Below the pieces are notes generated by a model, which worked only from the letters and a program-made list of their open reading frames with translations, was not told the origin of the DNA and ran no database searches. A stretch of 64,000 bases of DNA from Sulfurospirillum sp. UCH001 (GTDB taxonomy: Bacteria > Campylobacterota > Campylobacteria > Campylobacterales > Sulfurospirillaceae). Numbering within the stretch: position 1 is the first letter of the stretch; every line of letters begins with the position of its first letter. Below, piece after piece: positions 1 through 64,000 of this stretch. The position numbers and the translations under genes were made by a program. Where the stretch lies: assembly GCF_001548035.1 (NCBI RefSeq), contig NZ_AP014723.1, positions 1,550,001 through 1,614,000 on the forward strand, written 5' to 3'.

Positions 1-84
1 CTTATGCCTCACCCTGAGCGTGCAATTGAAAAGATTTTAGGCTCAGATGATGGTGTAAAAATGCTTGAGGGTTTTATAAACTAA
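1..84 (+). CDS. purQ: PurQ, glutaminase subunit of FGAM synthase (3' end only)
   Basis: Only the last 27 residues and the stop codon are in the window. They contain MPHPERA, the very conserved C-terminal motif of PurQ, whose His and Glu belong to the Cys-His-Glu glutaminase triad. PurQ supplies ammonia from glutamine to PurL in the fourth step of purine synthesis. PurL is encoded far away at 52651-54852, so the two subunits are not in one operon here. The next gene starts 1-4 bases after the stop codon and is probably co-transcribed. Confidence 0.85.
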   Translation, partial: LMPHPERAIEKILGSDDGVKMLEGFIN

Positions 85-85
85 C

Positions 86-1180
86 GTGATGAAGCAATTT
101 ATCACTCTCATTCTGCTCTCTTTAGCACTCTTAGTGCCTAGCTTCGCTGCTGAAGAGAGCGCATTTTCTGGACGCTCAAAATCCCTTTTCCTTTCCGTTG
201 AAGAGACTCCTTCAAAAGTTTATGTAGGTCAAGTATTTTCTATCAAACTTAAAGCCATTGTCGCTAACGATAAGATTGATGCTCTTAGCAATACTTTCTC
301 TAATGCATCCGGTGTTGAAGTTTTAAATCCGCAAAATCCATGGGAACGTTCTCGCGATAATACGTATTACAATACGTTTTATTTTAAAATCAATTCAAAA
401 TCAGTTGTAATGCCGAGGTTAAGTGTTTCATTGATTGACCGTCAAGAAGCACTTGAAAGCGAAGTGATTGCACTCAACACTCCTTCACAGCTGATTCAAC
501 TTAAAGCTGATCCTTTTTTTAGTAACGTTATAGCACAAAGCTTAACTGTTAATAAGTATAAAACAACAACCTTTGATGCAAAAAATGTCATTGTTGTTCT
601 AGAGATAGAAGCAACAGGTGCAAATCTAAAAGATTTTGCACTTAGTGGAGCACCTAAAAGTGGTATTGACTCTTTCTCCGATAATGGAACCAGTCAAAAA
701 ATCTACTATTATGCTATTTTGCCAAACTATCAAAAAAGTTTTGATTTTACCTATTTTGATCTAACCAGCAACAAATTCAATAAAATAGCACTTCCAATGA
801 CCATTGAAAGTGATGAAGTTAGTACGCAACTTGGGCTGAATCCAAAAGAGAGTATTTTTGAATTTTACAAAACTGTGGGATATGGTGTTCTTGCATTTAT
901 CTTTTTCATCATTCTCCTAAGACGTCGTAAATGGTATTATTTTGTTATTTCATTGATTTTTTTGGCTCTCTTTTTCTTAGACCAAAATCCACTCAATAAT
1001 GCTAAATTGAAAAGCAATAGCACCATTAGGATTCTACCAATGGATCGTTCAACAGTATTCTTTACAAACGATAAAATCTTAGATATTGAAAAACTAGGCG
1101 AAAGAGATAACTATATTAAAATCTTGCTACCAGATGGCAAAATCGGATGGACTGAGCGTGAAAATATTATCAAAAATTAG
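86..1180 (+). CDS. BatD-like exported membrane protein, function unknown
   Basis: About 364 residues. It has an N-terminal signal peptide (hydrophobic residues 5-20, ending SFAAEE) and a long extracytoplasmic beta-rich region. Two adjacent membrane segments follow near residues 265-280 and 285-300, separated by RRRKW, and the last 60 residues resemble a small SH3-like domain (ILPDGKIGWTERENI). This layout recalls BatD / oxygen-tolerance proteins, but I see no diagnostic motif. Translation can start at GTG 86 or ATG 89, right after the purQ stop; the nearest GAGGG (67-71) sits a little far upstream. The end overlaps no gene, and plsC follows 10 bases later, so the three probably form one transcript. 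Confidence 0.6.
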   Translation: MMKQFITLILLSLALLVPSFAAEESAFSGRSKSLFLSVEETPSKVYVGQVFSIKLKAIVANDKIDALSNTFSNASGVEVLNPQNPWERSRDNTYYNTFYFKINSKSVVMPRLSVSLIDRQEALESEVIALNTPSQLIQLKADPFFSNVIAQSLTVNKYKTTTFDAKNVIVVLEIEATGANLKDFALSGAPKSGIDSFSDNGTSQKIYYYAILPNYQKSFDFTYFDLTSNKFNKIALPMTIESDEVSTQLGLNPKESIFEFYKTVGYGVLAFIFFIILLRRRKWYYFVISLIFLALFFLDQNPLNNAKLKSNSTIRILPMDRSTVFFTNDKILDIEKLGERDNYIKILLPDGKIGWTERENIIKN

Positions 1181-1190
1181 AGGTTTTTAT

Positions 1191-1847
1191 GTGATGATTG
1201 AATTCGTCATCACTGTACTGATTACAATTGTTTTGATGTATACTTTTCGCCAGAACACCCATCCAATCAGACGTGCATGGGGGAAAATGCAAACATTTCT
1301 CATGGGCTTCAGTATCAAACAAATAGGTGAAGTAAACCCTAAAACTACGCTTTTAGTTATGAACCATCAAAGCCTTATTGATATTGTTGCTTTAGAGACA
1401 ATTTACCCAAAAAATCTTTGTTGGATTGCTAAAAAAGAGATTGAAGACATTCCTCTTTTTGGCCATATTATTCCAGCGCCTCGTATGATTTCAATTGACC
1501 GTAAAGATAAACGCTCTATCATTAAGATGATTAAAGAAGGTAAAGAGCGTATTAGTGAAGGACGCGTTCTAGCGATGTTTCCGGAAGGAACACGGGGACG
1601 TGGTGATAGGCTTCTAAAATTTCAAAGTGGGGCAAAAATCTTAGCGGAGAAATTAGAGCTTATCGTTCAACCTGCTATCATTGTAGGAGCGAGACATATT
1701 CTTGATTCTAAAAGCCTTGATGCACATGGTGGAGAAGTTAAAGTTATCTATCTTGATCCTATCGATCCAAAAGAGGATGAAGAGTGGTTTGAAAAAATGT
1801 ATCGTACCATGGAAGAGAGACTCACTCTCGAATTAGCATCCAAATAA
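1191..1847 (+). CDS. plsC: 1-acyl-sn-glycerol-3-phosphate acyltransferase (PlsC family)
   Basis: This makes phosphatidic acid by acylating lysophosphatidic acid at the inner membrane. A hydrophobic N-terminal helix is followed by the acyltransferase motifs: NHQSLID (HX4D catalytic box) and FPEGTRGRG (substrate-binding box), in the expected order and spacing. The open frame extends back to 1134, inside the preceding gene, but AGAGG at 1179-1183 lies 7 bases before GTG 1191 (ATG 1194 follows), so I start there, giving about 218 residues, normal for PlsC. A hairpin follows the stop codon. Confidence 0.88.
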   Translation: MMIEFVITVLITIVLMYTFRQNTHPIRRAWGKMQTFLMGFSIKQIGEVNPKTTLLVMNHQSLIDIVALETIYPKNLCWIAKKEIEDIPLFGHIIPAPRMISIDRKDKRSIIKMIKEGKERISEGRVLAMFPEGTRGRGDRLLKFQSGAKILAEKLELIVQPAIIVGARHILDSKSLDAHGGEVKVIYLDPIDPKEDEEWFEKMYRTMEERLTLELASK

Positions 1848-1854
1848 TATCCTC

Positions 1855-1876
1855 GAAAGTCACAAAAGTGGCTTTC
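1855..1876 (+). terminator. hairpin after plsC, possible terminator
   Basis: GAAAGTCAC pairs with GTGGCTTTC (one G-T pair) around an AAAA loop, 8 bases after the plsC stop codon. The following T-run is interrupted (TCTCATTTTTG), so termination may be partial. Confidence 0.45.
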
Positions 1877-1894
1877 GCATTCTCTCATTTTTGC

Positions 1895-1960
1895 TACAAT
1901 AACGCGATTTTTTGGATTTATCAAAAAATTTTTGATATAAAACCTTTTGATAAATCCAAA
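1895..1960 (+). promoter_or_regulatory. htpG promoter with a perfect 16-bp dyad
   Basis: TGC-TACAAT (extended -10, hexamer 1895-1900) predicts a start near 1907. Just downstream, TTTGGATTTATCAAAA (1911-1926) is repeated as its exact inverse TTTTGATAAATCCAAA (1945-1960), separated by 18 bases. It matches neither the CIRCE (HrcA) nor the HAIR (HspR) consensus known for heat-shock genes. The placement suits a repressor operator or a long leader hairpin. The ribosome site AAGGAT (1975-1980) lies outside the stem. A third partial copy, TTTTTGATA, lies inside the spacer. Confidence 0.6.
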
Positions 1961-1985
1961 TTATACATACATTAAAGGATAGACC

Positions 1986-3857
1986 ATGTCAAAACATCAA
2001 TTTCAAACCGAAGTTACACAGCTTTTAGATCTGATGATCCATTCGCTATACTCTAACAAAGAGATCTTTTTACGTGAACTTATCTCAAATGCCTCTGACG
2101 CATTAGATAAGCTGAACTATCTTACATTGACTGATGACAAATACAAATCACTTTCGTACACTCCTCGCATTGATATCGCCATCAACGAAGAAGCTAAAAC
2201 ATTGACTATTAGCGATAGTGGTATTGGTATGAACGAAGAAGATTTAGTTGAAAATCTAGGGACCATTGCAAAAAGTGGAACCAAATCATTCTTGCAAAAC
2301 CTTAGCGGTGATAAAAAGAAAGATTCAAGCCTTATTGGCCAATTTGGTGTTGGTTTTTACTCTGCGTTCATGGTTGCAAACAAAATTGAAGTAGTAAGTA
2401 AAAAAGCTGGTGAAGAAAATGCATTTATGTGGAGCAGTGAAGCAGGTGCAGAATATGACATCACACCTGTCACAAAAGAGAATCACGGAACGTCTATTAC
2501 ACTTTATCTTAAAGATGATGAAGATGAATTTTTAGAGTTTTACCGTATTCAAAACGTTATTAAAAAATATTCAAATCACATCCCATTCCCAATTTTTATG
2601 GATAAAGAAGTCAAAGAATACGATGATGAGGGCAAAGAAAAAAGCAAAGAGATTAAAAATGAGCAAATTAATAAAGCAAGTGCGCTTTGGACAGTAGCAA
2701 AAAGTCAAATTAAGCCTGAAGAGTACAAAGACTTTTATCAACAAATCTCTCACGATAGCACCGATCCACTTCTTTGGAGCCATACAAAAGCAGAAGGCAA
2801 ATTCGAATATACAACCCTTTTCTATATTCCATCAACACCTCCAATGGATTTGTTTAGAATGGACTATAAACCGGGTGTTAAACTCTACGTTAAGCGTGTA
2901 TTTATCACGGATGATGAGAAAGAGCTTTTACCAACCTATCTTCGTTTCGTTAAGGGTATTATTGATGCGGAAGATTTACCACTTAACGTCAGCCGTGAGA
3001 TTTTACAACAAAATAAAGTATTAGAAACCATCAAAAAAGCCTCTGTGAAAAAGATCTTGAGTGAACTAAAATCACTTAAAGAAAAAGAGAACGATAAATA
3101 CCTAGAGTTTTATAAAAACTTTGGTCGTGTCATTAAAGAAGGTCTTTACAATGACTGGGAAAACAAAGAAGCACTTCTTGAATTAGTACTCTTTAAATCT
3201 TCAAAACGCGATGGTCTAATAAGCCTAAAAGAGTATAAAGAGGCAATGAAAGAAGATCAAAAAAGCATTTACTACATCACGGGTGAAAATGAGAAGCTTT
3301 TACGTAATTCTCCGCTTATCGAGCAATTTAAAGCAAAAGACATTGAAGTCTTGCTGCTTGATGAAGAAGTGGATGCTATCGTCTTCCCAATGGTTGGTGA
3401 ATACGATAAAACGCCAATTAAACCAGTCAATAACTCAGACATTGATGAAGAGATCAAAGAAGACAAAGCCAAAGTAGAAGAAGATGAGAAAACCTATAAA
3501 GAGATCTTGGTCAAAATGAAAGAAATCCTCAAAGATGATGCGAAAGATGTCAAAATCTCTAGCCGTTTGAGTGATTCTCCTTCATGCCTTGTTTACGATA
3601 AAAATGACCCTGATTTCCAAATGCAACAGATGCTCAAACAGATGGGACAAGACAATCTCCCAGCAATCAAACCTATCTTAGAGATCAATCCTGAGCATGA
3701 AATCTTCAAGAAACTCGGTGCAAAATCTGATCTTTTAGAGCTGAACGATGTTGCTTTCTTACTTCTTGATCAAGCTAAGCTTCAAGAGGGCATGAAAATC
3801 GAAGATACCGCAGCGTTTGCAAAACGTTTAAATCGCTTTATCGCAAAAGCACTTTAA
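1986..3857 (+). CDS. htpG: HtpG, bacterial Hsp90 chaperone
   Basis: Cytosolic ATP-dependent chaperone, 623 residues, normal for HtpG. The GHKL ATP-binding domain is complete: NASD at residues 35-38, DSGIGM at 77-82, the [11 protein letters not shown] lid region and GQFGVGF at 118-124. The middle domain carries the conserved NVSREILQQ segment. It lacks the eukaryotic MEEVD tail, as expected for bacteria. It is monocistronic: the upstream gene ends with a hairpin, it has its own promoter and dyad, and a strong hairpin follows it. AAGGAT sits 5 bases before ATG. Confidence 0.97.
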
Positions 3858-3865
3858 AACACTCT

Positions 3866-3898
3866 CTTTGCCTGTAAGGAAAATCCTTACAGGTAAAG
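3866..3898. terminator. bidirectional hairpin between htpG and the DUF255 gene
   Basis: CCTGTAAGGA (3871-3880) and TCCTTACAGG (3884-3893) form a perfect 10-bp stem around AAA. It extends outward with CTTT/AAAG and one G-T pair. It covers the stop codon of the convergent minus-strand gene, so it probably serves both genes. No strong T-run follows on either strand. Confidence 0.6.
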
Positions 3899-5623
3899 CG
3901 CAACTACCCTCACCGCTTCGGGATAGGCATGGGCATACTTTTGAATGCCTGAGCCAAAACTCTCCAACATATCTTTCACTCGAATAGAGAGCGCCATATC
4001 ATCTTCGATTTTCGCTAATTCAAAGAGATTTTTTATCATGGTTGAGAGCGGGCTTTTGTAGCTGTTATCTTCTAATACTGCTTTTGCCCGAAACGCTTTA
4101 TCGGAGAGATACCATGTTTCATCTTTATAAAATTTATGCTCTGAATCATGGCTTAGTTTTTTTGCCAATTCTAAGTAGTGCGCTTCTTTGGTATGTGCAT
4201 AACCACACAGTAATGCCTCAATCACAAAGGCATAATCTTCAAGTAAACCTTCTACTTTAAGGTTTCCACCTAAAACTATTTGATGATATAACAGTCCATT
4301 GACATAAAGAGTATCCATCAAAATATCAAGCGTTTGTTTTGCCTTTTCAATCTTTCCAGATTCAAAAAGTGCTGTAATCATAAGTGCATTCCACGCCGTT
4401 AAAATCTTCGTATCAATGAATGGATATGCCACTTTTTGGCGCTCCTCTTTTAAAGCCAAAACTGCTTCTTCTAGACGTAAAGGCTTTTCATCTTTGGCAA
4501 TAACTGGATTGGTTGTTTGATGCTCAAAATTACCAAATTTAGTGATGCCAAAATAGTCCAAAACTTCTTTTGCTTCAGCTTCACTCAGTCCTTTTTTTAA
4601 CAGAACTTCTTTTGAATGAGCAAATTTAAAAACAAAGTATTTGCCCTCTTCTCCCTCGGAGTCAGCATCACTGGCACTGAGGTAAAGCCCCTCTTTTAAA
4701 AAGCGCTCATCCATCGCTTCAATCGTTTTAGTGACAATCTCATCAAAAAATGGTTTTTGAGTCAGCTGATAAAGCTTCGCATAGACTTCGATCAGCTCAG
4801 CATTGGTGTAAAGCATCTTTTCAAAATGGGGAATCACCCAAGCTTCATCGACACTGTAACGGTAAAATCCACCTTCTATTTGATCGTTGATGCCCCCTCG
4901 TGCCATCGCATTTAAGGCATCTTCACTCATATACAAGACTTCAAGATTACTCGTTTTTTGATAAATATCTAACAGAGCATTCCATGTCGAAGCATGCGGA
5001 AATTTTGGTGCACTTCCCACACCTTTTGAAACATCGTCATAACTTGCTTTGACATTGTTGACAAATGCCTCAAGAAGGGCATCTTTATCAATGCGCTCTT
5101 TTTGCTCAAAACTGCGTTCATAATGTTTAATAGCCGCTTCTATACTTTGTGCGCTCTTTTGTACTTCCGCAAAATCATCGTCAAACTTACTTTTAATAAA
5201 ACTCACAAGCTCACGAAATCCCATACGTCCCTGTGCACTTTGTGGGGGAAGATAGGTTCCTGCAAAGATGACCTGCTGGGTTGGTGTCATAATGATACTC
5301 AGCGGCCAACCACCACTTCGTTTAGTAAGAAGATAATGCACGTCTTGGTAGTATTTATCCAGATCGGGCATCTCTTCACGATCCACTTTAATGCTGACAT
5401 AGGAAGCGTTGAGAAGTTTTGCACTCACTTCATCTTCAAAGGTTTCTCTCTCCATGACATGACACCAATGACAGGTGCTATACCCAATAGAAAGAAAGAT
5501 CAGCTTGTTTTCATCTTTGGCTTTTTGGAGTGCCTTGTCGCTCCATGCCATCCAGTTTACAGGGTTATGCGCGTGTTGCAAGAGGTAAGGAGAATCCTCG
5601 TGGATAAGGTCATTAGTGTGCAT
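3887..5623 (-). CDS. DUF255 / YyaL-family thioredoxin-fold protein
   Basis: The N-terminal thioredoxin-like domain has the family signature [13 protein letters not shown] with the C51-H-W-C54 redox motif, followed by an alpha/alpha-toroid region resembling glycosidases ([38 protein letters not shown]). The family (bacterial YyaL, human SPATA20) has no settled biochemical role. At 578 residues it is roughly 100 shorter than the B. subtilis form. The missing part is at the C-terminus, where the stop codon falls inside the intergenic hairpin, so there is no downstream remnant. A rhodanese gene lies 8 bases upstream on the same strand, which suggests a sulfur or redox link. Confidence 0.85.
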
Positions 5624-5631
5624 TGTTTTGC

Positions 5632-6024
5632 CTATGGTTTATAAGGTTCAGGAGCATAACCTTTAGACATCAAAGACTTCATACCGCCTTTGAGGTTGAC
5701 AACTTTGTAACCTTGCTTTGATAACAGCTCAGAAACAGCAGAAGTGCGATTGCCTGTACGACAAATAAGTGCAAACTCTTTATCTTTGCTTACATGCTTA
5801 TCAAGCTCTTTGATAAAAGACTCAGCATCGTATCTACCTTGTTCATCAAAGAACGTAATAGGAATAGCATTTGCAACCAATCCCGTCTCTTTCCATTCAG
5901 GCAGCGTTCGTATGTCGATAATTTTTATGCCACTTTTAACGACGTCTTCACTTGCTTCAACATGGCGAAGTTCTGCAAAAAGAAGGGTTGAAAGTAGTGT
6001 TATGAGTAGTGAAATTTTGAACAT
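5632..6024 (-). CDS. exported single-domain rhodanese
   Basis: 130 residues: a signal peptide (1-18, ending LLFAEL) and one rhodanese domain with active-site loop C88-R-T-G-N-R-T, the substrate-binding Cys loop of sulfurtransferases. It is probably periplasmic and handles persulfide sulfur; the physiological donor cannot be told from sequence. It is the first gene of a pair with the DUF255 protein. Its Shine-Dalgarno AGGAGT is locked inside a perfect 9-bp hairpin (see the separate site), which suggests control at translation. Confidence 0.85.
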
Positions 6025-6027
6025 GGA

Positions 6028-6050
6028 AACTCCTAATATTTTTAGGAGTT
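6028..6050 (-). promoter_or_regulatory. hairpin enclosing the rhodanese ribosome binding site
   Basis: On the minus strand AACTCCTAA pairs perfectly with TTAGGAGTT around AAATA. The second arm contains the AGGAGT Shine-Dalgarno, 4 bases before the ATG at 6024. In RNA the ribosome site would be sequestered. Confidence 0.5.
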
Positions 6051-6085
6051 ATTCTATCTCTTTTAAGTTAGTCGAGACTTAAAAA

Positions 6086-8116
6086 TTAATGTACCATTCC
6101 CGCTTCAACTAAAAATGGAGAATGCATGTAGGAAATCTTCTTAATTTTATCGTATTTGGCATAAGAGAGGTAAAGCATATCTTTTGCACGTGTTGTTGCA
6201 ACATAAAATAAGCGACGCTCTTCTTCAAGGCTTCCACCTTTTTGCATCAATTTACGATTTGGAAAACGTCCATCCATAAGGTCAATGACATATACCTCTT
6301 TAAATTCAAGACCTTTACTTGCATGAATACTAAGTAGGTTAACACCTTCGCCTTCGCTCATCTCATTGCTACCAAGGGTCAGCGCATTTAAAAACCGTTC
6401 ACTTGAAGCATAACCACTTGCCAAATCTTTGAGCAAATGTCCTTTTCTAAAAATGCGAGCACGTGCTTCTTGCTTCATTTTGTCATCTACACTGCCATCT
6501 TTTTTAGTAGAACGCTTTATCGCTAACACTTCAGCAATCGCACTGAATACTTCCGAACTTAACACGTGATTGATAAGGCTTTGAGGTGTTTTAATACGTG
6601 TTGCGTGCTTCATAAACTTATAAAACTGATGTAGGAACTTCGCACCATCCGTTGTAAGTTTTGGATGTTTTAATATAGGACTTGATAGAAATTGCTCTTC
6701 AAAACCAAAATTGTAAAAACGACTTACACTTCCAAGATCGATCACATCATCAAAAAGTCCTAATTGATGGTTTTTTGTGCGCTTTTTAAAAATATCATCA
6801 ACATCTTCTCGTGGATGAAAAAAACCTTGATAGATATTGCCATCTCCCAGTTTAAAAAGCCCATCAAATAGCTCTTTGGAGAGTGAACTACCTACCCCTC
6901 TAGCGTATTCAAAGGTATGAATAAATGCCATCATATCTTTGGGATTGACGACAACGCCCACAAGATCAAGCATGGCTTTGACTTCGGCGGCGTCAAAAAA
7001 ACTAATGCCTCCTTTTCGTCTACAAGCGATGCCCTGCTCTCTTAATGTTGCTTCAATACCATCTGCGGTTGAATTATTGCGAAAGATAACAGCGATATCT
7101 TGGTGCTGATGAACAGAGTGTTTAATGAGCGAAGCAATAGACTGATATTGAGCGAAAAGCTCATCATAAATGAGCAGTTTTGGCGGTTCAAAAGCACCAT
7201 CACGCGTTACTTCAAGTCTTTTTTCATACAGTCTTGGATTTTTTTCAATGACACGATTGGCTAAAGAAAGAATCTTATGGCTTGAACGATAATTTTTATT
7301 GAGTGTAAAAACATTGGCATTGGAATAACGTGTTGCAAATGAGCCAATAATATCAATATTGGCCCCATTAAACGCATAAATACTTTGGTCATAATCGCCC
7401 ACACAAAAGAGTGATTTCGAGCGAAATGCGTCGATGAGTGAACCTTGAAGGGTATTTGTATCTTGGTACTCATCAATGAGTACTTCATCAAAACTTAACT
7501 CTTCACTTGTTTTAAGCGTATCTCGCATGAGAATTAAAAGGTCATTAAAATCCACATAACCAAACTCCCGTTTGAGTGCTTGAAATTCTTCAAAAATATC
7601 TTCATAAATATCAAAAAACACACCATGTTCGCTGTCATTTGACTCAAGCCACTCTGTAAAACTTTGCGTTACTGTGCTGTTTTGATACAGTGAGAAAATG
7701 TCATAAAGGTATGCCGCACTATAGGCTTTTACCCCTGAATCTATATGGTCAAAACGGCGTCTATCGTGAATACTTTTGAGTAAGATTTTAAGGTCTTTTG
7801 GTTGTTTTAAAACAATATTTTTACCCATTTTTTTGAGCAAACGGTAGCTTACCGCATGAAATGTACCTGACTCGATTTGTGAGGTTATATTTTTACCAAA
7901 GAAAACACCAACACGTTCCAACATTTCAGCTGCTGCTTTATTGGTGAATGTAAGCAGTAAAATGCGAGATGGTTGTATACCTTGATTTAACAAATGAGCA
8001 ATACGAGCTACAATCGTAGAGGTTTTACCTGTTCCTGCACTGGCAATAATAAGGTTGTGACCTGAGGGTGCTGTTGCAGCACTTTTTTGCTCAGTATTAA
8101 GTCGGCTAAGAGGCAT
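6086..8116 (-). CDS. UvrD/Rep-type superfamily 1 DNA helicase
   Basis: A 676-residue 3'-5' DNA helicase close to the length of E. coli Rep. Motif I is ASAGTGKT (25-32), the Walker B/motif II is LIDEYQDTN, motif III is GDYDQSIYAFNGA, motif IV/V is LLSIHASKGLEFKEVY and motif VI is ATTRAKDMLYLSYA. The start LNTEQKSAA is the Q-motif region. It probably works in replication restart or repair. The name rep versus uvrD/pcrA cannot be settled without a tree. It stands alone on its strand, 61 bases upstream of the rhodanese gene. Confidence 0.92.
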   Translation of the reverse strand: MPLSRLNTEQKSAATAPSGHNLIIASAGTGKTSTIVARIAHLLNQGIQPSRILLLTFTNKAAAEMLERVGVFFGKNITSQIESGTFHAVSYRLLKKMGKNIVLKQPKDLKILLKSIHDRRRFDHIDSGVKAYSAAYLYDIFSLYQNSTVTQSFTEWLESNDSEHGVFFDIYEDIFEEFQALKREFGYVDFNDLLILMRDTLKTSEELSFDEVLIDEYQDTNTLQGSLIDAFRSKSLFCVGDYDQSIYAFNGANIDIIGSFATRYSNANVFTLNKNYRSSHKILSLANRVIEKNPRLYEKRLEVTRDGAFEPPKLLIYDELFAQYQSIASLIKHSVHQHQDIAVIFRNNSTADGIEATLREQGIACRRKGGISFFDAAEVKAMLDLVGVVVNPKDMMAFIHTFEYARGVGSSLSKELFDGLFKLGDGNIYQGFFHPREDVDDIFKKRTKNHQLGLFDDVIDLGSVSRFYNFGFEEQFLSSPILKHPKLTTDGAKFLHQFYKFMKHATRIKTPQSLINHVLSSEVFSAIAEVLAIKRSTKKDGSVDDKMKQEARARIFRKGHLLKDLASGYASSERFLNALTLGSNEMSEGEGVNLLSIHASKGLEFKEVYVIDLMDGRFPNRKLMQKGGSLEEERRLFYVATTRAKDMLYLSYAKYDKIKKISYMHSPFLVEAGMVH

Positions 8117-8184
8117 TGATTTCCTAGAGTAAAAAAATTAGAGGTGGGATTGTAGTCAAAAACACCCTAAAACAAAGTAAAGCC

Positions 8185-8721
8185 TCACAGATACCAGTGA
8201 CGTTTAACCAACTTGCCATCTTTATTTTCATCAATGTAGACCTTTTTAGGATCATCATCTGAGAGCCATAATAGATAGTTCATTTCAGGAGTTGTAATCT
8301 CTATGCGCTTATCAACGACTTCATAATTGCCTTTGGATAACTGTTCAAAGACACGAGAAAGTACATGATTTGTTCGTGGCAGTTTGAGTTCTTTGAGGTT
8401 AATAGAATCATTCATAAACTGATAAATAAGCTTTTTTTGAAGGACTAAGGTTGCGAAGTATGAACCACTTTCTCGATACTCTTTTGTACTGACAAGATTT
8501 TTTGCAACATTACCCAAAGGGTTTATCGCATCGACCTTAGCACACGCATCACCAATAGCAACTAGGATTTGCTCATTTTTATCGTTTTTGATAAGAAAAG
8601 CAGCTCCTTCATTACACACTTTTTCAAAATTTTTTGCCTCATAATCTCTTAAAACATCGTTATAAGAATAGGCATACATGGTACTACATAAAAGACCCAA
8701 TAATGCTAAAACAACTCTCAT
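8185..8721 (-). CDS. exported protein of unknown function
   Basis: 178 residues with a short signal peptide (MRVVLALLGLLCSTMYAYS). The mature part is mostly helical (LRDYEAKNFEKVCNEGAAFLIKNDKNE) and may be a degenerate TPR-like fold; the last 30 residues are beta-rich (KKVYIDENKDGKLVKRHWYL). I do not recognise the family. Its start overlaps the stop codon of the TPR membrane protein by 4 bases, so it is co-translated with the MshM/MshN-like pair and probably belongs to the same machine. Confidence 0.6.
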   Translation of the reverse strand: MRVVLALLGLLCSTMYAYSYNDVLRDYEAKNFEKVCNEGAAFLIKNDKNEQILVAIGDACAKVDAINPLGNVAKNLVSTKEYRESGSYFATLVLQKKLIYQFMNDSINLKELKLPRTNHVLSRVFEQLSKGNYEVVDKRIEITTPEMNYLLWLSDDDPKKVYIDENKDGKLVKRHWYL

Positions 8722-9362
8722 TCTTGTCCTTTGTAAAAAATTAGTAGTTCTTCTGCTTCTTTAGAATTAATATAGCTTAAAAATAGTTCCAAAGACCTTA
8801 TAGCTTCTGCTCGATCACCTAGATAAAATTTTGCTTTTGCATAGAGTATCCATGGTTTTTCAGAGCGTGAATTATGTCGGCTTGCCTCTTTTGCCCATGC
8901 TACGACTTCAAGATATGATTTTTGTTCAAAATAAAATTGTGCCAAAGCATAAGCATTATCAAAATTTTGCATAGTGTTATAGCGTTTTAGTAATTGCTGT
9001 TCATGGCTCAAGGAACGTGTTGCTGCTTGTGTCTCATCTAAAGGTAATTTTGCATCGTTTTTATAAATGTGTGGAGCAAGAAAAAGTATTTCATCGTCTG
9101 TTGATTGCGATAGATTTTGTTCTTCGTTTGAGATGCTTTCATTACTTTCATTGTTTTCAACGACAGGTGCTTGTACAAGAACTATTTGTGGCATAGGGGC
9201 TACAGCAGGCACCAAAGACTTGCTTGTACTATGAGACATCCAATAATAACTACCAAAACCTATTAAAAATAAAGAAGCAATGATAAAAACAATACGAATA
9301 ATACGTGTCTTCTTAAGCTTTGCACAACGTTTTTCTAGCTCTTCAAATCGTGCACTAGTCAT
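8718..9362 (-). CDS. membrane-anchored TPR protein (MshN-like)
   Basis: 214 residues: a cytoplasmic basic start, one membrane helix (about 21-42), a low-complexity linker rich in N, E and S, then TPR-like helices (FDNAYALAQFYFEQKSYLEVVAWAKEASRHN, AKFYLGDRAEAIRSLELFL). The topology and its place directly after an ExeA/MshM-type ATPase match MshN in MSHA pilus clusters and the transformation/type II secretion loci of Campylobacter. That assignment rests on layout, not a diagnostic motif. It overlaps the ATPase gene by 8 bases. Confidence 0.6.
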   Translation of the reverse strand: MTSARFEELEKRCAKLKKTRIIRIVFIIASLFLIGFGSYYWMSHSTSKSLVPAVAPMPQIVLVQAPVVENNESNESISNEEQNLSQSTDDEILFLAPHIYKNDAKLPLDETQAATRSLSHEQQLLKRYNTMQNFDNAYALAQFYFEQKSYLEVVAWAKEASRHNSRSEKPWILYAKAKFYLGDRAEAIRSLELFLSYINSKEAEELLIFYKGQE

Positions 9363-10152
9363 GAATAAGTCCTATATCAAGTGCCGCCATCGTTAAAAGA
9401 CAACTGTTCAGTTTACGATACTTTGATAACCCCTTCTTTTGGGCATAATCAAGTAATTTCATCAATGTATATAAAAACTTTTTAATCATGCGAAAATTAC
9501 CCTTAGCATACCGAGCGATGACCCTAGCCTCATTTTTAGAAAACATCATAGCGATCTCACCATGCGTGTGTCCCATAAAAAGGGTATGAATGTAGCGAAG
9601 TATCTCATTTTCATCAAGATTACCATACTCAATGACAAGTTTAGAACGAGTTTTAAACTGTTTTTTTGCAAGCAGTGCCATTCCTTCATCTTTATGCATG
9701 GCAAGAACAAATTGGAACAATTTGGTATCACTTAAAATACGCAAGAATTCAAATTGATCGTCATTTAATAGCTGTGCTTCATCAATAAAAATCGTGCATA
9801 ATGTTCCCACATACGCCTCAAAAAGCTCATCCATAAACTCGCCTTGAGTTTTATTTTTATCAAAAGGCATACCTCTAGCCTCATATAACTCTTTAAAAAG
9901 GTCTCGTGGGTCAAAAAAAGGATGTTCGATAAGTACACTATTGGCAGCCACAGCTGATGAGTAATGCATCACACGCATAATGTGACTTTTTCCAACACCT
10001 GGATCACCTATGATAAAAATAAGAGGAATAGAAGGATCGCCGATAGCTTCTTTAAGGTTATTGCGTGCAATCTCAGCGCTGATACTATCAAAATAAAACG
10101 AAGGATCAACCGTGTCTTTAAAAAACTCTTTTGCGGCTTCAAAATCTTTCAT
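9355..10152 (-). CDS. ExeA/MshM-like AAA ATPase
   Basis: 265 residues with Walker A GDPGVGKS (49-56) and Walker B IFIDEAQ (121-127). The sensor-1 region is LSDTKLFQFVLAMH, and a helical C-terminal part contains the GNFRMIKKFLYTLMKLL motif seen in ExeA/GspA/MshM ATPases. Such proteins help assemble secretins or pseudopili at the inner membrane. CtsP of the C. jejuni DNA-uptake system is a nucleotide-binding protein with a comparable role. No secretin, pilin or traffic ATPase gene is nearby, so the rest of the machine must be elsewhere. Confidence 0.72.
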   Translation of the reverse strand: MKDFEAAKEFFKDTVDPSFYFDSISAEIARNNLKEAIGDPSIPLIFIIGDPGVGKSHIMRVMHYSSAVAANSVLIEHPFFDPRDLFKELYEARGMPFDKNKTQGEFMDELFEAYVGTLCTIFIDEAQLLNDDQFEFLRILSDTKLFQFVLAMHKDEGMALLAKKQFKTRSKLVIEYGNLDENEILRYIHTLFMGHTHGEIAMMFSKNEARVIARYAKGNFRMIKKFLYTLMKLLDYAQKKGLSKYRKLNSCLLTMAALDIGLIHD

Positions 10153-10220
10153 TCAGACTCTTTGTCAAGCATACGCTTGGATTTATCTTATTTTAGCATA
10201 TCTTTTTCGATTTTAGCGCG

Positions 10221-10721
10221 TTAAAAATTAACGGCATTCTCTTCAGGTATAAGTGAACGCTTTGGAAGTGGAGGAGCAAGATTGAGTTGTTGAGAAGGTT
10301 GATACTGCTGTTTTGGAGCAGCTGTTTGCTGTTGTTGGAAAACACCCTCTTTTTTAATGGCTTCAACAATTTCTTGTGTTGTTGGATTGGTTTTAACAGT
10401 CAATTCTTTAATATAAACAGAATCAATCACTAAACCATGTGTTTTTTTAGCATATGCGATTACGGTGGATTTTAATATCTCTTTACCACGAGAAGTTACA
10501 AGATCTTCTGCAAAATAACTACCAATGACAATATTTAGCGCATCAACGACTTTATACTCGTAAAGCTTAACTTCTTTGCCTTCAAAAATAAGACCAACAG
10601 TCACTTCCACAGGCTTTTTATCAGATTTTGCAAAGACATTGGCTTTAAAATGCTCCAATGCCAATGTCTCCGCAAACAGGCTTACGTGTAAAAGAAAAAA
10701 TGCTATCAAAATACGTCTCAT
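10221..10721 (-). CDS. exported FliL-like protein, Q/P-rich tail
   Basis: 166 residues: a signal sequence (MRRILIAFFLLHVSLFAE), a 95-residue domain and a low-complexity tail rich in Q and P (QQQQTAAPKQQYQPSQQ). The domain pattern (SYFAEDLVTSRGKEIL ... GLVIDSVYIKELTV) resembles the C-terminal half of FliL-family proteins, but FliL is normally membrane-anchored and this one looks cleaved. It lies 68 bases upstream of the AAA ATPase gene on the same strand and 11 bases downstream of the next gene. Role unknown. Confidence 0.5.
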   Translation of the reverse strand: MRRILIAFFLLHVSLFAETLALEHFKANVFAKSDKKPVEVTVGLIFEGKEVKLYEYKVVDALNIVIGSYFAEDLVTSRGKEILKSTVIAYAKKTHGLVIDSVYIKELTVKTNPTTQEIVEAIKKEGVFQQQQTAAPKQQYQPSQQLNLAPPLPKRSLIPEENAVNF

Positions 10722-10732
10722 TTGAGCCTTTA

Positions 10733-11239
10733 TTAAACCGATGTATCGAGCACACTTCCACCAAGTTCTGCAATCCGTGCATCTACTTTTTCAAGTGCTT
10801 TTTGCATCGTAGTATAACTAATTTCAGGTAATTTTTCACCCCAAAGCTTTTCTGCTTCTGCAAAGCCTTGAAGCATTCCAGAGCGTCCTGCTTGCAGTTT
10901 AGAGAGGTCATCTCCTGCTCCATTGATGACAAAATCTGCAATACGTGCGCTCGTTTGAGCAATACCAAAAAAGCCATCTTCAGCCACTAATGCTTTTGCC
11001 TCATCTTGAGTCAATTCACCTATAGGTTTACCTGTATAGCCAATGTCTGCAAGTGTAAAGGTATTGGCTTGTGTACTAAAGGTTGATTTAGACTCTTTTA
11101 TGGCTTGTGCCATATACTCAGCAAGATAGCTATTGGTGATCTGCTTGCCTGTGAGCTTTTTATCTTTGCCAGTAATCTCTTGATTGCTTTGTGAGTAGGT
11201 TATCAAGCCTTTCGATTCGTATGAAATTTCCAGATTCAT
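10733..11239 (-). CDS. conserved hypothetical protein, helical
   Basis: 168 residues when started at ATG 11239, which has AGAGGGGG close upstream; the longer frame to 11290 runs into the helicase gene and lacks such a site. The protein is soluble, has no signal peptide, and is largely helical after a polar N-terminal 50 residues (LADIGYTGKPIGELTQDEAKALVAEDG is cut here: LADIGYTGKPIGEL then TQDEAKALVAEDG). I recall similar proteins being auto-labelled hydrogenase-4 component G, but no metal-binding or hydrogenase motif is visible, so I would not use that name. Confidence 0.5.
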   Translation of the reverse strand: MNLEISYESKGLITYSQSNQEITGKDKKLTGKQITNSYLAEYMAQAIKESKSTFSTQANTFTLADIGYTGKPIGELTQDEAKALVAEDGFFGIAQTSARIADFVINGAGDDLSKLQAGRSGMLQGFAEAEKLWGEKLPEISYTTMQKALEKVDARIAELGGSVLDTSV

Positions 11240-11276
11240 GTTTGCCCCCTCTATCTGTTTTCTATATTCTAAATCG

Positions 11277-12605
11277 TCAAAATTCACCAAAAAGTGAATC
11301 GCTCCTAAGCTCTTCTATCTTCAAAACATTCGATTTTGCATAAAACTCTCCAACCTTAGGCGATACCTGCACACAGCGCACCAAATGCTCATGAAAACGC
11401 TGATAGTGATAATCCAACAAAAGCTGATTGGGGTAACGAGCACGTGAAATAGCCACATAAAACTGACTCTTTTCAAAAATAGTGTTAATGTTGCACACCA
11501 AAGAATCAATACTCATTCCTTGCGACTTGTGAATCGTAATAGCGTACGCCAATTTCAAAGGAAACTGCTCAATGGAGACAAGTGGTTTTTCTTTGATTTC
11601 ACCTTCCATTACCACATTCTCATGCAATGTATATTCTTGGCGTTCTACTTTTATAAGCTCACCTTTTTTCTCTACCAACACAGTATCGGCATCAATTGAC
11701 CGCACGATTCCCGTCTCACCATTGTAGTATTTACCCCATTTATTGGTACAAAAAAGCACTTTTGCGCCTATTTTTAGGGTTAAATCAACGGGAATAGGAA
11801 GCGCATTTTTCCACCCTTCTATTTTGTTGACATGCAATGTTTTTTCGTGTAACTCTTCCTTGGCTTTTAATACAAACGATTCACTCTCAAGCTCAGCAAG
11901 CCTTTTTAGATTGAGTGCTTCAGCTTCCCTATTTCGTCCAAAAAGAACAGTTGGGTCATCTTCCCATACGCTAACATTAGAGCGCAGTGCTTCAAGATAG
12001 TCAAACGTATCGCCATCAAGTATACCGCGTCTGATTTTTCCAAGATGTCTAAAAAAAAGCTCATCATGTGTACGTTTGGTAATAGTAAGCTCAACCACCA
12101 CAGGATCATACGCCTTCCACGAACTACTCTCAAACGCATACTCAAACCCACCCCAAAGGCTATCTGTTTTCCCTTTAGAAACAGGAGGTAATTGAAAAAA
12201 GTCACCTACAAAAAGTACGCTTCCTTCAAAACCAGCATTGCGAAGACGATAATAAATCATATCAAGCAAATCAGCTGAAACCATGCTAATTTCATCGATG
12301 ACTAAAAGATCACATCTAGTGAGTACTTTTTTGATTTCTGCAAGCCTCGCTTTTGCGTAACGATCATGACGCATCAGTTCATCAAGATGGTTACAGATAC
12401 CAAACGCAAAAAAACTGTGCAGAGTTTGCCCGCCTACATTGACAGCGCTCACCCCAGTACTTCCCAGCACTACTACTTGTTTTCCAGCGTTACGAAGCTC
12501 ACTCACCACTTCACCGACTAGATAACTCTTGCCCACACCTGCGCCACCTGTGAGCAGAACATTGTCTTTTTTTAAAATGTCGATGAGTTTTTGTGCTAAA
12601 TTCAA
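11277..12605 (-). CDS. Pif1-like superfamily 1B helicase
   Basis: 442 residues, a compact 5'-3' DNA helicase. Walker A is GGAGVGKS (20-27), Walker B is LLVIDEISMVS, motif III is FVGDFFQLPPV, the C-terminal motifs are AYAITIHKSQGMS and VAISRARYPN. Between them sits an SH3-like 2B region (GAKVLFCTNKWGKYYNGETGIV). Bacterial Pif1-type enzymes unwind G-quadruplex or forked DNA and remove R-loops. It is first in a minus-strand run with the hypothetical gene 37 bases downstream. Confidence 0.9.
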   Translation of the reverse strand: MNLAQKLIDILKKDNVLLTGGAGVGKSYLVGEVVSELRNAGKQVVVLGSTGVSAVNVGGQTLHSFFAFGICNHLDELMRHDRYAKARLAEIKKVLTRCDLLVIDEISMVSADLLDMIYYRLRNAGFEGSVLFVGDFFQLPPVSKGKTDSLWGGFEYAFESSSWKAYDPVVVELTITKRTHDELFFRHLGKIRRGILDGDTFDYLEALRSNVSVWEDDPTVLFGRNREAEALNLKRLAELESESFVLKAKEELHEKTLHVNKIEGWKNALPIPVDLTLKIGAKVLFCTNKWGKYYNGETGIVRSIDADTVLVEKKGELIKVERQEYTLHENVVMEGEIKEKPLVSIEQFPLKLAYAITIHKSQGMSIDSLVCNINTIFEKSQFYVAISRARYPNQLLLDYHYQRFHEHLVRCVQVSPKVGEFYAKSNVLKIEELRSDSLFGEF

Positions 12606-12663
12606 AGAGGCTTCCTAAGTTGTTTTTGGTATTATAGCATTAAGAAAATTCAAGGTTTCAAAT

Positions 12664-14670
12664 ATGTCAATACGAAATATTTTTCTGTGCATATGCAGTC
12701 TCATTATCTTAACAGGATGTGCCCCAAAAGAGCCCTCATCTGAAGCATTTATTGCTCAAAAAATTGCTTCAAAAGAGATGCTTATCTACCCACAAAACGT
12801 AGACTTTTTAGCTCAAAATATTACACCACAAAAGGTCGCACAAGAAGACTTTACGTATCGTTATTACTCTCCGTGGTTTAGAACTCATGTAAGTACAAAA
12901 AAAGATGACGCTTTGTGGGCAAATAAATCTTATGGACTTAAAAGTCGCTACTATGGTGAAAATCTTCAACTGATTTCTGATGCAGAGATCGATGCCATTA
13001 TCAATGAGACCAATCCTGATGCGTATGGTAGTATCAACGCTCATGCCATTATGATTCATAATGCACAAATGCGTAATCTCCCAACAGAAAAACCTTTTTT
13101 TAAAAAGACGACACTTCCAGGAGAAGGGTATCCGTTTGACTACTTACAAACCTCGCGCATTCATGTAGCAGAGCCTCTTATTATCTCACATTACAGTAAA
13201 GACGGTGCTTGGGCATTTGTAGAGAGTTCGTTTGCTTCTGGTTGGCTTCCTGTAGAAAGCTTTGTTATAGTAGAAGCTAAAGAGCGTATGGAGCTTATCA
13301 AAGCAAACAAAATTGCTATCGTAAAAGACAACATCCCTCTTTACAACACTAAACAACGCTTCATTACCTATGCGAAAGTGGGAGCCATTTTACCTATCGT
13401 AAGTGAAGATGATGACTTTTTTCACGCCTATATGTACACCAGAGATGCCACATTTAGCGCACAAAAGCTAGAACTGCGCATTCCAAAAAGCTTTGCGCAA
13501 GCTGTACCTATAGCGTTTAGTAAAGAGAGCATTAGTAAAATTGGCGATGCGCTTTTAGGCGAAAAATACGGCTGGGGTGGATACCTCGCTAACCGTGATT
13601 GTTCTGCTATGACGCGCGATTTTCTCTCCCCTTTTGGTATTTGGATACCACGAAATTCCGCTGCACAAAAAAATTTTGGAGAGTATATCTCACTCAAAGA
13701 TTTAACACCCAAGGAAAAAGAAGCCATGATTTTGAAAAACGGTATAGCCTTTTTAAGCCTCATCTACCTTAAAGGTCACATTATGCTTTATGCAGGTGAA
13801 TTTGAAGGCAAACCTCTTGTAATGCACAACGTTTGGGGTGTACGAACAATGGAAAATGGCAATGAAGGACGCAACATTATCGGTAAGGCGGTTATTACAG
13901 ACTTGTATGTTGGGGCAAATCAACCTAATGTGCCTGAAAACGGACTGCTCATCAACCGTGTTGAGGGCATAACTGTCAAACCAGCAAACCCTAAAAGCAA
14001 CAATCTTGTTCAAAAGTACCCTAGCATCAAAGTCATCAAAGACAATACCGTCTTTTTTATGGATGGAAGCTCACTCCCTTATGATGATAAAAAAGTAAAA
14101 ACTTTTGATGAAAAGCTCGAAAATGCAGACATCGAAGATATGTTCGCCCAAGTCTACCCTGCTTTTGCACCTATCACAGATCCCGCACTCAACGATGATC
14201 CAGGACGTTTCCGTAATGATGCTTTTTTGAAAAAACTCTATGGCTCAAACAAAAGCGAGATCAAAAAAAATCTAACCACGGTAAACTGGCTTCCAAAACA
14301 CGGTGGAAAAAAACTGCAATTTAACAAAAACGAAAATGCCGCGCGCCAGCTTCAAAAAGTTTCTGATGAGTTAGACAATCTACCTGAAGAGTTCATGAAG
14401 TATCTCAAAAAAGTCGATGGTACTTACTACTTTCGTAAAATTGCAAAAACAGAACGTTTAAGTGCCCATAGCTACGGCATTGCCATCGATCTTGATACCA
14501 AATATTCACGCTACTGGCAATGGGACAAAACGCACAATTTTCACAATGAATTTCCTAAAGAGATCGTCGATATTTTTGAGAAATATGGCTTTGTATGGGG
14601 TGGTAGATGGTACCACTACGATACCATGCATTTTGAGTATAGACCAGAGCTTTTTGAGAGCATAGACTAA
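12664..14670 (+). CDS. lipoprotein with SH3, NlpC/P60 and M15 peptidase domains
   Basis: 668 residues with lipobox LTGC19, so it is probably anchored in an envelope membrane. Residues about 100-250 form SH3-like wall-binding domains. An NlpC/P60 peptidase follows with catalytic C313 (NRDCSAM) and a later His (KGHIMLYAGE). The C-terminus is a zinc D-Ala-D-Ala carboxypeptidase/M15 domain with H602 and D609 (AHSYGIAID) and H656 (TMHFEYRP). Two different peptidoglycan hydrolases are therefore fused, one cutting the stem peptide and one trimming it or its cross-link. It stands alone between a divergent helicase and a bidirectional terminator. Confidence 0.88.
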   Translation: MSIRNIFLCICSLIILTGCAPKEPSSEAFIAQKIASKEMLIYPQNVDFLAQNITPQKVAQEDFTYRYYSPWFRTHVSTKKDDALWANKSYGLKSRYYGENLQLISDAEIDAIINETNPDAYGSINAHAIMIHNAQMRNLPTEKPFFKKTTLPGEGYPFDYLQTSRIHVAEPLIISHYSKDGAWAFVESSFASGWLPVESFVIVEAKERMELIKANKIAIVKDNIPLYNTKQRFITYAKVGAILPIVSEDDDFFHAYMYTRDATFSAQKLELRIPKSFAQAVPIAFSKESISKIGDALLGEKYGWGGYLANRDCSAMTRDFLSPFGIWIPRNSAAQKNFGEYISLKDLTPKEKEAMILKNGIAFLSLIYLKGHIMLYAGEFEGKPLVMHNVWGVRTMENGNEGRNIIGKAVITDLYVGANQPNVPENGLLINRVEGITVKPANPKSNNLVQKYPSIKVIKDNTVFFMDGSSLPYDDKKVKTFDEKLENADIEDMFAQVYPAFAPITDPALNDDPGRFRNDAFLKKLYGSNKSEIKKNLTTVNWLPKHGGKKLQFNKNENAARQLQKVSDELDNLPEEFMKYLKKVDGTYYFRKIAKTERLSAHSYGIAIDLDTKYSRYWQWDKTHNFHNEFPKEIVDIFEKYGFVWGGRWYHYDTMHFEYRPELFESID

Positions 14671-14696
14671 TAAGAGCTTTATATAAAGCTCTTATT
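14669..14696. terminator. bidirectional terminator, perfect 28-base palindrome
   Basis: AATAAGAGCTTTA and its exact inverse meet around TA. The palindrome covers the stop codons of both convergent genes, and stable stems form on either strand. Confidence 0.7.
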
Positions 14697-14880
14697 TCGT
14701 AAATCCACACGCCTTAACGTCTTTATCATCCTCTTTCACAACCACTTGCGCTGCGATGACAGTTTGTCCATTAAACGTGACTGATGGGCTTCCATGTAGT
14801 TTCCAGCCATTATTTAAAAACTCCGTTACCCTCGCACAAAACGTTGAGTCATCCGGTCCAGTAATAAGTTTATATTGCAT
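14692..14880 (-). CDS. DUF1737 small protein
   Basis: 62 residues matching the DUF1737 pattern: YKLITG near the start, then VTEFLNNGWKLHGSPSVTFNGQ. These short soluble proteins have no known function. AAGGAGT lies just before ATG. The gene is short but its composition and the conserved pattern support it. Confidence 0.75.
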   Translation of the reverse strand: MQYKLITGPDDSTFCARVTEFLNNGWKLHGSPSVTFNGQTVIAAQVVVKEDDKDVKACGFTK

Positions 14881-14929
14881 ACATACTCCTTCATAGATTT
14901 ACTAAGAAGCAGTATAGCGCATAATCTTT

Positions 14930-16033
14930 TTAAATGACAAAGTCGTTTTCCTCATAACAAATCACACGATTACGCCCCTGAGACTTTGCTTGATACAAAC
15001 ATTTGTCTCCCAAAACAACTAAGGTGTTAAAATCTTCGATCTCTTCACTGTTACGAATTAAACCAACACTAACGGTAACACGAATCTCTTCTGTATTGTA
15101 ATGCATTGTCGTTTCTTCGATTTTTATACGTATGCGCTCTGCTATTTCTCTTGCTTCAAGTAGTGTTGTTTGAGGTAGCAAAACACCAAATTCTTCTCCT
15201 CCAAGTCGTCCTATGATGTCATATTCTCGCGTCTGCTCCAAAAGAATTTTCGAAACCGTTTGAATGACCATATCACCACATTCATGACCATACGTATCAT
15301 TGACTCTTTTAAAATGGTCCACATCCAGCATCAAAAACGAACTTCCTTTATCGACTTTCCATTTACGGCGTGACTCTTCATACTATGTACGACGATTTAA
15401 GAGGTTAGAGAGACTATCTAAGGACATCAAAACATGGTTTTGCAAAGCATTTTTGTAGGCTTCTTTGCCATTTTTACGGTTCAACCAAACAACAGCAAAA
15501 ACATATCCCAATAGAGGGAATGCCAAAGAGAGAAATACAGCAATATCTTCTTCTTTTTGGTTAGTCCATATCATCACAGCAAACATAAAAGCAACTTGAT
15601 ACCCTTCCATAATGAAAAAGATTTTTTTTGTAATTAATGGCGTAAGCATCATTGTTGCGATCAAATAAAAAAACCACGAATACACTACAAAGTGAATAGG
15701 ATTTCCAAATAAAAGATAGGTCAGAGTCACTGCACTAAACCCCATGGTTCCAAAAGTGGTAATTCCTAGAACATTTCGATGCTCAAAAAAAGGATGAGCC
15801 GTGGCAAGGACAACCATAATAGCAAAGAAAAAAGTGGTCATTCGTCCACCTAAAATATAATGAAAAATTGGGCTATCGCTATGGAGTTGATAATCAAAAG
15901 GAATATAGATAATGGTAAGAAGAACTCCAAACCAACTAAATATCAAAAAATTTTTTGATATACGTTTCCAAAAGTAATCTTCAAAAGAATCAAAATGAAC
16001 TAAACGGTTCGGAAGGATTTGTGAAGTTTCCAT
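14930..16033 (-). pseudogene. membrane diguanylate cyclase interrupted by an in-frame TAG
   Basis: The first part (16033 down to 15386) encodes about six membrane helices and the start of a GGDEF domain (SLSNLLNRRT). Then TAG at 15385-15383 stops it. The same frame continues without any shift (YEESRRKWKVDKGS...), through the metal-binding DVDHF, GGEEF signature and the QAKSQGRNRV end, to 14930. Read through, it would be about 366 residues, a normal cyclase. The downstream part could restart at TTG 15334 or ATG 15331 behind AAAGGAA, giving a 133-134-residue GGDEF fragment lacking its first helix. Either a recent nonsense mutation, a sequence error, or read-through. Confidence 0.85.
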
Positions 16034-16127
16034 ATAAAACTCCTAAAAAAGGGCTTTTCTATAATTTTGTACGATACAGTATGATCTAGTATATCAAAAA
16101 AACTAATAAACTACATAATTAAATTCC

Positions 16128-16169
16128 TAGATGTAGATCAAGGTTTTTTATTTTTAAATGAGATAAAAT
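16128..16169 (+). promoter_or_regulatory. tpx-nnrS promoter with FNR/CRP-type site
   Basis: TAGATgtagATCAA (16128-16141) differs in one base from the FNR consensus TTGAT-N4-ATCAA. A -10 TAAAAT (16164-16169, within GATAAAAT) predicts a start near 16176, which puts the site centre (16134.5) at -41.5, the class II activator position. There is no good -35 box, as expected for an activated promoter. Confidence 0.6.
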
Positions 16170-16201
16170 GACTCTCATATAAAACAATTGAAAGGATACT
16201 C

Positions 16202-16762
16202 ATGACGTTTACAGCAAAAATTGACAAAACCGCTCTTAAGGGCACACCCGTAAAGTTGGAAGGAAACTTCCAAGAAGTAGGTAATTATGCGCCTATCGTA
16301 AAAGTTGTCACACCAGACTTACAAGAAAAAACCATTGGTGGTGAAGGTAATAAAGCACAACTCATCATTGCAGTACCTTCTTTAGATACACCTGTTTGCG
16401 ACGCAGAAGCAAGACGCTTCAACCAAGAAGTTGCTAAACATGAGAACATCGATACAACAGTCATTTCAATGGACTTGCCTTTTTCAGCAGCAAAGTTCTG
16501 TAACGTAGCAGGTATTGAAAATATCACGGTGGGAAGTGACTTTAGACATAAAGCCTTTGCACGTGCGTATGGTATGCTCATCAGTGATGGTGCACTAGAA
16601 GGTTTATGTGCAAGAGCACTCTTTGTTATCAGTAAAGATGGCAAAATCGTTTACAAACAAGTTGTTCCAGAAATCACCGAGGAACCAAATTATGACGAAG
16701 CGTTAAATGCCGCTATCGATGCAGCCAACCGAGGGGCTAGTTGTTGTGGTTTTTGTCAGTAG
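16202..16762 (+). CDS. tpx: Tpx, thiol peroxidase with a cysteine-rich tail
   Basis: Atypical 2-Cys peroxiredoxin that reduces peroxides using thioredoxin. The peroxidatic Cys is C66 in SLDTPVCDAE and the resolving Cys is C100 in AAKFCN. At 186 residues it is about 15-20 longer than usual Tpx; the extra tail ends GASCCGFCQ with C181, C182 and C185, which could bind metal or join redox exchange. AAAGGAT precedes the ATG. The last 17 bases overlap the proposed nnrS start, so the two genes are translationally coupled. Confidence 0.93.
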   Translation: MTFTAKIDKTALKGTPVKLEGNFQEVGNYAPIVKVVTPDLQEKTIGGEGNKAQLIIAVPSLDTPVCDAEARRFNQEVAKHENIDTTVISMDLPFSAAKFCNVAGIENITVGSDFRHKAFARAYGMLISDGALEGLCARALFVISKDGKIVYKQVVPEITEEPNYDEALNAAIDAANRGASCCGFCQ

Positions 16763-17945
16763 TTTAACCCCACCGCCGCCACCAAAAACGACGGCGCTTC
16801 AAAACCTTCAAGCACAACCACACCGCATTTTCTTTTTTGCGGGTGTGGTTCAAGGTGTGCTTTTTGTTTCACTTTTAGGTCTGCATTATGCAGGACTTAT
16901 CAGTCTCAATGCCAGTGTGGGACTTTACCACGCTTACGCGATGACATTCATCGTCTTTACACAGTTTTTTGCAGGCTTTTTACTCACGACATTCCCACGT
17001 TACCTCTCACGCCCTGCTCCTAAACAAAGTGAGTATATGCCTGTTGCATGGTTAATAAACGGCGGTGGTCTACTGTTTATTGTATGTTCTTTTATCTCTG
17101 AACTTGCTCTTATAGCAGCCATGATTGTTATCTTGGCTGGATACATCAAGCTCTGTTTACTCTTACTTGATTTTCAGACCAAAAGTACAGTCACTAACAA
17201 AGCCGATACCACATGGATGCTTCGTTCTTTTGCTCTAGGAGCTGTGGGACAAGTACTTTTCATCACCGATACATTTGCCCCAACATATGCTATTGCATTG
17301 GGCATTAGTTTCTATCTTTATTTGTTTTTTATTGTTCTTATCGTTTCTCAAAAGATGATGCCATTTTTTGCGTCCAATTCCATAGTTGGCTATACGATCA
17401 ATAAAAGTAAACACTTTTTACTTTCAGTCTTTATAGCATTGATCGCAAAAGTGGTTTTGGAGGCATTAAGTATTAACGCTTTTGTGGCAGATAGCGCGCT
17501 TTTTGGCATCATCACGTATGAGCTTCTCAAATGGCGTCTTCCCTTTAAAAAATCACCACCAATTTTATGGGTGCTTTTCCTCTCTATTTGGTGGACACCT
17601 ATCGGCTTTGGACTTTTTGTCGTGCAAGACTTTAGTTCGCTTTTAGGTCATACGATTTATCTTGAAAAGTCACCATTGCATGCTTTAGCACTAGGGTATT
17701 TCACGACAGTACTCATTGGCTTTGGAACAAGGGTTATTTTAGGACATTCAGGACGTACTCCAAAAGCAGATGCGTATGCCATAACACTCTTTGGTCTTAT
17801 CCAAATTATGGCACTTATTCGTATCATTGCTGGTATTTTCCCACAGTTTGGCTACTTACATGCTGTTCTCACGGTGGCTGGTTTGTGGATTATTATCTTT
17901 GGATTATGGTCGAAGCGGTATATTCATATCTTATTTGAGAAGTAA
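16746..17945 (+). CDS. nnrS: NnrS family haem-copper membrane protein
   Basis: A 12-helix membrane protein of about 399 residues. NnrS binds haem and copper and protects cells during nitric oxide stress. Conserved His-containing motifs are visible: HRIFFFAG near the start, LYHAYAMTF, and HALALGYFTTVLIGFGTRVILGHSG. The open frame reaches back to 16707 inside tpx, but GAGGGG at 16731-16736 lies 9 bases before GTG 16746, so I start there. Co-transcription with tpx under an FNR-like site fits peroxide and NO defence at low oxygen. Confidence 0.88.
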   Translation: MVFVSSLTPPPPPKTTALQNLQAQPHRIFFFAGVVQGVLFVSLLGLHYAGLISLNASVGLYHAYAMTFIVFTQFFAGFLLTTFPRYLSRPAPKQSEYMPVAWLINGGGLLFIVCSFISELALIAAMIVILAGYIKLCLLLLDFQTKSTVTNKADTTWMLRSFALGAVGQVLFITDTFAPTYAIALGISFYLYLFFIVLIVSQKMMPFFASNSIVGYTINKSKHFLLSVFIALIAKVVLEALSINAFVADSALFGIITYELLKWRLPFKKSPPILWVLFLSIWWTPIGFGLFVVQDFSSLLGHTIYLEKSPLHALALGYFTTVLIGFGTRVILGHSGRTPKADAYAITLFGLIQIMALIRIIAGIFPQFGYLHAVLTVAGLWIIIFGLWSKRYIHILFEK

Positions 17946-17951
17946 TATTAG

Positions 17952-17975
17952 AAGAGCCCTATTTTAGGGCTCTTT
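17952..17975 (+). terminator. terminator after nnrS
   Basis: AAGAGCCCTA pairs with TAGGGCTCTT around TTT, followed by TTACTTT. It lies 6 bases after the nnrS stop and would also face the convergent copZ. Confidence 0.8.
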
Positions 17976-17990
17976 ACTTTAAATGCAGTC

Positions 17991-18197
17991 TTATGAAACG
18001 ACTTCAAAGCCTGCTTCATCAATCGCTTTTTCAAACACACTGATATCAATCGGCGCATCATACTCAATGATTGTTTTGCCACTAGCAAGGTCAACATTCA
18101 CACTTTTGACCCCTTTAATACCCTCTAAAACACCCTTGACACTCTTCACACATCCCATACAACTCATACCCTTAACAACTAACGTAATTGTTGCCAT
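17991..18197 (-). CDS. copZ: CopZ-like heavy-metal chaperone
   Basis: 68 residues forming one HMA (ferredoxin-like) domain with metal-binding GMSCMGC (C13, C16). It carries Cu(I) in the cytosol and hands it to the CopA ATPase, whose gene lies 23 bases upstream on the same strand. Its ending (DEAGFEVVS) is typical of single-domain HMA proteins. Copper rather than another soft metal is inferred from the partner. Confidence 0.88.
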   Translation of the reverse strand: MATITLVVKGMSCMGCVKSVKGVLEGIKGVKSVNVDLASGKTIIEYDAPIDISVFEKAIDEAGFEVVS

Positions 18198-18220
18198 TTC
18201 TTTTCCTTACGATTATGATT

Positions 18221-20386
18221 TTATTTTTTCATTTTCCAACGTCTTAACAATAGTGAGTTACTCACCACAGAAACTGAACTCATCGCCATAGCACCACCTG
18301 CAACAATGGGGTTTAGCATACCCATAAACGCGAGTGGAATGGCTAAGTTATTATACACAAAAGCTAAAAAGAGATTCTGCTTAATTTTTGACATCGTAGC
18401 ACGGGAGAGTGCTATGGCATTGACCACAAACAGTGGATCATTTGCAATTAAGATTAGATCAGCGCTTTCAACGGCGATATCGGAACCATTGGACATCGCG
18501 ATTGCGACATCAGCCACAGCAAGGGCTGGTGCATCGTTGATGCCATCGCCCACCATACAAACAAATTTTCCCTCATTTTTGAGTCTACTAATCGCCTCTG
18601 CCTTACCATCAGGTAACACTTCTGCAAAAAAATGTTTAATGCCAAGCTCATGCGCTACTTTTTGGGCACAACGCTCATTATCACCTGTGAGCATATAGAC
18701 GGCAATACCATCATTTTGCAGCTTCTCAACCGCTATTTTTGCACTTTCTCTAATGGTATCGGCTAACGCGATATATCCTATAATCTCCTCATGTGTAGCA
18801 AGAGCTACAATACTGTTGCCCTCATTTAAAAATAGCTTTGCTTTGCTTGAATGCTCCAATGATGTAAACTGCGTAATGAAAGCAGGAGAACCTGCGAAGT
18901 AAACCACACCATCAATCTCTCCTGAAACACCAAGCCCAGAATAGTTCTGAAACGTTTGTACACTCAAGCGAGACGTTGTAGGTGCCGCTTTTATAATTGC
19001 TTTTGCCAAAGGGTGTTTAGAACCCTCTTCTAATGCTGCGGCGAGTTCTAAAAAAGACTCTTTATCCATACTATTTTTTTCGATGAGTGTATCAACAACA
19101 TGAGGGTCTGCATATGTCAAAGTTCCTGTTTTATCAAAGACAACTGCAGAGATTTTGCCCACATTTTCCAATACTTCAGCATTTTTAATGAGAATGCCCT
19201 CACTAGCGCCTCTTCCAACACCTACCATGATAGCAGTAGGTGTCGCAAGACCAAGTGCACATGGGCACGCGATAACCAAAACAGAAACAGCATTAATAAT
19301 CGCTTCTTCAAAATTTCCCCCTACCATCCACCATATGCCAAACGTAATGACAGCAATGCCCACAACAATCGGTACAAAGATGCCTGAAATCGTATCGGCA
19401 AGGCGTTGGATAGGTGCTTTTGAACCTTGTGCTTCTTCTATGAGTTTGACAATGGCACTTAAGAATGTATCGGCTCCTACTTTTGTTGCTTGGCATTTGA
19501 GCATGCCATCGCCATTCTTTGTCGCACCAACGATAGAATCTCCCACCGATTTAAGCACTGGCAGGCTCTCTCCTGTCATCATCGACTCATCGACCATACT
19601 TGCACCCTCAAGAACAATGCCATCCGTGGGGATGCTTTCTCCTGCTTTAACGACAAAAACATCATTAACTTTTAGCGCTTCAATGCTAACTTCTTCAAGC
19701 TTACCATCTCGTTCAACAAAGGCTTTTTTAGGCTGTAAATGCAGTAATTTTGCAATGGCAAAACCTGTCTTTGCTTTTGCTCTTACCTCTAATAGTTTTC
19801 CTAAAAGCACTAAGGTTATAACAGAAACAGAAGCTTCAAAGTAAAGATGTAATGGTAGATTGAAAAGCATCACACATAGGCTTAAAAAGTACGCCGCACT
19901 GGTACCAAGAACAACCAATACATCCATATTGGCACTTCCGCTTTTAAGGCTTTTAAGAGCACCCACATAAAATTTTCTACCACAGTAAAACTGTACAATG
20001 GTGGCAAGTGCTAATTGAATAAGCGATGAAAGATGTAAATGAATATTCAAAAGCATTGCTACCATTTCAACTAAAAAAGGCAATGTTAAGAGTGCTGAGA
20101 GAAGGAATTCTTTGAGAAGCTTTTGATACTCTTGCTCTTTTTCTAAGCTTTTTTGATTTTGGTCAACCTTGGCAGATTCTGTTGCACCAAAACCTGTCTT
20201 TTCGATGCTTTGTATGATTTGGGGAAGATCAATTGCAGGATTGTTTGAACTCACAAAGGCTTTTTCAGTTGCTAAGTTGACATTGGCTGTCACACCTTCA
20301 AGTTTTCCTAGCACTCGTTCGATACGCGCTGAACATGCAGCGCATGTCATCCCTTTAATGTCAAGCTCAAAATGTTTTTCAGACAT
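18221..20386 (-). CDS. copA: CopA, Cu(I)-exporting P1B-type ATPase
   Basis: About 721 residues when started at ATG 20386, which has GGAGAC 6 bases upstream; the open frame to 20446 adds residues unlike any CopA. An N-terminal HMA domain carries GMTCAAC (C15, C18). The transport motif CPC is in [11 protein letters not shown], phosphorylation is at DKTGTLT, the TGES dephosphorylation loop and [10 protein letters not shown] hinge are intact, and the TM8 region ([12 protein letters not shown] ... [13 protein letters not shown]) is that of Cu(I) pumps. It exports cytosolic copper to the periplasm. Confidence 0.95.
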
Positions 20387-20404
20387 TTTTTGTCTCCATT
20401 TTTT

Positions 20405-20436
20405 TTGACATTCTAACGCTTCGTTACTTGTGTCAA
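20405..20436 (-). promoter_or_regulatory. copA promoter region with TTGACA/TGTCAA dyad
   Basis: On the minus strand TTGACA (20436-20431) and TAGAAT (20415-20410) are separated by 15 bases, too short for a strong promoter. TTGACA also has an exact inverse TGTCAA at 20410-20405, centred between the boxes. The arrangement suggests an operator controlling copA, but no copper-responsive regulator site is recognised. Confidence 0.35.
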
Positions 20437-20474
20437 GATGAAACAAAAAATGTAAGGTGTTTTAACACAACTGT

Positions 20475-22841
20475 TTAGAGATATTGAGTTATATCCACCT
20501 CGTCTATCTGTTCAGGGCTAAGGTACATTTGGGCGTATTTCATATAAACACCACTTTTTAAAAAAAGCTCAAAAAGATCGCCATCAATATGCTGATCTTT
20601 TTTCATCGAGTACAGTATGTTTATTGCCTCTGAAATGGTTTTAGCTTTTTTGTATGGGCGATCATTAGCCGTGAGTGCTTCAAAAATGTCTGCGATAGCG
20701 ATAATACGCGCAGGTAACGAGATTTGCTCTTTAGTAAGCCCTCTAGGGTAACCTGTTCCTTTCATCGTTTCATGATGCGCACAGGCGTATTCTGGTACTT
20801 TTTTAAGATTATCCATAAAAGGTAGCTCAGAAAGCATACGAATACTCATAATGATATGTTCATTGATCTTATAGCGCTCTTCATCGTTAAGGGTTCCTTT
20901 TGTAATGCTAAGATTGTAAAGTTCACCTAGATTATTGTAATAGTGTGGAATTTTCATCGTAATACCAAGCTCTGAATAGATATGTTCATCTATTTCATGT
21001 GAACGAACAATCAAATGTTCTGGTTTATCTTCTAAAAGTCTTTCTTGACACGGCAAAGGTTTAGCATCAATCTCTTTAAGGCGTTTATGTTCAGCTTCGC
21101 TCATACCAAGCCTATCATCAAAATGACATGTCCATGTTATAGCGGCTATTTCTTTAAGGCATTCTATTTTTTTGGCATCCATAAATTCACCACCAATGTT
21201 ACATTCTGCTAAAAACGCAAAATCATCAAACAGTTTCGCTTCAGCCTCTATGCGTCTTTGTCGTAATAACGCTTTATCCTCTTTTCCTTCTAAGAGTCCC
21301 TCTAAATAAGCAATTTGTGCATCTCTCAGCAGCACTTCAAAACGCGTGCGAATCTCATGAATACGGTTATGAATGCTCTCTAGCTTCGTTGCTTTATCGA
21401 CGACATATTCTGGCGTTGTCACTTTGCCACAATCATGCAAAAGAGCCGCTATACGAAATTCTCGCCATGCATTCTCATTTCGGAAATGAAACTTTTTAAA
21501 GATACCCTCTTCACTTTTATTCGCCTCTTCTGCTAACATAGAAGCCAGTTCAGGAACTCTCTCACAATGTCCACCCGTATAAGGTGACTTTTCGTCGATT
21601 GCACTTGCGATCAGTTTTATAAAAGACTCCATCAAATTCTCTTGCGCTTTTTCATGCGTTTTGATAGAACGTGCCATCAACACCATCGAATGACTCAGTG
21701 CATAAAATTCTTTGATGCGCGTTTTGATATGATGAACCGCATCGTATTGTTTTGCAGCGACACTATCGCTCATGTTTTTTAGTAGATCCACAGGCTGAAT
21801 GATAATATGCCTTAGTACAAACCACGTCACAACAATGATCATCGCCATAATAAGAAGCGAAATAAAAATCGTCTCAATCGCAATCTCATCTATCTCATGT
21901 GTTACCTTTTTCTCTTCTAAATATGTTCCGATATACCACTGTTTACCAAAATCAGCAGGAAATTCAGAAAAAGCAAAAAGATAATTTTCATTATGTGCAT
22001 TTTGAACACGCCCACGTTTGGTTCCATTTAAAAACTGTTCATAAGATGCTTTTATCTCTTTTGGAAGCTGCTCAATCTTTATCTTTGACTCTTGAGAAGG
22101 CAAAGAACTCGCTATTACATCGCCATGTGGATTTACAATAACTATAGGTCCATCAATCACTTTACTTTGTTCTTGCAGTAATTTTGTAATGGAAGCAATT
22201 GTCAAGTCAATACCCGCTACTTTTATCTTTTCTCCATCCTCATTGAAAAAAGGATAAGCCACAGTGATACCAATCTCATTCGTTGAAGCAAAAGCATACG
22301 GTTCGGACCAATAATAATTTTTATGAGAAGTCGCCTCTTTAAACCATGTTCGTTCACGAGGGTCGTATGTTGCTTCTTTATATTCAAGGCGCACTGTATC
22401 AAAATCATTATTTTTATAAGCCCATTCATCAACAGGTTTTTTTACTCTTCTATCAATCGTACGCATGACAAAATCTGGCGTACGCCTTGCTTGAAAAAAA
22501 TCGCCAAATTTGTCAGCTATATAGATACTCGCAATCTTATCATCAGAAAGTAGCATCTCCCACATCATACGTGTAAAGATTTCTTTTGAAGCAAACAAGT
22601 CATCATCTTGTTGGCTGTGTACGAGAACCGTTAAATGCGCTGAAGTTCTTTGCAGAGAATTGGAAATAGTATCGATAATGTTTTTTCGGACTTCAGCATT
22701 ACGCTTTTGAATCATGCTGTAAGAATTTTTGGAGCTTTGTAGATAATTATGCCCAATAAGAGAGAAAGAAAGAAACCCTGCTAACCCAATAATCAAGGTT
22801 ATAATGCTAAATGTGAATGTATATCGTTTCGTGTTTTTCAT
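20475..22841 (-). CDS. membrane sensor with Cache-like domain and HD-GYP phosphodiesterase
   Basis: About 788 residues from ATG 22841, which follows AGGAGAG; the frame extends to 22889. It has an N-terminal membrane helix, a large periplasmic Cache-type sensing domain (ARRTPDFVMRTIDRR ... DPRERTWFKEA ... EIGITVAYPFFNEDGEKI), a second helix and HAMP-like linker, then an HD-GYP domain. The HD motif is AALLHDCGKV and the GYP motif HHETMKGTGYPRGL, with a long insertion between. HD-GYP enzymes degrade c-di-GMP. The ligand of the sensor is unknown. Confidence 0.88.
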   Translation of the reverse strand: MKNTKRYTFTFSIITLIIGLAGFLSFSLIGHNYLQSSKNSYSMIQKRNAEVRKNIIDTISNSLQRTSAHLTVLVHSQQDDDLFASKEIFTRMMWEMLLSDDKIASIYIADKFGDFFQARRTPDFVMRTIDRRVKKPVDEWAYKNNDFDTVRLEYKEATYDPRERTWFKEATSHKNYYWSEPYAFASTNEIGITVAYPFFNEDGEKIKVAGIDLTIASITKLLQEQSKVIDGPIVIVNPHGDVIASSLPSQESKIKIEQLPKEIKASYEQFLNGTKRGRVQNAHNENYLFAFSEFPADFGKQWYIGTYLEEKKVTHEIDEIAIETIFISLLIMAMIIVVTWFVLRHIIIQPVDLLKNMSDSVAAKQYDAVHHIKTRIKEFYALSHSMVLMARSIKTHEKAQENLMESFIKLIASAIDEKSPYTGGHCERVPELASMLAEEANKSEEGIFKKFHFRNENAWREFRIAALLHDCGKVTTPEYVVDKATKLESIHNRIHEIRTRFEVLLRDAQIAYLEGLLEGKEDKALLRQRRIEAEAKLFDDFAFLAECNIGGEFMDAKKIECLKEIAAITWTCHFDDRLGMSEAEHKRLKEIDAKPLPCQERLLEDKPEHLIVRSHEIDEHIYSELGITMKIPHYYNNLGELYNLSITKGTLNDEERYKINEHIIMSIRMLSELPFMDNLKKVPEYACAHHETMKGTGYPRGLTKEQISLPARIIAIADIFEALTANDRPYKKAKTISEAINILYSMKKDQHIDGDLFELFLKSGVYMKYAQMYLSPEQIDEVDITQYL

Positions 22842-22935
22842 AGCTACTCTCCTAACATAGAGGCGTGTAACGACAGATACCTTAAACAAAGGGATTGTAA
22901 CACGATTTGACTAAATCATCAACACTGTTATCAAG

Positions 22936-24240
22936 TTATTCTTCTGTTTTATCCTCTAAAAGAGTTACTTCTTCAATGTCTGTATTGAAGTCTTGGTATT
23001 CCAGCTTAGCATCTTTAAGGTTTTTAGTAGCTTTCGCCCCTAAACGTTTTAAATTTTCAACCCTGCCTAAGATGTTACCCGTACCTTCAGTTAACTGTTT
23101 TTGAGCATTCTCATAGCTGTTGTTAAGGGTTTGAAGCTGTGTACCCACTCGTTTAAAGCTTTCAGCAAAACCGACCATTTTGTCATACATTTTCCCCGCT
23201 TCATCAAAAAGCTTTGTTGCTAAAGTACTAGACTGTTCACTTTGCCAGTAAAGATAGATGGTACGCAGTGAAACTGTTAACGTCGAAGGATTGACAATGG
23301 CAATGTGCTTACGAAGGGCATACTCATAGAGTTTTGGGTCTTCATTGATAGCAACAGAAAATGCACCTTCAATAGGAACAAACATAAACACATACTGCAA
23401 AGTCCCTTGTTTGTAGTGAGCATAATCTTTACTATCCAAGATATCAATATGTTCACGAAAAGCCTGCATAAGGGCTTTTGAAGCAATACGCTTTTCTTCT
23501 TCACTCTCAGTTCTTATAAACTCATCATAACTGTTGAGTGAAACTTTAGAATCAATAATAATGGTACGATCTTGTGGAAGTTTAATGACAACATCAGGAC
23601 GTTTAATACGCCCTTCTTCATCTTTATAGCTTTCTTGCGTTTCGTAGTGGACTCCTTTTATAAGACCGGAATACTCCAAAACACTCTCCAAGATCATCTC
23701 TCCCCAGCTACCTTGACTCTGTTTTTTACCCTTCAGTGCTTTCGTGAGATTTTCAGCCTCTTTAGAGATGTTCATACCTGCTCTTGCGACCAACTCAATC
23801 TCTTTAGAAAGTTCAGCGAATTTTTTCGTACTGTTTTCTTGTGAATTTTCAATACTTTTTTTGAAGTTATCAAGATTTTCTTTAAAAGGTTTTAAAAGTG
23901 TTTCAAGTGATTTTGTCGATGTTTCATCGAGTTTTTGAAGCTTCTTTTCTAAATGCTGTTCCATGATGGCATTGAGTTTTAGTTCTAGTTTTTTACTTTG
24001 TTCTTCAAGATCAAATTTGAGCTTTTGATTGCCCTCTTTTTGAGCATTCAGCTCTGCTTGAAGTTTTGCACTTTGCATATTAAGGGCTAAATTTTCAGAA
24101 CTTAATTGTTCATTTTTAGCTCTAAGGTCAACTAACTCATATGTTTTTTCTTTCAAAATGGCTTTAATCCAAAGCCCAAAGACAAACAGTCCAATACAAA
24201 ATATCGCTAAAATAGCTAAAAATAGCATCTCTTTTGGCAT
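22936..24240 (-). CDS. rmuC: RmuC, DNA recombination protein
   Basis: 434 residues: an N-terminal membrane helix (5-25), a long coiled coil (about 35-160), then the nuclease-like RmuC domain with GSWGEMILESVLEYSGLIKGVHYETQ and RPDVVIKLPQDRTIIIDSKVSLNSY, the PD-(D/E)XK-like core. RmuC limits inversions at short inverted repeats in E. coli. It lies 24 bases downstream of the FtsL-like gene on the same strand, so it may share the rsmH transcript. Confidence 0.93.
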   Translation of the reverse strand: MPKEMLFLAILAIFCIGLFVFGLWIKAILKEKTYELVDLRAKNEQLSSENLALNMQSAKLQAELNAQKEGNQKLKFDLEEQSKKLELKLNAIMEQHLEKKLQKLDETSTKSLETLLKPFKENLDNFKKSIENSQENSTKKFAELSKEIELVARAGMNISKEAENLTKALKGKKQSQGSWGEMILESVLEYSGLIKGVHYETQESYKDEEGRIKRPDVVIKLPQDRTIIIDSKVSLNSYDEFIRTESEEEKRIASKALMQAFREHIDILDSKDYAHYKQGTLQYVFMFVPIEGAFSVAINEDPKLYEYALRKHIAIVNPSTLTVSLRTIYLYWQSEQSSTLATKLFDEAGKMYDKMVGFAESFKRVGTQLQTLNNSYENAQKQLTEGTGNILGRVENLKRLGAKATKNLKDAKLEYQDFNTDIEEVTLLEDKTEE

Positions 24241-24264
24241 TACAACTCCTAATTGGACTTAAAA

Positions 24265-24549
24265 CTATTCGATATAAATGGTGTCTAAAATCTGGTTTTT
24301 GAAACGAATATTTTCCAAATTTTGTTTTAAAACGCGGTTCTCTTCTTTAAGAATTGAGTACTCACCATACAGCTTACTAATATCTCGACTCATATAGTAG
24401 ATTTGATTTTTGATATAAATTTTAGGGAGTATGACCAAAAAAGCAACGAACATCGCCATGTACACAAGCAATAAAAAACGAAAATCAAGGTTTTTTTCAA
24501 CCTTCTGTTCGGCATCATATTGGTCAAGTAGTTCGTTTTTATCTTCCAT
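24265..24549 (-). CDS. FtsL-like small bitopic membrane protein
   Basis: 94 residues: a cytoplasmic acidic start, one membrane helix (about 26-45) and a short coiled coil (SKLYGEYSILKEENRVLKQNLENIR). This is the FtsL layout. Its place immediately after rsmH (overlapping by one base), where ftsL sits in division clusters, supports the call. Sequence identity in this family is always low, so the assignment is by topology and order. It would help recruit the septal wall synthase. Confidence 0.65.
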   Translation of the reverse strand: MEDKNELLDQYDAEQKVEKNLDFRFLLLVYMAMFVAFLVILPKIYIKNQIYYMSRDISKLYGEYSILKEENRVLKQNLENIRFKNQILDTIYIE

Positions 24550-25466
24550 TATGCCCTCTTAATTTCAAAGACACGAAGCTTAGCACTACGACTTCTTGGG
24601 TTCTTTTTCACTTCAGCATTAGTTGCTTCAATCGGTTTTTTACTAATGAGTTTACCTAAGGCATGGTTATTTCCACACATACAACGCATCACGTGTGCTG
24701 GACAAATGCAGTTTTGGGACCAAAGCTTAAATGTCTGTTTTACAATGCGATCTTCTAAAGAATGAAACGAGATAATCCCTACGATACAATGCTCAAAATG
24801 TGCATTTTTGATGCTTTCAAGAAGTTCTGTAAGAACACCTAATTCGTTATTGACCTCAATACGAATGGCTTGGAAAAGAAGTGTTGAAGGGTGTATAGTC
24901 TTTTTCCCACCAACTTTTTCAGCAATTTTTGAAAGTTCTTTTGCACTGTGCAAAGGCTCTTTAGCTCTTGCTTCACAGATAAGCTGTGCCAATTTTTTAT
25001 ACTCATGAATTTCACCATACTCACGCAAAATAAACTCTAATTCTTCTTTAGAATAGTGATTGACTACTTCGTAAGCACTCAATTCTTGCTGTGGATTCAT
25101 ACGCATATCTAACACATCAGAATCAAACGCAAATCCACGCTCTTTTTTATCAAGTTGCAAGGATGAAACACCAATGTCAGCAAGAATGCCACGAATGGGA
25201 AGATCAGTGTATTGTGAAAGAACAGAAGCAAAATTGCCATGATGAAATATAACACGATCACCAAAGCGCTCTAACCTTTTTTTGCTAAATGCTAACGCCT
25301 CTTCATCTTGGTCACACCCTATAAGCTTAATGTGAGGATTTTGTTCTAACAAAGCCTCACTATGCCCACCATACCCCAGTGTACAATCCACAATAAACCC
25401 TTCTTTAAGGCCAGAAAATGCCTCTTTTACTTCTTCTAAAAGTACGGGAATATGGGGTATGTTCAC
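24549..25466 (-). CDS. rsmH: RsmH, 16S rRNA m4C1402 methyltransferase
   Basis: 305 residues. It methylates N4 of C1402 in 16S rRNA using SAM. Visible motifs are HIPVLLEE at the start, DCTLGYGGHSEALLE (SAM binding), ADIGVSSLQLDKKERGFAF, and IISFHSLEDRIVKQTF near the end. The start codon is GTG with AAGGA upstream. It is followed by the FtsL-like gene, the usual mra-cluster order, though the remainder of the cluster is not here. Confidence 0.96.
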   Translation of the reverse strand: MNIPHIPVLLEEVKEAFSGLKEGFIVDCTLGYGGHSEALLEQNPHIKLIGCDQDEEALAFSKKRLERFGDRVIFHHGNFASVLSQYTDLPIRGILADIGVSSLQLDKKERGFAFDSDVLDMRMNPQQELSAYEVVNHYSKEELEFILREYGEIHEYKKLAQLICEARAKEPLHSAKELSKIAEKVGGKKTIHPSTLLFQAIRIEVNNELGVLTELLESIKNAHFEHCIVGIISFHSLEDRIVKQTFKLWSQNCICPAHVMRCMCGNNHALGKLISKKPIEATNAEVKKNPRSRSAKLRVFEIKRA

Positions 25467-25499
25467 TGCGTTTCCTTGCTTAAAATGGCTCTATTATAC

Positions 25500-26798
25500 T
25501 CAACCAAGACTTACAATCGCCTCATACGCAACGTCCATCATTTTTTCAATCTCTTCATGTGTAATGACATAAGGTGGCATGAAATAGATAACATTCCCAA
25601 GAGGACGCAAGATAACACCCTTTTTTAGGGCATAGGTAAAGATCTTCAAGTTTACACGAAAATCCAGAGGGTACTCTTGTAATTCAACCGCTGCTATCAT
25701 TCCTGTTTGACGAATTTTATTCACAGTTGGGAGAGTTTTAAAACGTTCTAATTTAGAACCAATCAATGCAATTTTTGTTTGGTTTTGCTCCAAAATAGAC
25801 TCATTTTCAAAGATATCAAGTGTTGCGTTAGCTGCACTGCACGCTAAAGGATTTCCGGTGTAGCTGTGAGAGTGTAAAAACGCCTTAAATTCGGCATAGT
25901 CACAATAAAAAGCATCATATATCTTTTGCGTGGTTAATACAACAGAAAGGGGTAGATAACCTCCTGTTAGTCCTTTTGAAAGTGTCATAAAATCAGGACT
26001 AACATTGGCATGTTCGCATGCAAACATTTTACCTGTTCTGCCAAAGCCAACAGCGATTTCATCGGCTATAAGGTGAATGCCGTATGTATCACACAGTTTG
26101 CGAGCAAGTGAAATGTAGAGTGGATGATACATATTCATTCCGCCAGAGCATTGTACTAATGGCTCAATAATAAATGCTGAAATTTGCCCCGCTTTTTCTT
26201 TAAAAATTGTTTCTAACGCTTGAGCTGCCACAATAGCACTTTGCTCACTTTGATCTTTTGGAACAGGCGTTTGTATCGTTTGCAGAAGAATATCTTCAAA
26301 AACTTCTTTATACAATTTAACATCACCAACAGCGAGAGCTCCAATAGTTTCACCATGGTAACTGTTTTCCAAAGAAACAAAGAAAGGTCGTTTTTCTCCT
26401 CTATTTTTGTGGTATTGAAAGCTCATTTTCAAGGCTACTTCAATCGCACTTGAGCCATTATCAGCATAAAAACATTTTTCAAGACCATAAGGCGCTAAGG
26501 CACATAGCCTTTTAGAAAGTTTAATAATTGGTTCATGCGTAAAACCAGCAAAAATAACATGTTCAAGTGTTTCTAATTGCTCTTTAACTTTTTGATTAAT
26601 GTACGGGTTGCAATGTCCAAAAAGATTGACCCACCATGAACTAACACCATCAATATAACGGTTATCTTCAAAATCATGCAAATAGACCCCTTTCCCACTT
26701 TTAATCGGGATAAGTGGAAGTGTCTCGTGGTCTTTCATCTGCGTACACGGATGCCATATATGCTTTAAATCATCCTCAATTAACATTTTTGTGTTCAT
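25500..26798 (-). CDS. bioA: BioA, adenosylmethionine-8-amino-7-oxononanoate aminotransferase
   Basis: 432 residues. PLP enzyme of biotin synthesis that converts KAPA to DAPA with SAM as amino donor. It begins with HIWHPCTQMKDHE, diagnostic for BioA; other motifs are YIDGVSSWWVNLFGH, ADNGSSAIEVALKM, LIADEIAVGFGRTG and the PLP lysine in LSKGLTGGYLPLS. It is divergent from ppiD-ftsA-ftsZ; the shared 105-base gap holds both promoters. Other biotin genes are not in the window. Confidence 0.96.
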   Translation of the reverse strand: MNTKMLIEDDLKHIWHPCTQMKDHETLPLIPIKSGKGVYLHDFEDNRYIDGVSSWWVNLFGHCNPYINQKVKEQLETLEHVIFAGFTHEPIIKLSKRLCALAPYGLEKCFYADNGSSAIEVALKMSFQYHKNRGEKRPFFVSLENSYHGETIGALAVGDVKLYKEVFEDILLQTIQTPVPKDQSEQSAIVAAQALETIFKEKAGQISAFIIEPLVQCSGGMNMYHPLYISLARKLCDTYGIHLIADEIAVGFGRTGKMFACEHANVSPDFMTLSKGLTGGYLPLSVVLTTQKIYDAFYCDYAEFKAFLHSHSYTGNPLACSAANATLDIFENESILEQNQTKIALIGSKLERFKTLPTVNKIRQTGMIAAVELQEYPLDFRVNLKIFTYALKKGVILRPLGNVIYFMPPYVITHEEIEKMMDVAYEAIVSLG

Positions 26799-26903
26799 TG
26801 TTACATTTTGCCTTTTTTTGTTAGGAGTTTCACGCGATTTATGGTTATTTAATAACTATGTAGATAGAATTATAGCAAAATACAAAGTTCTCAAAGGGCA
26901 AGA

Positions 26904-28364
26904 ATGATTACGTGGATGCAACGTCACAAAAAATACCTGGTCGTCACTATCTGGATTAGCACAATAGCGTTTGTTGGCGCTGGTTTTGTGGGATGGGGAG
27001 CTTATGATCTAAATCGAGATCGTGCTGCATCTGTTGCTAAGGTAGGTCACCGAACTATTTCTGTGCAAGAATTTCAATCTGCTTATGCAAACCACTACAA
27101 CTTCTACAACAACCTACTAGGCGGAAAACTTACTCAAGAACAAGCTGAGCAAATGGGTCTGAATAAGATTGTTATGAACACATTGGTCAATCAAACACTT
27201 CTTTTAAATTATGCCGATGAAATTGGTCTTGTCGCTACAAAAGAGGATGTTAAAGAGCGCCTTATCAACAATCCAAATTTCCAAAGCGATGGCGTTTTCA
27301 ATAAAGATCTTTACTATTCTATCCTTAAATCAAATCGTATTAACCCTAGCGACTATGAGAATGGTCTTGAAAGAGAAATTTTAAATAGTAAACTTGAAAA
27401 CTTTTTCAAATTAGCACCATCCACAAAAGAGATCGATCTTTTTACCTCTGCTTTCTTTATGGAAGATCGTCTTTCTATTGCAGCAGTTACACTTGATGCT
27501 AATGAAGTAACAACCAATGAAGAAGGAATTAAATCGTATTGGGAAAAAAATAAATCAAATTACTTGACTAAAAAAAGTTATACCCTTGAGCTTCTTAATC
27601 TTCCTGCATCTCAAACAAAATTTGATGACAAAACACTTGAAGAATTTTACACACAAGAAAAACATAACTACAAATTTGAAGATGGAAAATTGATGACATT
27701 TGCTGAAGCAAAGTCTAAAGTCATTGTTGATTTAAGACTAAAAAATGATAAGAAAAATGCATTAGAAGCTTTCCTTACTTTCAAAAAAGGTGAAACTGCT
27801 CCAAGCGAAACTAAAGTTATTTATGACGACGATACAACATTCCCACTTGATAAAATCCAAGTTGCAGCAAAAGATGAAGTCCTAAAACCTGTTGTTATTA
27901 AAGATAGTTACGTCATTATTAAAGTAAAAGAGATTAAATTCCCAGAGCCTATGTCATATGAAATGGCAAAAAAAGATGCAAGTCGTGATCTTTTGGAAGA
28001 ATTGAAACAAACAGCCTTAGAAAAGAAAGCTGAAGCAAAGCTTGAAAACTTTGCAGGTAGTGATATTGGTTTTGTTAGTAGAGATTCAGTAAAATCAATT
28101 GCAGGACTTAGTGAAGCTAAAAGTGCAGAGTTTTTAAGTCACGTTTTTGATAACACTGCAAAAAAAGGTTATAAAGTTATTGATGGGAAAGCCATTGTTT
28201 ACGAGATTTTGGAACAAAAGTTGCTTAATAAGGACAAGGCTAAGCAGTATGTTAGTATGATTAGTGAAAATGTTTTACAAGTGAAACAAGCTGAATTAAA
28301 CCAAAATCTTATTAAAAAGCTCGCTACTGCATACAAAGTCGAGCAATACTACAAAGGAAAATAG
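26904..28364 (+). CDS. ppiD: PpiD/SurA-like periplasmic folding factor
   Basis: 486 residues: one N-terminal membrane helix (about 11-33, VTIWISTIAFVGAGFVGWG), then a SurA-N/PpiD-type chaperone domain (VGHRTISVQEFQSAYANHY, LNKIVMNTLVNQTLLLNYADEIGLVATKEDV). The following 220 residues may hold a weak rotamase-like domain, but the parvulin active-site residues are not clear, so it may act purely as a chaperone for exported proteins. The stop codon abuts the ftsA start, so it is translated with ftsA. Confidence 0.8.
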   Translation: MITWMQRHKKYLVVTIWISTIAFVGAGFVGWGAYDLNRDRAASVAKVGHRTISVQEFQSAYANHYNFYNNLLGGKLTQEQAEQMGLNKIVMNTLVNQTLLLNYADEIGLVATKEDVKERLINNPNFQSDGVFNKDLYYSILKSNRINPSDYENGLEREILNSKLENFFKLAPSTKEIDLFTSAFFMEDRLSIAAVTLDANEVTTNEEGIKSYWEKNKSNYLTKKSYTLELLNLPASQTKFDDKTLEEFYTQEKHNYKFEDGKLMTFAEAKSKVIVDLRLKNDKKNALEAFLTFKKGETAPSETKVIYDDDTTFPLDKIQVAAKDEVLKPVVIKDSYVIIKVKEIKFPEPMSYEMAKKDASRDLLEELKQTALEKKAEAKLENFAGSDIGFVSRDSVKSIAGLSEAKSAEFLSHVFDNTAKKGYKVIDGKAIVYEILEQKLLNKDKAKQYVSMISENVLQVKQAELNQNLIKKLATAYKVEQYYKGK

Positions 28365-29744
28365 TTGAGCACTACGATTTTAGGTATCGACATTGGTTCA
28401 ACCAAGATTTGCGCTATTATCGCTCAAAAAAACGATGATGGTGACGTCAAGATTTTAGGCGCAGGTATTGCAAAATCTCAAGGTCTTAAAAAAGGTATTA
28501 TTACCAATATTGACCTTGCTTCAAAATCGATTCGTAATGCACTCAATGATGCAAAAAGAGTCGCTGGTACACAGTACGAGAGAGTGATTGTTTCAATCTC
28601 TGGTGCTTACACGAAAAGTGTTGATAGTAGTGGTATTGTCAACATTCCAAACCGCGATATTGGCATCAAAGAGATTAATCGTGCTATGCAAATGGCAGAT
28701 CATAATGCAAATATCCCAAACGAGTATGAAAAACTGCACGTACTTCCATATAACTTTAAAGTTGATGATCAAGAGTTTATTGAAGATCCACTTGGAATGA
28801 ATGGTGCTCGTTTAGAAGTACAAGTTCATATTATTACCGCTCAAAAATCATCACTCAGCAATCTTAAAAAAGCTGTCAAATCAGCAGGTGTTGAAATTGA
28901 CAATATCGTTCTTGGATGTTACGCTTCAGCAATCGCTGTTTTAAACCATGATGAAAGAGAATTAGGTGTTGCCGTTATCGACATGGGTGGCGCTACCTGT
29001 AATGTCATGATTCACGCTGGCAATTCAATGCGCTTCAATGACTACTTGGGTGTTGGCTCGCTGAACATTACGAATGATCTTTCAACTGCACTTCATACAC
29101 CACTTGGTGCAGCCGAAGAGATTAAAATTAACTATGGTTCACTTAAAAGCAATTCCAATGAACTTATTGAACTTCCTGTTATAGGGGATGATGGTTCAAC
29201 CCATGAGGTATCACTCAATATTGTTTCTAACGTTATTTATGTTCGGGTTGAAGAAACACTTATGATTCTAGCAAAAACACTCGAAGACAGTGGTTTTAAA
29301 GAACAAATCGGCGCAGGTGTCGTGTTAACAGGTGGAATGACAAAATTGGATGGTATTAGAGAATTAGCATCTGCAATTTTCGACAATGTTCCAATCAGGA
29401 TTGCCAAACCAAGAGAGATGGACGGACTTTTTGAGACACTCAGAGATCCAAGCTATTCAACAGCAATTGGTCTTGTGTTATACGGTGGAGGTCACTTTAC
29501 ACCTTATGAGATTGATTCTAATAAAAAATTAAGATATAAAGATGAGACAATAGAACCGACAACGCGACATCATCATCAAGAAGTATTTGATGACGTTGAA
29601 GACGTTGAAGAAGGCGAAGTTGGAACACTTCCTGCTTCTGATAATAATGCAAAGGAAAAATTAAAAGATCTTGCAAATATTCAGGAAGAAAATAGTGAGG
29701 GTTTTGGCTCAAAACTATGGAATAGACTGACACAATTATTTTAA
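28365..29744 (+). CDS. ftsA: FtsA, actin-like division protein
   Basis: 459 residues, starting at TTG directly after the ppiD stop, with AAAGGA 7 bases upstream. The actin-fold phosphate motifs are present: GIDIGSTKICAII at the start, GVAVIDMGGATCNVM and GAGVVLTGGMTKLDG. The C-terminal amphipathic helix that tethers FtsZ to the membrane is the final GFGSKLWNRLTQLF. An acidic linker (VFDDVEDVEEGEVG) precedes it. It is part of the ppiD-ftsA-ftsZ operon. Confidence 0.96.
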   Translation: MSTTILGIDIGSTKICAIIAQKNDDGDVKILGAGIAKSQGLKKGIITNIDLASKSIRNALNDAKRVAGTQYERVIVSISGAYTKSVDSSGIVNIPNRDIGIKEINRAMQMADHNANIPNEYEKLHVLPYNFKVDDQEFIEDPLGMNGARLEVQVHIITAQKSSLSNLKKAVKSAGVEIDNIVLGCYASAIAVLNHDERELGVAVIDMGGATCNVMIHAGNSMRFNDYLGVGSLNITNDLSTALHTPLGAAEEIKINYGSLKSNSNELIELPVIGDDGSTHEVSLNIVSNVIYVRVEETLMILAKTLEDSGFKEQIGAGVVLTGGMTKLDGIRELASAIFDNVPIRIAKPREMDGLFETLRDPSYSTAIGLVLYGGGHFTPYEIDSNKKLRYKDETIEPTTRHHHQEVFDDVEDVEEGEVGTLPASDNNAKEKLKDLANIQEENSEGFGSKLWNRLTQLF

Positions 29745-29759
29745 AGAGGGGTACGAGGT

Positions 29760-30878
29760 ATGAACGGATTTAGCATAGAAGAATCAAAATGTGTTTACGG
29801 AGCTAAAATCAAAGTTATCGGTGTTGGCGGCGGTGGTGGTAATATGATTAACCACATGGTAAGAGAAGGTATTGGTGGTATCGATCTTATTGCGGCAAAC
29901 ACAGACGCTCAGGCCCTTGAAAACTGCTTGGCTAAAACAAAAATTCAACTTGGTAAAAAAGGTCTTGGTGCAGGTATGCGCCCTGAAATTGGTAAAGAGT
30001 CTGCATTAGAGAGTTATGAAGAAATTAAAAGTTCGTTAGAAAAAGCAGATATCGTATTTATTGCATCTGGTTTTGGTGGGGGCACTGGAACAGGAGCAGC
30101 ACCTGTCGTAGCTCAAGCGGCTAAAGAAGTAGGTGCTTTAACAGTAGCTGTTGTTACACGTCCTTTTATGTTTGAAGGTAAAAAAAGAGCTAAACTTGCT
30201 GAACTTGGTATTAATGAGCTTCGTAAAGAGAGTGATTCTATCGTTATTATTCCTAACGATAAACTTCTTGCGATTGTCGATGCAAAATTTGGTATCAAAG
30301 ACAGCTTTAAAATTGTTGATGACGTTTTAAGTCGTGCTGTTAGTGGTATGAGTTTAGTTGTTCTTTCATCTGGACAAAGTGATATCAACGTTGACTTCGC
30401 TGACGTACAAACCGTTATGAGTCACAGAGGTATGGCACTTATGGGTATTGGCGAAAGTACCGGTGAAGATGCTGCTATGGAAGCTATTAAAAGTGCTATC
30501 GAATCTCCTCTTCTTGACAATATGTCTATCAACGGTGCGCTTGGAGTGCTTGTACACTTCCACATTCCACCTAGTTACCCTATTACAGAGATTAGCAATG
30601 CTATGCAACTTATTCTTGATTGTGCAGATGAAGATGCTGATGTTATTTTTGGTACAACGACCAGCGAAGATATGGAAGAAAATTCTGTTCGTGTAACAAT
30701 TGTTGCGACAGGATTTGAAAATAAAATTGAAGCAGCAAAAGAGCTTAAAATGCTTAATAGCAATCAAGAATCAATCAAAAAAGAGCGTATTTTACGCATG
30801 AAAAAAGTAAGTGGTGGCTATGAGGGACAAGATGATTATCTTGATATCCCAACATATATCAGACACCAAATGGATTAA
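29760..30878 (+). CDS. ftsZ: FtsZ, tubulin-like division GTPase
   Basis: 372 residues. The GTP-binding motif is GGFGGGTGTGAAPVVA, preceded by VIGVGGGGGNMINHM; the T7 synergy loop is NVDFADVQTVM. It forms the Z-ring at midcell. The C-terminal part is short and ends DDYLDIPTYIRHQMD, which fits the conserved peptide (DIPTYIR) that binds FtsA. AGAGGGG and ACGAGGT lie upstream of the ATG. A strong terminator follows. Confidence 0.98.
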   Translation: MNGFSIEESKCVYGAKIKVIGVGGGGGNMINHMVREGIGGIDLIAANTDAQALENCLAKTKIQLGKKGLGAGMRPEIGKESALESYEEIKSSLEKADIVFIASGFGGGTGTGAAPVVAQAAKEVGALTVAVVTRPFMFEGKKRAKLAELGINELRKESDSIVIIPNDKLLAIVDAKFGIKDSFKIVDDVLSRAVSGMSLVVLSSGQSDINVDFADVQTVMSHRGMALMGIGESTGEDAAMEAIKSAIESPLLDNMSINGALGVLVHFHIPPSYPITEISNAMQLILDCADEDADVIFGTTTSEDMEENSVRVTIVATGFENKIEAAKELKMLNSNQESIKKERILRMKKVSGGYEGQDDYLDIPTYIRHQMD

Positions 30879-30905
30879 TAACCCCTCTATCTCTTCTTCT
30901 ATGCG

Positions 30906-30936
30906 AAGAGGAAGAAGCTAAAAGCTTCTTCCTCTA
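30906..30936. terminator. terminator after ftsZ, probably bidirectional
   Basis: GAGGAAGAAGCT (30908-30919) pairs perfectly with AGCTTCTTCCTC (30923-30934) around AAA, followed by TACTTTTG. It overlaps the stop codon of the convergent DUF4149 gene. Confidence 0.8.
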
Positions 30937-31404
30937 CTTTTGACTTAATAAACCTCTTCTTACTAACAGTCCAAATTGAGCCAACATCAAAGCTTTCATG
31001 ACCCATTCACTTTGCTTGTGCATTGTGGCAAATGCTTCTGTTGTTGTTTCAAGAGCACCTAATTGTTGCGCATGAACAATAAATGGCGTATAGTAAAATA
31101 AAAAAAGACCTGTTAAAATGATAACAAGAATAGAAGCGATGAATGAAAAGAAATCATAATTTTTTCGCATCATAAAAACTTGCACTTCATAAATAATACT
31201 GTACAGTGCTACAAACCCGATGAGAAGATTCATCTTTAAAAAGACTTGTGTCATTAAAATACCACTTTGAAAATGTGTTAATACACCCTCTCCCAAATAC
31301 TTTTGTGGGAAAAAAATTACAGGGGCAACAAATGCACCTGCTGCAATTTCAACTCCTATGGCAATACCAAGTATTGCTAAATAAATTACGGTTAAACTTC
31401 TCAT
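30934..31404 (-). CDS. DUF4149 membrane protein
   Basis: 156 residues with four membrane helices. The pattern near the start (EIAAGAFVAPVIF ... GEGVLTHFQSGILMTQVFLKMN) fits the DUF4149/TMEM205-like family, whose role is unknown. Its ATG overlaps the prmC stop (ATGA), so it is last in the M48 - prmC - DUF4149 operon. Confidence 0.78.
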   Translation of the reverse strand: MRSLTVIYLAILGIAIGVEIAAGAFVAPVIFFPQKYLGEGVLTHFQSGILMTQVFLKMNLLIGFVALYSIIYEVQVFMMRKNYDFFSFIASILVIILTGLFLFYYTPFIVHAQQLGALETTTEAFATMHKQSEWVMKALMLAQFGLLVRRGLLSQK

Positions 31405-32237
31405 TTTTTCTCCTTAATCCAAAATCCACGATCTAAACTTGCAAGATCTTTATAAAACTCTATTTCGAGTCCTTTTGATTGTGCATACAGACGCATAGGT
31501 TCACGTTGGTCGTACCCCATTTCACACGCAAGTGCTTTTGCTTTTCGTTCTTGGAAAAGATCAACGATATGGCATAACATTTCATCCCCTCTACTTCCAC
31601 CATAGAGTGCTAAAGATGGCTCATATGAAAGTCCAATACCTAAAGGTTCAGCATTTGCAATATAAGGAGGATTTGAGACAATCATATCGATATTTCCATC
31701 AACATTATCCAAATAGCTACTTTCAATAAATGTAATATTTTTGTCAACGCCATGCTTCTGTGCATTTTGTTTACTGACATTTAGTGCATCCATAGAAATA
31801 TCAACGGCTGTCAGTTTTGCATCTGGGAGCAATAAAGAAAGCATGATGGAGATAATTCCACTACCACAGCCAATTTCAACGATATGAGCATTTTGAGGTA
31901 ATTCTCGTGCAAGTTCTACTGCTTTATCAACAAGAATTTCTGTCTCAGGGCGAGGAATCAGCACGCGAGAATCAACATTGAACTCTTTACCGTAAAAACT
32001 AGCTTTTCCTAAAATATACTCTAACGGTTCATGACTAACACGACGTTTGAGTAACTCAAAAAAATGCTCATCAAGTTTTATTTCATTATGACTATGAGTG
32101 AGAATCCAACTCGTTTCACAACCTAATACATGAGCTAACAAAATCATCGCCTCTTTTTGAGGAATATCAGTTACTTCTCGTAATTGCTCTGCGCTATATG
32201 ACAAAAGCTCTTTAATGTGCAAGAGCTTCTCCTTCAT
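31401..32237 (-). CDS. prmC: PrmC, release factor glutamine methyltransferase
   Basis: 278 residues. It methylates the Gln of the GGQ motif in RF1 and RF2. Motifs: VLIPRPETEILVD, the SAM-binding VEIGCGSGIISIML and the glutamine-binding NPPYI. Its N-terminus overlaps the end of the M48 protease gene by 26 bases and its stop overlaps the next start, so the three genes are tightly coupled. I see no better internal start. Confidence 0.94.
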   Translation of the reverse strand: MKEKLLHIKELLSYSAEQLREVTDIPQKEAMILLAHVLGCETSWILTHSHNEIKLDEHFFELLKRRVSHEPLEYILGKASFYGKEFNVDSRVLIPRPETEILVDKAVELARELPQNAHIVEIGCGSGIISIMLSLLLPDAKLTAVDISMDALNVSKQNAQKHGVDKNITFIESSYLDNVDGNIDMIVSNPPYIANAEPLGIGLSYEPSLALYGGSRGDEMLCHIVDLFQERKAKALACEMGYDQREPMRLYAQSKGLEIEFYKDLASLDRGFWIKEKK

Positions 32238-33435
32238 TAAACTGCATTCCCAGTTTTTTCAATCTCTCCGTCAATGGTGGATGCGTAAAATACAATGTAA
32301 TGGTTAATGGATGAGAGAATGGAAAACTCTTATTTTCATCAGCAAGCTTTACAAGAGCAGATGAGAGAGCCTCTTTACTTTCACATTCACTGCCATATTC
32401 ATCCGCTTTGTATTCATTATAACGGCTTAATAACCCAAATAAAGGCATTAAGACAAATGAAACAAGTGGTGAGAGCAATAGAAAGAGAACCATGATACTA
32501 CCTGCAGATTTGTTCATATGCAAGGAGTCAAAAAGCTCTTCTGGAAGATTGCCAAAAAGTGCAAACATAATAAAAAGCATCAAAGCACTAGATGCAATGT
32601 TTTTAAGAATATCTTTGTGTTTAAAATGCCCTAATTCATGTCCTAAAACTGCAAGCAATTCATGTTTTTCAAGTTTAGCGATAAGTGTATCAAATAATAC
32701 AACGCGTTTAGAACGCCCAAGACCACCAAAGTAAGCATTGAGTCTATTATCACGTTTACTAGCATCTAAACTAAAAACGCCACTACTTTTAAGCCCTGCC
32801 TTTTCCAAAAGTGTTTCAATAGAGCTTCTAAGGCTTTCATCTTCAAGCGGAGTAAGTTTGTTAAAAAGTGGAACAATAACAATAGGATAAATCATATTGA
32901 TAAATAAAATAACGACAAACGCAAATAAAAAACCAAAAAACCACCAATATTCATATGCCATTACAATAGCACTCATTGCTGCAAAAAAAGCTCCACCAAA
33001 CAGAATAAACATCAATGCTGATTTTATTTGATCTAAGGCAAAAGTCTTTACATCAATCGTAGAAAAGCCAAATTTCTTATCTAATCCAAAGGTATGGTAC
33101 AGATCAAAAGGAAGTGATAGAAGATAGTTGATTGCAATAAAGCTCATAATAAACGCAACCGATCGCACTACTTCATTCTCAATCATTATAGTAGTGTCAA
33201 GATAAGAGAGTCCAAATGTTATCCAACCAAAGAAAAGAACAAAATCAAAAAATGTTGTCAATATTAAAAGCTTTTGTGAAGCTATTTTATAAGCGGCAGC
33301 TTTGAGATAATTCGATGGAGAGAGAATAATCGCTTTTTGACCACGTGCTTTCATCACATAGCCAATTTCCATAAATGCAGCATAGAGTTTAATAATAAGA
33401 TATACAAGGTAAAAGAGCATAATAAGTTCTAACAT
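32212..33435 (-). CDS. M48 (Ste24-like) membrane metalloprotease
   Basis: 407 residues with about seven membrane helices. The zinc motif is HELGH (AVLGHELGHFKHKD), with the third ligand Glu in NEYKADEYGSE and a C-terminal THPPLTERLKKL, all typical of Ste24/CAAX protease 1 homologues. In bacteria such enzymes probably act in membrane protein quality control; no prenylated substrate is known. First gene of the operon with prmC. Confidence 0.92.
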   Translation of the reverse strand: MLELIMLFYLVYLIIKLYAAFMEIGYVMKARGQKAIILSPSNYLKAAAYKIASQKLLILTTFFDFVLFFGWITFGLSYLDTTIMIENEVVRSVAFIMSFIAINYLLSLPFDLYHTFGLDKKFGFSTIDVKTFALDQIKSALMFILFGGAFFAAMSAIVMAYEYWWFFGFLFAFVVILFINMIYPIVIVPLFNKLTPLEDESLRSSIETLLEKAGLKSSGVFSLDASKRDNRLNAYFGGLGRSKRVVLFDTLIAKLEKHELLAVLGHELGHFKHKDILKNIASSALMLFIMFALFGNLPEELFDSLHMNKSAGSIMVLFLLLSPLVSFVLMPLFGLLSRYNEYKADEYGSECESKEALSSALVKLADENKSFPFSHPLTITLYFTHPPLTERLKKLGMQFNEGEALAH

Positions 33436-33648
33436 AAAGTGTCATTCCTTTGTCAAATTGAAAAACGTTATCATACCAGTTTTTCATCAATATTGCCTAA
33501 ACGAATACAACTCATTTACAACGATAGAGTGTTATGATTTACACATTAAAGAGCTTTATCGAATGTTTCAACACTTTACAAAATATCTTTAAATATTTTA
33601 TTAGGAAAATGAGTTTAGAATGAGAAATCAGCACAAAAGGAGTCTACT

Positions 33649-35259
33649 ATGACAATATCTAAACAACTGATGGTTATGTTGGCCATCGCAATTATCGGTA
33701 CTTGTACGATATTTGGTATCAGTATGAAAAAAATGGATCAAGTTTATGATCAAACAAATTATAGTAACGTCAACTCATTGCCAAGTATTCTCGCTCTTAA
33801 TGATATCACTGTAAATGCGCTTAGACTTCGTCTTGTGTTATGGGAGCATATTTCCCAAGAAGATAAAGAAACCAATGCAAAAACAGCAGAAGGTGTCAAA
33901 AAAGCCCTGGATGAAATTGCTAAAGCATTAAAAGACTATGAAGCTATGCTTACAGATGCGAAGGATAAAGAGTTGTTAAACAAAGACAACGATACCTTTA
34001 AGCAATATACAGCAATTGCACAAGAAGTAATGAAGCTTTCTGAAACAGGACATAAATCAGAAGCTGGGATTTTACTCAACAAAAGTAGACCAACATTAAA
34101 AAATTTCACGGCAGCTCTTGATTCGCATATGTCTTATAATGCAGAAATTGCGAAAAATTCAGCGATTAGTGCTGCAGATGCAAAACAAAATGCAAATTAT
34201 ATGTTGATTATTCTCTCTCTTATTATTATTGGTTCTACTATCTTCATTAGCGTTCTTATCCGCAATAACATCATGAATGGTGTTCATCTTGTACGTGATG
34301 GCATTGGTAATTTTGTACGCAATAAAGATTTGAATTCTCGCATCAATTATGACAAACAAAATGAAATTAAAGAGATGGTCGATAGCTTTAATGAACTCAT
34401 TGTAACCCTTGAACATACCATCGTTGATGCAAAAGCCTCGTCTAGTGAGAATGCCTCTGTTTCACATGAACTAAGTACCACTAGTATGCAAATAGGTCGT
34501 AATGCAGAGCAAAGTTCAAGCATCGTTGCAAATACTATTCAAGAAATTGAAACAATTAAAACCTTTGTTCAAGAAACAGCAACACTGTCTGACAATATGA
34601 AACAAAGCATTGCAATTGCGGGAAATAGACTAGATAGTGCAAAAAATGAAGTCATCACACTTCGTAATGAAGTTGAATCAGCAAGTCAAGCCGAAACGGC
34701 ACTTGCTCATAAACTCGAGCAGATGAGCCACGATGCTGAACAAGTCAAACAAATCCTTACTGTTATCTCTGATATTGCTGACCAAACGAATCTTCTTGCT
34801 TTAAATGCGGCTATTGAAGCGGCACGTGCAGGAGAACATGGACGTGGATTTGCGGTTGTTGCTGATGAAGTTAGAAAATTGGCAGAGAGAACACAAACAT
34901 CATTGACTGAGATTAACGCAACCATCAATATCATTGTACAATCCATTGTAGATTCTTCTGAGCAGATGGGAAGAAACGCTAAAAACATTCAAAGACTCTC
35001 TGATGTTTCGAATGGCGTTGAAACGACCATCTTAGGAACAACACAAGTGATGCAAGAAAGTGTTAGTGCGGTCACTACAAGTGCTGAAAATTCACGAAAA
35101 ATATCACAAGATACTGATAAAATCGTGGATATGGTTTCAAACATCAACACCCTCACCTCTCAAAATGCAAGAAGTGTTGAAGAAATCGCAGCAGCGGCAG
35201 ACCACCTCTCCCGTTTGGCTGAAAATCTTAACAATAAACTCAATCAATTCCGCTCGTAA
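33649..35259 (+). CDS. methyl-accepting chemotaxis protein, 4-helix-bundle-type sensor
   Basis: 536 residues: a membrane helix at 5-25, a mostly helical periplasmic domain of about 150 residues ([13 protein letters not shown]-like start, typical of 4HB sensor domains), a second helix at about 185-205, HAMP, then the signalling bundle with the universal hairpin tip core ([21 protein letters not shown] / [18 protein letters not shown]). There is no CheR pentapeptide at the C-terminus. It is transcribed alone; AAAGGAG precedes ATG. The ligand is unknown. Confidence 0.93.
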
Positions 35260-35272
35260 TTCTCCTTCTTTT

Positions 35273-35298
35273 GGGGTAAAGCGTAAACGCTCTACCCC
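35273..35298 (+). terminator. terminator after the chemoreceptor gene
   Basis: GGGGTAAAGCG pairs with CGCTCTACCCC (one A-C mismatch) around TAAA, followed by ATTTCTAT, 13 bases after the stop. Confidence 0.7.
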
Positions 35299-35324
35299 AT
35301 TTCTATACATCTTTATCTTAATGG

Positions 35325-35330
35325 TATAAT
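35325..35330 (+). promoter_or_regulatory. -10 box for the ABC-F gene
   Basis: Consensus TATAAT 29 bases before the TTG start; transcription start predicted near 35337. No clear -35. Confidence 0.5.
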
Positions 35331-35358
35331 ACGCGCAAAAAATGAAATAAGGTATATC

Positions 35359-37317
35359 TTGGCACTCTTAGATTTAATTGGCATTAGTAAAGCATACGAA
35401 ACACAAAAAATTTTAACAGATATTGATTTTTCGCTCCACGAAGGTGAACGTGTTGCCATTATCGGTAAAAATGGTGGTGGAAAATCCACGCTGATGAAAA
35501 TCGTTTATGGCACATTAGAAGCAGATGAAGGAAGAAGAATTCTTCAAAAAAACATCAAGGTTGGAATGTTAGATCAAACACCTCGTTTTAAAGAGGGAAT
35601 GAACGTTAGAGAAGCCATCGAAGAAGAGTTAAGAGAACTTAAAGCAGCAAAAATGCGCTATGAAGACGTATTAAAACTTTTAGAACATGACTATCACAAT
35701 GAAGCTCTTTTAAGCGAACAAAGCCAACTTGTCTCCTTCCTAGATGTACATGATGCATGGAGCTTGGATGAAAAAATTGAACAAGTGTTACAAGAGTTTG
35801 ATCTAAAGCAATTTGAACAAAGCGATGTCAACCTCTTAAGTGGAGGTGAGCAACGTCGTGTAACCCTAGCAGGACTCATTCTTCAAAAACCAGATATATT
35901 GCTTCTTGATGAACCGACCAACCATTTAGACGTTTATATGGTTGAGTTTTTAGAACAGATGATCCTAAAATCAAAATTTACGCTCCTCTTCATTTCACAC
36001 GATCGTTATTTTATCGACCATCTTGCAACACGTACTATTGAAATTGATGATGGGAAAGTCAGAAGTTTTGAAGGTGGCTATGAAAATTATCTTACCTGTA
36101 AAGAACAGCTTATTCTCTCTTTACAGAAACAGCATGAAAATCTCCTCAAATATCTTAAAGGTGAAGAAGAGTGGCTAAGGCGTGGCGTAAAAGCACGTCT
36201 CAAACGTAATGAAGGACGTAAACAGCGTGTTTTTGAACTGCGTGAGTCTGCAAAGAAAAATCCTTCTTTGGTGAAAAAGCTTAAACTTGAATTGGAGAGG
36301 GAAAAACATAATTTTAATGGTGAGAAAATTATCAATAAACAAAAAATGCTTTTTGAAATGTATAACATTCATAAAAAATTGGGAGATAAGCTCCTTATTA
36401 AAGATTTTAGCACACGAATTTTACAAAAAGATCGTATCGCAATCGTAGGGAAAAATGGTGCAGGAAAATCAACACTGCTTAAAATATTACTCGGCGACAT
36501 GAGTGTTGATAGTGGTAATTTTAATAAAGGTGAATTTAAAATCGGTTACTTTGATCAACAACGTACCTCCCTTGATGACAACAAAGACCTTATTGAAACT
36601 TTTTGCCCAAATGGCGGGGATAGAGTTGATGTCAAAGGTAGAAATATGCATGTCTTTGGCTATCTCAAAAATTTTCTTTTTCCCAAAGAAGATCTCAATA
36701 AAAAAATTGGCATCTTAAGTGGTGGAGAAAAAAATCGTGTTGCATTAGCCCTCCTCTTTGCACAAGAAGTCGATTGTTTGATTTTAGATGAACCAACAAA
36801 TGATTTAGATATTCCTACCATCAATATTCTAGAAGAATATATTCAAAGCTTTGGTGGTGCTGTCATTTTTGTAAGCCATGATCGTTACTTTGTTGATAAG
36901 ATCGCAAGCAAGCTCTATGTCTTTAAAGGCGAAGGTTTGATTGAAGAGAGTTATCAGAATTACAGCGAATATTTAGAGATTGAAAAAGAGATTAAAGAAC
37001 TTGAAGCTATGGAGTCAAATCAAGATCTACTTTCAAATGAAAAAGAAGAGCCAAAAGTTCAAAAAACAAAAGAGAGTGCTCCTACTAAATTAAGCTATAA
37101 AGAACAACGTGCTCTTGAAACGCTTCCAACCCAAATTCAAGCCTTAGAAGATGAGATTGCTTCTATTAAAAAATGTCTTGAAGATCCAGAGTGTTATCAA
37201 AAAATTGGGCTGAGTAAACTAAGTCAAAACCTTGAAGAGAAAGAAGCGCTTTTAGAACCGATGATTGAAGAGTTATTAGAGATAGAAGAAAAAGTTGAAA
37301 TGATGCAAAGAGGCTAA
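35359..37317 (+). CDS. ABC-F family ATPase (Uup-like)
   Basis: 652 residues, soluble, with two ABC cassettes and no membrane part. Walker A motifs are GKNGGGKST and GKNGAGKST, signatures LSGGEQRRV and LSGGEKNRV, and Walker B LLLDEPTNHLD and LILDEPTNDLD. Between them is the ABC-F linker (KYLKGEEEWLRRGVKARLKRNEGRKQRVFEL is the region at about residues 260-290), and the C-terminus is a coiled coil as in Uup. ABC-F proteins act on ribosomes or, for Uup, on DNA and ribosomes. Start is TTG 35359 with AAGGT upstream. Confidence 0.9.
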   Translation: MALLDLIGISKAYETQKILTDIDFSLHEGERVAIIGKNGGGKSTLMKIVYGTLEADEGRRILQKNIKVGMLDQTPRFKEGMNVREAIEEELRELKAAKMRYEDVLKLLEHDYHNEALLSEQSQLVSFLDVHDAWSLDEKIEQVLQEFDLKQFEQSDVNLLSGGEQRRVTLAGLILQKPDILLLDEPTNHLDVYMVEFLEQMILKSKFTLLFISHDRYFIDHLATRTIEIDDGKVRSFEGGYENYLTCKEQLILSLQKQHENLLKYLKGEEEWLRRGVKARLKRNEGRKQRVFELRESAKKNPSLVKKLKLELEREKHNFNGEKIINKQKMLFEMYNIHKKLGDKLLIKDFSTRILQKDRIAIVGKNGAGKSTLLKILLGDMSVDSGNFNKGEFKIGYFDQQRTSLDDNKDLIETFCPNGGDRVDVKGRNMHVFGYLKNFLFPKEDLNKKIGILSGGEKNRVALALLFAQEVDCLILDEPTNDLDIPTINILEEYIQSFGGAVIFVSHDRYFVDKIASKLYVFKGEGLIEESYQNYSEYLEIEKEIKELEAMESNQDLLSNEKEEPKVQKTKESAPTKLSYKEQRALETLPTQIQALEDEIASIKKCLEDPECYQKIGLSKLSQNLEEKEALLEPMIEELLEIEEKVEMMQRG

Positions 37318-37336
37318 AGCCTCCTTGCTTTTTATG
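37310..37336 (+). terminator. terminator after the ABC-F gene
   Basis: GAGGCT pairs with AGCCTC around AA (37310-37323), followed by CTTGCTTTTTATG. It overlaps the stop codon. Confidence 0.6.
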
Positions 37337-38921
37337 CTTTAAATGTTGAAAGAGTTGAATCGAGGCTTTGAGAAGATTCTAACATTCTTTGAGAAATGTG
37401 AGAAAGTTCAATAGCGATTTTTTCGTTGTTATCCGATAAACTAAGTGTTTTTTTCATCTGTTCCATCATTTGATTGGTAAGATGTGAAATTTCAACAACT
37501 TTCTTAGAAGCTTTTTTAGAAACTTCAATGGATTCAATGGTACGATTTTTAGTCTCTTCTGTCGCACTTTGAACCTCGAATGCATTTTGAGAAATGAGGC
37601 TGATATTTTGTGCATTTACTTCCATATTTCCACTAAGTTGTGTTACCCCTTGAACGATAACACTAATCGTTGCATCAATCTCAGCAAGTGATTTTTGAGT
37701 ACGCTCAGCCAATTTTCTAACTTCATCGGCAACAACAGCAAATCCACGTCCATGTTCACCTGCACGTGCTGCCTCAATAGCTGCATTTAAGGCAAGAAGG
37801 TTGGTCTGGTCAGCAATATCTTTGATCATTGCCAAAACGCCCTTGATTTGATCCGTTTGAGAAACAACATTTTGGATTTGATGTGCCATCTCTTGTTCTG
37901 ACTCACTTGCGCCATTAATCTTTTGAACAACTTCATTAAGCGCAATACTCATTTTTTCGAGTACACTAAACGAAGAGTGATTGTCTTCAACCGTATGAAT
38001 GGCAAGTTCTTCAGAAAGGTCTAAATCTGTCTCAATATCTTTCATCAAGTCAAATGACATCTTAATCTGCTGAGCTTGTTCAACCACACCTTTGGAAAAC
38101 TCTGACGCATTCATATTCAATGTTTCGCCTGTATGTTCAACATTTTGTGAAATTTTTTGTGAACTTAAAATGATAGATTGAATTTTTTCGATGAAAATAT
38201 TGATATATTTTGCGATATCACCCATCTCATCTTGACTACTAATCTTAACACGTGCTGTCAAATCACCATTTCCACTTGAAAGGTCATGTACACGTTCCAT
38301 TAAAATGCCCAATGGATCGCCAACAACGCGTTTTAAAACCCACATAATCAGCACAGAAGTCAAGAGCAATGAAAGAGCAAAAATGCTAATCAATTCCCAA
38401 CTAACATCTTTAATATAGGCATCAATTTCATCAAACGAAAATGTCATATCCATAACGCCTAGAACATCTCCTTTTTGAGATGTTGCGTGACAGGCTAAAC
38501 AATCTTGTTCTGCAACTAATGGTTTAAGAAGTCTCAGACGATGACCTTTGTCATCATCCAAAGTAATGTTATGTTGCTTTGGATTTTTGAAGATATCCAC
38601 AACTGCAGGATCAGTGGAAGGTTTTGCATTGATTCCAAAGGTATCGAGTACAACTTGAGATTGATGAATTTTGAGCTCTTTTATCCCTTTCATTTCACCA
38701 GCGTCTTTTAAAGACTTTTCAATGAGGGCTCTATCACCTAAATTCATTGCCGCACGTACGGTTTGAAAAACCGATTGACTGAGCAAATTGAGGTTGTTTT
38801 CGCTTTGAATTTGAGAAGATTTTTTGAACTCCCCTACAATAAAAAACTGTAAAATGATAAAACTACCCAATAACAAAGGAATGAGTGTCAAACCTATCTT
38901 TAAACCTATTCCTTTACGCAT
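37332..38921 (-). CDS. chemoreceptor with a c-type haem sensor motif
   Basis: 529 residues: membrane helices at about 8-29 and 171-195 enclose a periplasmic domain of about 140 residues that contains CLACH at 141-145, a covalent haem c attachment motif. HAMP and a standard signalling domain follow ([21 protein letters not shown]). The domain resembles Tll0287-like/DUF3365 haem-PAS modules, in which haem c senses redox state or gas ligands. It overlaps the STAS-like gene upstream by 16 bases, so the two are made together. Confidence 0.88.
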
Positions 38922-39229
38922 GTGTAGCCCTTTCGTACATTCATAACTTCTATCAAATTCATATCATCTAACATTGTGTAAAGCTCTTCAGAACCTACGT
39001 TGACATATAGATTCATTTTATCCATTTTGATTGACTTCATAAGAAAGCCTATCACCGAAGAAGTAATGATGAAAGAGTCTTTAATCATAAGATTTATGAT
39101 GGCATCTGGATGTTGTTGGTGCGCTTTGTTCACTGCCTCTTTAATCGCTTGTGCATTTGCTATTGTTTTAATTGTCCCTGTGACGATAATCTCTATATGT
39201 TCACGGTGCACTTTTGTCACTAAATCCAT
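38906..39229 (-). CDS. STAS-like small protein
   Basis: 107 residues. The second half ([21 protein letters not shown] ... [25 protein letters not shown], given here in pieces) follows the STAS fold: a strand ending in a Ser-containing turn (SSVIGFL), then strand-helix with the MNLIEVM end. STAS proteins are often anti-sigma antagonists or partner modules. Here it sits directly before a haem-c chemoreceptor, overlapping by 16 bases, so it may belong to that pathway. GGAGG precedes the ATG. Confidence 0.6.
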
Positions 39230-39314
39230 TTCGCCTCCAAAATCAAAAATCAGTTTTTATTATAGTATATATTTGTTTGATTTTGAAATCAATATATCTT
39301 TAAAATGACACAAA

Positions 39315-39614
39315 TTAGCCACACAGTTCCTTTTTAACACGTTCACTAGCCATTGTTATATTCCAAGCTGGCTCCCAAACAATTTCAATGTCACAATTTT
39401 TCACACCATCAATTTTTAAAACTGCATCTTTTGTCCACTGCTGAATAAGTTCATGCAATGGGCATCCTTTAGTTGAAAGTGTCATCGTAACATGTACAGA
39501 GTCATCTTCAATTTTAACACCATAAATAAGTCCTAGTGAGACAATATCAAACCCAACTTCTGGGTCAATCACGGTTGAAATTGCATTGTATACATCTTCT
39601 TCTGTAATCATCAT
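39315..39614 (-). CDS. DUF59/MIP18-family Fe-S assembly-type protein
   Basis: 99 residues: TEEDVYNAISTVIDPEVGFDIVSLGLIYGVKI, then TMTLSTKGCPLHELI, the DUF59 (SufT/PaaD/MIP18) pattern with its conserved DPE and the Cys of GCP. Members assist iron-sulfur cluster assembly or metalloenzyme maturation. It is the last gene of a three-gene operon; the membrane protein ends 3 bases upstream of it. Confidence 0.85.
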   Translation of the reverse strand: MMITEEDVYNAISTVIDPEVGFDIVSLGLIYGVKIEDDSVHVTMTLSTKGCPLHELIQQWTKDAVLKIDGVKNCDIEIVWEPAWNITMASERVKKELCG

Positions 39615-39617
39615 TGG

Positions 39618-40880
39618 TTATTCCTTAATTTTATAATTAAATGCAAAGACTGCATTAAAAGCCACTAATACTAGTGAGATCAGTAGCAACACACTTCCTA
39701 TAAAAAATACTTCAGCTAATTGAAAAATGACACCTAAGCATAACACGATAATAGAGATAAAAAGTATCCATGTCTGCGCATCTGCAATTTTCGTATGAAT
39801 CATTTGATGCAAAAGTGGTACTTTTTGTTTTCCAACGAGCGGTGAAAATTTTTCATACCAAATTAAAAAAGGTAAAATCTTATAAATATGTCCAACAATA
39901 AAAGAGAGCAAAAATCCAAAGAAGAAAAGCACTCCTGCAAGCATCCCCATAAAAGGCGTATCTAAAATAAAATAAAGTGTACACGCAACCACAGAAGCTA
40001 CAAGGCACGTTAATGCAAACATCACATTTTTAGCCCAATAATCATTCTGTTTTCGTGCTCTTTGTTTAAAGATAATGACTATTTGTACGATAAAACAACC
40101 AATACCTGCTACCATTAAAACGAGTGCAACTGCTTTTATAAACAATGGAAATTCCGCAATCAAAGAGATCATGCTCAGTGCAACACCGAAACTTTGTAAA
40201 TATAATGCAGCCTTAATCCACTTCTCTTCAAAACCATGAGAGAGTGAGAACATCGGAATGAGCACCATAGCAACACCCATGACGATCATCATAACAAAAC
40301 CGCCAAGAGTTCCTATAATGTGGGCTTTAACCCACGCATCTATATCAATGGCAAGGAGTCCATGTCCTAAGCTCATCCCTATCAGTAAGCCTAAAGTAAC
40401 AGAAATAAATAAAAAGATAGTACCGATCAGTAAAAACTTACTCACAAGCGTAATGTTTTCCAAACGATAAAAAGTGATAAAAACATTAAAACAAAAGATC
40501 AACATAGAAAGGTACGTAATGACCGCACCGTAAGGGATTAGCAAATGAAGATCACTAAAAGTAAATCCACTTACCATCAACGAAAAACCAACGATGTACA
40601 TGTAAAACTGTACATATGCGAAGTCTTTAGAAAAAATGGGCGCTTCAAGAACGACTGGTAAAAGCTGATACATTGCACCAAAGATGACCATCATCACAAA
40701 ACCAAGTAGATACAAATGTGAAAACGCTGCGAGTGAGGATGAGATAATATATCCTGAAATATCAGAACTCATCATCAAAAGAGCAACACCGCTAAGACTT
40801 AAAAAGATTATTCCAGCGATAAAGAAATGAGCAACCAACACAAAGGGAGGAGCCATTTCAGTGGCAAGTGAGACTTTCAT
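39618..40880 (-). CDS. haem-copper oxidase subunit I/NnrS-like membrane protein
   Basis: About 420 residues from ATG 40880, which has AGGA 7 bases upstream (the frame extends to GTG 40895 across the previous stop). There are roughly 12 membrane helices. Membrane histidines at about 18, 55 (SHLYLLGF), 173, 187 (AHIIGTLGGF), 215 (SLSHGF) and 331 (VGHIYKILPFL) could bind haem or copper as in haem-copper oxidase subunit I and NnrS. It is shorter than true oxidases and lacks the HPEVY loop, so catalysis is doubtful. The FNR-type site and its DUF2249 and DUF59 partners suggest nitric oxide or low-oxygen metabolism. Confidence 0.65.
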   Translation of the reverse strand: MKVSLATEMAPPFVLVAHFFIAGIIFLSLSGVALLMMSSDISGYIISSSLAAFSHLYLLGFVMMVIFGAMYQLLPVVLEAPIFSKDFAYVQFYMYIVGFSLMVSGFTFSDLHLLIPYGAVITYLSMLIFCFNVFITFYRLENITLVSKFLLIGTIFLFISVTLGLLIGMSLGHGLLAIDIDAWVKAHIIGTLGGFVMMIVMGVAMVLIPMFSLSHGFEEKWIKAALYLQSFGVALSMISLIAEFPLFIKAVALVLMVAGIGCFIVQIVIIFKQRARKQNDYWAKNVMFALTCLVASVVACTLYFILDTPFMGMLAGVLFFFGFLLSFIVGHIYKILPFLIWYEKFSPLVGKQKVPLLHQMIHTKIADAQTWILFISIIVLCLGVIFQLAEVFFIGSVLLLISLVLVAFNAVFAFNYKIKE

Positions 40881-40884
40881 GAAC

Positions 40885-41241
40885 TCATCCTGCACACTGT
40901 TTTTGACTTAAATCCACTTTATCGCTGACACCTTCTTTGTATGAAAAAATGAGTTGAAGTTTTCCACCTTCAAGTTCTGTAACAGCAATATCATAAAATG
41001 ATTGTACTTTTGCGAGTAAGCCTACTGGCGAGCGATGATTGATCATCACTACTTTTTTTTGTGCACTATCAAGAAGCTCAAGTGCGATCATAGCATTGAC
41101 CATTGGTTCTGGTGGCACACACATAGACGTATCAAAGCTTATATATTCGATACCATCTTGTACATATGAGAAAAAAGGAACTGTTGTATTTTCTACATGT
41201 AAAAGTTTTGCGTCATGAGGATAATTGTCTGGAGTCATCAT
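40885..41241 (-). CDS. DUF2249 domain protein
   Basis: 118 residues with a TusA-like fold pattern: FDTSMCVPPEPMVNAMIALELL, then VVMINHRSPVGLLAKV and LQLIFSYKEG. DUF2249 proteins often neighbour haem-copper-like proteins, DUF59 proteins and hemerythrins in denitrifying or NO-responsive loci, as here. Function is unknown. It is the first gene of the operon: AAGGAT lies 6 bases before ATG, and an FNR-type site lies upstream. Confidence 0.7.
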   Translation of the reverse strand: MMTPDNYPHDAKLLHVENTTVPFFSYVQDGIEYISFDTSMCVPPEPMVNAMIALELLDSAQKKVVMINHRSPVGLLAKVQSFYDIAVTELEGGKLQLIFSYKEGVSDKVDLSQKQCAG

Positions 41242-41261
41242 AGTTTCATCCTTTTAAATTT

Positions 41262-41310
41262 TAATGAAACTATAATGCAACAAGAAACAATTTTCCTTAA
41301 TCTACATCAA
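41262..41310 (-). promoter_or_regulatory. promoter with FNR/CRP-type site for the DUF2249 operon
   Basis: On the minus strand TTGATgtagATTAA (41310-41297) differs by one base from TTGAT-N4-ATCAA. A -10 TATAGT (41274-41269) predicts a start near 41262, placing the site centre (41303.5) at -41.5. The core GATGTAGAT and the AAGG that follows the site also occur in the tpx promoter site. Confidence 0.6.
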
Positions 41311-41339
41311 GAAAAAGAGAAATATTGTCTTAATTAGTT

Positions 41340-43159
41340 TTAAATCACTGCTCGTCTTGAAACACCGATCAATTTTTCATTTGGAAAATTATAAAAACTA
41401 ACAAAACTTGGAGACATATCCTTAATGAGCGCATAGAGTTTCCACCAAATAGAATGTGATACGATTTCTTCATCACCATAAAAGATCGTTCGCTCGTTAA
41501 TACCTTGGCTTTTCAAAATCTTTTCCATATTGAAAACTTCCATATATCCTACAAAAATGACTAAAAGATCAAGACCAGGCGCTAAATGAGAAAATTCACA
41601 CTCAATACCTAAAGGCTCACTGGTTGGCTTCATTTTCACAATGACATTTTGCTCATACATAATCCCGTTTTGAAACATGGTTTTGGGAATATACGCAGGA
41701 ATATTCTCTTTTTTTCGAGCAAAGAAAAGCGCAGTTCCCTCTATATGGGACTCTTTTGCGTATCGCACCTGATACTCCTCTAAAAACGCTTCCTTGTCAA
41801 CGGATAGAAATGAAGAATAAAGACGCTTTTGACCTTCCGTATATAAAATAATAAGACCTAATGGTACTGAAGCAATCAGCAAAGACCAAAAACCACCGTG
41901 AGGAATTTTTAAAAGACATGAAGTAAAAAACACAAAACTGGTCATCGCTGAAAAAACAGCAAATGCCATTTTTATCCATGATTGACGATAGAAAAAAATC
42001 ATACTCATTAAGGCACCGGTAATGCTCATAGCGCCTGAAACTGCGAGACCATAAGCCGCTGCTAACTGGCTGGATTCTTGAAAAATAAACAGCATCACAA
42101 TGACACAAAAAAATAAAAACCAATTCACAGAACTCACATAGATTTGAGAGCGAAGTTCATGAGAGGTATATTCCACCCTAAAATGAGGGAAAATACGTGT
42201 TGTCATGGCTTGATATAGAACTGAGAAAATACCACTAATCATGGCTTGAGATGCAATGATAGTGGCAATAATGGTTAAAATGAGAAAAGGAATGTACAAC
42301 ATAGGAGCAAACTCTTGCATCATCTCAAATAAAGGACTTCCTGTTAAGTCAGGATGTGTCAGCAAAAATGCACCTTGTCCATAGTAACAAAATACCAATG
42401 CTAAAAAGGCAAAAATCCATCCTTTCAAAATAGGCAATCTTCCTAAATGCCCCATATCGGCATACAATGCTTCACCACCGGTAGTTGCAAGGACAATATC
42501 TGCTAATATAATAAACGTAATCAGAGGATAATTCATCGCAAAATGAATCGCATACATGGGATTCATTGCCATTAAGATACTCTTTTCTTGTAAGATGTAC
42601 CACAAACCTACATAACCAAGCGTTAAAAACCACAGTACCATAATAGGACCAAAGGCAGAAGCAACTTTTTCTACACCTTTTTTTGAACAAGAAAAAGCCC
42701 AAAAGCAATGATAGAAGCAAAAATGAGAAGATAAAGGCGTGGAGTCTCTTCATAATGAGGAATCAACAAAATACCCTCAACTGCACTTAAAATACTAATG
42801 GCAGGAGTGATAACACCATCACCAATCATTAATGAAAGCCCTATAAAACCTAATGCTGAAACAATAGCTGTCATACGAGCATTTTGAAGATACGGTGTTA
42901 AAATTTGTACCAAAACAACTGTTCCACCCTCACCTTTTTCACTCAAACTCGTTGCGAGCCATGCATATTGGATAGTTACTAAAACAATTAAAGCCCAAAA
43001 GACAAATGACAACATCCCAAAAATACTCTCTACCGTAGGAGGAACAATTAAAAAAATAACCGTCAATGTATAAATAGGACTCGTTCCAATATCACCATAA
43101 ACAACACCCAATGCCTTGATGACCATCATTTCATTTTTTATGCGTTCGCGTAATGTCAT
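41340..43159 (-). pseudogene. kup: kup potassium transporter, split by a frameshift in an A7 tract
   Basis: The N-terminal part (43159-42671, 162 residues) is clearly Kup: VVYGDIGTSPIYTL and GDGVITPAISILSAVEG. It ends VQKKV-stop. The rest (from about 42677 to 41340) continues in the -1 frame with GVEKVASAFGPIMVLWF, TTGGEALYADMGHLG and the C-terminal cytosolic domain. The break is at C-AAAAAAA-GG (A7 at 42684-42678): one extra A, or a -1 slip on A_AAA_AAG, restores one 606-residue Kup, normal length. It may be truly broken, phase-variable, recoded, or a homopolymer sequencing error. Kup imports K+ with protons. Confidence 0.88.
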
Positions 43160-43196
43160 ACAACTTCCTCTTTAATGTAAACTAAGCACAAAAAAG

Positions 43197-43202
43197 ATTA
43201 TA
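43197..43202 (-). promoter_or_regulatory. -10 box for kup
   Basis: Minus-strand TATAAT, 38 bases before the ATG; T-rich sequence precedes it, as in Campylobacterota promoters. AGAGGAA precedes the start codon. Confidence 0.5.
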
Positions 43203-43266
43203 AAGCAGATGGCATCAAAAAAGTATCAAAATTTCAGCAGGAAAGGAGTCTCAAAAAAAGGAGGAA

Positions 43267-43284
43267 GGAGCATTTTCATGCTCC
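43267..43284 (-). terminator. terminator after purH
   Basis: On the minus strand GGAGCAT pairs with ATGCTCC around GAAA, followed by TTCCTCCTTTTTTT. Confidence 0.8.
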
Positions 43285-43298
43285 TAAAAAAGAGTATA

Positions 43299-44831
43299 TT
43301 AATGTAAAAAGTGACGTACACCTGTAAAGTAAAGTGCCATTCCATGCTCATTTGCAGCCGCAATAACATCTTCATCACGAATACTACCACCTGGCTCAAT
43401 GATCGCTTTCACACCAGCTGCTGCTGCTGCATCAATGCTATCTCTAAATGGGAAGAATGCTTCACTCGCAAGTGCTGCACCACTGACATCAATGCCCATA
43501 TCTTCAGCTTTGCGTAAAGCAGCTTTTGCTGCATCGACACGACTTGTCATACCCATACCAATAGCCACCATAGCGCTATCTTTTACATACACAACACAGT
43601 TTGATTTGGTAAGGCTTGCCACTTTATACGCAATTTCAAGATCCGACATCTCTTGTTTGCTTGCTTGGCGTGTTGTTAAACATTTTGCATTTGTGATCTC
43701 ATCATCACTGACCATATCACTCTCTTGGAATACAAAACCACCATCAACGTGTTTGAAGTCATATGCATCTTCACTAAGAACGAGGTATTTACTCTCTTGT
43801 GTAAAGATTTTGATACGTTTTTTATTATCAAAAACATGTAAAGCATCTTCATCAACATTCGCTGCAATAATGACTTCTACGAAAATCTCATTGATTTTCT
43901 CAGCGAGTGCTTTATTCAGTGTTCCATTGATCGCTACAACACCACCGTACGCTGAAACAGGGTCACATTTTAGAGCTTTAACATAACTATCTAACAAATC
44001 ACCACCGATGGCAAAGCCACATGGATTAGCATGTTTGATAATACATACCGCTGGAGCTTCACCAAAAGAAGCAGCAATTTGAACAGCACCGTTAATGTCA
44101 GTCATATTGTTGAAGCTTGCTTCACCTTTAAGTGTTTTAAAGTTGTTGGTAAAGAAGTAGTCAAATTCGTATAGAGCACCTTTTTGGTGTGGATTTTCAC
44201 CATAGCGAGTATCAAATGCTTTGGTTCCTACGATAAACTGTTTATCCCCAAAACCATTGTTAAAACGCTTGTTCATATAGTTAGCAATCATGCTATCGTA
44301 CGCACCTGTATGCTCAAACGCCTTAATCATCAAATCTCTTCTAAATTCTAAGGTATTTTCTCCAGATTTAAGCGCTTCGATGACTCTGTCGTAGTCTAAA
44401 ACATCTGTCACAATCATAACATCTGCAAAGTTTTTAGCCGCACTTCTTACCATCGCTGGACCACCAATGTCAATGTTCTCGATGATGTCATCAAAATCAT
44501 CAGTCTTAGCAATGGTCTCTTTAAACGGATACAGATTAACACATACAAGATCAATACCCTCGATGCCATGCTCTTTTGCAACTTGAACATGTGCAGGTAA
44601 GTCTCTTCTATGCAAAATTCCACCATGAATCATAGGATTGAGCGTTTTTACACGTCCATCAAACATCTCAGGGAATTTCGTTACTTCACTGATTTCAAGA
44701 GCCTTAATGCCCTCTTCTTTTAAAAGTTTGTATGTTCCGCCCGTTGAAATAATCTCAAAACCTAATGTCGCCAAATCCTTAGCAAACTCAACAATCCCCG
44801 TTTTATCGCTGACACTAATTAACGCTCTCAC
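43299..44831 (-). CDS. purH: PurH, AICAR transformylase / IMP cyclohydrolase
   Basis: 510 residues, a normal bifunctional PurH that performs the last two steps to IMP. The N-terminal cyclohydrolase part carries [12 protein letters not shown] and [27 protein letters not shown] and [16 protein letters not shown]. The C-terminal transformylase part has [33 protein letters not shown], and [12 protein letters not shown] near the end. It is a single-gene unit ending in a clear terminator. The other purine genes in the window are not adjacent. Confidence 0.97.
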
Positions 44832-44876
44832 ACTTTTCCTTTTTAACGTGTTAAATATTTGTTTATTTATTTATTT

Positions 44877-44882
44877 TACAAT
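44877..44882 (+). promoter_or_regulatory. -10 box for the dsbB/dsbA-like operon
   Basis: TACAAT preceded by a long T-rich stretch (TATTTGTTTATTTATTTATTT region), the periodic T pattern seen in Campylobacterota sigma-70 promoters; 52 bases before the ATG. Confidence 0.5.
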
Positions 44883-44934
44883 ACGTTGGTTTTAGTAACG
44901 ATTAAATACCATACCCAAAAATTTGGAGCCTTTA

Positions 44935-45369
44935 ATGTCCCAACCACAAAAATCGTCAAATCTTCTCTGGGCAACACTCTTTTTATGTTGGCTTACAGCG
45001 ATGATTGCGACACTTGGAAGTCTTTTTTTCAGTGAAATCATGCTCTTTCCACCCTGTGTTATGTGCTGGTATCAGCGCATCTGTATGTACCCATTAACAG
45101 TTATTTTTCTCGTCGCACTTTTTAGCAACGATAAAAATGTTTTCAAATACGCAATGCCAATTGTTCTTATAGGGCTTTTCTTTGCAATTTATCATAATCT
45201 GCTCTATTATGGCATACTACCAGAAAGCGTTGCTCCTTGTTCTCAAGGTGTTTCATGTACCAGTGATTATATTAACTGGTTTGGGTTTATTACGATTCAG
45301 TTTCTATCGTTAGTTTCATTTGTTATTGTTTTTGTATTACTACTATTTTTAAAACGAAAGGCTTCTTAA
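44935..45369 (+). CDS. dsbB: DsbB-family disulfide bond formation protein
   Basis: 144 residues from ATG 44935, which has GGAG 6 bases upstream (the frame opens at TTG 44923). Four membrane helices; first periplasmic loop with C41-V-M-C44 followed by WYQR, the quinone-reacting CXXC of DsbB; second loop with PCSQGVSC. It reoxidises a DsbA partner and passes electrons to quinone. The partner is the next gene, 3 bases downstream. Confidence 0.92.
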   Translation: MSQPQKSSNLLWATLFLCWLTAMIATLGSLFFSEIMLFPPCVMCWYQRICMYPLTVIFLVALFSNDKNVFKYAMPIVLIGLFFAIYHNLLYYGILPESVAPCSQGVSCTSDYINWFGFITIQFLSLVSFVIVFVLLLFLKRKAS

Positions 45370-45372
45370 CCC

Positions 45373-45999
45373 ATGAAAAAACAGACCATTGTCATTGCGT
45401 CTCTTTTTATTCTTCTCCTTCTTTTTGTAGGAGGAAGTTATTTTTATAAAAACGCAGATCACAGCGTTACAGGAGAAAAAACTACGGCACTGATGCGTCC
45501 TCATGCTTTTGTTCTAGGCAATCCAAATGCTAAAACAACAATTGTTGAGTTTTTTGACCCTGCATGTGAAACATGTAGAAGTTTTTATCCATTTGTGAAA
45601 AATATTCTCAAACAAAACCCAGATAAGATCAAACTCGTTTTTCGTTATGCTCCTTTTCATACAGACTCATACTATGTTGTAGCGATGATTGAAGCGGCAC
45701 GTTTACAAGGAAAATACCTTGAAGCCATTGAAGTCATCTACAAGTACCAAGACAAATGGGCAAGTCATCATACGCCTAATATCGGGCTTATTTGGAGTTT
45801 TTTACCTGAAGCGGGGATTGATATTGAAAAACTAAAAGATGATATGAAAAAACCTGAGATTGATGCACTCATTAAACAAGATATTGCCGATACAAAAACT
45901 CTTGGCGTTAAAGCAACTCCAGAGTTCTTCGTCAATGGCAAACCACTCCTTAAATTTGGATTTAAAGAGCTTCAAGCGTTAATCGAATCTGAACTTTAA
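45373..45999 (+). CDS. DsbA-like periplasmic thiol oxidoreductase
   Basis: 208 residues: an N-terminal membrane anchor or signal (6-22), then a DsbA/BdbD-type thioredoxin fold with C65-E-T-C68 (EFFDPACETCR) and cis-proline loop KATPEFFVNG. The CETC dipeptide is unusual; classical DsbA has CPHC. It probably forms disulfides together with the DsbB homologue encoded just upstream. The basic alternative is a reductant or isomerase. Confidence 0.9.
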   Translation: MKKQTIVIASLFILLLLFVGGSYFYKNADHSVTGEKTTALMRPHAFVLGNPNAKTTIVEFFDPACETCRSFYPFVKNILKQNPDKIKLVFRYAPFHTDSYYVVAMIEAARLQGKYLEAIEVIYKYQDKWASHHTPNIGLIWSFLPEAGIDIEKLKDDMKKPEIDALIKQDIADTKTLGVKATPEFFVNGKPLLKFGFKELQALIESEL

Positions 46000-46024
46000 A
46001 AGAAGCCCTTTAACAGGGCTTCTT
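46000..46024. terminator. bidirectional terminator
   Basis: AAGAAGCCCT pairs with AGGGCTTCTT around TTAAC, then CTCTTCG. It overlaps the stop of the convergent thioesterase gene. Confidence 0.75.
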
Positions 46025-46498
46025 CTCTTCGTGACATTCACATCCATGCAGTCTTATATCTCTTCGTTTTTTTGCCTCTTTAAAGCGTCTAATTTCATCA
46101 TCTGTTTTTGGTGCTAGTGGAGGAACAGGTACTGGTTTACCGTGTTCATCGACGGCAACCATTGTAAAAAAGCAGCTGTTTGTATGGGTTGCAATTCCTT
46201 TTTGGATATTTTCAGCGATAACTTTAATGCCCACTTCCATAGAAGTACGCCCTGTATAATTTACACTTGCTAAAAACGTCACTAATGTTCCTACAGGAAT
46301 GGATTGTTTAAAAATAACCTGATCTACGGACATTGTTACAACATAATGTCCACAATAACGTGATGCACACGCATACGCCACTTGATCGAGAAGTTTTAAC
46401 AAATCTCCTCCGTGAACATTTCCTGAAAAGTTTGCTTTATCGGGTGTCATTAAAACTGACATACTTAAAATATGTTTTTCAAAAGGTGTGGATAACAT
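46010..46498 (-). CDS. hotdog-fold acyl-CoA thioesterase (YciA/BACH-like)
   Basis: 162 residues with one hotdog domain: NFSGNVHGGDLLKLLDQVAYACASRY carries the conserved Asn-His-Gly and Asp of this family, and VDQVIFKQSIPVGTLVTF is the second half. It hydrolyses acyl-CoAs; chain-length preference cannot be read. A His/Cys-rich tail (LHGCECHEEKKPC) is unusual. It directly follows the DjlA-like gene with no gap, on the same strand. Confidence 0.88.
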   Translation of the reverse strand: MLSTPFEKHILSMSVLMTPDKANFSGNVHGGDLLKLLDQVAYACASRYCGHYVVTMSVDQVIFKQSIPVGTLVTFLASVNYTGRTSMEVGIKVIAENIQKGIATHTNSCFFTMVAVDEHGKPVPVPPLAPKTDDEIRRFKEAKKRRDIRLHGCECHEEKKPC

Positions 46499-47251
46499 CT
46501 AATTTCTTTCCTTCTTAATCATTTCATAGGCCTCATTAATCTCCTGAAGCTTTGTGGTTGCTGCATCAATAATACTTTGATCTTTTCCCTGCCCCATAAG
46601 AATATCAGGATGATACTCTTTAACAAGAGCGCGATACTTCTTCTTAATGCTTTCCATATCCTCATTTTCATCTGCACCTAAAATGGCATAGGCATTTTTG
46701 ATTCCCATTTGAGTTTGTGTTGCTTTATTAGCGTAAAATTGTTCAAAAGCAGAGATCAATCTTTCAAAATCAGCTCGCTTAATCTCTAAAGCATTGGCAA
46801 TATCCTCAGTAATCATAAACTCCGTTTGAGAAAACTCATTGTCAATAAAAGCAAGATTGAGCAGATACTCCATCACTTTAAGGCGTTTGGTATAGTCATT
46901 TTTAGTAAGTTTGAGATATTTTTGTGAAACAACCAATGTATTATCAAAGCTTTGCATCTCTTGTTGATAAATTGCTTTTAGTTCATCACGCACGGCATCG
47001 CTGTTTTCAAAGACACGTGCAATATCCGTAAAAGTATGCTTTAAGAGTTCAGCTTCTAGTTCACACACTCTGCCATCCGCTTTTGCCACTTTTGCCATAA
47101 GTGAAACCAAAAGCCCCGCTTCATGTTCACGTAAATCACCTTTTAATGTCTGTTTTACATCGACATTAATATGCTGGTACGCTTCTGTTTGATAGTTTTT
47201 TGTAAGCAGATAAAAGACAACAATAACAACTGCAATAATGACATAGGTCAT
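46499..47251 (-). CDS. DjlA-like membrane-anchored J-domain protein
   Basis: About 250 residues from ATG 47251, which has AAAGGTG 6 bases upstream. The open frame continues to 47341 but those codons run into the structured element. It has an N-terminal membrane helix (1-20), a TerB-like helical domain (LLVSLMAKVAKADGRVCELEAEL ... VMEYLLNLAFIDNEFSQTE), and a C-terminal J domain with the HPD motif (VKEYHPDILMG). This is the DjlA layout: a DnaK co-chaperone at the membrane. Confidence 0.87.
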   Translation of the reverse strand: MTYVIIAVVIVVFYLLTKNYQTEAYQHINVDVKQTLKGDLREHEAGLLVSLMAKVAKADGRVCELEAELLKHTFTDIARVFENSDAVRDELKAIYQQEMQSFDNTLVVSQKYLKLTKNDYTKRLKVMEYLLNLAFIDNEFSQTEFMITEDIANALEIKRADFERLISAFEQFYANKATQTQMGIKNAYAILGADENEDMESIKKKYRALVKEYHPDILMGQGKDQSIIDAATTKLQEINEAYEMIKKERN

Positions 47252-47293
47252 TTTTTCACCTTTAATTCTAAAGTTCAAATTGGGAAAATATGT

Positions 47294-47299
47294 TACAAT
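47294..47299 (+). promoter_or_regulatory. possible -10 box reading into the structured element
   Basis: TACAAT on the plus strand predicts a start near 47306, just before the outer stem of the element (47317). A transcript from here would carry the whole element as leader of the patB-like gene. On the other strand TACAAA (47599-47594) predicts a start near 47587, so direction is open. Confidence 0.35.
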
Positions 47300-47316
47300 C
47301 ATTACACTAAAAAACA

Positions 47317-47584
47317 AGACTTCTTTTACAACTCTTTGCATATGTGAGCGTTTAAGGTTTGGTAAAAAGCAAGAAGATGTGACAAAGGACTAGCCAAAGC
47401 TAATTCAAGGAGCATCGACACAGCTTTTTAGCAAAATTTAAACGCCCAAAGGGAAGCATGCTCTAAAGACTATCTTTAACCAATGATTTTTTCGCCTTAG
47501 CTTTGGCTAGGGCTTCAAAAATTCTTGGCTAAATCTAGCATCATTTCATGCTTCTCACACTGTAAAGAGCTGTAAAAGAAGTCT
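47317..47584. other. 268-bp structured element: unidentified ncRNA, leader or MITE-like repeat
   Basis: This fills most of the only gene-free stretch over 300 bases (47252-47598). AGACTTCTTTTACA (47317-47330) pairs exactly with 47571-47584; the stem goes on with CTCTTTGCA/TGTAAAGAG (one G-T pair) and TGTGAG/CTCACA, about 29 pairs in all. Inside, CTAGCCAAAGCTAA (47390-47403) pairs exactly with 47497-47510. The gaps between outer and inner stems are nearly equal (41 and 43 bases). GCGTTTAA (47348) / TTAAACGC (47438) would cross the inner stem as a pseudoknot, and GAGCAT/ATGCTC forms an inner hairpin. On the minus strand the outer stem is followed by TGTTTTTTAG. I found no match to tmRNA, RNase P, SRP, SAM or B12 elements. 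Confidence 0.6.
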
Positions 47585-47598
47585 AAAGGACAATTTGT

Positions 47599-48735
47599 AT
47601 GTTTAATTTTGATGAGATCGTCGATAGAACCAAAACTCCCTGTGAAAAATGGAATAAATATAAAGGAGCGGATGTTATCCCTGCATGGGTAGCTGATATG
47701 GATTTTAAATCACCTCCATGTGTTATAGAGGCATTGCAACAAAGAGTTGCTGAGGGTGTTTTTGGCTATACCGACATCGATAATGAAACGTATGATGCCA
47801 TCATTGCTTTTCTTAAACACCATTATCAATGGGAAATTAAAAAAGAGTGGCTTGTCTTTACACATGGTGTTGTAAGTAGCATGAATATTGCATGCTTAAC
47901 GATAGAAGGACAAAGCGTTATGACCACAACGCCTATTTATCCGCATTTTATTAAAGCTCCTCGTCATGCCAATAAAGAAGTATTAGCGGTTCGTATGAAA
48001 GAAGAAAATAATCGCTGGGTTTTGGATTTTGAAGCCATGGAAAGAGCTATCAAACCTACGTGTTCACTCTTTATGCTGTGCAATCCCTACAACCCTGCAG
48101 GAACTGTTTTTACAAAAGCTGAGCTAGAACAATTGGGTGCATTTTGTCTGAAACACAACCTAACGATTTGTTCTGATGAAATTCATGCTGATTTATTGTT
48201 AAATTCATCAGCAAAACATATCCCTATCGTTTCATTAAGTGCTGATTTAGAACAAAAAAGCATTACGCTCATGGCTCCTAGTAAAACCTTTAATATTGCA
48301 GGACTTCAAGCCTCATTTGCTGTAATTCCTAATGCTGAACTTCGTAAAAATTTCAAAAGAGTTATGGGAAGTATGGTCGGAGGTATCAATCTTTTGGGCA
48401 TTACGGCACTTAAAGCAGCCTACTTAGAGGGCGATGCATGGCTAAGTGAGTTACGTCTCTACTTAGCAGAGAATCTTAAAATGGTACAAGCTTTTGTAGC
48501 GCGCAATCCAAAGTTAAAACTTCTAGATCAAGAGGCTACATTTTTAGCATGGATCGATGCGTCAGCTCTTGGGGTAGAAAGCCCTTATGAATTTTTCTTG
48601 AACTACGGTGTAGGTCTGAGTGATGGGGAACCTTTTGGCGACAAAAATTTTGTACGATTAAACTTTGGAACACAAAAAAGTGTTTTAGAAACCATCTTAA
48701 ATCGCATGCAAAAGGCAGTGGACAGCGTATGTTAA
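47599..48735 (+). CDS. PatB/MalY-like cystathionine beta-lyase
   Basis: 378 residues, a PLP-dependent class I/II aminotransferase-fold lyase. It starts NFDEIVDRTKTPCEKWNKY, typical of the PatB/MalY group; VIPAWVADMDF, FTHGVVSSMN, LCNPYNPAGTVF, CSDEIHADLL, and the PLP lysine in APSKTFNIAGLQ follow. Expected reaction: cystathionine or cysteine to pyruvate, ammonia and a thiol. AAAGGAC lies upstream, right after the structured element. The next gene overlaps its end by 7 bases. Confidence 0.9.
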   Translation: MFNFDEIVDRTKTPCEKWNKYKGADVIPAWVADMDFKSPPCVIEALQQRVAEGVFGYTDIDNETYDAIIAFLKHHYQWEIKKEWLVFTHGVVSSMNIACLTIEGQSVMTTTPIYPHFIKAPRHANKEVLAVRMKEENNRWVLDFEAMERAIKPTCSLFMLCNPYNPAGTVFTKAELEQLGAFCLKHNLTICSDEIHADLLLNSSAKHIPIVSLSADLEQKSITLMAPSKTFNIAGLQASFAVIPNAELRKNFKRVMGSMVGGINLLGITALKAAYLEGDAWLSELRLYLAENLKMVQAFVARNPKLKLLDQEATFLAWIDASALGVESPYEFFLNYGVGLSDGEPFGDKNFVRLNFGTQKSVLETILNRMQKAVDSVC

Positions 48736-49607
48736 AACAATTACTCTTTGGGCTTTTAACCGCCCTTAGTCTTTATGGCGGAACACACATTGTGGTTTTG
48801 GGAGATCCTCATCTCCCAGGAAAACATCCTCAAATGAAAGAGGAAGTTTTAGAGCATATCAATGAATGGAAAGACGTTGACATGGTTGTGGCTATGGGTG
48901 ATCTCTGTTCTAAAACAGGCACTGTTGAGGAATATACTTATATAAAAACCTATTTTGCAAAATTAAAAAAGTCTCTTTCTGTCATTACAGGCAATCATGA
49001 TTTTATCTACATGGACGAATTAGACAGCAATGACAAGCTTCAACACGCTTCAAAAGAAATTCAAGAGGCAAAACTAAAACGCTTTCAAACAACATTTAAT
49101 TTGCCAAAACTTTACTACAGTATGGTTAAAGAGTCCTATCTGCTTCTTTTTCTCTCAGCAGACGATCCCAACCATCTTGCAGAACTCTCAAAGGAACAGT
49201 TGGCTTGGCTTGAGCAAGAGCTTCAATCACACCCTAAAATGCCAACAATTGTCTTTTTTCATGCACCTCTTGATAATACCTTAGAGACGTATAACCGTTG
49301 GGTCAATACTCCTAATTTTGTTGCTCAACCTAAAAAGAAAATTCACGAACTTCTCCAAGCAAACCCACAACTTTTTTTATGGGTGAGTGGACATACACAT
49401 ACTTCTGCGAAAGAAGCAAGTTTTGCCTCAAAAGTCAATCAGTATGAACATGTCACCAACATCCACAACAGTGACATGAATAAAGATATTATTTGGACAA
49501 ATTCGTTGTTTTTAGAGGAAAATTTTGTTAGCATAAAAACATACGATCATAGCAAACAAGAGTGGATTGATACGCTTGATCGTCATATTGCTGTACCAAA
49601 ATTTTAG
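48729..49607 (+). CDS. exported metallophosphoesterase
   Basis: 292 residues with a signal peptide (1-17). The calcineurin-like motifs are in order: GDPHLPG (usually GDxH), VAMGDLCSK, GNHDF and WVSGHTHTS, with HAPLDN between. It is therefore a periplasmic two-metal phosphoesterase; the substrate is unknown (nucleotides or phospholipids are common). Its start lies inside the end of the patB-like gene, so they are translated together. Confidence 0.88.
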   Translation: MLKQLLFGLLTALSLYGGTHIVVLGDPHLPGKHPQMKEEVLEHINEWKDVDMVVAMGDLCSKTGTVEEYTYIKTYFAKLKKSLSVITGNHDFIYMDELDSNDKLQHASKEIQEAKLKRFQTTFNLPKLYYSMVKESYLLLFLSADDPNHLAELSKEQLAWLEQELQSHPKMPTIVFFHAPLDNTLETYNRWVNTPNFVAQPKKKIHELLQANPQLFLWVSGHTHTSAKEASFASKVNQYEHVTNIHNSDMNKDIIWTNSLFLEENFVSIKTYDHSKQEWIDTLDRHIAVPKF

Positions 49608-49649
49608 GTAAAAATAGCTAATATGCCGCACATTTTTATGAGGATATGA

Positions 49650-50270
49650 ATGAGACTGTACCTATTTGCCTTATGCACATGCTTGTTTTTATTGAGCGGT
49701 TGTGCTCAAAAAGAGTTTACACAAAATGCTCCTGAAGTACCACAAGCGAAGGATGATACTCCAAAACGTCAAGAAATCATCAAAAATGCAATGAAACATC
49801 AAGGTAAAAAAGATGGAGGCGATTGTTCAGGCTTTGTCACACTTGTCAATCAAGAAAGCACTCAGCCCTACTTTACAACTGCTGAGCTGAACGGCTATTT
49901 TGAAGATGCAAGACGCTCTTTAGCCATCTATAACCTCCTTGATGACCAAAATCGTCTTTATCAAGAAAAACCTAAAGTTGGGGACTTAATCTTTTTTGCA
50001 AATACCGTAAAACGATACGCAAAAGCAAAAAAGAGTATTGACAATATCACTCATATTGGTATCATTACTAAAATTGATCCTGATGATACGGTCTATTTTA
50101 TTCACCACACAAAAGGAAAAAATTTGATTAGCCAAATGAATCTTAACTATCCGACTGTTGCAATGTATGATAATAAAGTGGTCAACTCCTATATGGAAAA
50201 ATGCCCTAAAAATGAAGGACATCAATGTTTAGCACCTGCCTATTTCAGTGCCTATGGAAAAATTAAATGA
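49650..50270 (+). CDS. NlpC/P60 lipoprotein, first tandem copy
   Basis: 206 residues with lipobox LSGC19. The NlpC/P60 catalytic Cys is in GGDCSGFVTLVN, and the later THIGIITK and YFIHHTKGKN provide the His region. It would cut peptidoglycan stem peptides in the periplasm. The next gene is a diverged duplicate that overlaps by 4 bases (ATGA). TGAGGAT precedes the ATG. Confidence 0.87.
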   Translation: MRLYLFALCTCLFLLSGCAQKEFTQNAPEVPQAKDDTPKRQEIIKNAMKHQGKKDGGDCSGFVTLVNQESTQPYFTTAELNGYFEDARRSLAIYNLLDDQNRLYQEKPKVGDLIFFANTVKRYAKAKKSIDNITHIGIITKIDPDDTVYFIHHTKGKNLISQMNLNYPTVAMYDNKVVNSYMEKCPKNEGHQCLAPAYFSAYGKIK

Positions 50271-51034
50271 GAATTATTTCACTTAGTTTAGCAGCGTTAT
50301 TATTATGTGGTTGTGCACCAAAAAGTGTCGAAGTTTCTCCTGCCGTTGCTGGGATGCAACAAGAGCATCTAGAACCTAAAATGTATCTTGAAGAGAGACC
50401 AACAAAAGAATTTGCACTTAAAAAAGAGCGTGAAAGTTTTGACTTACGTCCAGTTCCTGAACTCTCCAAACGTGAAGCCATTGTTGAAAATGCCATGATG
50501 TATCTAGGTAAACGTGATGGAGGCGATTGTTCAGGCTTTGTCAATCTTGTCAATTTCAAATCAGGACTTCCTTTTTATGACAATAAAGAGTTAAGCCAAA
50601 GTTATGACAATGCTCGCAAATCGCGTGCTATGTTCAATCTTATGAACAAAAAAGGCAATGCGTTTGAAGCAAGACTCCCTAACATAGGAGACCTTGTCTT
50701 TTTTGAAAATACGGAAAGACGCCCTGCTGTAAAACCGCAAAAAACAAAAGGTGGAAAAGAGAAGGCACCTGCAAAGCAGCCTGTGGTCAATGTAACTGAA
50801 AACATAACACACGTTGGTATTGTTACAAAAGTAGAGCCTGATGGAACCGTTGAATTTATCCACCATTCAAATGGAAAGAATATCTTAGATTATATGAACT
50901 TTAATTTCCCAATGCTCACTCATAAAGATGGCAAAAAAATCAACACCTATATGAAACGCTGCCCTTCTAAAGGTGGTGCTGCTCAGCCACAGTGTATGAA
51001 TATCGCTTTCTTTGTAGCATATGGAACGTTTTAA
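50267..51034 (+). CDS. NlpC/P60 lipoprotein, second tandem copy
   Basis: 255 residues with lipobox LLCGC17. The core repeats that of the upstream gene: GKRDGGDCSGFVNLVN (catalytic Cys), GDLVFFENT, THVGIVTKVEPDGTVEFIHHSNGKN. It carries a basic insertion (RRPAVKPQKTKGGKEKAPAK) between the Cys and His regions that the first copy lacks. The tail KRCPSKGG ... QCMNIAFFVAYGTF also matches the first copy (KCPKNEG ... QCLAPAYFSAYG). The pair arose by duplication. Confidence 0.87.
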   Translation: MRIISLSLAALLLCGCAPKSVEVSPAVAGMQQEHLEPKMYLEERPTKEFALKKERESFDLRPVPELSKREAIVENAMMYLGKRDGGDCSGFVNLVNFKSGLPFYDNKELSQSYDNARKSRAMFNLMNKKGNAFEARLPNIGDLVFFENTERRPAVKPQKTKGGKEKAPAKQPVVNVTENITHVGIVTKVEPDGTVEFIHHSNGKNILDYMNFNFPMLTHKDGKKINTYMKRCPSKGGAAQPQCMNIAFFVAYGTF

Positions 51035-51059
51035 AACCTTACATGTAAGGTTTTAAAAC
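51028..51059 (+). terminator. terminator after the NlpC/P60 pair
   Basis: A perfect 14-bp stem (GTTTTAAAACCTTA and its inverse) around CATG, including the stop codon. It is self-complementary on both strands. Confidence 0.65.
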
Positions 51060-51065
51060 ATCTTT

Positions 51066-51823
51066 CTATAACGCCTTAATCCACAAAGCCACTTCTTCCA
51101 TACTCTCATTCACTGTTCCCATATGGTCTGCATTAACAATTGAATAATGACTTTTAGATGTTTTAGGTAGTGCATCAAAAATTTCCATACCGTTTTTTCA
51201 GTCAGTGGATCTTGTTTTCCGACTACATATAAAACAGGTGTATTTTGAGGTAATTGTTTAGCTCTTAATGACATGGCACTTAACCCATCAGGTGAGAAAA
51301 AGCTGTAATAAACATCTGCACGCATCTGCCTTGTAAATTGTTTGCCAACGTTAAGATCAGCAAAAGATGCTGTTTCAGAACCTTTCCCCTCATCTATCAT
51401 TGATTTAGCTAAATCAACACTTGATTTATAAGGAGCAATTGTTTTATCGGGATTATGTCCTGGTGCTAATAATACTAAAGCATCAACGGGATGAAAACTC
51501 GCATACGCTAAAGCAACGTTAGAGCCCATACTATGTCCAATAACAACGATCTGCTTCACACCTTTAGCTTTAAGCTCTTTGACACAGTCATCAACTTCTT
51601 GTAAGGATGCTTCGTACGTTTTATCAATATACCGATTTTTTGACCATGGCATATCTTTAGCAAGAACAACAAAACCAGCTCGTTCAAAATAACTTTGAAA
51701 ACTATCCCATGACTTTGATGCTGTTCCTGTTTTGCCATGAAGGAGTAAAACACCTGTCGTTTTGGGTTCAAAAGCAAACAAAGATACACTCAAACACATC
51801 ATTAAAAAGAACAACTTACGCAT
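51066..51823 (-). pseudogene. exported alpha/beta hydrolase, frameshifted near its end
   Basis: From ATG 51823 (behind GGAGAG) it encodes a signal peptide, the oxyanion region LLLHGKTG, the nucleophile elbow GHSMGSN and the acid GKQDPLT. After GAAAAAACGG (A6 at 51198-51193) the original frame gives 30 unrelated residues and stops at 51110. Adding one A gives NGMEIFDALPKTSKSHYSI, then VNADHMGT with the missing catalytic His, and a normal end at 51066, 252 residues in total. As written, the product lacks its catalytic His. It could be a pseudogene, a slippage site or a sequencing error. Confidence 0.82.
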
Positions 51824-51900
51824 TTTTATCTCTCCGTTATACATTTATATCCACTATAACGAAAGAATTTTGAAAAAAATCTATAAAAAAAGAAGTAGCT

Positions 51901-51922
51901 AAGAGGTGCGCTTGCACCTCTT
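51901..51922 (-). terminator. terminator after the LOG-family gene
   Basis: AAGAGGTGC pairs with GCACCTCTT around GCTT; on the minus strand it is followed by AGCTACTTCTTTTTTT. Confidence 0.75.
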
Positions 51923-51963
51923 TAAAGATGGTGTATATTTCGAGGAAAACTAGACTTTTATAC

Positions 51964-52527
51964 TTAATAAGTTTTAATAGCAGGAGCGACAAATCCGAGC
52001 ATTTTATGAATTAATTGCTCATAGTTATCATCAACATAAAAGACATTTCGTGAGCGTTCTTGCAGAAATTTCTCACGTACCATATGATCAAACAACTCAA
52101 TGAGTTTATTGTAATAACCATTGATATTTAGAACGCCACAAGGCTTTTGCAATATTCCAATTTGATTCCATGTAAAGACTTCAAAAAATTCTTCCAACGT
52201 CCCTGGACCTCCGGGTAAAGCGATAAATCCATCGGCTAATTCCATCATTTTTGCTTTGCGTTCATGCATTGTTTCAACACGAATAAGTTGCGTTAATCCT
52301 TTGTGTGCAATTTCTCTTTGCTCTAATAGTGTAGGGATAACACCTATAACCTCTCCGCCTTCAGAAAGTATTGTATCTGCGATTGTGCCCATAATACCAA
52401 CACTTGCGCCACCATAAATCAATGTAATATTATTTTTGGCTAAGAACTTTCCGAGCGCTATAGCCTGCTCTTTATAAATTTCATGTGCTCCTAGACTTGA
52501 GCCACAATAAACTGCAATACGTTTCAT
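51964..52527 (-). CDS. LOG-family nucleotide phosphoribohydrolase
   Basis: 187 residues from ATG 52527 (behind AAAGGA; TTG 52530 is in frame). Rossmann-type fold with VYCGSSLG near the start, LIYGGASVGIMG, and the diagnostic PGGPGTLEEFFEV catalytic motif (GGxGTxxE). Homologues remove ribose phosphate from nucleoside monophosphates such as cytokinin precursors; in most bacteria the real substrate is unclear. Transcribed alone, ending in a clear terminator. Confidence 0.9.
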   Translation of the reverse strand: MKRIAVYCGSSLGAHEIYKEQAIALGKFLAKNNITLIYGGASVGIMGTIADTILSEGGEVIGVIPTLLEQREIAHKGLTQLIRVETMHERKAKMMELADGFIALPGGPGTLEEFFEVFTWNQIGILQKPCGVLNINGYYNKLIELFDHMVREKFLQERSRNVFYVDDNYEQLIHKMLGFVAPAIKTY

Positions 52528-52619
52528 CAAAATCCTTTAAACATAAAATACAAGCAACCATAGTATTCTTTTCAGAATTAATAACTAACAAAAAAATTGA
52601 AGTGATTTAAAAAATGAAG

Positions 52620-52641
52620 AAGAGGTGCTTTCACACCTCTT
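52620..52641 (-). terminator. terminator after purL
   Basis: AAGAGGTG pairs with CACCTCTT around a 6-base loop; the minus strand continues CTTCATTTTTTAAATC. Confidence 0.75.
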
Positions 52642-52650
52642 GAAGATCAA

Positions 52651-54852
52651 TTAGATATCTTGCTCAATGACTTCAGCAAAACGGTTGAAGTAACGCTCAC
52701 AAATGGCTTCTACTGATTTTGAAACATCATTACATGTGAAGTTTGCTCCACCAACTGTACCAATTTTTGCAACATTTAAACCAATAGTCTTTGCCATTGC
52801 TTCAAAGCCAGCTTCGTCATTCACTTCAACGATAGCACGAGAGAAACTCTCTGCAAAAATATCTTTGGCATCATTAAGCGCAATCTTTGCTGTAACACCT
52901 TTTTTGCTTTTTGCTGCCATTTTAGCAAGTGCAATAGCGATACCACCAACATTGACATCTTTAGCAGCATTGAGGAAGCCTTTTTTATTTGCTTCAATGA
53001 CAAGTTCCCATAATTTCAACTCTTTATCATAATCAAGAGGAGCAAGTGTACCTTCAACTTTGCCAAACAACTCTTTCATATACAAGCTTCCGCCAAAATC
53101 ACTATTGGTATCGCCGATGAGATAAAGGCTAGCACCCTCTTTTTGGAAACTAGATGGAAGCGTTTTGTTTGCATCATCGTTTAGTCCTACCATAACAATC
53201 GCAGGCGTTGGGAAAACACCAATACCATTGGTTTCATTGTAAAGCGATACGTTACCACTAACAACTGGTGTGTTTAGTTTTGCACATGCCTCTTTGATGC
53301 CGTAACATCCCTGTGCAAACTGCCACATAACTTCTGGATTTTCAGGATTACCGTAGTTTAGACAGTCTGTAATAGCAAGAGGTCTAGCACCACTCATTGC
53401 AACGTTTCTTCCACTTTCCGCAACAGCTGCTGCTGCGCCCATTTTAGGGTCGATGTAGTTATAACGTGGGTTACAGTCACTACTCATAGAAAGTGCTTTA
53501 CCATTCTCTTTAATACGAATAACGCTTGCATCTAGGCTACCAGGTGCTTTAATCGTATTGGTTTGAACGGTTGAATCATATTGGTCAAAAATCCATGATT
53601 TATCGCTGACTTCTACAGAATTTAACAGGGTATCAAACGCTTTTTGGTTATCTACTTTTGCAAAATCATTAATCGTTGTGTTTTTAATAGAAGCTAAGTA
53701 AGCTGGCTCTTGTGTTGGTCTGTCATAAATTGGTGCTTGCTCACTCACTGGTTGTACTGGCATATCGGCTACTTTCTCACCATGCCAGAAGAGCTCCATA
53801 TGACCTGTATTGGTTACTTCACCGATGATTTCAGCGTTTAGATCCCATTTTCTAAAGATCTCAACCACTTTATCTTCATACCCTTTTTTAGCACAGATAA
53901 GCATTCTCTCTTGAGATTCTGAAAGCATAAACTCAAATGGTTGCATGCCCTCTTCACGTGCTGGAACTTTATCTAGGTGCATAATCATACCGCTGCCACT
54001 ACGTCCTGCCATCTCAAATGAACTTGATGTAAGACCCGCAGCACCCATGTCTTGAATACCCACGATATAGTCTGTTTTAAAGAGCTCTAAACACGCTTCA
54101 AGTAAAAGTTTCTCTGCAAATGGATCACCAACTTGAACCGTTGGACGAAGGCTTTTATTCGCTTCTGTAAAGCTATCGCTTGCCATAACCGCACCACCAA
54201 GACCATCACGACCTGTTTTTGAACCAACATAAACAACAGGGTTACCGATACCCTCAGCACGTCCGTAGAAAATTTCATCGCTTTTTGCAAGACCAAGGGT
54301 AAACGCATTAACCAGAATGTTTCCGTTGTAGCTCTCATCAAAGAATGTCTCACCACCGATGGTTGGAACACCCATACAGTTACCATAACCACCAATGCCC
54401 GCAACAACACCGCGCACAAGGTAGCGTTGGTGATGTGAAGTATCGTCATTATTTGTAACATTACCAAAACGAAGAGAGTTCATGTTCGCAACGGGGCGAG
54501 CACCCATAGTAAAGACGTCTCTTAAAATTCCACCCACACCTGTTGCTGCTCCTTGATAAGGTTCAATAAAGCTTGGATGGTTGTGAGATTCCATTTTAAA
54601 GACAGCAGCCATGCCGTCACCTACATCGATGACACCCGCATTTTCACCTGGTCCTTGAATAACCCATGGTGCTTTCGTTGGAAAACCATTGAGGTATTTT
54701 TTGCTAGACTTGTAAGAGCAGTGCTCACTCCACATGGATGAGAAGATACCGATCTCTAGCATATTAGGCTCACGTCCTAAAATGTTCAAAATATTTTCAT
54801 ATTCGTCTTTTGTCAACTTATGTTTTTTTAACACTGCGTCTAAATTTTCCAT
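52651..54852 (-). CDS. purL: PurL, FGAM synthase large subunit
   Basis: 733 residues, the small (non-fused) type of PurL that works with PurQ and PurS. It turns FGAR into FGAM using ATP and ammonia from PurQ. Motifs: [60 protein letters not shown] and the second-half ADGF-like [15 protein letters not shown]. Its partner purQ ends at base 84 of the window, 52 kb away. Confidence 0.97.
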
Positions 54853-54913
54853 GGATTGTTGCCCTATGTGATGTAATTAAAATGGGCTTATTGTACAAAA
54901 AAGGAGCTAAAAG

Positions 54914-56803
54914 TTAGTTTTGACGAAACGTTTCCTCCAAAACTTCGCAGCTAAGAGGCTTTGCAAAGAGGTAGCCTTGCATACTATCACATCCATTTTG
55001 AATAAGAAATCTTTTTTGTTCTTCTGTCTCAACCCCTTCAGCGAGCACTTCTAATTCAAGTGTTTTGCCTAGAGCTATAATCGCTTTTGAAATTGCTTGA
55101 TCGTCACTATCATAAGGCAAATCTTTGATAAAAGAGCGATCAATTTTGAGTTTATGTAATGGTAGTTGTTTGAGATAACTCATAGATGAATAGCCTGTTC
55201 CAAAATCATCAATTGAAATTTTATAACCAATGTTCTCTAACTTTTGTAGCGTTTTCGAAACATGTTCAGGATTACTCATAAAACAACTTTCTGTCACTTC
55301 TAACTCAATTCTTTGAGCATTGATGCCTACTTCTTGACGTATAACTTCTATTTTTTCAACAAACTCTTCTTCTTCGATTTGAACATTAGAGATATTAATG
55401 GCCATAATTCCATCAAAGAAAGCATGTTCATCCCAATATTTCATTTTTTGCAATGCTTTTTTAAAGACAAGCAGACCAAGAGGTATAATGAGGCGAGTCT
55501 CTTCAGCTCTTGGTATAAAATGGTTAGGTAAAACCAACCCATCGATAGGATGTTGCCATCTTACTAAAGCTTCTAAGCCTACCATTTTGTTATTATGAAG
55601 ATTGATTTGAGGCTGGTAATAAATTACAAATTCATCATTTTCAATGGCACGTTTAAGTTCATTATCAAGTTTTGAGATATTTAAAAGCTGTTCTGTCATA
55701 GATGCCGTATAGAAAACATAACTTTTTTGTAGGTTATTTTTAGCTTCATACATTGCTGTATCAGCGTTTTTGAAGAGTGTTTCAAAACTACTTCCATCTC
55801 TTGGCGAACATGTTACACCCATGCTAGCATTGACTTTAAATTGTTCATCTCCTATCTCAATTGGCACTTCTAAGCTCGCAATCAATTTTTTACATAAAAG
55901 TTCAACCTCTAAATTTTCACGTGTTAAGATAACAAACTCATCTCCACCTACACGTGCAATAAAATCAGATTCATGCAATACAGACTTCAAACGCTCAGCA
56001 ACGACTTGGATAACTTTATCGCCAGTGGTGTGTCCATACATATCATTGATGGTTTTAAAACGATCCAAATCTAAAAATAAAAAGCAAAGTTCTGGCTCTT
56101 CAATCAAACGTTTTTCGAGTTCTTGTTTTAAATACACACGATTAGGTAACTTTGTTAAAGGATCATTGAGTGCTAAAAAAAGCATCTCTTTTTGTGCATT
56201 CTTACGACTACTGATATCACGATGTGTCCCCGCCAATCTTAATGGCTCACCCGTGTTTTCATCGCGTTCAACCACAGCACCTGAGCCTTCAATCCATACC
56301 CAATGGCTATCCGCATGACGCATACGAAACTCTATCACATAGGGTAAATTATTTTTAATAGTATATTCAACTGCTTTTTGTGCAATCATCCTATCTTCTG
56401 GATGAATTCGCTCTGACCAATCTGTATCCAATTGCTCGATATCTTTACGTTTTAAGCCTAAAAAAGAGAGCCATGTATCATTAACAATATGCTTATGATT
56501 GACATAGTCCCAGTCCCAATATCCAAGATTTGCCCCTTGTATAACGTACTCTAGACGTTGTTCATGTTCCTTCAGTTTTTTTTGCATCGATACGATTTGG
56601 AAAATTTTTGCTTTAATAAGCCCGTAAAGAAGTAAGGAAGTAATAACAACAAAGAAAAAACCTTTATAGGTTGAAAGCGTTGCAAATACAGTTACATTAT
56701 CAACAAAATATTCAACTGCATGATCGGAAAAGAAAATCCACAACGTTGCGAAAAGCGCATAAATTAGAACTATTCGCCATGGACTCACACTAATACGACG
56801 CAT
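54914..56803 (-). CDS. membrane PAS-GGDEF-EAL protein
   Basis: About 629 residues from ATG 56803 (GGGAGC upstream; GTG 56806 is in frame). Two membrane helices (about 10-27 and 42-65), a PAS domain with PAC (DWDYVNHKHIVNDTW ... EFRMRHADSHWVWIEGSG), a GGDEF domain with an intact VGGDEF, and an EAL domain with EALVRWQHP, DDFGTGYSS and KIDRSFIKDL. Both c-di-GMP making and breaking motifs look intact; the net activity cannot be read. Divergent from tatB. Confidence 0.93.
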   Translation of the reverse strand: MRRISVSPWRIVLIYALFATLWIFFSDHAVEYFVDNVTVFATLSTYKGFFFVVITSLLLYGLIKAKIFQIVSMQKKLKEHEQRLEYVIQGANLGYWDWDYVNHKHIVNDTWLSFLGLKRKDIEQLDTDWSERIHPEDRMIAQKAVEYTIKNNLPYVIEFRMRHADSHWVWIEGSGAVVERDENTGEPLRLAGTHRDISSRKNAQKEMLFLALNDPLTKLPNRVYLKQELEKRLIEEPELCFLFLDLDRFKTINDMYGHTTGDKVIQVVAERLKSVLHESDFIARVGGDEFVILTRENLEVELLCKKLIASLEVPIEIGDEQFKVNASMGVTCSPRDGSSFETLFKNADTAMYEAKNNLQKSYVFYTASMTEQLLNISKLDNELKRAIENDEFVIYYQPQINLHNNKMVGLEALVRWQHPIDGLVLPNHFIPRAEETRLIIPLGLLVFKKALQKMKYWDEHAFFDGIMAINISNVQIEEEEFVEKIEVIRQEVGINAQRIELEVTESCFMSNPEHVSKTLQKLENIGYKISIDDFGTGYSSMSYLKQLPLHKLKIDRSFIKDLPYDSDDQAISKAIIALGKTLELEVLAEGVETEEQKRFLIQNGCDSMQGYLFAKPLSCEVLEETFRQN

Positions 56804-56924
56804 CACTAAGCTCCCACTTTTGAGTTTTCAGTTGTATTATACTGTACGTTCGTGACATTTATATTATTTTGATAAAAATTCAGATAAAATCCAACCTTAA
56901 TTTAACTTAGAGGCGGTACCTTTT

Positions 56925-57353
56925 ATGTTTGGTATGGGAATAGGAGAAATCCTTGTTATCGCAATTATTGCAATTATATTTTTAGGGCCAGAAAAGCTTC
57001 CTGAAGCTATGGTCAAAGGTGCAAAATTTTTCAAATCATTTAAAAACAGCATCAATGACGTCAAAAGTAGCTTTGAGCAAGAGATGAAAATTCAAGAGCT
57101 TAAAGAAGAAGCACTTACGTATAAGAAAAAGTTGGATGAAGCTACTAGTAGCGCTCGTAAAGTGATTACATTTGATGAACTCGAAGAAATCAAGAAAACA
57201 ACGCAAGGTGTTAATGACTCTTTAAAAGAGTTGGAGAACAGTGTAAAAGAGAGTGCATCTCTTGAAGCACCAAAACCTGTAACAACACCAGAGACAATTC
57301 AAGTGCAAGCTGTTGAAAAACCAAAAGAGACAAAAAAAGAGGAAAATGTATAA
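56925..57353 (+). CDS. tatB: TatB, twin-arginine translocase subunit
   Basis: 142 residues: a short N-terminal membrane helix with the TatA/B pattern (GMGIGEILVIAIIAIIFLGPEKLPEAMVK, shown as the region 3-31), an amphipathic helix (AKFFKSFKNSINDVKSSFEQE) and a long acidic/lysine-rich tail ending EKPKETKKEENV. It overlaps tatC by one base. Together with TatC it recognises folded precursors carrying twin-arginine signals. Confidence 0.93.
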   Translation: MFGMGIGEILVIAIIAIIFLGPEKLPEAMVKGAKFFKSFKNSINDVKSSFEQEMKIQELKEEALTYKKKLDEATSSARKVITFDELEEIKKTTQGVNDSLKELENSVKESASLEAPKPVTTPETIQVQAVEKPKETKKEENV

Positions 57354-58108
57354 TGTTTGATGAGTTAAAACCCCATTTAGCAGAACTTCGCAAAAGACTT
57401 TCTATTTCCTTAATCGTTATTCTTGTGATGTTTCTTATGTGTTTTGCCTTTTGGCAACCCATTTTAGCATGGATGATTGCACCACTTAAGGCAGTTTTAC
57501 CAGAAGGTAGTAATGTCATTTTCACAGGCGTACAAGAGCCTTTCTTCACCGCAATGAAAGTTGCTTTTTTTGCAGGATTTATTCTTTCTTTACCTGTTAT
57601 TTTTTGGCAATTTTGGCTTTTTGTAGCTCCAGGTTTATACGAGAACGAGAAAAAATTAGTTATTCCGTTTGTCTCTGCTGCCACGATGATGTTCCTTATG
57701 GGTGCATCTTTTTGTTACTATGTTGTTGTACCACTTGCTTTTGGCTTTTTGGTTGCATTTGGTAGTGCCCTTTTTACAGCACTTCCTAGCATTGGCGAAT
57801 ATGTTGGCTTTTTTACAAAATTCCTCGTTGGATTTGGCCTCTCTTTTGAAATGCCAGTTGTCATCTTTTTCTTTGCTAAATTAGGACTTGTTGATGACAA
57901 AGGGCTCAAAGATTTTTTCCGTTATGCCATTGTTATTATCTTTACACTTTCAGGTATTTTAACGCCTCCAGATATTCTTTCACAATTTTTAATGGCAGTA
58001 CCTTTACTTATCCTTTATGGGATTTCTATCTTGGTAGCAAAAACCGTTAATCCTTATATCCCACCAGTGGAAGATGAAGAAACGACTGAAACAAAGAGTG
58101 AGGAATAA
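57353..58108 (+). CDS. tatC: TatC, twin-arginine translocase core subunit
   Basis: 251 residues with six membrane helices. Family motifs are HLAELRKRL near the start, the GVQEPFFTAMK periplasmic loop, FWQFWLFVAPGLYENEK, and the second-half GLSFEMPVVIFF and ILTPPDILSQ. TatC binds the twin-arginine signal. Its stop codon is followed 3 bases later by the unusual queA start, in the same frame. Confidence 0.97.
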   Translation: MFDELKPHLAELRKRLSISLIVILVMFLMCFAFWQPILAWMIAPLKAVLPEGSNVIFTGVQEPFFTAMKVAFFAGFILSLPVIFWQFWLFVAPGLYENEKKLVIPFVSAATMMFLMGASFCYYVVVPLAFGFLVAFGSALFTALPSIGEYVGFFTKFLVGFGLSFEMPVVIFFFAKLGLVDDKGLKDFFRYAIVIIFTLSGILTPPDILSQFLMAVPLLILYGISILVAKTVNPYIPPVEDEETTETKSEE

Positions 58109-58111
58109 ACA

Positions 58112-59131
58112 ATAGACCCGCTTTTAAAATCAACCTACGACTATGTACTTCCACCAGAACTGATCGCCACTCATCCCATAGAACCTAGGGATGAGGCGAG
58201 ACTTTTGGTGTATGATCGTAAAACTAATACGATTACCCACACTCTCTTTAAAAATCTTTTCGATTTTTTACCTAAAGACATTGGTGTTTTGCTTAATAAT
58301 ACTAAAGTCGTAAAAGCACGTATTTTTGGTAAAAAAGAGAGCGGTGGAGAGATAGAAGTTCTTCTTAATGCTCCACTTCAAGAGAATTTGTATTCTGTTT
58401 ATATACGAGGGAAAGTTAAACAAGGAACACTCCTCTTTTTTGATGAAAATTTACAAGCAGAAGTGATGGAACTCAAAGTTGATGGCACGCGTGTTGTTGC
58501 TTTTAGCCAAGAGGGAAAAGCACTGCATACTAAAGCCCTTTTTGATGTGTTAGAGAACATTGGGCATATTCCACTTCCTCCATACATTAAACGCGAAGAT
58601 ACGAATGATGATAGCGTAGATTACCAAACCGTCTTTGCTAAAGAACAAGGCGCAGTTGCAGCCCCAACGGCTTCATTGCATTTTACTGATGCTATGTTTG
58701 AAGAACTTAAAAAGCGCTATGAAACACACTTTTTAACCCTTCATGTAGGAGCAGGAACATTTAAACCTGTCGAAGCTGAACACATTAATGATCATGTCAT
58801 GCATTCAGAAATTTATGCCATTCCAGAACAAACATGTACGCTGATAGAGAGTAGTAAACATATTTTGGCAGTGGGGACAACTGTAACCCGAACAGTCGAA
58901 TATTTTGCTCGAACAAAAGAGCCTCTTGGGAAATGCGATCTCTTTTTGCATCCTCACAATCTACCTATACGAGTCAATCATCTCTTGACCAATTTTCATC
59001 TTCCAAAATCAACGTTGATCATGTTAGTGGCATCATTTGTAGGGATTGAAAAAACGCTAGAACTTTATGAAGAAGCCGTCAAAGAGAAGTATCGTTTCTT
59101 CTCTTACGGCGATGCAATGTTAATTATTTAA
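58112..59131 (+). CDS. queA: QueA, SAM:tRNA ribosyltransferase-isomerase (AUA start)
   Basis: 339 residues when started at ATA 58112. QueA adds the epoxycyclopentane ring in queuosine synthesis. The first ATG/GTG/TTG in frame is TTG 58205, but the 31 codons before it encode conserved QueA sequence (STYDYVLPPELIATHP, EPRDEARLLVYDR), so translation must begin upstream. Between the tatC stop and that stretch the only well-placed codon is ATA, 7 bases after GAGGA (58100-58104). GGEIEVLLN, IPLPPYIKR and TASLHFT are further QueA motifs. ATA is a rare initiator; a sequence error for ATG is the main alternative. Confidence 0.85.
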   Translation: MDPLLKSTYDYVLPPELIATHPIEPRDEARLLVYDRKTNTITHTLFKNLFDFLPKDIGVLLNNTKVVKARIFGKKESGGEIEVLLNAPLQENLYSVYIRGKVKQGTLLFFDENLQAEVMELKVDGTRVVAFSQEGKALHTKALFDVLENIGHIPLPPYIKREDTNDDSVDYQTVFAKEQGAVAAPTASLHFTDAMFEELKKRYETHFLTLHVGAGTFKPVEAEHINDHVMHSEIYAIPEQTCTLIESSKHILAVGTTVTRTVEYFARTKEPLGKCDLFLHPHNLPIRVNHLLTNFHLPKSTLIMLVASFVGIEKTLELYEEAVKEKYRFFSYGDAMLII

Positions 59132-59166
59132 TTTAGTCTTACAACACTCACAATATCACACTACAG

Positions 59167-59192
59167 TTGTTGCAAAATTTATTTTGCAACAA
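59167..59192. terminator. hairpin between convergent queA and the flagellar-like gene
   Basis: TTGTTGCAAAA pairs perfectly with TTTTGCAACAA around TTTA. Weak T-runs follow on both strands. Confidence 0.5.
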
Positions 59193-59197
59193 TGTAC

Positions 59198-59479
59198 TTA
59201 AGCTTTCATATCCAGTAAAGACCCTAGCATTTGATCTTGTGTTTGAATAGGCTTGGTATTGGCTTCAAAAGCTGTTTCAAGAGCTATTTGATCTGTCATT
59301 TCTGTTGCTAAATCTGTACCTTGTTCTGTTTTACTGCTTTGTGCAACAACTGTATTACCTTGATTTTCAATGGTTGTTTGTGTTGCGTTGTACTTTTCAG
59401 TATTTACATTTGCGACATTATTTGCACTATTATTCATCCAATTGGACATAGCCGTCAAGGCATTAGCATTAATTTGCAT
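59198..59479 (-). CDS. 93-residue flagellar rod/hook-like protein
   Basis: The N-terminus (ALTAMSNWMNNSANNVANVNTEKY) matches the flagellar rod/hook domain shared by FlgB, FlgC, FlgE and FlgK, and the C-terminus (DQIALETAFEANTKPIQTQDQMLGSLLDMKA, about residues 62-93) matches the paired C-terminal domain. No central domain separates them. In flagellar axial proteins these ends pair as helices. It may be a minimal axial or adaptor protein or a regulator. AAGGAGCT precedes the ATG. It is monocistronic and far from other flagellar genes. Confidence 0.7.
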   Translation of the reverse strand: MQINANALTAMSNWMNNSANNVANVNTEKYNATQTTIENQGNTVVAQSSKTEQGTDLATEMTDQIALETAFEANTKPIQTQDQMLGSLLDMKA

Positions 59480-59550
59480 GATAGCTCCTTTCTCATATTT
59501 GCGAACTATACTCTACTTCGCTTGAAAAAGATATAAAGAATTTTTTTACT

Positions 59551-60237
59551 CTATTTTATAAGGGTTTTGAGGGTTTCATTCATGGCAGTAATGGTTTTTT
59601 GATTTGTATCTTTATGAAAAGCAAAGTAGAGATCACTCTCTTTGAGCACATACACAACTTCATAGTCTAATGCATTGCACCCCATCTCTTTTAAGAGTGA
59701 AAATGCACCTTCAACACTAAAAGCAATCGCATCAATGCGATTTTCTTTTAGTTTTTTGAATTGTGATGAAACATTAGCAAAACGATCTAACTCATCGGTA
59801 CGAAAACCAAGCGATAAAAGTGCTTTTTCAGATGCTGTATCAGGTATGGTTCCAATTTTATAACGATGCAGAATGGTAGGTGATGAAACATTCAGTTGTG
59901 TGCTTTTCTTCGCAATAATGGCTAACGTCATTTTTCCAATCGGTCCAACCCACTGAAAAAGGGCTTCTCGCTCAGGTGATCGCGCCATACTATACAACAT
60001 CGTATTTTTCTCATTTAATACTTCATGATAAGCTCTTGCCCAAGGTAAAAGTTGTATCGTATTTTCTGATACTTGATGTCCACATTGTGAAAAAAGTGTT
60101 TCAACAAGAGTCGTAGAAATACCCGATACTTTACCTTCATCTATATAGTTATAAGGAGGATTTTGTTCTGTGTAAACTTTAAAAACATCTGCCCATACAC
60201 TAAAAACAAACAATGTTATAAGCAGAAAATATTTCAC
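59551..60237 (-). CDS. periplasmic solute-binding protein, family 3-like
   Basis: 228 residues: a signal peptide (1-16) and a type II binding fold of the SBP_bac_3 type (VYTEQNPPYNYIDEGKVSGISTTLVETLF, then LLPWARAYHEVLNEKNTML and the second-half KENRIDAIAFSVEGAFSLL). No transporter genes are near. It overlaps the HD-GYP regulator gene by 4 bases at the end of a signalling operon, so it may be a sensor component rather than part of an importer. Confidence 0.85.
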   Translation of the reverse strand: MKYFLLITLFVFSVWADVFKVYTEQNPPYNYIDEGKVSGISTTLVETLFSQCGHQVSENTIQLLPWARAYHEVLNEKNTMLYSMARSPEREALFQWVGPIGKMTLAIIAKKSTQLNVSSPTILHRYKIGTIPDTASEKALLSLGFRTDELDRFANVSSQFKKLKENRIDAIAFSVEGAFSLLKEMGCNALDYEVVYVLKESDLYFAFHKDTNQKTITAMNETLKTLIK

Positions 60238-61253
60238 TGACTATTCCTTGAACGTTGTAAGGACTTCCACGTGTAAATAAACATATCAAAATTTTCTAGC
60301 AAAATATCGGTAATCACAGGATCAAATTGCGATCCTTTCATCATCACAAAATAGTCTCTGACAACCTTTTCTTCCCATGGCTCTTTATAAACCCGTTTAT
60401 CTAATAACGAGTCAAAAACATCCGATACTGCACAAATTCGACCAACCAAAGAGATCTCATCTCCTTTTTTGCCATACGGATATCCTTCGCCATCCCAACG
60501 CTCATGATGTTCTAAAGCAATCATCGCAGCTAAGCGCATAAGTTCAAATTCAGAGTCAATGAGCATTTCATAACCCATGAGAGAGTGTTGTTTCATTACT
60601 TTCCACTCTTCATCGTTCAATTTTGCAGGTTTATTAAGAATATCATCACTAATGCCCACTTTGCCGATATCATGCAAAACTGACGCCATTTTAATTTTTT
60701 CACATTCGGCTTCATCTTTACCTAAAAACTTGCAAAATAGATAACAAAACTCAGCAACACGCCTTAAATGTTGTCCTGTTTCTTTGGATTTCAACTCAGC
60801 AATCGAAGCAGAAAGATAGGTCATTTCATGATTTAATTTACGAATCTCTTCCGTTTGACTATCCACCTGAGCTTGCAAATTGGATTGAAGTTGAAACAAT
60901 GAGACATGTGTCCTTACCCTTGCCTTCAAAAGGGCAGCATGGAAAGGTTTAGAGATAAAATCGACAGCTCCTAAATTAAAACCTATCTCTTCATAGTCAC
61001 TTCCATCGTTAGCGGTTAGAAAAATAACAGGAATATGACGTACTTTTTCTATTTGTTTGAGTCTGCGACATACTTCGTATCCTGTCATAAGAGGCATATT
61101 AATATCGAGCAAAATAAGATCTGGCTGGACTGTTTCAGCTAAAAGAATCCCTTTTTTTCCCTCTTTAGCAGCATAAACTTCGTATTCACTCAAAATAGAG
61201 CTAAGCATTTCGATATACTCAGGAGTATCATCGATTACTAAAATTTTAGCCAT
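60234..61253 (-). CDS. response regulator with HD-GYP output
   Basis: 339 residues: a receiver domain with the acidic pocket (VIDDTPE), phospho-Asp in LILLDINMPLM and Lys in FISKPF, a coiled-coil linker, then an HD-GYP domain (SVLHDIGKVG, ALEHHERWDGEGYPYG, RICAVSDVFDSL). All metal-binding residues seem present, so it should break down c-di-GMP when phosphorylated. It lies between the hybrid kinase and the solute-binding gene, overlapping both by 4-8 bases. Confidence 0.93.
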   Translation of the reverse strand: MAKILVIDDTPEYIEMLSSILSEYEVYAAKEGKKGILLAETVQPDLILLDINMPLMTGYEVCRRLKQIEKVRHIPVIFLTANDGSDYEEIGFNLGAVDFISKPFHAALLKARVRTHVSLFQLQSNLQAQVDSQTEEIRKLNHEMTYLSASIAELKSKETGQHLRRVAEFCYLFCKFLGKDEAECEKIKMASVLHDIGKVGISDDILNKPAKLNDEEWKVMKQHSLMGYEMLIDSEFELMRLAAMIALEHHERWDGEGYPYGKKGDEISLVGRICAVSDVFDSLLDKRVYKEPWEEKVVRDYFVMMKGSQFDPVITDILLENFDMFIYTWKSLQRSRNSQ

Positions 61254-64000
61254 TCTTCATATCCTCACTTAAACGCTCGACATTCTCTAAAGCTGTATCA
61301 AAATCAAAATTTTTACAAGCAAGCAAAAGTGTTTTAAATGCTTCATGATCACGAAGTGCTTCGTGTGAGGCTAGTTGTTCTAAAAGAACATTAATTTTTG
61401 AAACATTGGAAAATTCTAGAGCAGCTTTAAGTTCTTGCAAAATGTCATTTTTTAGTGGTTCAGTTGCATTATCTTTCTCTGTCGCTACGGCAGTATTGAG
61501 TTGTGCATGCTCATCTTTGAGTACGTTTAAAAGTGCATCATATTCACTTTGAATAGCGGACAATGGAAGCTCTTGAAATGTTTGGTGTTCTTTTAAAAAC
61601 TGCTCTAAATCGCTTAAATACTGCTCTAAACGTAAAAGACCGATGGTTCCACTTAACCCTTTGACCGTATGTACGTAATCAATCAAAAGTGTTAACTCTT
61701 TTTTCTCAATCAACTCTTTTAGTTTTTGAGGCATTTGCAAATACGTTTCATAGAAACTACTAAAGAGTTTTTGCCATAATGCCGTATTGCCACCCAATTT
61801 TTTAATCGCCTCTTTTTTACCAAAAGAAGATTTTGTACGTTTTTTTGCAGTAGCGTGTTGCTTTGGAGCAATAGTAAGACTCACATGCAAGACTTCTAAA
61901 AGCGTACCATAGAAATCTTCTACCTCAAAAGGTTTGCCAATATGTGCATCCATGCCTGCTGCTAAACATTTTTCAATATCTTGGATCATAACATTGGCAG
62001 TCATAGCAACAATAGGCGTTAAAATATTGAGCTCTTTTCGGATAATACGTGTTGCTTCATAACCATCCATCAATGGCATTTGCACATCCATCAAAATAAG
62101 ATCAAATGGATGTACCTGCTCCTGAATGATTTCAACGGCTTCTAGTCCATTACGTGCAATTTCAATTTTCGCATGAGTCTCTTTTAGCAGATAGATTGCA
62201 ACTTCGAGGTTAATGTCATTATCTTCAACCACCAAAATACGCTTAGAAGAAAGATCAATTTTAGAAGGGTCAAAGAGTGGTGTTTGTGCACTAAGGGAAC
62301 ATAAAGAGACTAATTCATCATAAAGCATTGAAGGGTTGATTGGTTTTTTGAGTAACGATTTAATGCCTGTTGCAAAAATGCGGCTCTTAAGTTCAGCATC
62401 ATCATTAGAAGCAATCATTAAAAAAGGTGGCAATACATCTTGAGAGGCTTGTTGAAGAAGTTGCATATAAAAATCAACGCCATTCACTCCCTTAGCAAGT
62501 TCATAATCAAGAATTGCCATATGGTAAGGTTTTGTTGCATCCTTTATTTTACTGACAATAGCTTCATTGCTTTTATGAACAGTAACGAAGAAACCAAAAG
62601 ATTTTATGAACTCACAAAGTGTGTCACTGACTTTCTTTTGATCTTCAATCAAAAGAATCCGTAGAGGCTCATAAGCGTTTGCACTGTTCTCATGTTGAAT
62701 GTCTAAGCCTTTTACAATAGGAAGAGTTACCGCTAGACTAAAAAGGCTCCCTCTACCCTCCTCACTCTCTAGACTAATCGTTCCTTTCATCATTGAAGCC
62801 AGTTGTGTACAGATAAAAAGACCAAGCCCAGTGCCACCATGTTTGCGTGTGATGGATGCGTCAAGTTGTCCAAAAGCTTTAAAAAGAAGTGATTGTTTCT
62901 CTTTTGGAATGCCCATGCCGCTATCTCTAACATTGAACGTTAGGGTTGAAGTCTGTTCTTCTTCATGAATCTCTTCTACAACGCTTAAAATAACAGCGCC
63001 CTCTTTGGTAAATTTAATCGCATTACTTAAAAAGTTGTTGACAATTTGCATAATCTTGCAAGGATCACCCTTAAAAAAGCGATTTGTTTCTACAAAATCA
63101 CATTGAAATTCTATACCCTTTTCTTTCGCGAGCACCGAAAAAATCGAACAACTTTTTTTAAGTTCTTTGTGTAAATCAAAAGCGATAGTTTCGATCTCCA
63201 TCTTACCCGCTTCAATTTTTGAAAAATCCAAAATATCATTGATAATACGAAGTAGCACAGAAGAAGCTTCTTTGATTTTTCCTACATAATTGGATTGAGT
63301 ACTATTCATCGCTGTTTTACTCAGCAAATGAGACATACCCATAATCGCATTCATTGGAGTTCGAATTTCATGGCTCATATTGGCTAAAAATTCTGACTTA
63401 TAACGGCTTGTATCTTCCAGTTCTTTCGTGCGTAATTTTACCTTCTCATCTAGAAGCTCATTTTCGTGTTTGAGTGCTTCAAAAAAGCCTTTAAGTTTAA
63501 TACGCGTTTTCTCTAAAGCCAAACCAAGCGTACCAATTTCATCGTTTTCATCCCAATGAAAAGGCTCATCCAATTTTTGCTGTGCCAAGAGATTTGAATG
63601 CCCCACCAAACGCCTAATAGGACGAATGATTTTGTAATAGTAAATCCATGAGATTACAAGGACTAAAAAGAGCACTTGAAAAAAGAGCATCGTTCCAAAA
63701 AGAGTCAAATCCGACATGACTGAATCCATCAGATCTTGACGTTTAAAACCCATCTCTAATGAACCCACAACTACATTATCTTTTTCTAATGTTCTATGCA
63801 AAAAGAGTGTGTCATCGTTATTCGCTTTTCTCTCTTTATTTTCCCAACCTAAAAAAAGTTTATCGTCACTGTCTTTCACATAGACAAATTGTACATTAGG
63901 GTCTAAAAGAAGTTGATCGAGCATCTTTTGCCCAAGTTCTGGGTAAAAATTCCATAAGGATTCTACAAAAATAGCAGAAGAGAGGTTAAATTTTTTAGTA
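61246..64000 (-). CDS. hybrid sensor histidine kinase with two receivers and HPt (5' end outside the window)
   Basis: The frame is open to the right edge, beyond ATG 63924, so the sensor domain is incomplete; only its last part (FYPELGQKML ... VKDSDDKLFLGW) is visible. Then come a membrane helix, HAMP, coiled coil, HisKA with SHEIRTPMNAIMG, HATPase_c (NNFLSNAIKFTKEG, DSGMGIP, GGTGLGLFI), a first receiver whose acidic patch is partly degenerate (ILDYELA), a second intact receiver (VVEDNDIN, LILMDVQMPLMDG, GKPFEVED) and an HPt domain with HTVKGLSGT. Its likely target is the HD-GYP regulator encoded next. Confidence 0.9.
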   Translation of the reverse strand, partial: TKKFNLSSAIFVESLWNFYPELGQKMLDQLLLDPNVQFVYVKDSDDKLFLGWENKERKANNDDTLFLHRTLEKDNVVVGSLEMGFKRQDLMDSVMSDLTLFGTMLFFQVLFLVLVISWIYYYKIIRPIRRLVGHSNLLAQQKLDEPFHWDENDEIGTLGLALEKTRIKLKGFFEALKHENELLDEKVKLRTKELEDTSRYKSEFLANMSHEIRTPMNAIMGMSHLLSKTAMNSTQSNYVGKIKEASSVLLRIINDILDFSKIEAGKMEIETIAFDLHKELKKSCSIFSVLAKEKGIEFQCDFVETNRFFKGDPCKIMQIVNNFLSNAIKFTKEGAVILSVVEEIHEEEQTSTLTFNVRDSGMGIPKEKQSLLFKAFGQLDASITRKHGGTGLGLFICTQLASMMKGTISLESEEGRGSLFSLAVTLPIVKGLDIQHENSANAYEPLRILLIEDQKKVSDTLCEFIKSFGFFVTVHKSNEAIVSKIKDATKPYHMAILDYELAKGVNGVDFYMQLLQQASQDVLPPFLMIASNDDAELKSRIFATGIKSLLKKPINPSMLYDELVSLCSLSAQTPLFDPSKIDLSSKRILVVEDNDINLEVAIYLLKETHAKIEIARNGLEAVEIIQEQVHPFDLILMDVQMPLMDGYEATRIIRKELNILTPIVAMTANVMIQDIEKCLAAGMDAHIGKPFEVEDFYGTLLEVLHVSLTIAPKQHATAKKRTKSSFGKKEAIKKLGGNTALWQKLFSSFYETYLQMPQKLKELIEKKELTLLIDYVHTVKGLSGTIGLLRLEQYLSDLEQFLKEHQTFQELPLSAIQSEYDALLNVLKDEHAQLNTAVATEKDNATEPLKNDILQELKAALEFSNVSKINVLLEQLASHEALRDHEAFKTLLLACKNFDFDTALENVERLSEDMKNG

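Follow-up and report, generated by a model that had tools for sequence, protein, structure and literature searches.

An accessory membrane-bound diguanylate cyclase gene of Sulfurospirillum sp. UCH001, probably a recent nonsense pseudogene

Results

Sulfurospirillum sp. UCH001 is a groundwater bacterium. A stretch of 64,000 nucleotides of its chromosome (positions 1,550,001 to 1,614,000 of NZ_AP014723.1, hereafter the window) was analysed, and contains on its minus strand a frame (16033–14930) of 367 codons and a terminal TAA, the translation of which comprises a membrane domain and a GGDEF domain (Table 1). The frame is interrupted by a single internal stop, a TAG at codon 217 (15385–15383) flanked by LLNRRT and YEESRR. 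With Gln placed at the stop, residues 205–356 match the GGDEF family PF00990 with 136.3 bits (cut-off 23.8), the stop lying 12 residues into the match. GGEEF, the active-site motif of diguanylate cyclases, and RxxD, the motif of their product-inhibition site, are both intact. The initial annotation had described a diguanylate cyclase gene with one in-frame TAG inside the GGDEF domain, between LLNRRT and YEES, with the GGEEF site intact and the rest of the gene undamaged; translation and the PF00990 match confirmed this, and revealed no second stop or other lesion in the frame.

Table 1. Coordinates of the features at the locus (window positions)
Feature	Position	Strand	Remarks
Broken membrane-anchored diguanylate cyclase gene	14930..16033	(-)	368 codons including the final stop; six relatives in the genus
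Pre-stop coding part	15386..16033	(-)	216 residues: membrane domain and the initial 12 GGDEF-match residues
In-frame TAG	15383..15385	(-)	Codon 217; TGG in 6/6 relatives
Post-stop part	14930..15382	(-)	150 codons and terminal TAA; rest of the GGDEF domain
AAAGGAA, Shine-Dalgarno-like	15343..15349	(-)	Lys-Gly in the original frame; Lys-Gly codons in relatives too
Possible restart ORF	14930..15334	(-)	134 aa from TTG 15334, 133 aa from ATG 15331; GGDEF profile match
RxxD (REYD), intact	15218..15229	(-)	5 residues ahead of GGEEF; read from sequence
GGEEF active-site codons, intact	15188..15202	(-)	Read from sequence
Divergent neighbour, Tpx-type peroxidase gene (presumably tpx)	16202..16762	(+)	Right edge of variable spot
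Downstream neighbour, DUF1737 protein	14692..14880	(-)	62 aa; left edge of variable spot

As a member of PF00990, the encoded protein exceeds the curated cut-off and carries the GG[DE]EF site, but the frame is not continuous through the domain, being broken by the TAG. The best PDB match by sequence is 3ign, and chains of PleD and WspR match as well. Single-sequence structure prediction was poor (mean pLDDT 47.4), and no conclusion rests on it. The part encoded before the stop contains several hydrophobic segments and gave no match either in Pfam, searched to E = 1, or in NCBIfam, searched to E = 0.001; among the 44 family genomes searched, this membrane domain was found in this genus only.

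A search of the genus with the membrane part located the gene in 7 of 24 genomes, including that of UCH001, with no match in the other 17; the wider family search (44 genomes in all) did not find it in any of the 20 further genomes, some of the genomes in both searches being incomplete drafts. All six other copies run on into the GGDEF domain, five of them in one open frame and the sixth (G019) frame-shifted by 10 N. The genus search showed the G019 copy in two pieces, an effect of this run of 10 N. Since the six relatives align along the frame with 70–77% protein identity on both sides of the stop, frame 16033–14930 is a real gene and not a chance opening. More precisely, protein identity is 71–77% before the stop and 70–77% after it, in agreement with the initial description of both flanks as open and conserved, and nucleotide identity is 71–74% and 66–74%, respectively. 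A genome-contig scan covered 80 of 587 relatives, all of them 30–46% identical at their best segment, and was left unused.

In the alignment, the codon at the position of the stop is TGG (Trp) in all six relatives, and not CAG, the codon named in the initial annotation for checking, so that the in-frame stop occupies a position where every intact relative has a sense codon, the pattern of a nonsense pseudogene. TGG and TAG are separated by one transition (G-to-A). The residue equivalent to codon 217 was also counted in the other GGDEF domains of the genome: in the best 29 of 48 other matches, aligned, it is Leu in 18, Phe in 10 and Ile in 1, and a large hydrophobic residue is therefore the rule there. 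CATG is under-represented in the window (positions 1–64000), with 241 occurrences seen and 341 expected from trinucleotides, and the mutation that gave rise to the TAG would have destroyed one CATG if the preceding codon was ACA as it is now. The idea of the lost site as a CATG mutation hot spot was dropped, since the under-representation shows no mechanism.

Selection on the two parts of the gene was estimated with a codon model on the seven sequences, implemented as a custom script and using a tree with node support of 28–80%. For the window branch, the 216 codons ahead of the stop gave an omega of 0.015 and the 150 codons behind it one of 0.022, values that are rough because the branch is synonymously saturated (neutral substitutions per codon, 7.6 and 12.2, respectively); for the other branches, omega was 0.070 and 0.071. 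Forcing omega to 1 on the window branch cost 12.6 lnL units before the stop and 10.0 after it. In view of the saturation, the custom script and the node support, we conclude from these values no more than that the post-stop part was under selection during most of its history. A recent stop and continued use by read-through would give the same outcome in this test. The post-stop part is about as conserved as the pre-stop part and has no second lesion, which fits a recent stop, 'recent' being relative to a very long branch. Among the possibilities raised in the initial annotation (very recent, an error, or read through), the first is thus the best fit.

The cyclase gene adjoins tpx in four of the seven genomes that have it (G000, G008, G012 and G022), and comes after rmuC in the other three (G013, G019 and G023), RmuC being identified by Pfam in G023 and by similar sequence in G013 and G019. 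Fourteen tpx loci lack the cyclase; at this spot, eight of them carry an ORF similar to the G008 RhuM/Fic-type gene, and six have neither, the type being assigned by Pfam on the G008 copy and the other loci being read from ORF starts. The interval from the DUF1737 gene to tpx (window 14881–16201; tpx loci L166–L183) accordingly holds the cyclase, the RhuM/Fic-type gene, both (G008) or neither, and looks like a spot of gene exchange. Given that both its presence and its neighbours differ between genomes of the genus, the cyclase gene is accessory. It lies beside a type I restriction R-subunit-like gene in G013 (L164 7289–9592, by Pfam) and in G022 (L179, by similar sequence).

Discussion

Judging from one strain of the species, we consider it very likely that this accessory, membrane-bound cyclase gene has recently become a nonsense pseudogene. 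A G-to-A transition would have converted the TGG that encodes Trp in the relatives into TAG early in the GGDEF domain. Translation would end there and yield a 216-residue membrane protein without the catalytic domain, and the gene would no longer make cyclic di-GMP. This predicted loss of cyclase activity is judged from the missing GGDEF domain in the terminated product. The stop appears to be both recent and tolerated, the latter because 48 other GGDEF matches remain in the genome and because the gene is probably dispensable, given the 17 genus genomes (some incomplete) that gave no match.

The initial annotation also pointed out a restart site, from which a free GGDEF fragment could be made beside a separate membrane part. 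The site itself is in the sequence: TTG 15334 and ATG 15331 lie 48 and 51 nt past the stop, with AAAGGAA 8 nt and 11 nt ahead of them, respectively, and conservation extends beyond the stop. In addition, two proteins sized like the two halves are described for Shigella flexneri dgcM (PMC11327459). However, in the relatives, which have no stop, the ATG is present in 6/6 and AAAGG in 5/6 (AAGGG in G013) as codons for Met and Lys-Gly, respectively; the restart site is therefore not new. The restarted ORF would cover positions 36–161 of the 161 positions of the GGDEF profile, lacking positions 1–35 with the NRR motif, so that the downstream fragment does not contain a complete GGDEF domain and a working free domain is unlikely. 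The Shigella stops, moreover, precede the GGDEF domain, and dgcM lowered c-di-GMP on expression (PMC11327459). We therefore regard a gene split by reinitiation as very unlikely. Our literature search found no paper joining nonsense mutation, diguanylate cyclase and reinitiation. A scan of promoters and terminators found sites no more numerous than in shuffles.

It is similarly improbable that the deposited base is wrong, or that the mutation is confined to the sequenced culture. The change, as assessed from the assembled sequence, is a lone substitution in a gene otherwise intact. Nevertheless, the UCH001 chromosome (AP014723, 2,606,563 bases) was assembled from 454, Illumina HiSeq and Illumina MiSeq reads, finished by Sanger sequencing and checked for accuracy, as stated in the genome report (PMC4384155), which also suggests that UCH001 represents a new species. 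Data from 454 and two Illumina libraries finished in this way are unlikely to contain a substitution error, which disfavours the error proposed initially, and a culture mutation, although possible, would still be a genuine nonsense mutation.

Retention of the 216-residue membrane part in an independent role once the cyclase was lost would agree with its conservation (71–77% protein identity to the relatives). This conservation is, however, common to relatives that still carry the GGDEF domain, the post-stop part is conserved about equally, and all six other copies found in the genus search continue into GGDEF, making a separate role highly improbable.

We find it extremely unlikely that the TAG is decoded at a useful frequency, whether by a suppressor tRNA, as pyrrolysine or by programmed read-through, to give some full-length enzyme. 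The frame is open and conserved on either side of the TAG, and bands of full-length size are described for Shigella dgcQ and dgcN despite their stops (PMC11327459). In the UCH001 genome, a search with RF00005 gave 45 tRNA matches, all typed by ARAGORN in 43 loci, with one tRNA-Trp (anticodon CCA). No CUA or UUA anticodon, and hence no suppressor tRNA of the kind that the initial annotation proposed to look for, was present among the 45, although an odd tRNA could have escaped, since 150 of the 218 first-look candidates were scored. The genome has four tRNA-Ile/tRNA-Ala pairs, in agreement with the four rRNA operons given in the genome report (PMC4384155).

The gene for RF1 (prfA) is intact, with 530.6 bits (cut-off 423.25). 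An internal TAA in a second prfA match was discounted, being by translation the ordinary end of what we take to be a prfB-like gene. No PylS match in the genome exceeded the cut-off (best 27.3 vs 178.15 bits). Internal stops were found in 1 of 49 GGDEF matches (this locus only), 0 of 64 response-regulator matches and 0 of 37 chemotaxis-receptor signalling matches, making the TAG gene the only one with an internal stop among 150 signalling-domain matches. Furthermore, the relatives carry TGG, with the stop conserved in 0/6, and the TAG is therefore not a conserved recoding site. Neither a UAG-decoding tRNA nor a corresponding synthetase was found among these searches, and nothing points to amber recoding; read-through, as raised in the initial annotation, is thus unsupported. 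An in-frame TAG with conserved flanks need not mean recoding.

It is exceedingly improbable that the stop has turned one enzyme into two products, the membrane part and a restarted GGDEF fragment, which still act jointly or separately as a regulated cyclase in two pieces.

The preferred reading, a recent nonsense pseudogene, has the appearance of unremarkable gene loss of recent date; nothing indicates that the stop codon is read or that a new enzyme in two parts has arisen. It has little import beyond annotation, as a case of one cyclase being turned over in a genome with many c-di-GMP proteins. This turnover sits at the DUF1737–tpx spot, the content of which differs between species.

Compared with known systems, the UCH001 protein resembles the membrane-anchored GGDEF diguanylate cyclases (PF00990) in its intact GGEEF and RxxD motifs and in its score of 136.3 bits when read through, but differs from them in its interruption by the TAG and in a membrane domain without a Pfam match. 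The locus also resembles the Shigella flexneri pseudogenes dgcE, dgcM, dgcN and dgcQ, in which a premature stop has a Met codon close by and an intact GGDEF motif downstream (PMC11327459). In dgcE, dgcN and dgcQ, the nonsense mutations lie before GGDEF and c-di-GMP was still raised, whereas dgcM gave proteins of both half sizes but c-di-GMP was reduced (PMC11327459). A stop alone is therefore no proof of loss of function, and this precedent keeps a restart alive as a rival to recent gene loss. The Shigella genes, however, were tested by expression and their stops precede the GGDEF domain (PMC11327459), while the UCH001 stop lies inside it, after 12 GGDEF residues, and the nearest restart would lose 35 profile positions.

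Follow-up and report, generated by a model that had tools for sequence, protein, structure and literature searches.

The intergenic region between the djlA-like and patB-like genes of Sulfurospirillum sp. UCH001 very probably carries a MITE-like DNA transposon, non-autonomous and present here as an old copy, which lies in the 5' leader of the latter gene, contains inverted copies of a hairpin that we call module X, and would be mobilized by a transposase supplied in trans. This copy was found in a window of 64,000 nucleotides, the whole stretch of DNA that was analyzed. An original prediction for this window, made from the sequence alone, had described an element with nested inverted repeats and offered several readings of it, from a new RNA to a mobile repeat. 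Relatives of the element show that it belongs to a mobile family and that its interior, rather than its ends, is the conserved part.

Anatomy and insertion site of the window copy

The whole insertion occupies positions 47313-47585 (about 271 bp net, with ends placed to within a few bases) and holds no ORF of at least 50 aa wholly within it. Its nested inverted repeats are real. The best inverted-repeat score is 18, compared to a maximum of 15 across 500 dinucleotide shuffles (0/500 reach 18), and the folding energies of -104 and -106 kcal/mol, one per strand, correspond to z-scores of -8.7 and -9.95 against shuffles. The outer stem pairs 47317-47340 with 47561-47584 over 24 nt at 92% complementarity and reaches 47348 and 47554 if one gap is allowed; its complementary halves are the left (47317-47348) and right (47554-47584) terminal inverted repeats, both annotated on the + strand. 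Between them lie, in this order, hairpin arm A (47348-47445, + strand), a tiny CC-AAA-GG hairpin (47446-47452) that joins the two arms, and hairpin arm B (47453-47554, - strand), a degenerate version of the same module. Alignment with relatives delimits a conserved tip in arm A, AAAGGA-CTAGCCAAAGCTAA-TTCAAGGAG, at 47384-47412 on the + strand.

The 14-bp inner repeat (47390-47403 with 47497-47510) is an exact match as predicted, but it does not form a stem of its own: its left half (47390-47403) is the tip hairpin of arm A, and its right half (47497-47510) forms the tip of the separate arm B. The repeat results from arm B having the tip of arm A in reverse complement. The pseudoknot that had been drawn between GCGTTTAA and TTAAACGC is in fact the basal pairing of arm A, enclosed by the outer stem. 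Exact inner inverted repeats of 14 bp could also mark the ends of an invertible DNA segment; however, in relatives each repeat half pairs inside its own arm and the order of the arms is constant, and we give this suggestion almost no weight.

Both flanks of the element are present in eight aligned congeners, and the insert is absent from all eight. Their gap between djlA and patB is short and has the sequence TACAATCATTACACTAAAAA(T/A)AAGGACAATTTTGATG. The insert, whose arm A reads in the same direction as the patB-like gene, separates a conserved -10-like site from the putative ribosome-binding site of that gene. On its left, TACAAT (47294-47299, + strand) is kept in all aligned congeners; since a promoter scan gave no full sigma-70 match, its assignment to the patB-like promoter is putative. 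On its right, AAAGGA (47585-47590, + strand), which reads AAGGA in the congeners, would be the ribosome-binding site. The patB-like gene itself is intact and scores above the curated cut-off of TIGR04350. Further along the window, at 49650-51034, two adjacent and similar predicted lipoproteins have a common GGDCSGFV motif, which we take to be NlpC/P60-like, and probably represent a tandem duplication.

The very stable fold of both strands would be in keeping with an independent small RNA gene at this locus, whether 6S-like or new, or with a conserved patB riboswitch. The absence of the insert from all eight aligned congeners excludes a conserved leader or riboswitch of patB. Covariance-model searches of Rfam, 6S included, found no family at gathering score and only chance matches at relaxed thresholds. 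In addition, only one arm per strand is under the mismatch constraint described below. Taken together, a dedicated RNA gene or riboswitch at this position is highly improbable.

A mobile family in the Campylobacterota

The window copy is single, old and degenerate. A search for further copies, which the original prediction had recommended, gave a split outcome: sequence and covariance-model searches found no second element in the window's own genome, whereas relatives hold many copies, near-identical ones in some genomes. Reading out short BLAST matches in these relatives revealed whole elements, 265-284 bp long, with near-perfect terminal inverted repeats, and more than 30 elements share the same anatomy despite unrelated stem sequences. 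Three early BLAST matches (L013, L077 and L078) were dropped, since no palindrome was present there. With one relative element as the query, BLAST gave matches in 18 of 249 Campylobacterales genomes.

Arm A and the mini-hairpin can be aligned almost without gaps across 23 elements, and the proposed arm A pairing holds in 93.9% of alignment cells. Compensatory change, which had been named as a check, is extensive: 31 of the 38 pairs vary on both sides, none of 500 shuffles is as good, and slid controls are far off. The mini-hairpin takes the form GCCCnnnGGG in the family, and its GCCC columns are invariant in alignment A1. With a covariance model (R1), 64 of the 397 Campylobacterota genomes, representing 23 of 68 genera, were found to contain the arm. 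A second model (R2) was built without the window, and arm B sequences were used for neither. R2 finds arm A of the window at 47347-47454 on the + strand (84.6 bits, E 2e-19) and arm B at 47555-47444 on the - strand (32.5 bits, E 6e-6, window search), and R1 finds arm B at E 1.7e-4 in a whole-genome search. Because models without arm B sequences still find arm B, the two arms are homologous. In most of the Campylobacterota elements tested, R1 likewise detects both arms and places them on opposite strands.

Mobility of the family is well supported. In the single-contig genome G168, the terminal repeat occurs at many sites as pairs spaced by about 265 bp, giving at least 20 elements when those with one mismatched end are included. 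As judged by eye from flanking sequence, a 4-bp AT-rich direct repeat (such as TTAT, ATTA, TACA, ATAA, TTTA and TTAA) flanks seven of the eight copies read first in this genome, the eighth having a longer flanking direct repeat, and most copies in genome G134 are likewise flanked by 4-bp repeats (TTAA, TAAA or AAAA). These Campylobacterota duplications are AT-rich with no one fixed sequence. In older copies the duplication is partial or absent, and the window copy has no clear one; a 2-bp duplication read from such copies was abandoned, as fresher copies show 4 bp. Together with the empty sites in congeners and the many dispersed relatives, these target duplications bear out the MITE-like option among the original readings.

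One copy lies on the 395-kb plasmid NZ_CP087125.1 of Sulfurovum mangrovi (95718-95917); it was the only one found in plasmids, and none was found in viral contigs and phages. Genome G027 contains two deletion derivatives, one lacking exactly arm A (L113) and one reduced to the bare outer hairpin (L118). Unpartnered solo ends comprising 12-25 nt of one terminal repeat were seen in G027 (L110, L116 and L117) and in G168 (L254, L257 and L259), where they sit in intergenic gaps near genes; these may be remnants of decay or footprints of excision. Another locus (L263, G063:C1:744849-745221) is a 373-bp element that combines the terminal repeats of the family with a different structured interior.

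Strand signature and distribution of module X

The original prediction had read G-T pairs in the outer stem as fitting a conserved RNA. Stems selected as folded RNA or single-stranded DNA should tolerate G.T mismatches and not A.C, whereas double-stranded repeats gain both equally. Over 34 elements, which are related and share one fixed G.T pair in the tip, so that the counts do not represent independent events, the top-strand ratio of G.T to A.C is 13:13 in the outer repeat, 25:3 in arm A and 7:45 in arm B. The point is the opposite sign of the bias in the two arms, not the raw counts. The outer repeat therefore has the pattern of double-stranded DNA, and the folding constraint falls on the top strand in arm A and on the bottom strand in arm B. 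A pooled count (G.T 45 : A.C 61) had seemed to speak against any single-stranded fold and was overturned by this split; since each arm folds on a different strand, pooling was misleading. Thus, a conserved, G-T-tolerant and covarying fold does exist, but it resides in the arms, on opposite strands, and not in the strand-neutral outer stem. It follows from the opposite-strand constraint that the element consists of a terminal repeat plus one X at each end, in inverted orientation. X units are approximately 100 nt long, with the approximate consensus AGGC-N5-CGACGCAGG-hairpin-TCAAGGAG-N5'-AACG.

A search with a degenerate DNA pattern derived from the tip revealed clear X hairpins in one MAG each of Oryzomonas, Clostridia and Gemmatimonadales, with 24, 14 and 26 model matches per genome, respectively (E up to 0.1). 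Two of the five pattern matches outside the Campylobacterota were dropped, L238 because the model does not find it and L239 because its model match is only partial. In the Oryzomonas MAG, most elements are about 161 bp long and carry one X and a different terminal repeat, AGTGTCCCGTGCGGTTAG. X was present in 15 of 297 genomes sampled from the phylum of Oryzomonas, with the full paired geometry in two, and in 7 of 398 sampled from that of the Clostridia MAG. Some weak matches in these counts, those per genome included, may be due to chance. G.T also exceeds A.C outside the Campylobacterota (32 to 8). The fold of X, and not its stem sequence, recurs in several bacterial phyla within elements that have different ends.

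Elements of approximately 158-165 bp carry a single X within one long terminal hairpin (L265 and L266 in G134, L274 in the Clostridia MAG, L363, L371 and L374), and in such elements the orientation of X is free relative to the element ends. Some single-X elements outside the Campylobacterota are flanked by CTAG or TTAG-like repeats. In the Gemmatimonadales MAG G497 (L327, L329, L331 and L332), copies of X adjoin a second repeated module, GAGGAGAGACGACCTCATGGGCGGCGACCCCCCTGCGCCCA, which suggests a larger composite element.

Proposed mechanism and relation to known elements

We propose that the element entered the leader of the patB-like gene through a transposase supplied in trans, which cut and joined the terminal inverted repeats with a 4-bp staggered cut. 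Read inward, each end bears one X (arm A on the + strand at one end, arm B on the - strand at the other), and the GCCCnnnGGG hairpin lies between the two copies. X might act as a folded single strand, either as single-stranded DNA during transposition or replication or as RNA, and could be bound by a broadly conserved factor. Owing to the inverted copies, either strand, or transcription from either side, would present a properly folded X first. In its general form, the reading of X as an undescribed and widespread structured single-strand module (RNA or single-stranded DNA), carried by mobile palindromes with varied terminal repeats, constant in its own fold and loop sequences, and bound by conserved machinery, is one that we hold tentatively, at slightly less than even confidence.

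One version of this idea is that X is a folded single-stranded DNA signal at each end, recognized by the transposase or by replication proteins. Each end has a single X, on the strand that is entered from there, which is consistent with such a signal, as are the indifference of X to the direction of host transcription and its occurrence in mobile elements with different terminal repeats. However, the target duplications point to ordinary double-strand cutting, while single-stranded DNA transposons of the IS200/IS605 type leave no target duplications, and no enzyme of that type was identified. We consider this version possible, though somewhat doubtful. Alternatively, X could be a cis-acting RNA in host transcripts that renders insertions harmless through antitermination, processing or stability, with the inverted copies working in either orientation. 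The strong tolerance of G.T in each arm, on one of its strands, would fit this role, no called element lies within a gene, and the window copy is placed between the -10-like site and the patB ribosome-binding site with arm A in sense. Against it, single-X elements of three genomes were 13 sense and 23 antisense in co-directional contexts, with genes called by a simple codon model, and a cis-acting RNA appears unlikely to us. Since the single-X elements lack a sense bias, we favor a role for X in the mobility or maintenance of the element itself over a role for the host gene.

The mobilizing enzyme was sought through the ends of the element. Among the matches listed for exact or one-mismatch end patterns in G027, G168 and seven other genomes, there was no insertion sequence with the same ends, and DDE_Tnp_1 was missing from six of the eight copy-bearing genomes examined. 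IS5-type elements have target preferences that resemble CTAG and TTAG-like repeats. Insertion sequences of the IS5 superfamily are therefore possible movers with regard to the flanks of some single-X elements elsewhere, but the Campylobacterota duplications have no fixed sequence and the matches listed include no transposase with these ends.

Prokaryotic MITEs, such as Correia/NEMIS, Chunjie of Geobacter uraniireducens and QMITE, are intergenic, non-coding, multicopy sequences of less than 500 bp with terminal inverted repeats, target duplications and transcripts predicted to form stable stem-loops (PMC10969869). The element agrees with the general definition of a MITE, being short and without a transposase gene, with terminal inverted repeats, empty sites and dispersed relatives. 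It differs in that its interior is a covarying, strand-specific hairpin module common to several phyla while the terminal repeats differ, and in that no partner insertion sequence was seen among the matches listed for this family; for Chunjie, the comparison is one of described features. REPINs are inverted REP doublets (PMC3116915) and resemble the element in that two inverted copies of one hairpin unit form one small mobile palindrome. In contrast, the present family has long terminal inverted repeats, units of about 100 nt and 4-bp target duplications in relatives, while REPIN/REP-RAYT insertion is defined as occurring without target duplication. We found no description of this family in the open-access literature, which the search covered, and an earlier account may exist in subscription papers.

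Descriptions of small non-coding transposons usually centre on the ends and take the interior as filler; here the interior is the conserved part. The family is missing from Rfam despite reaching at least 20 copies in some genomes. Copy-rich genomes such as G168 and G134 make the role of X testable.
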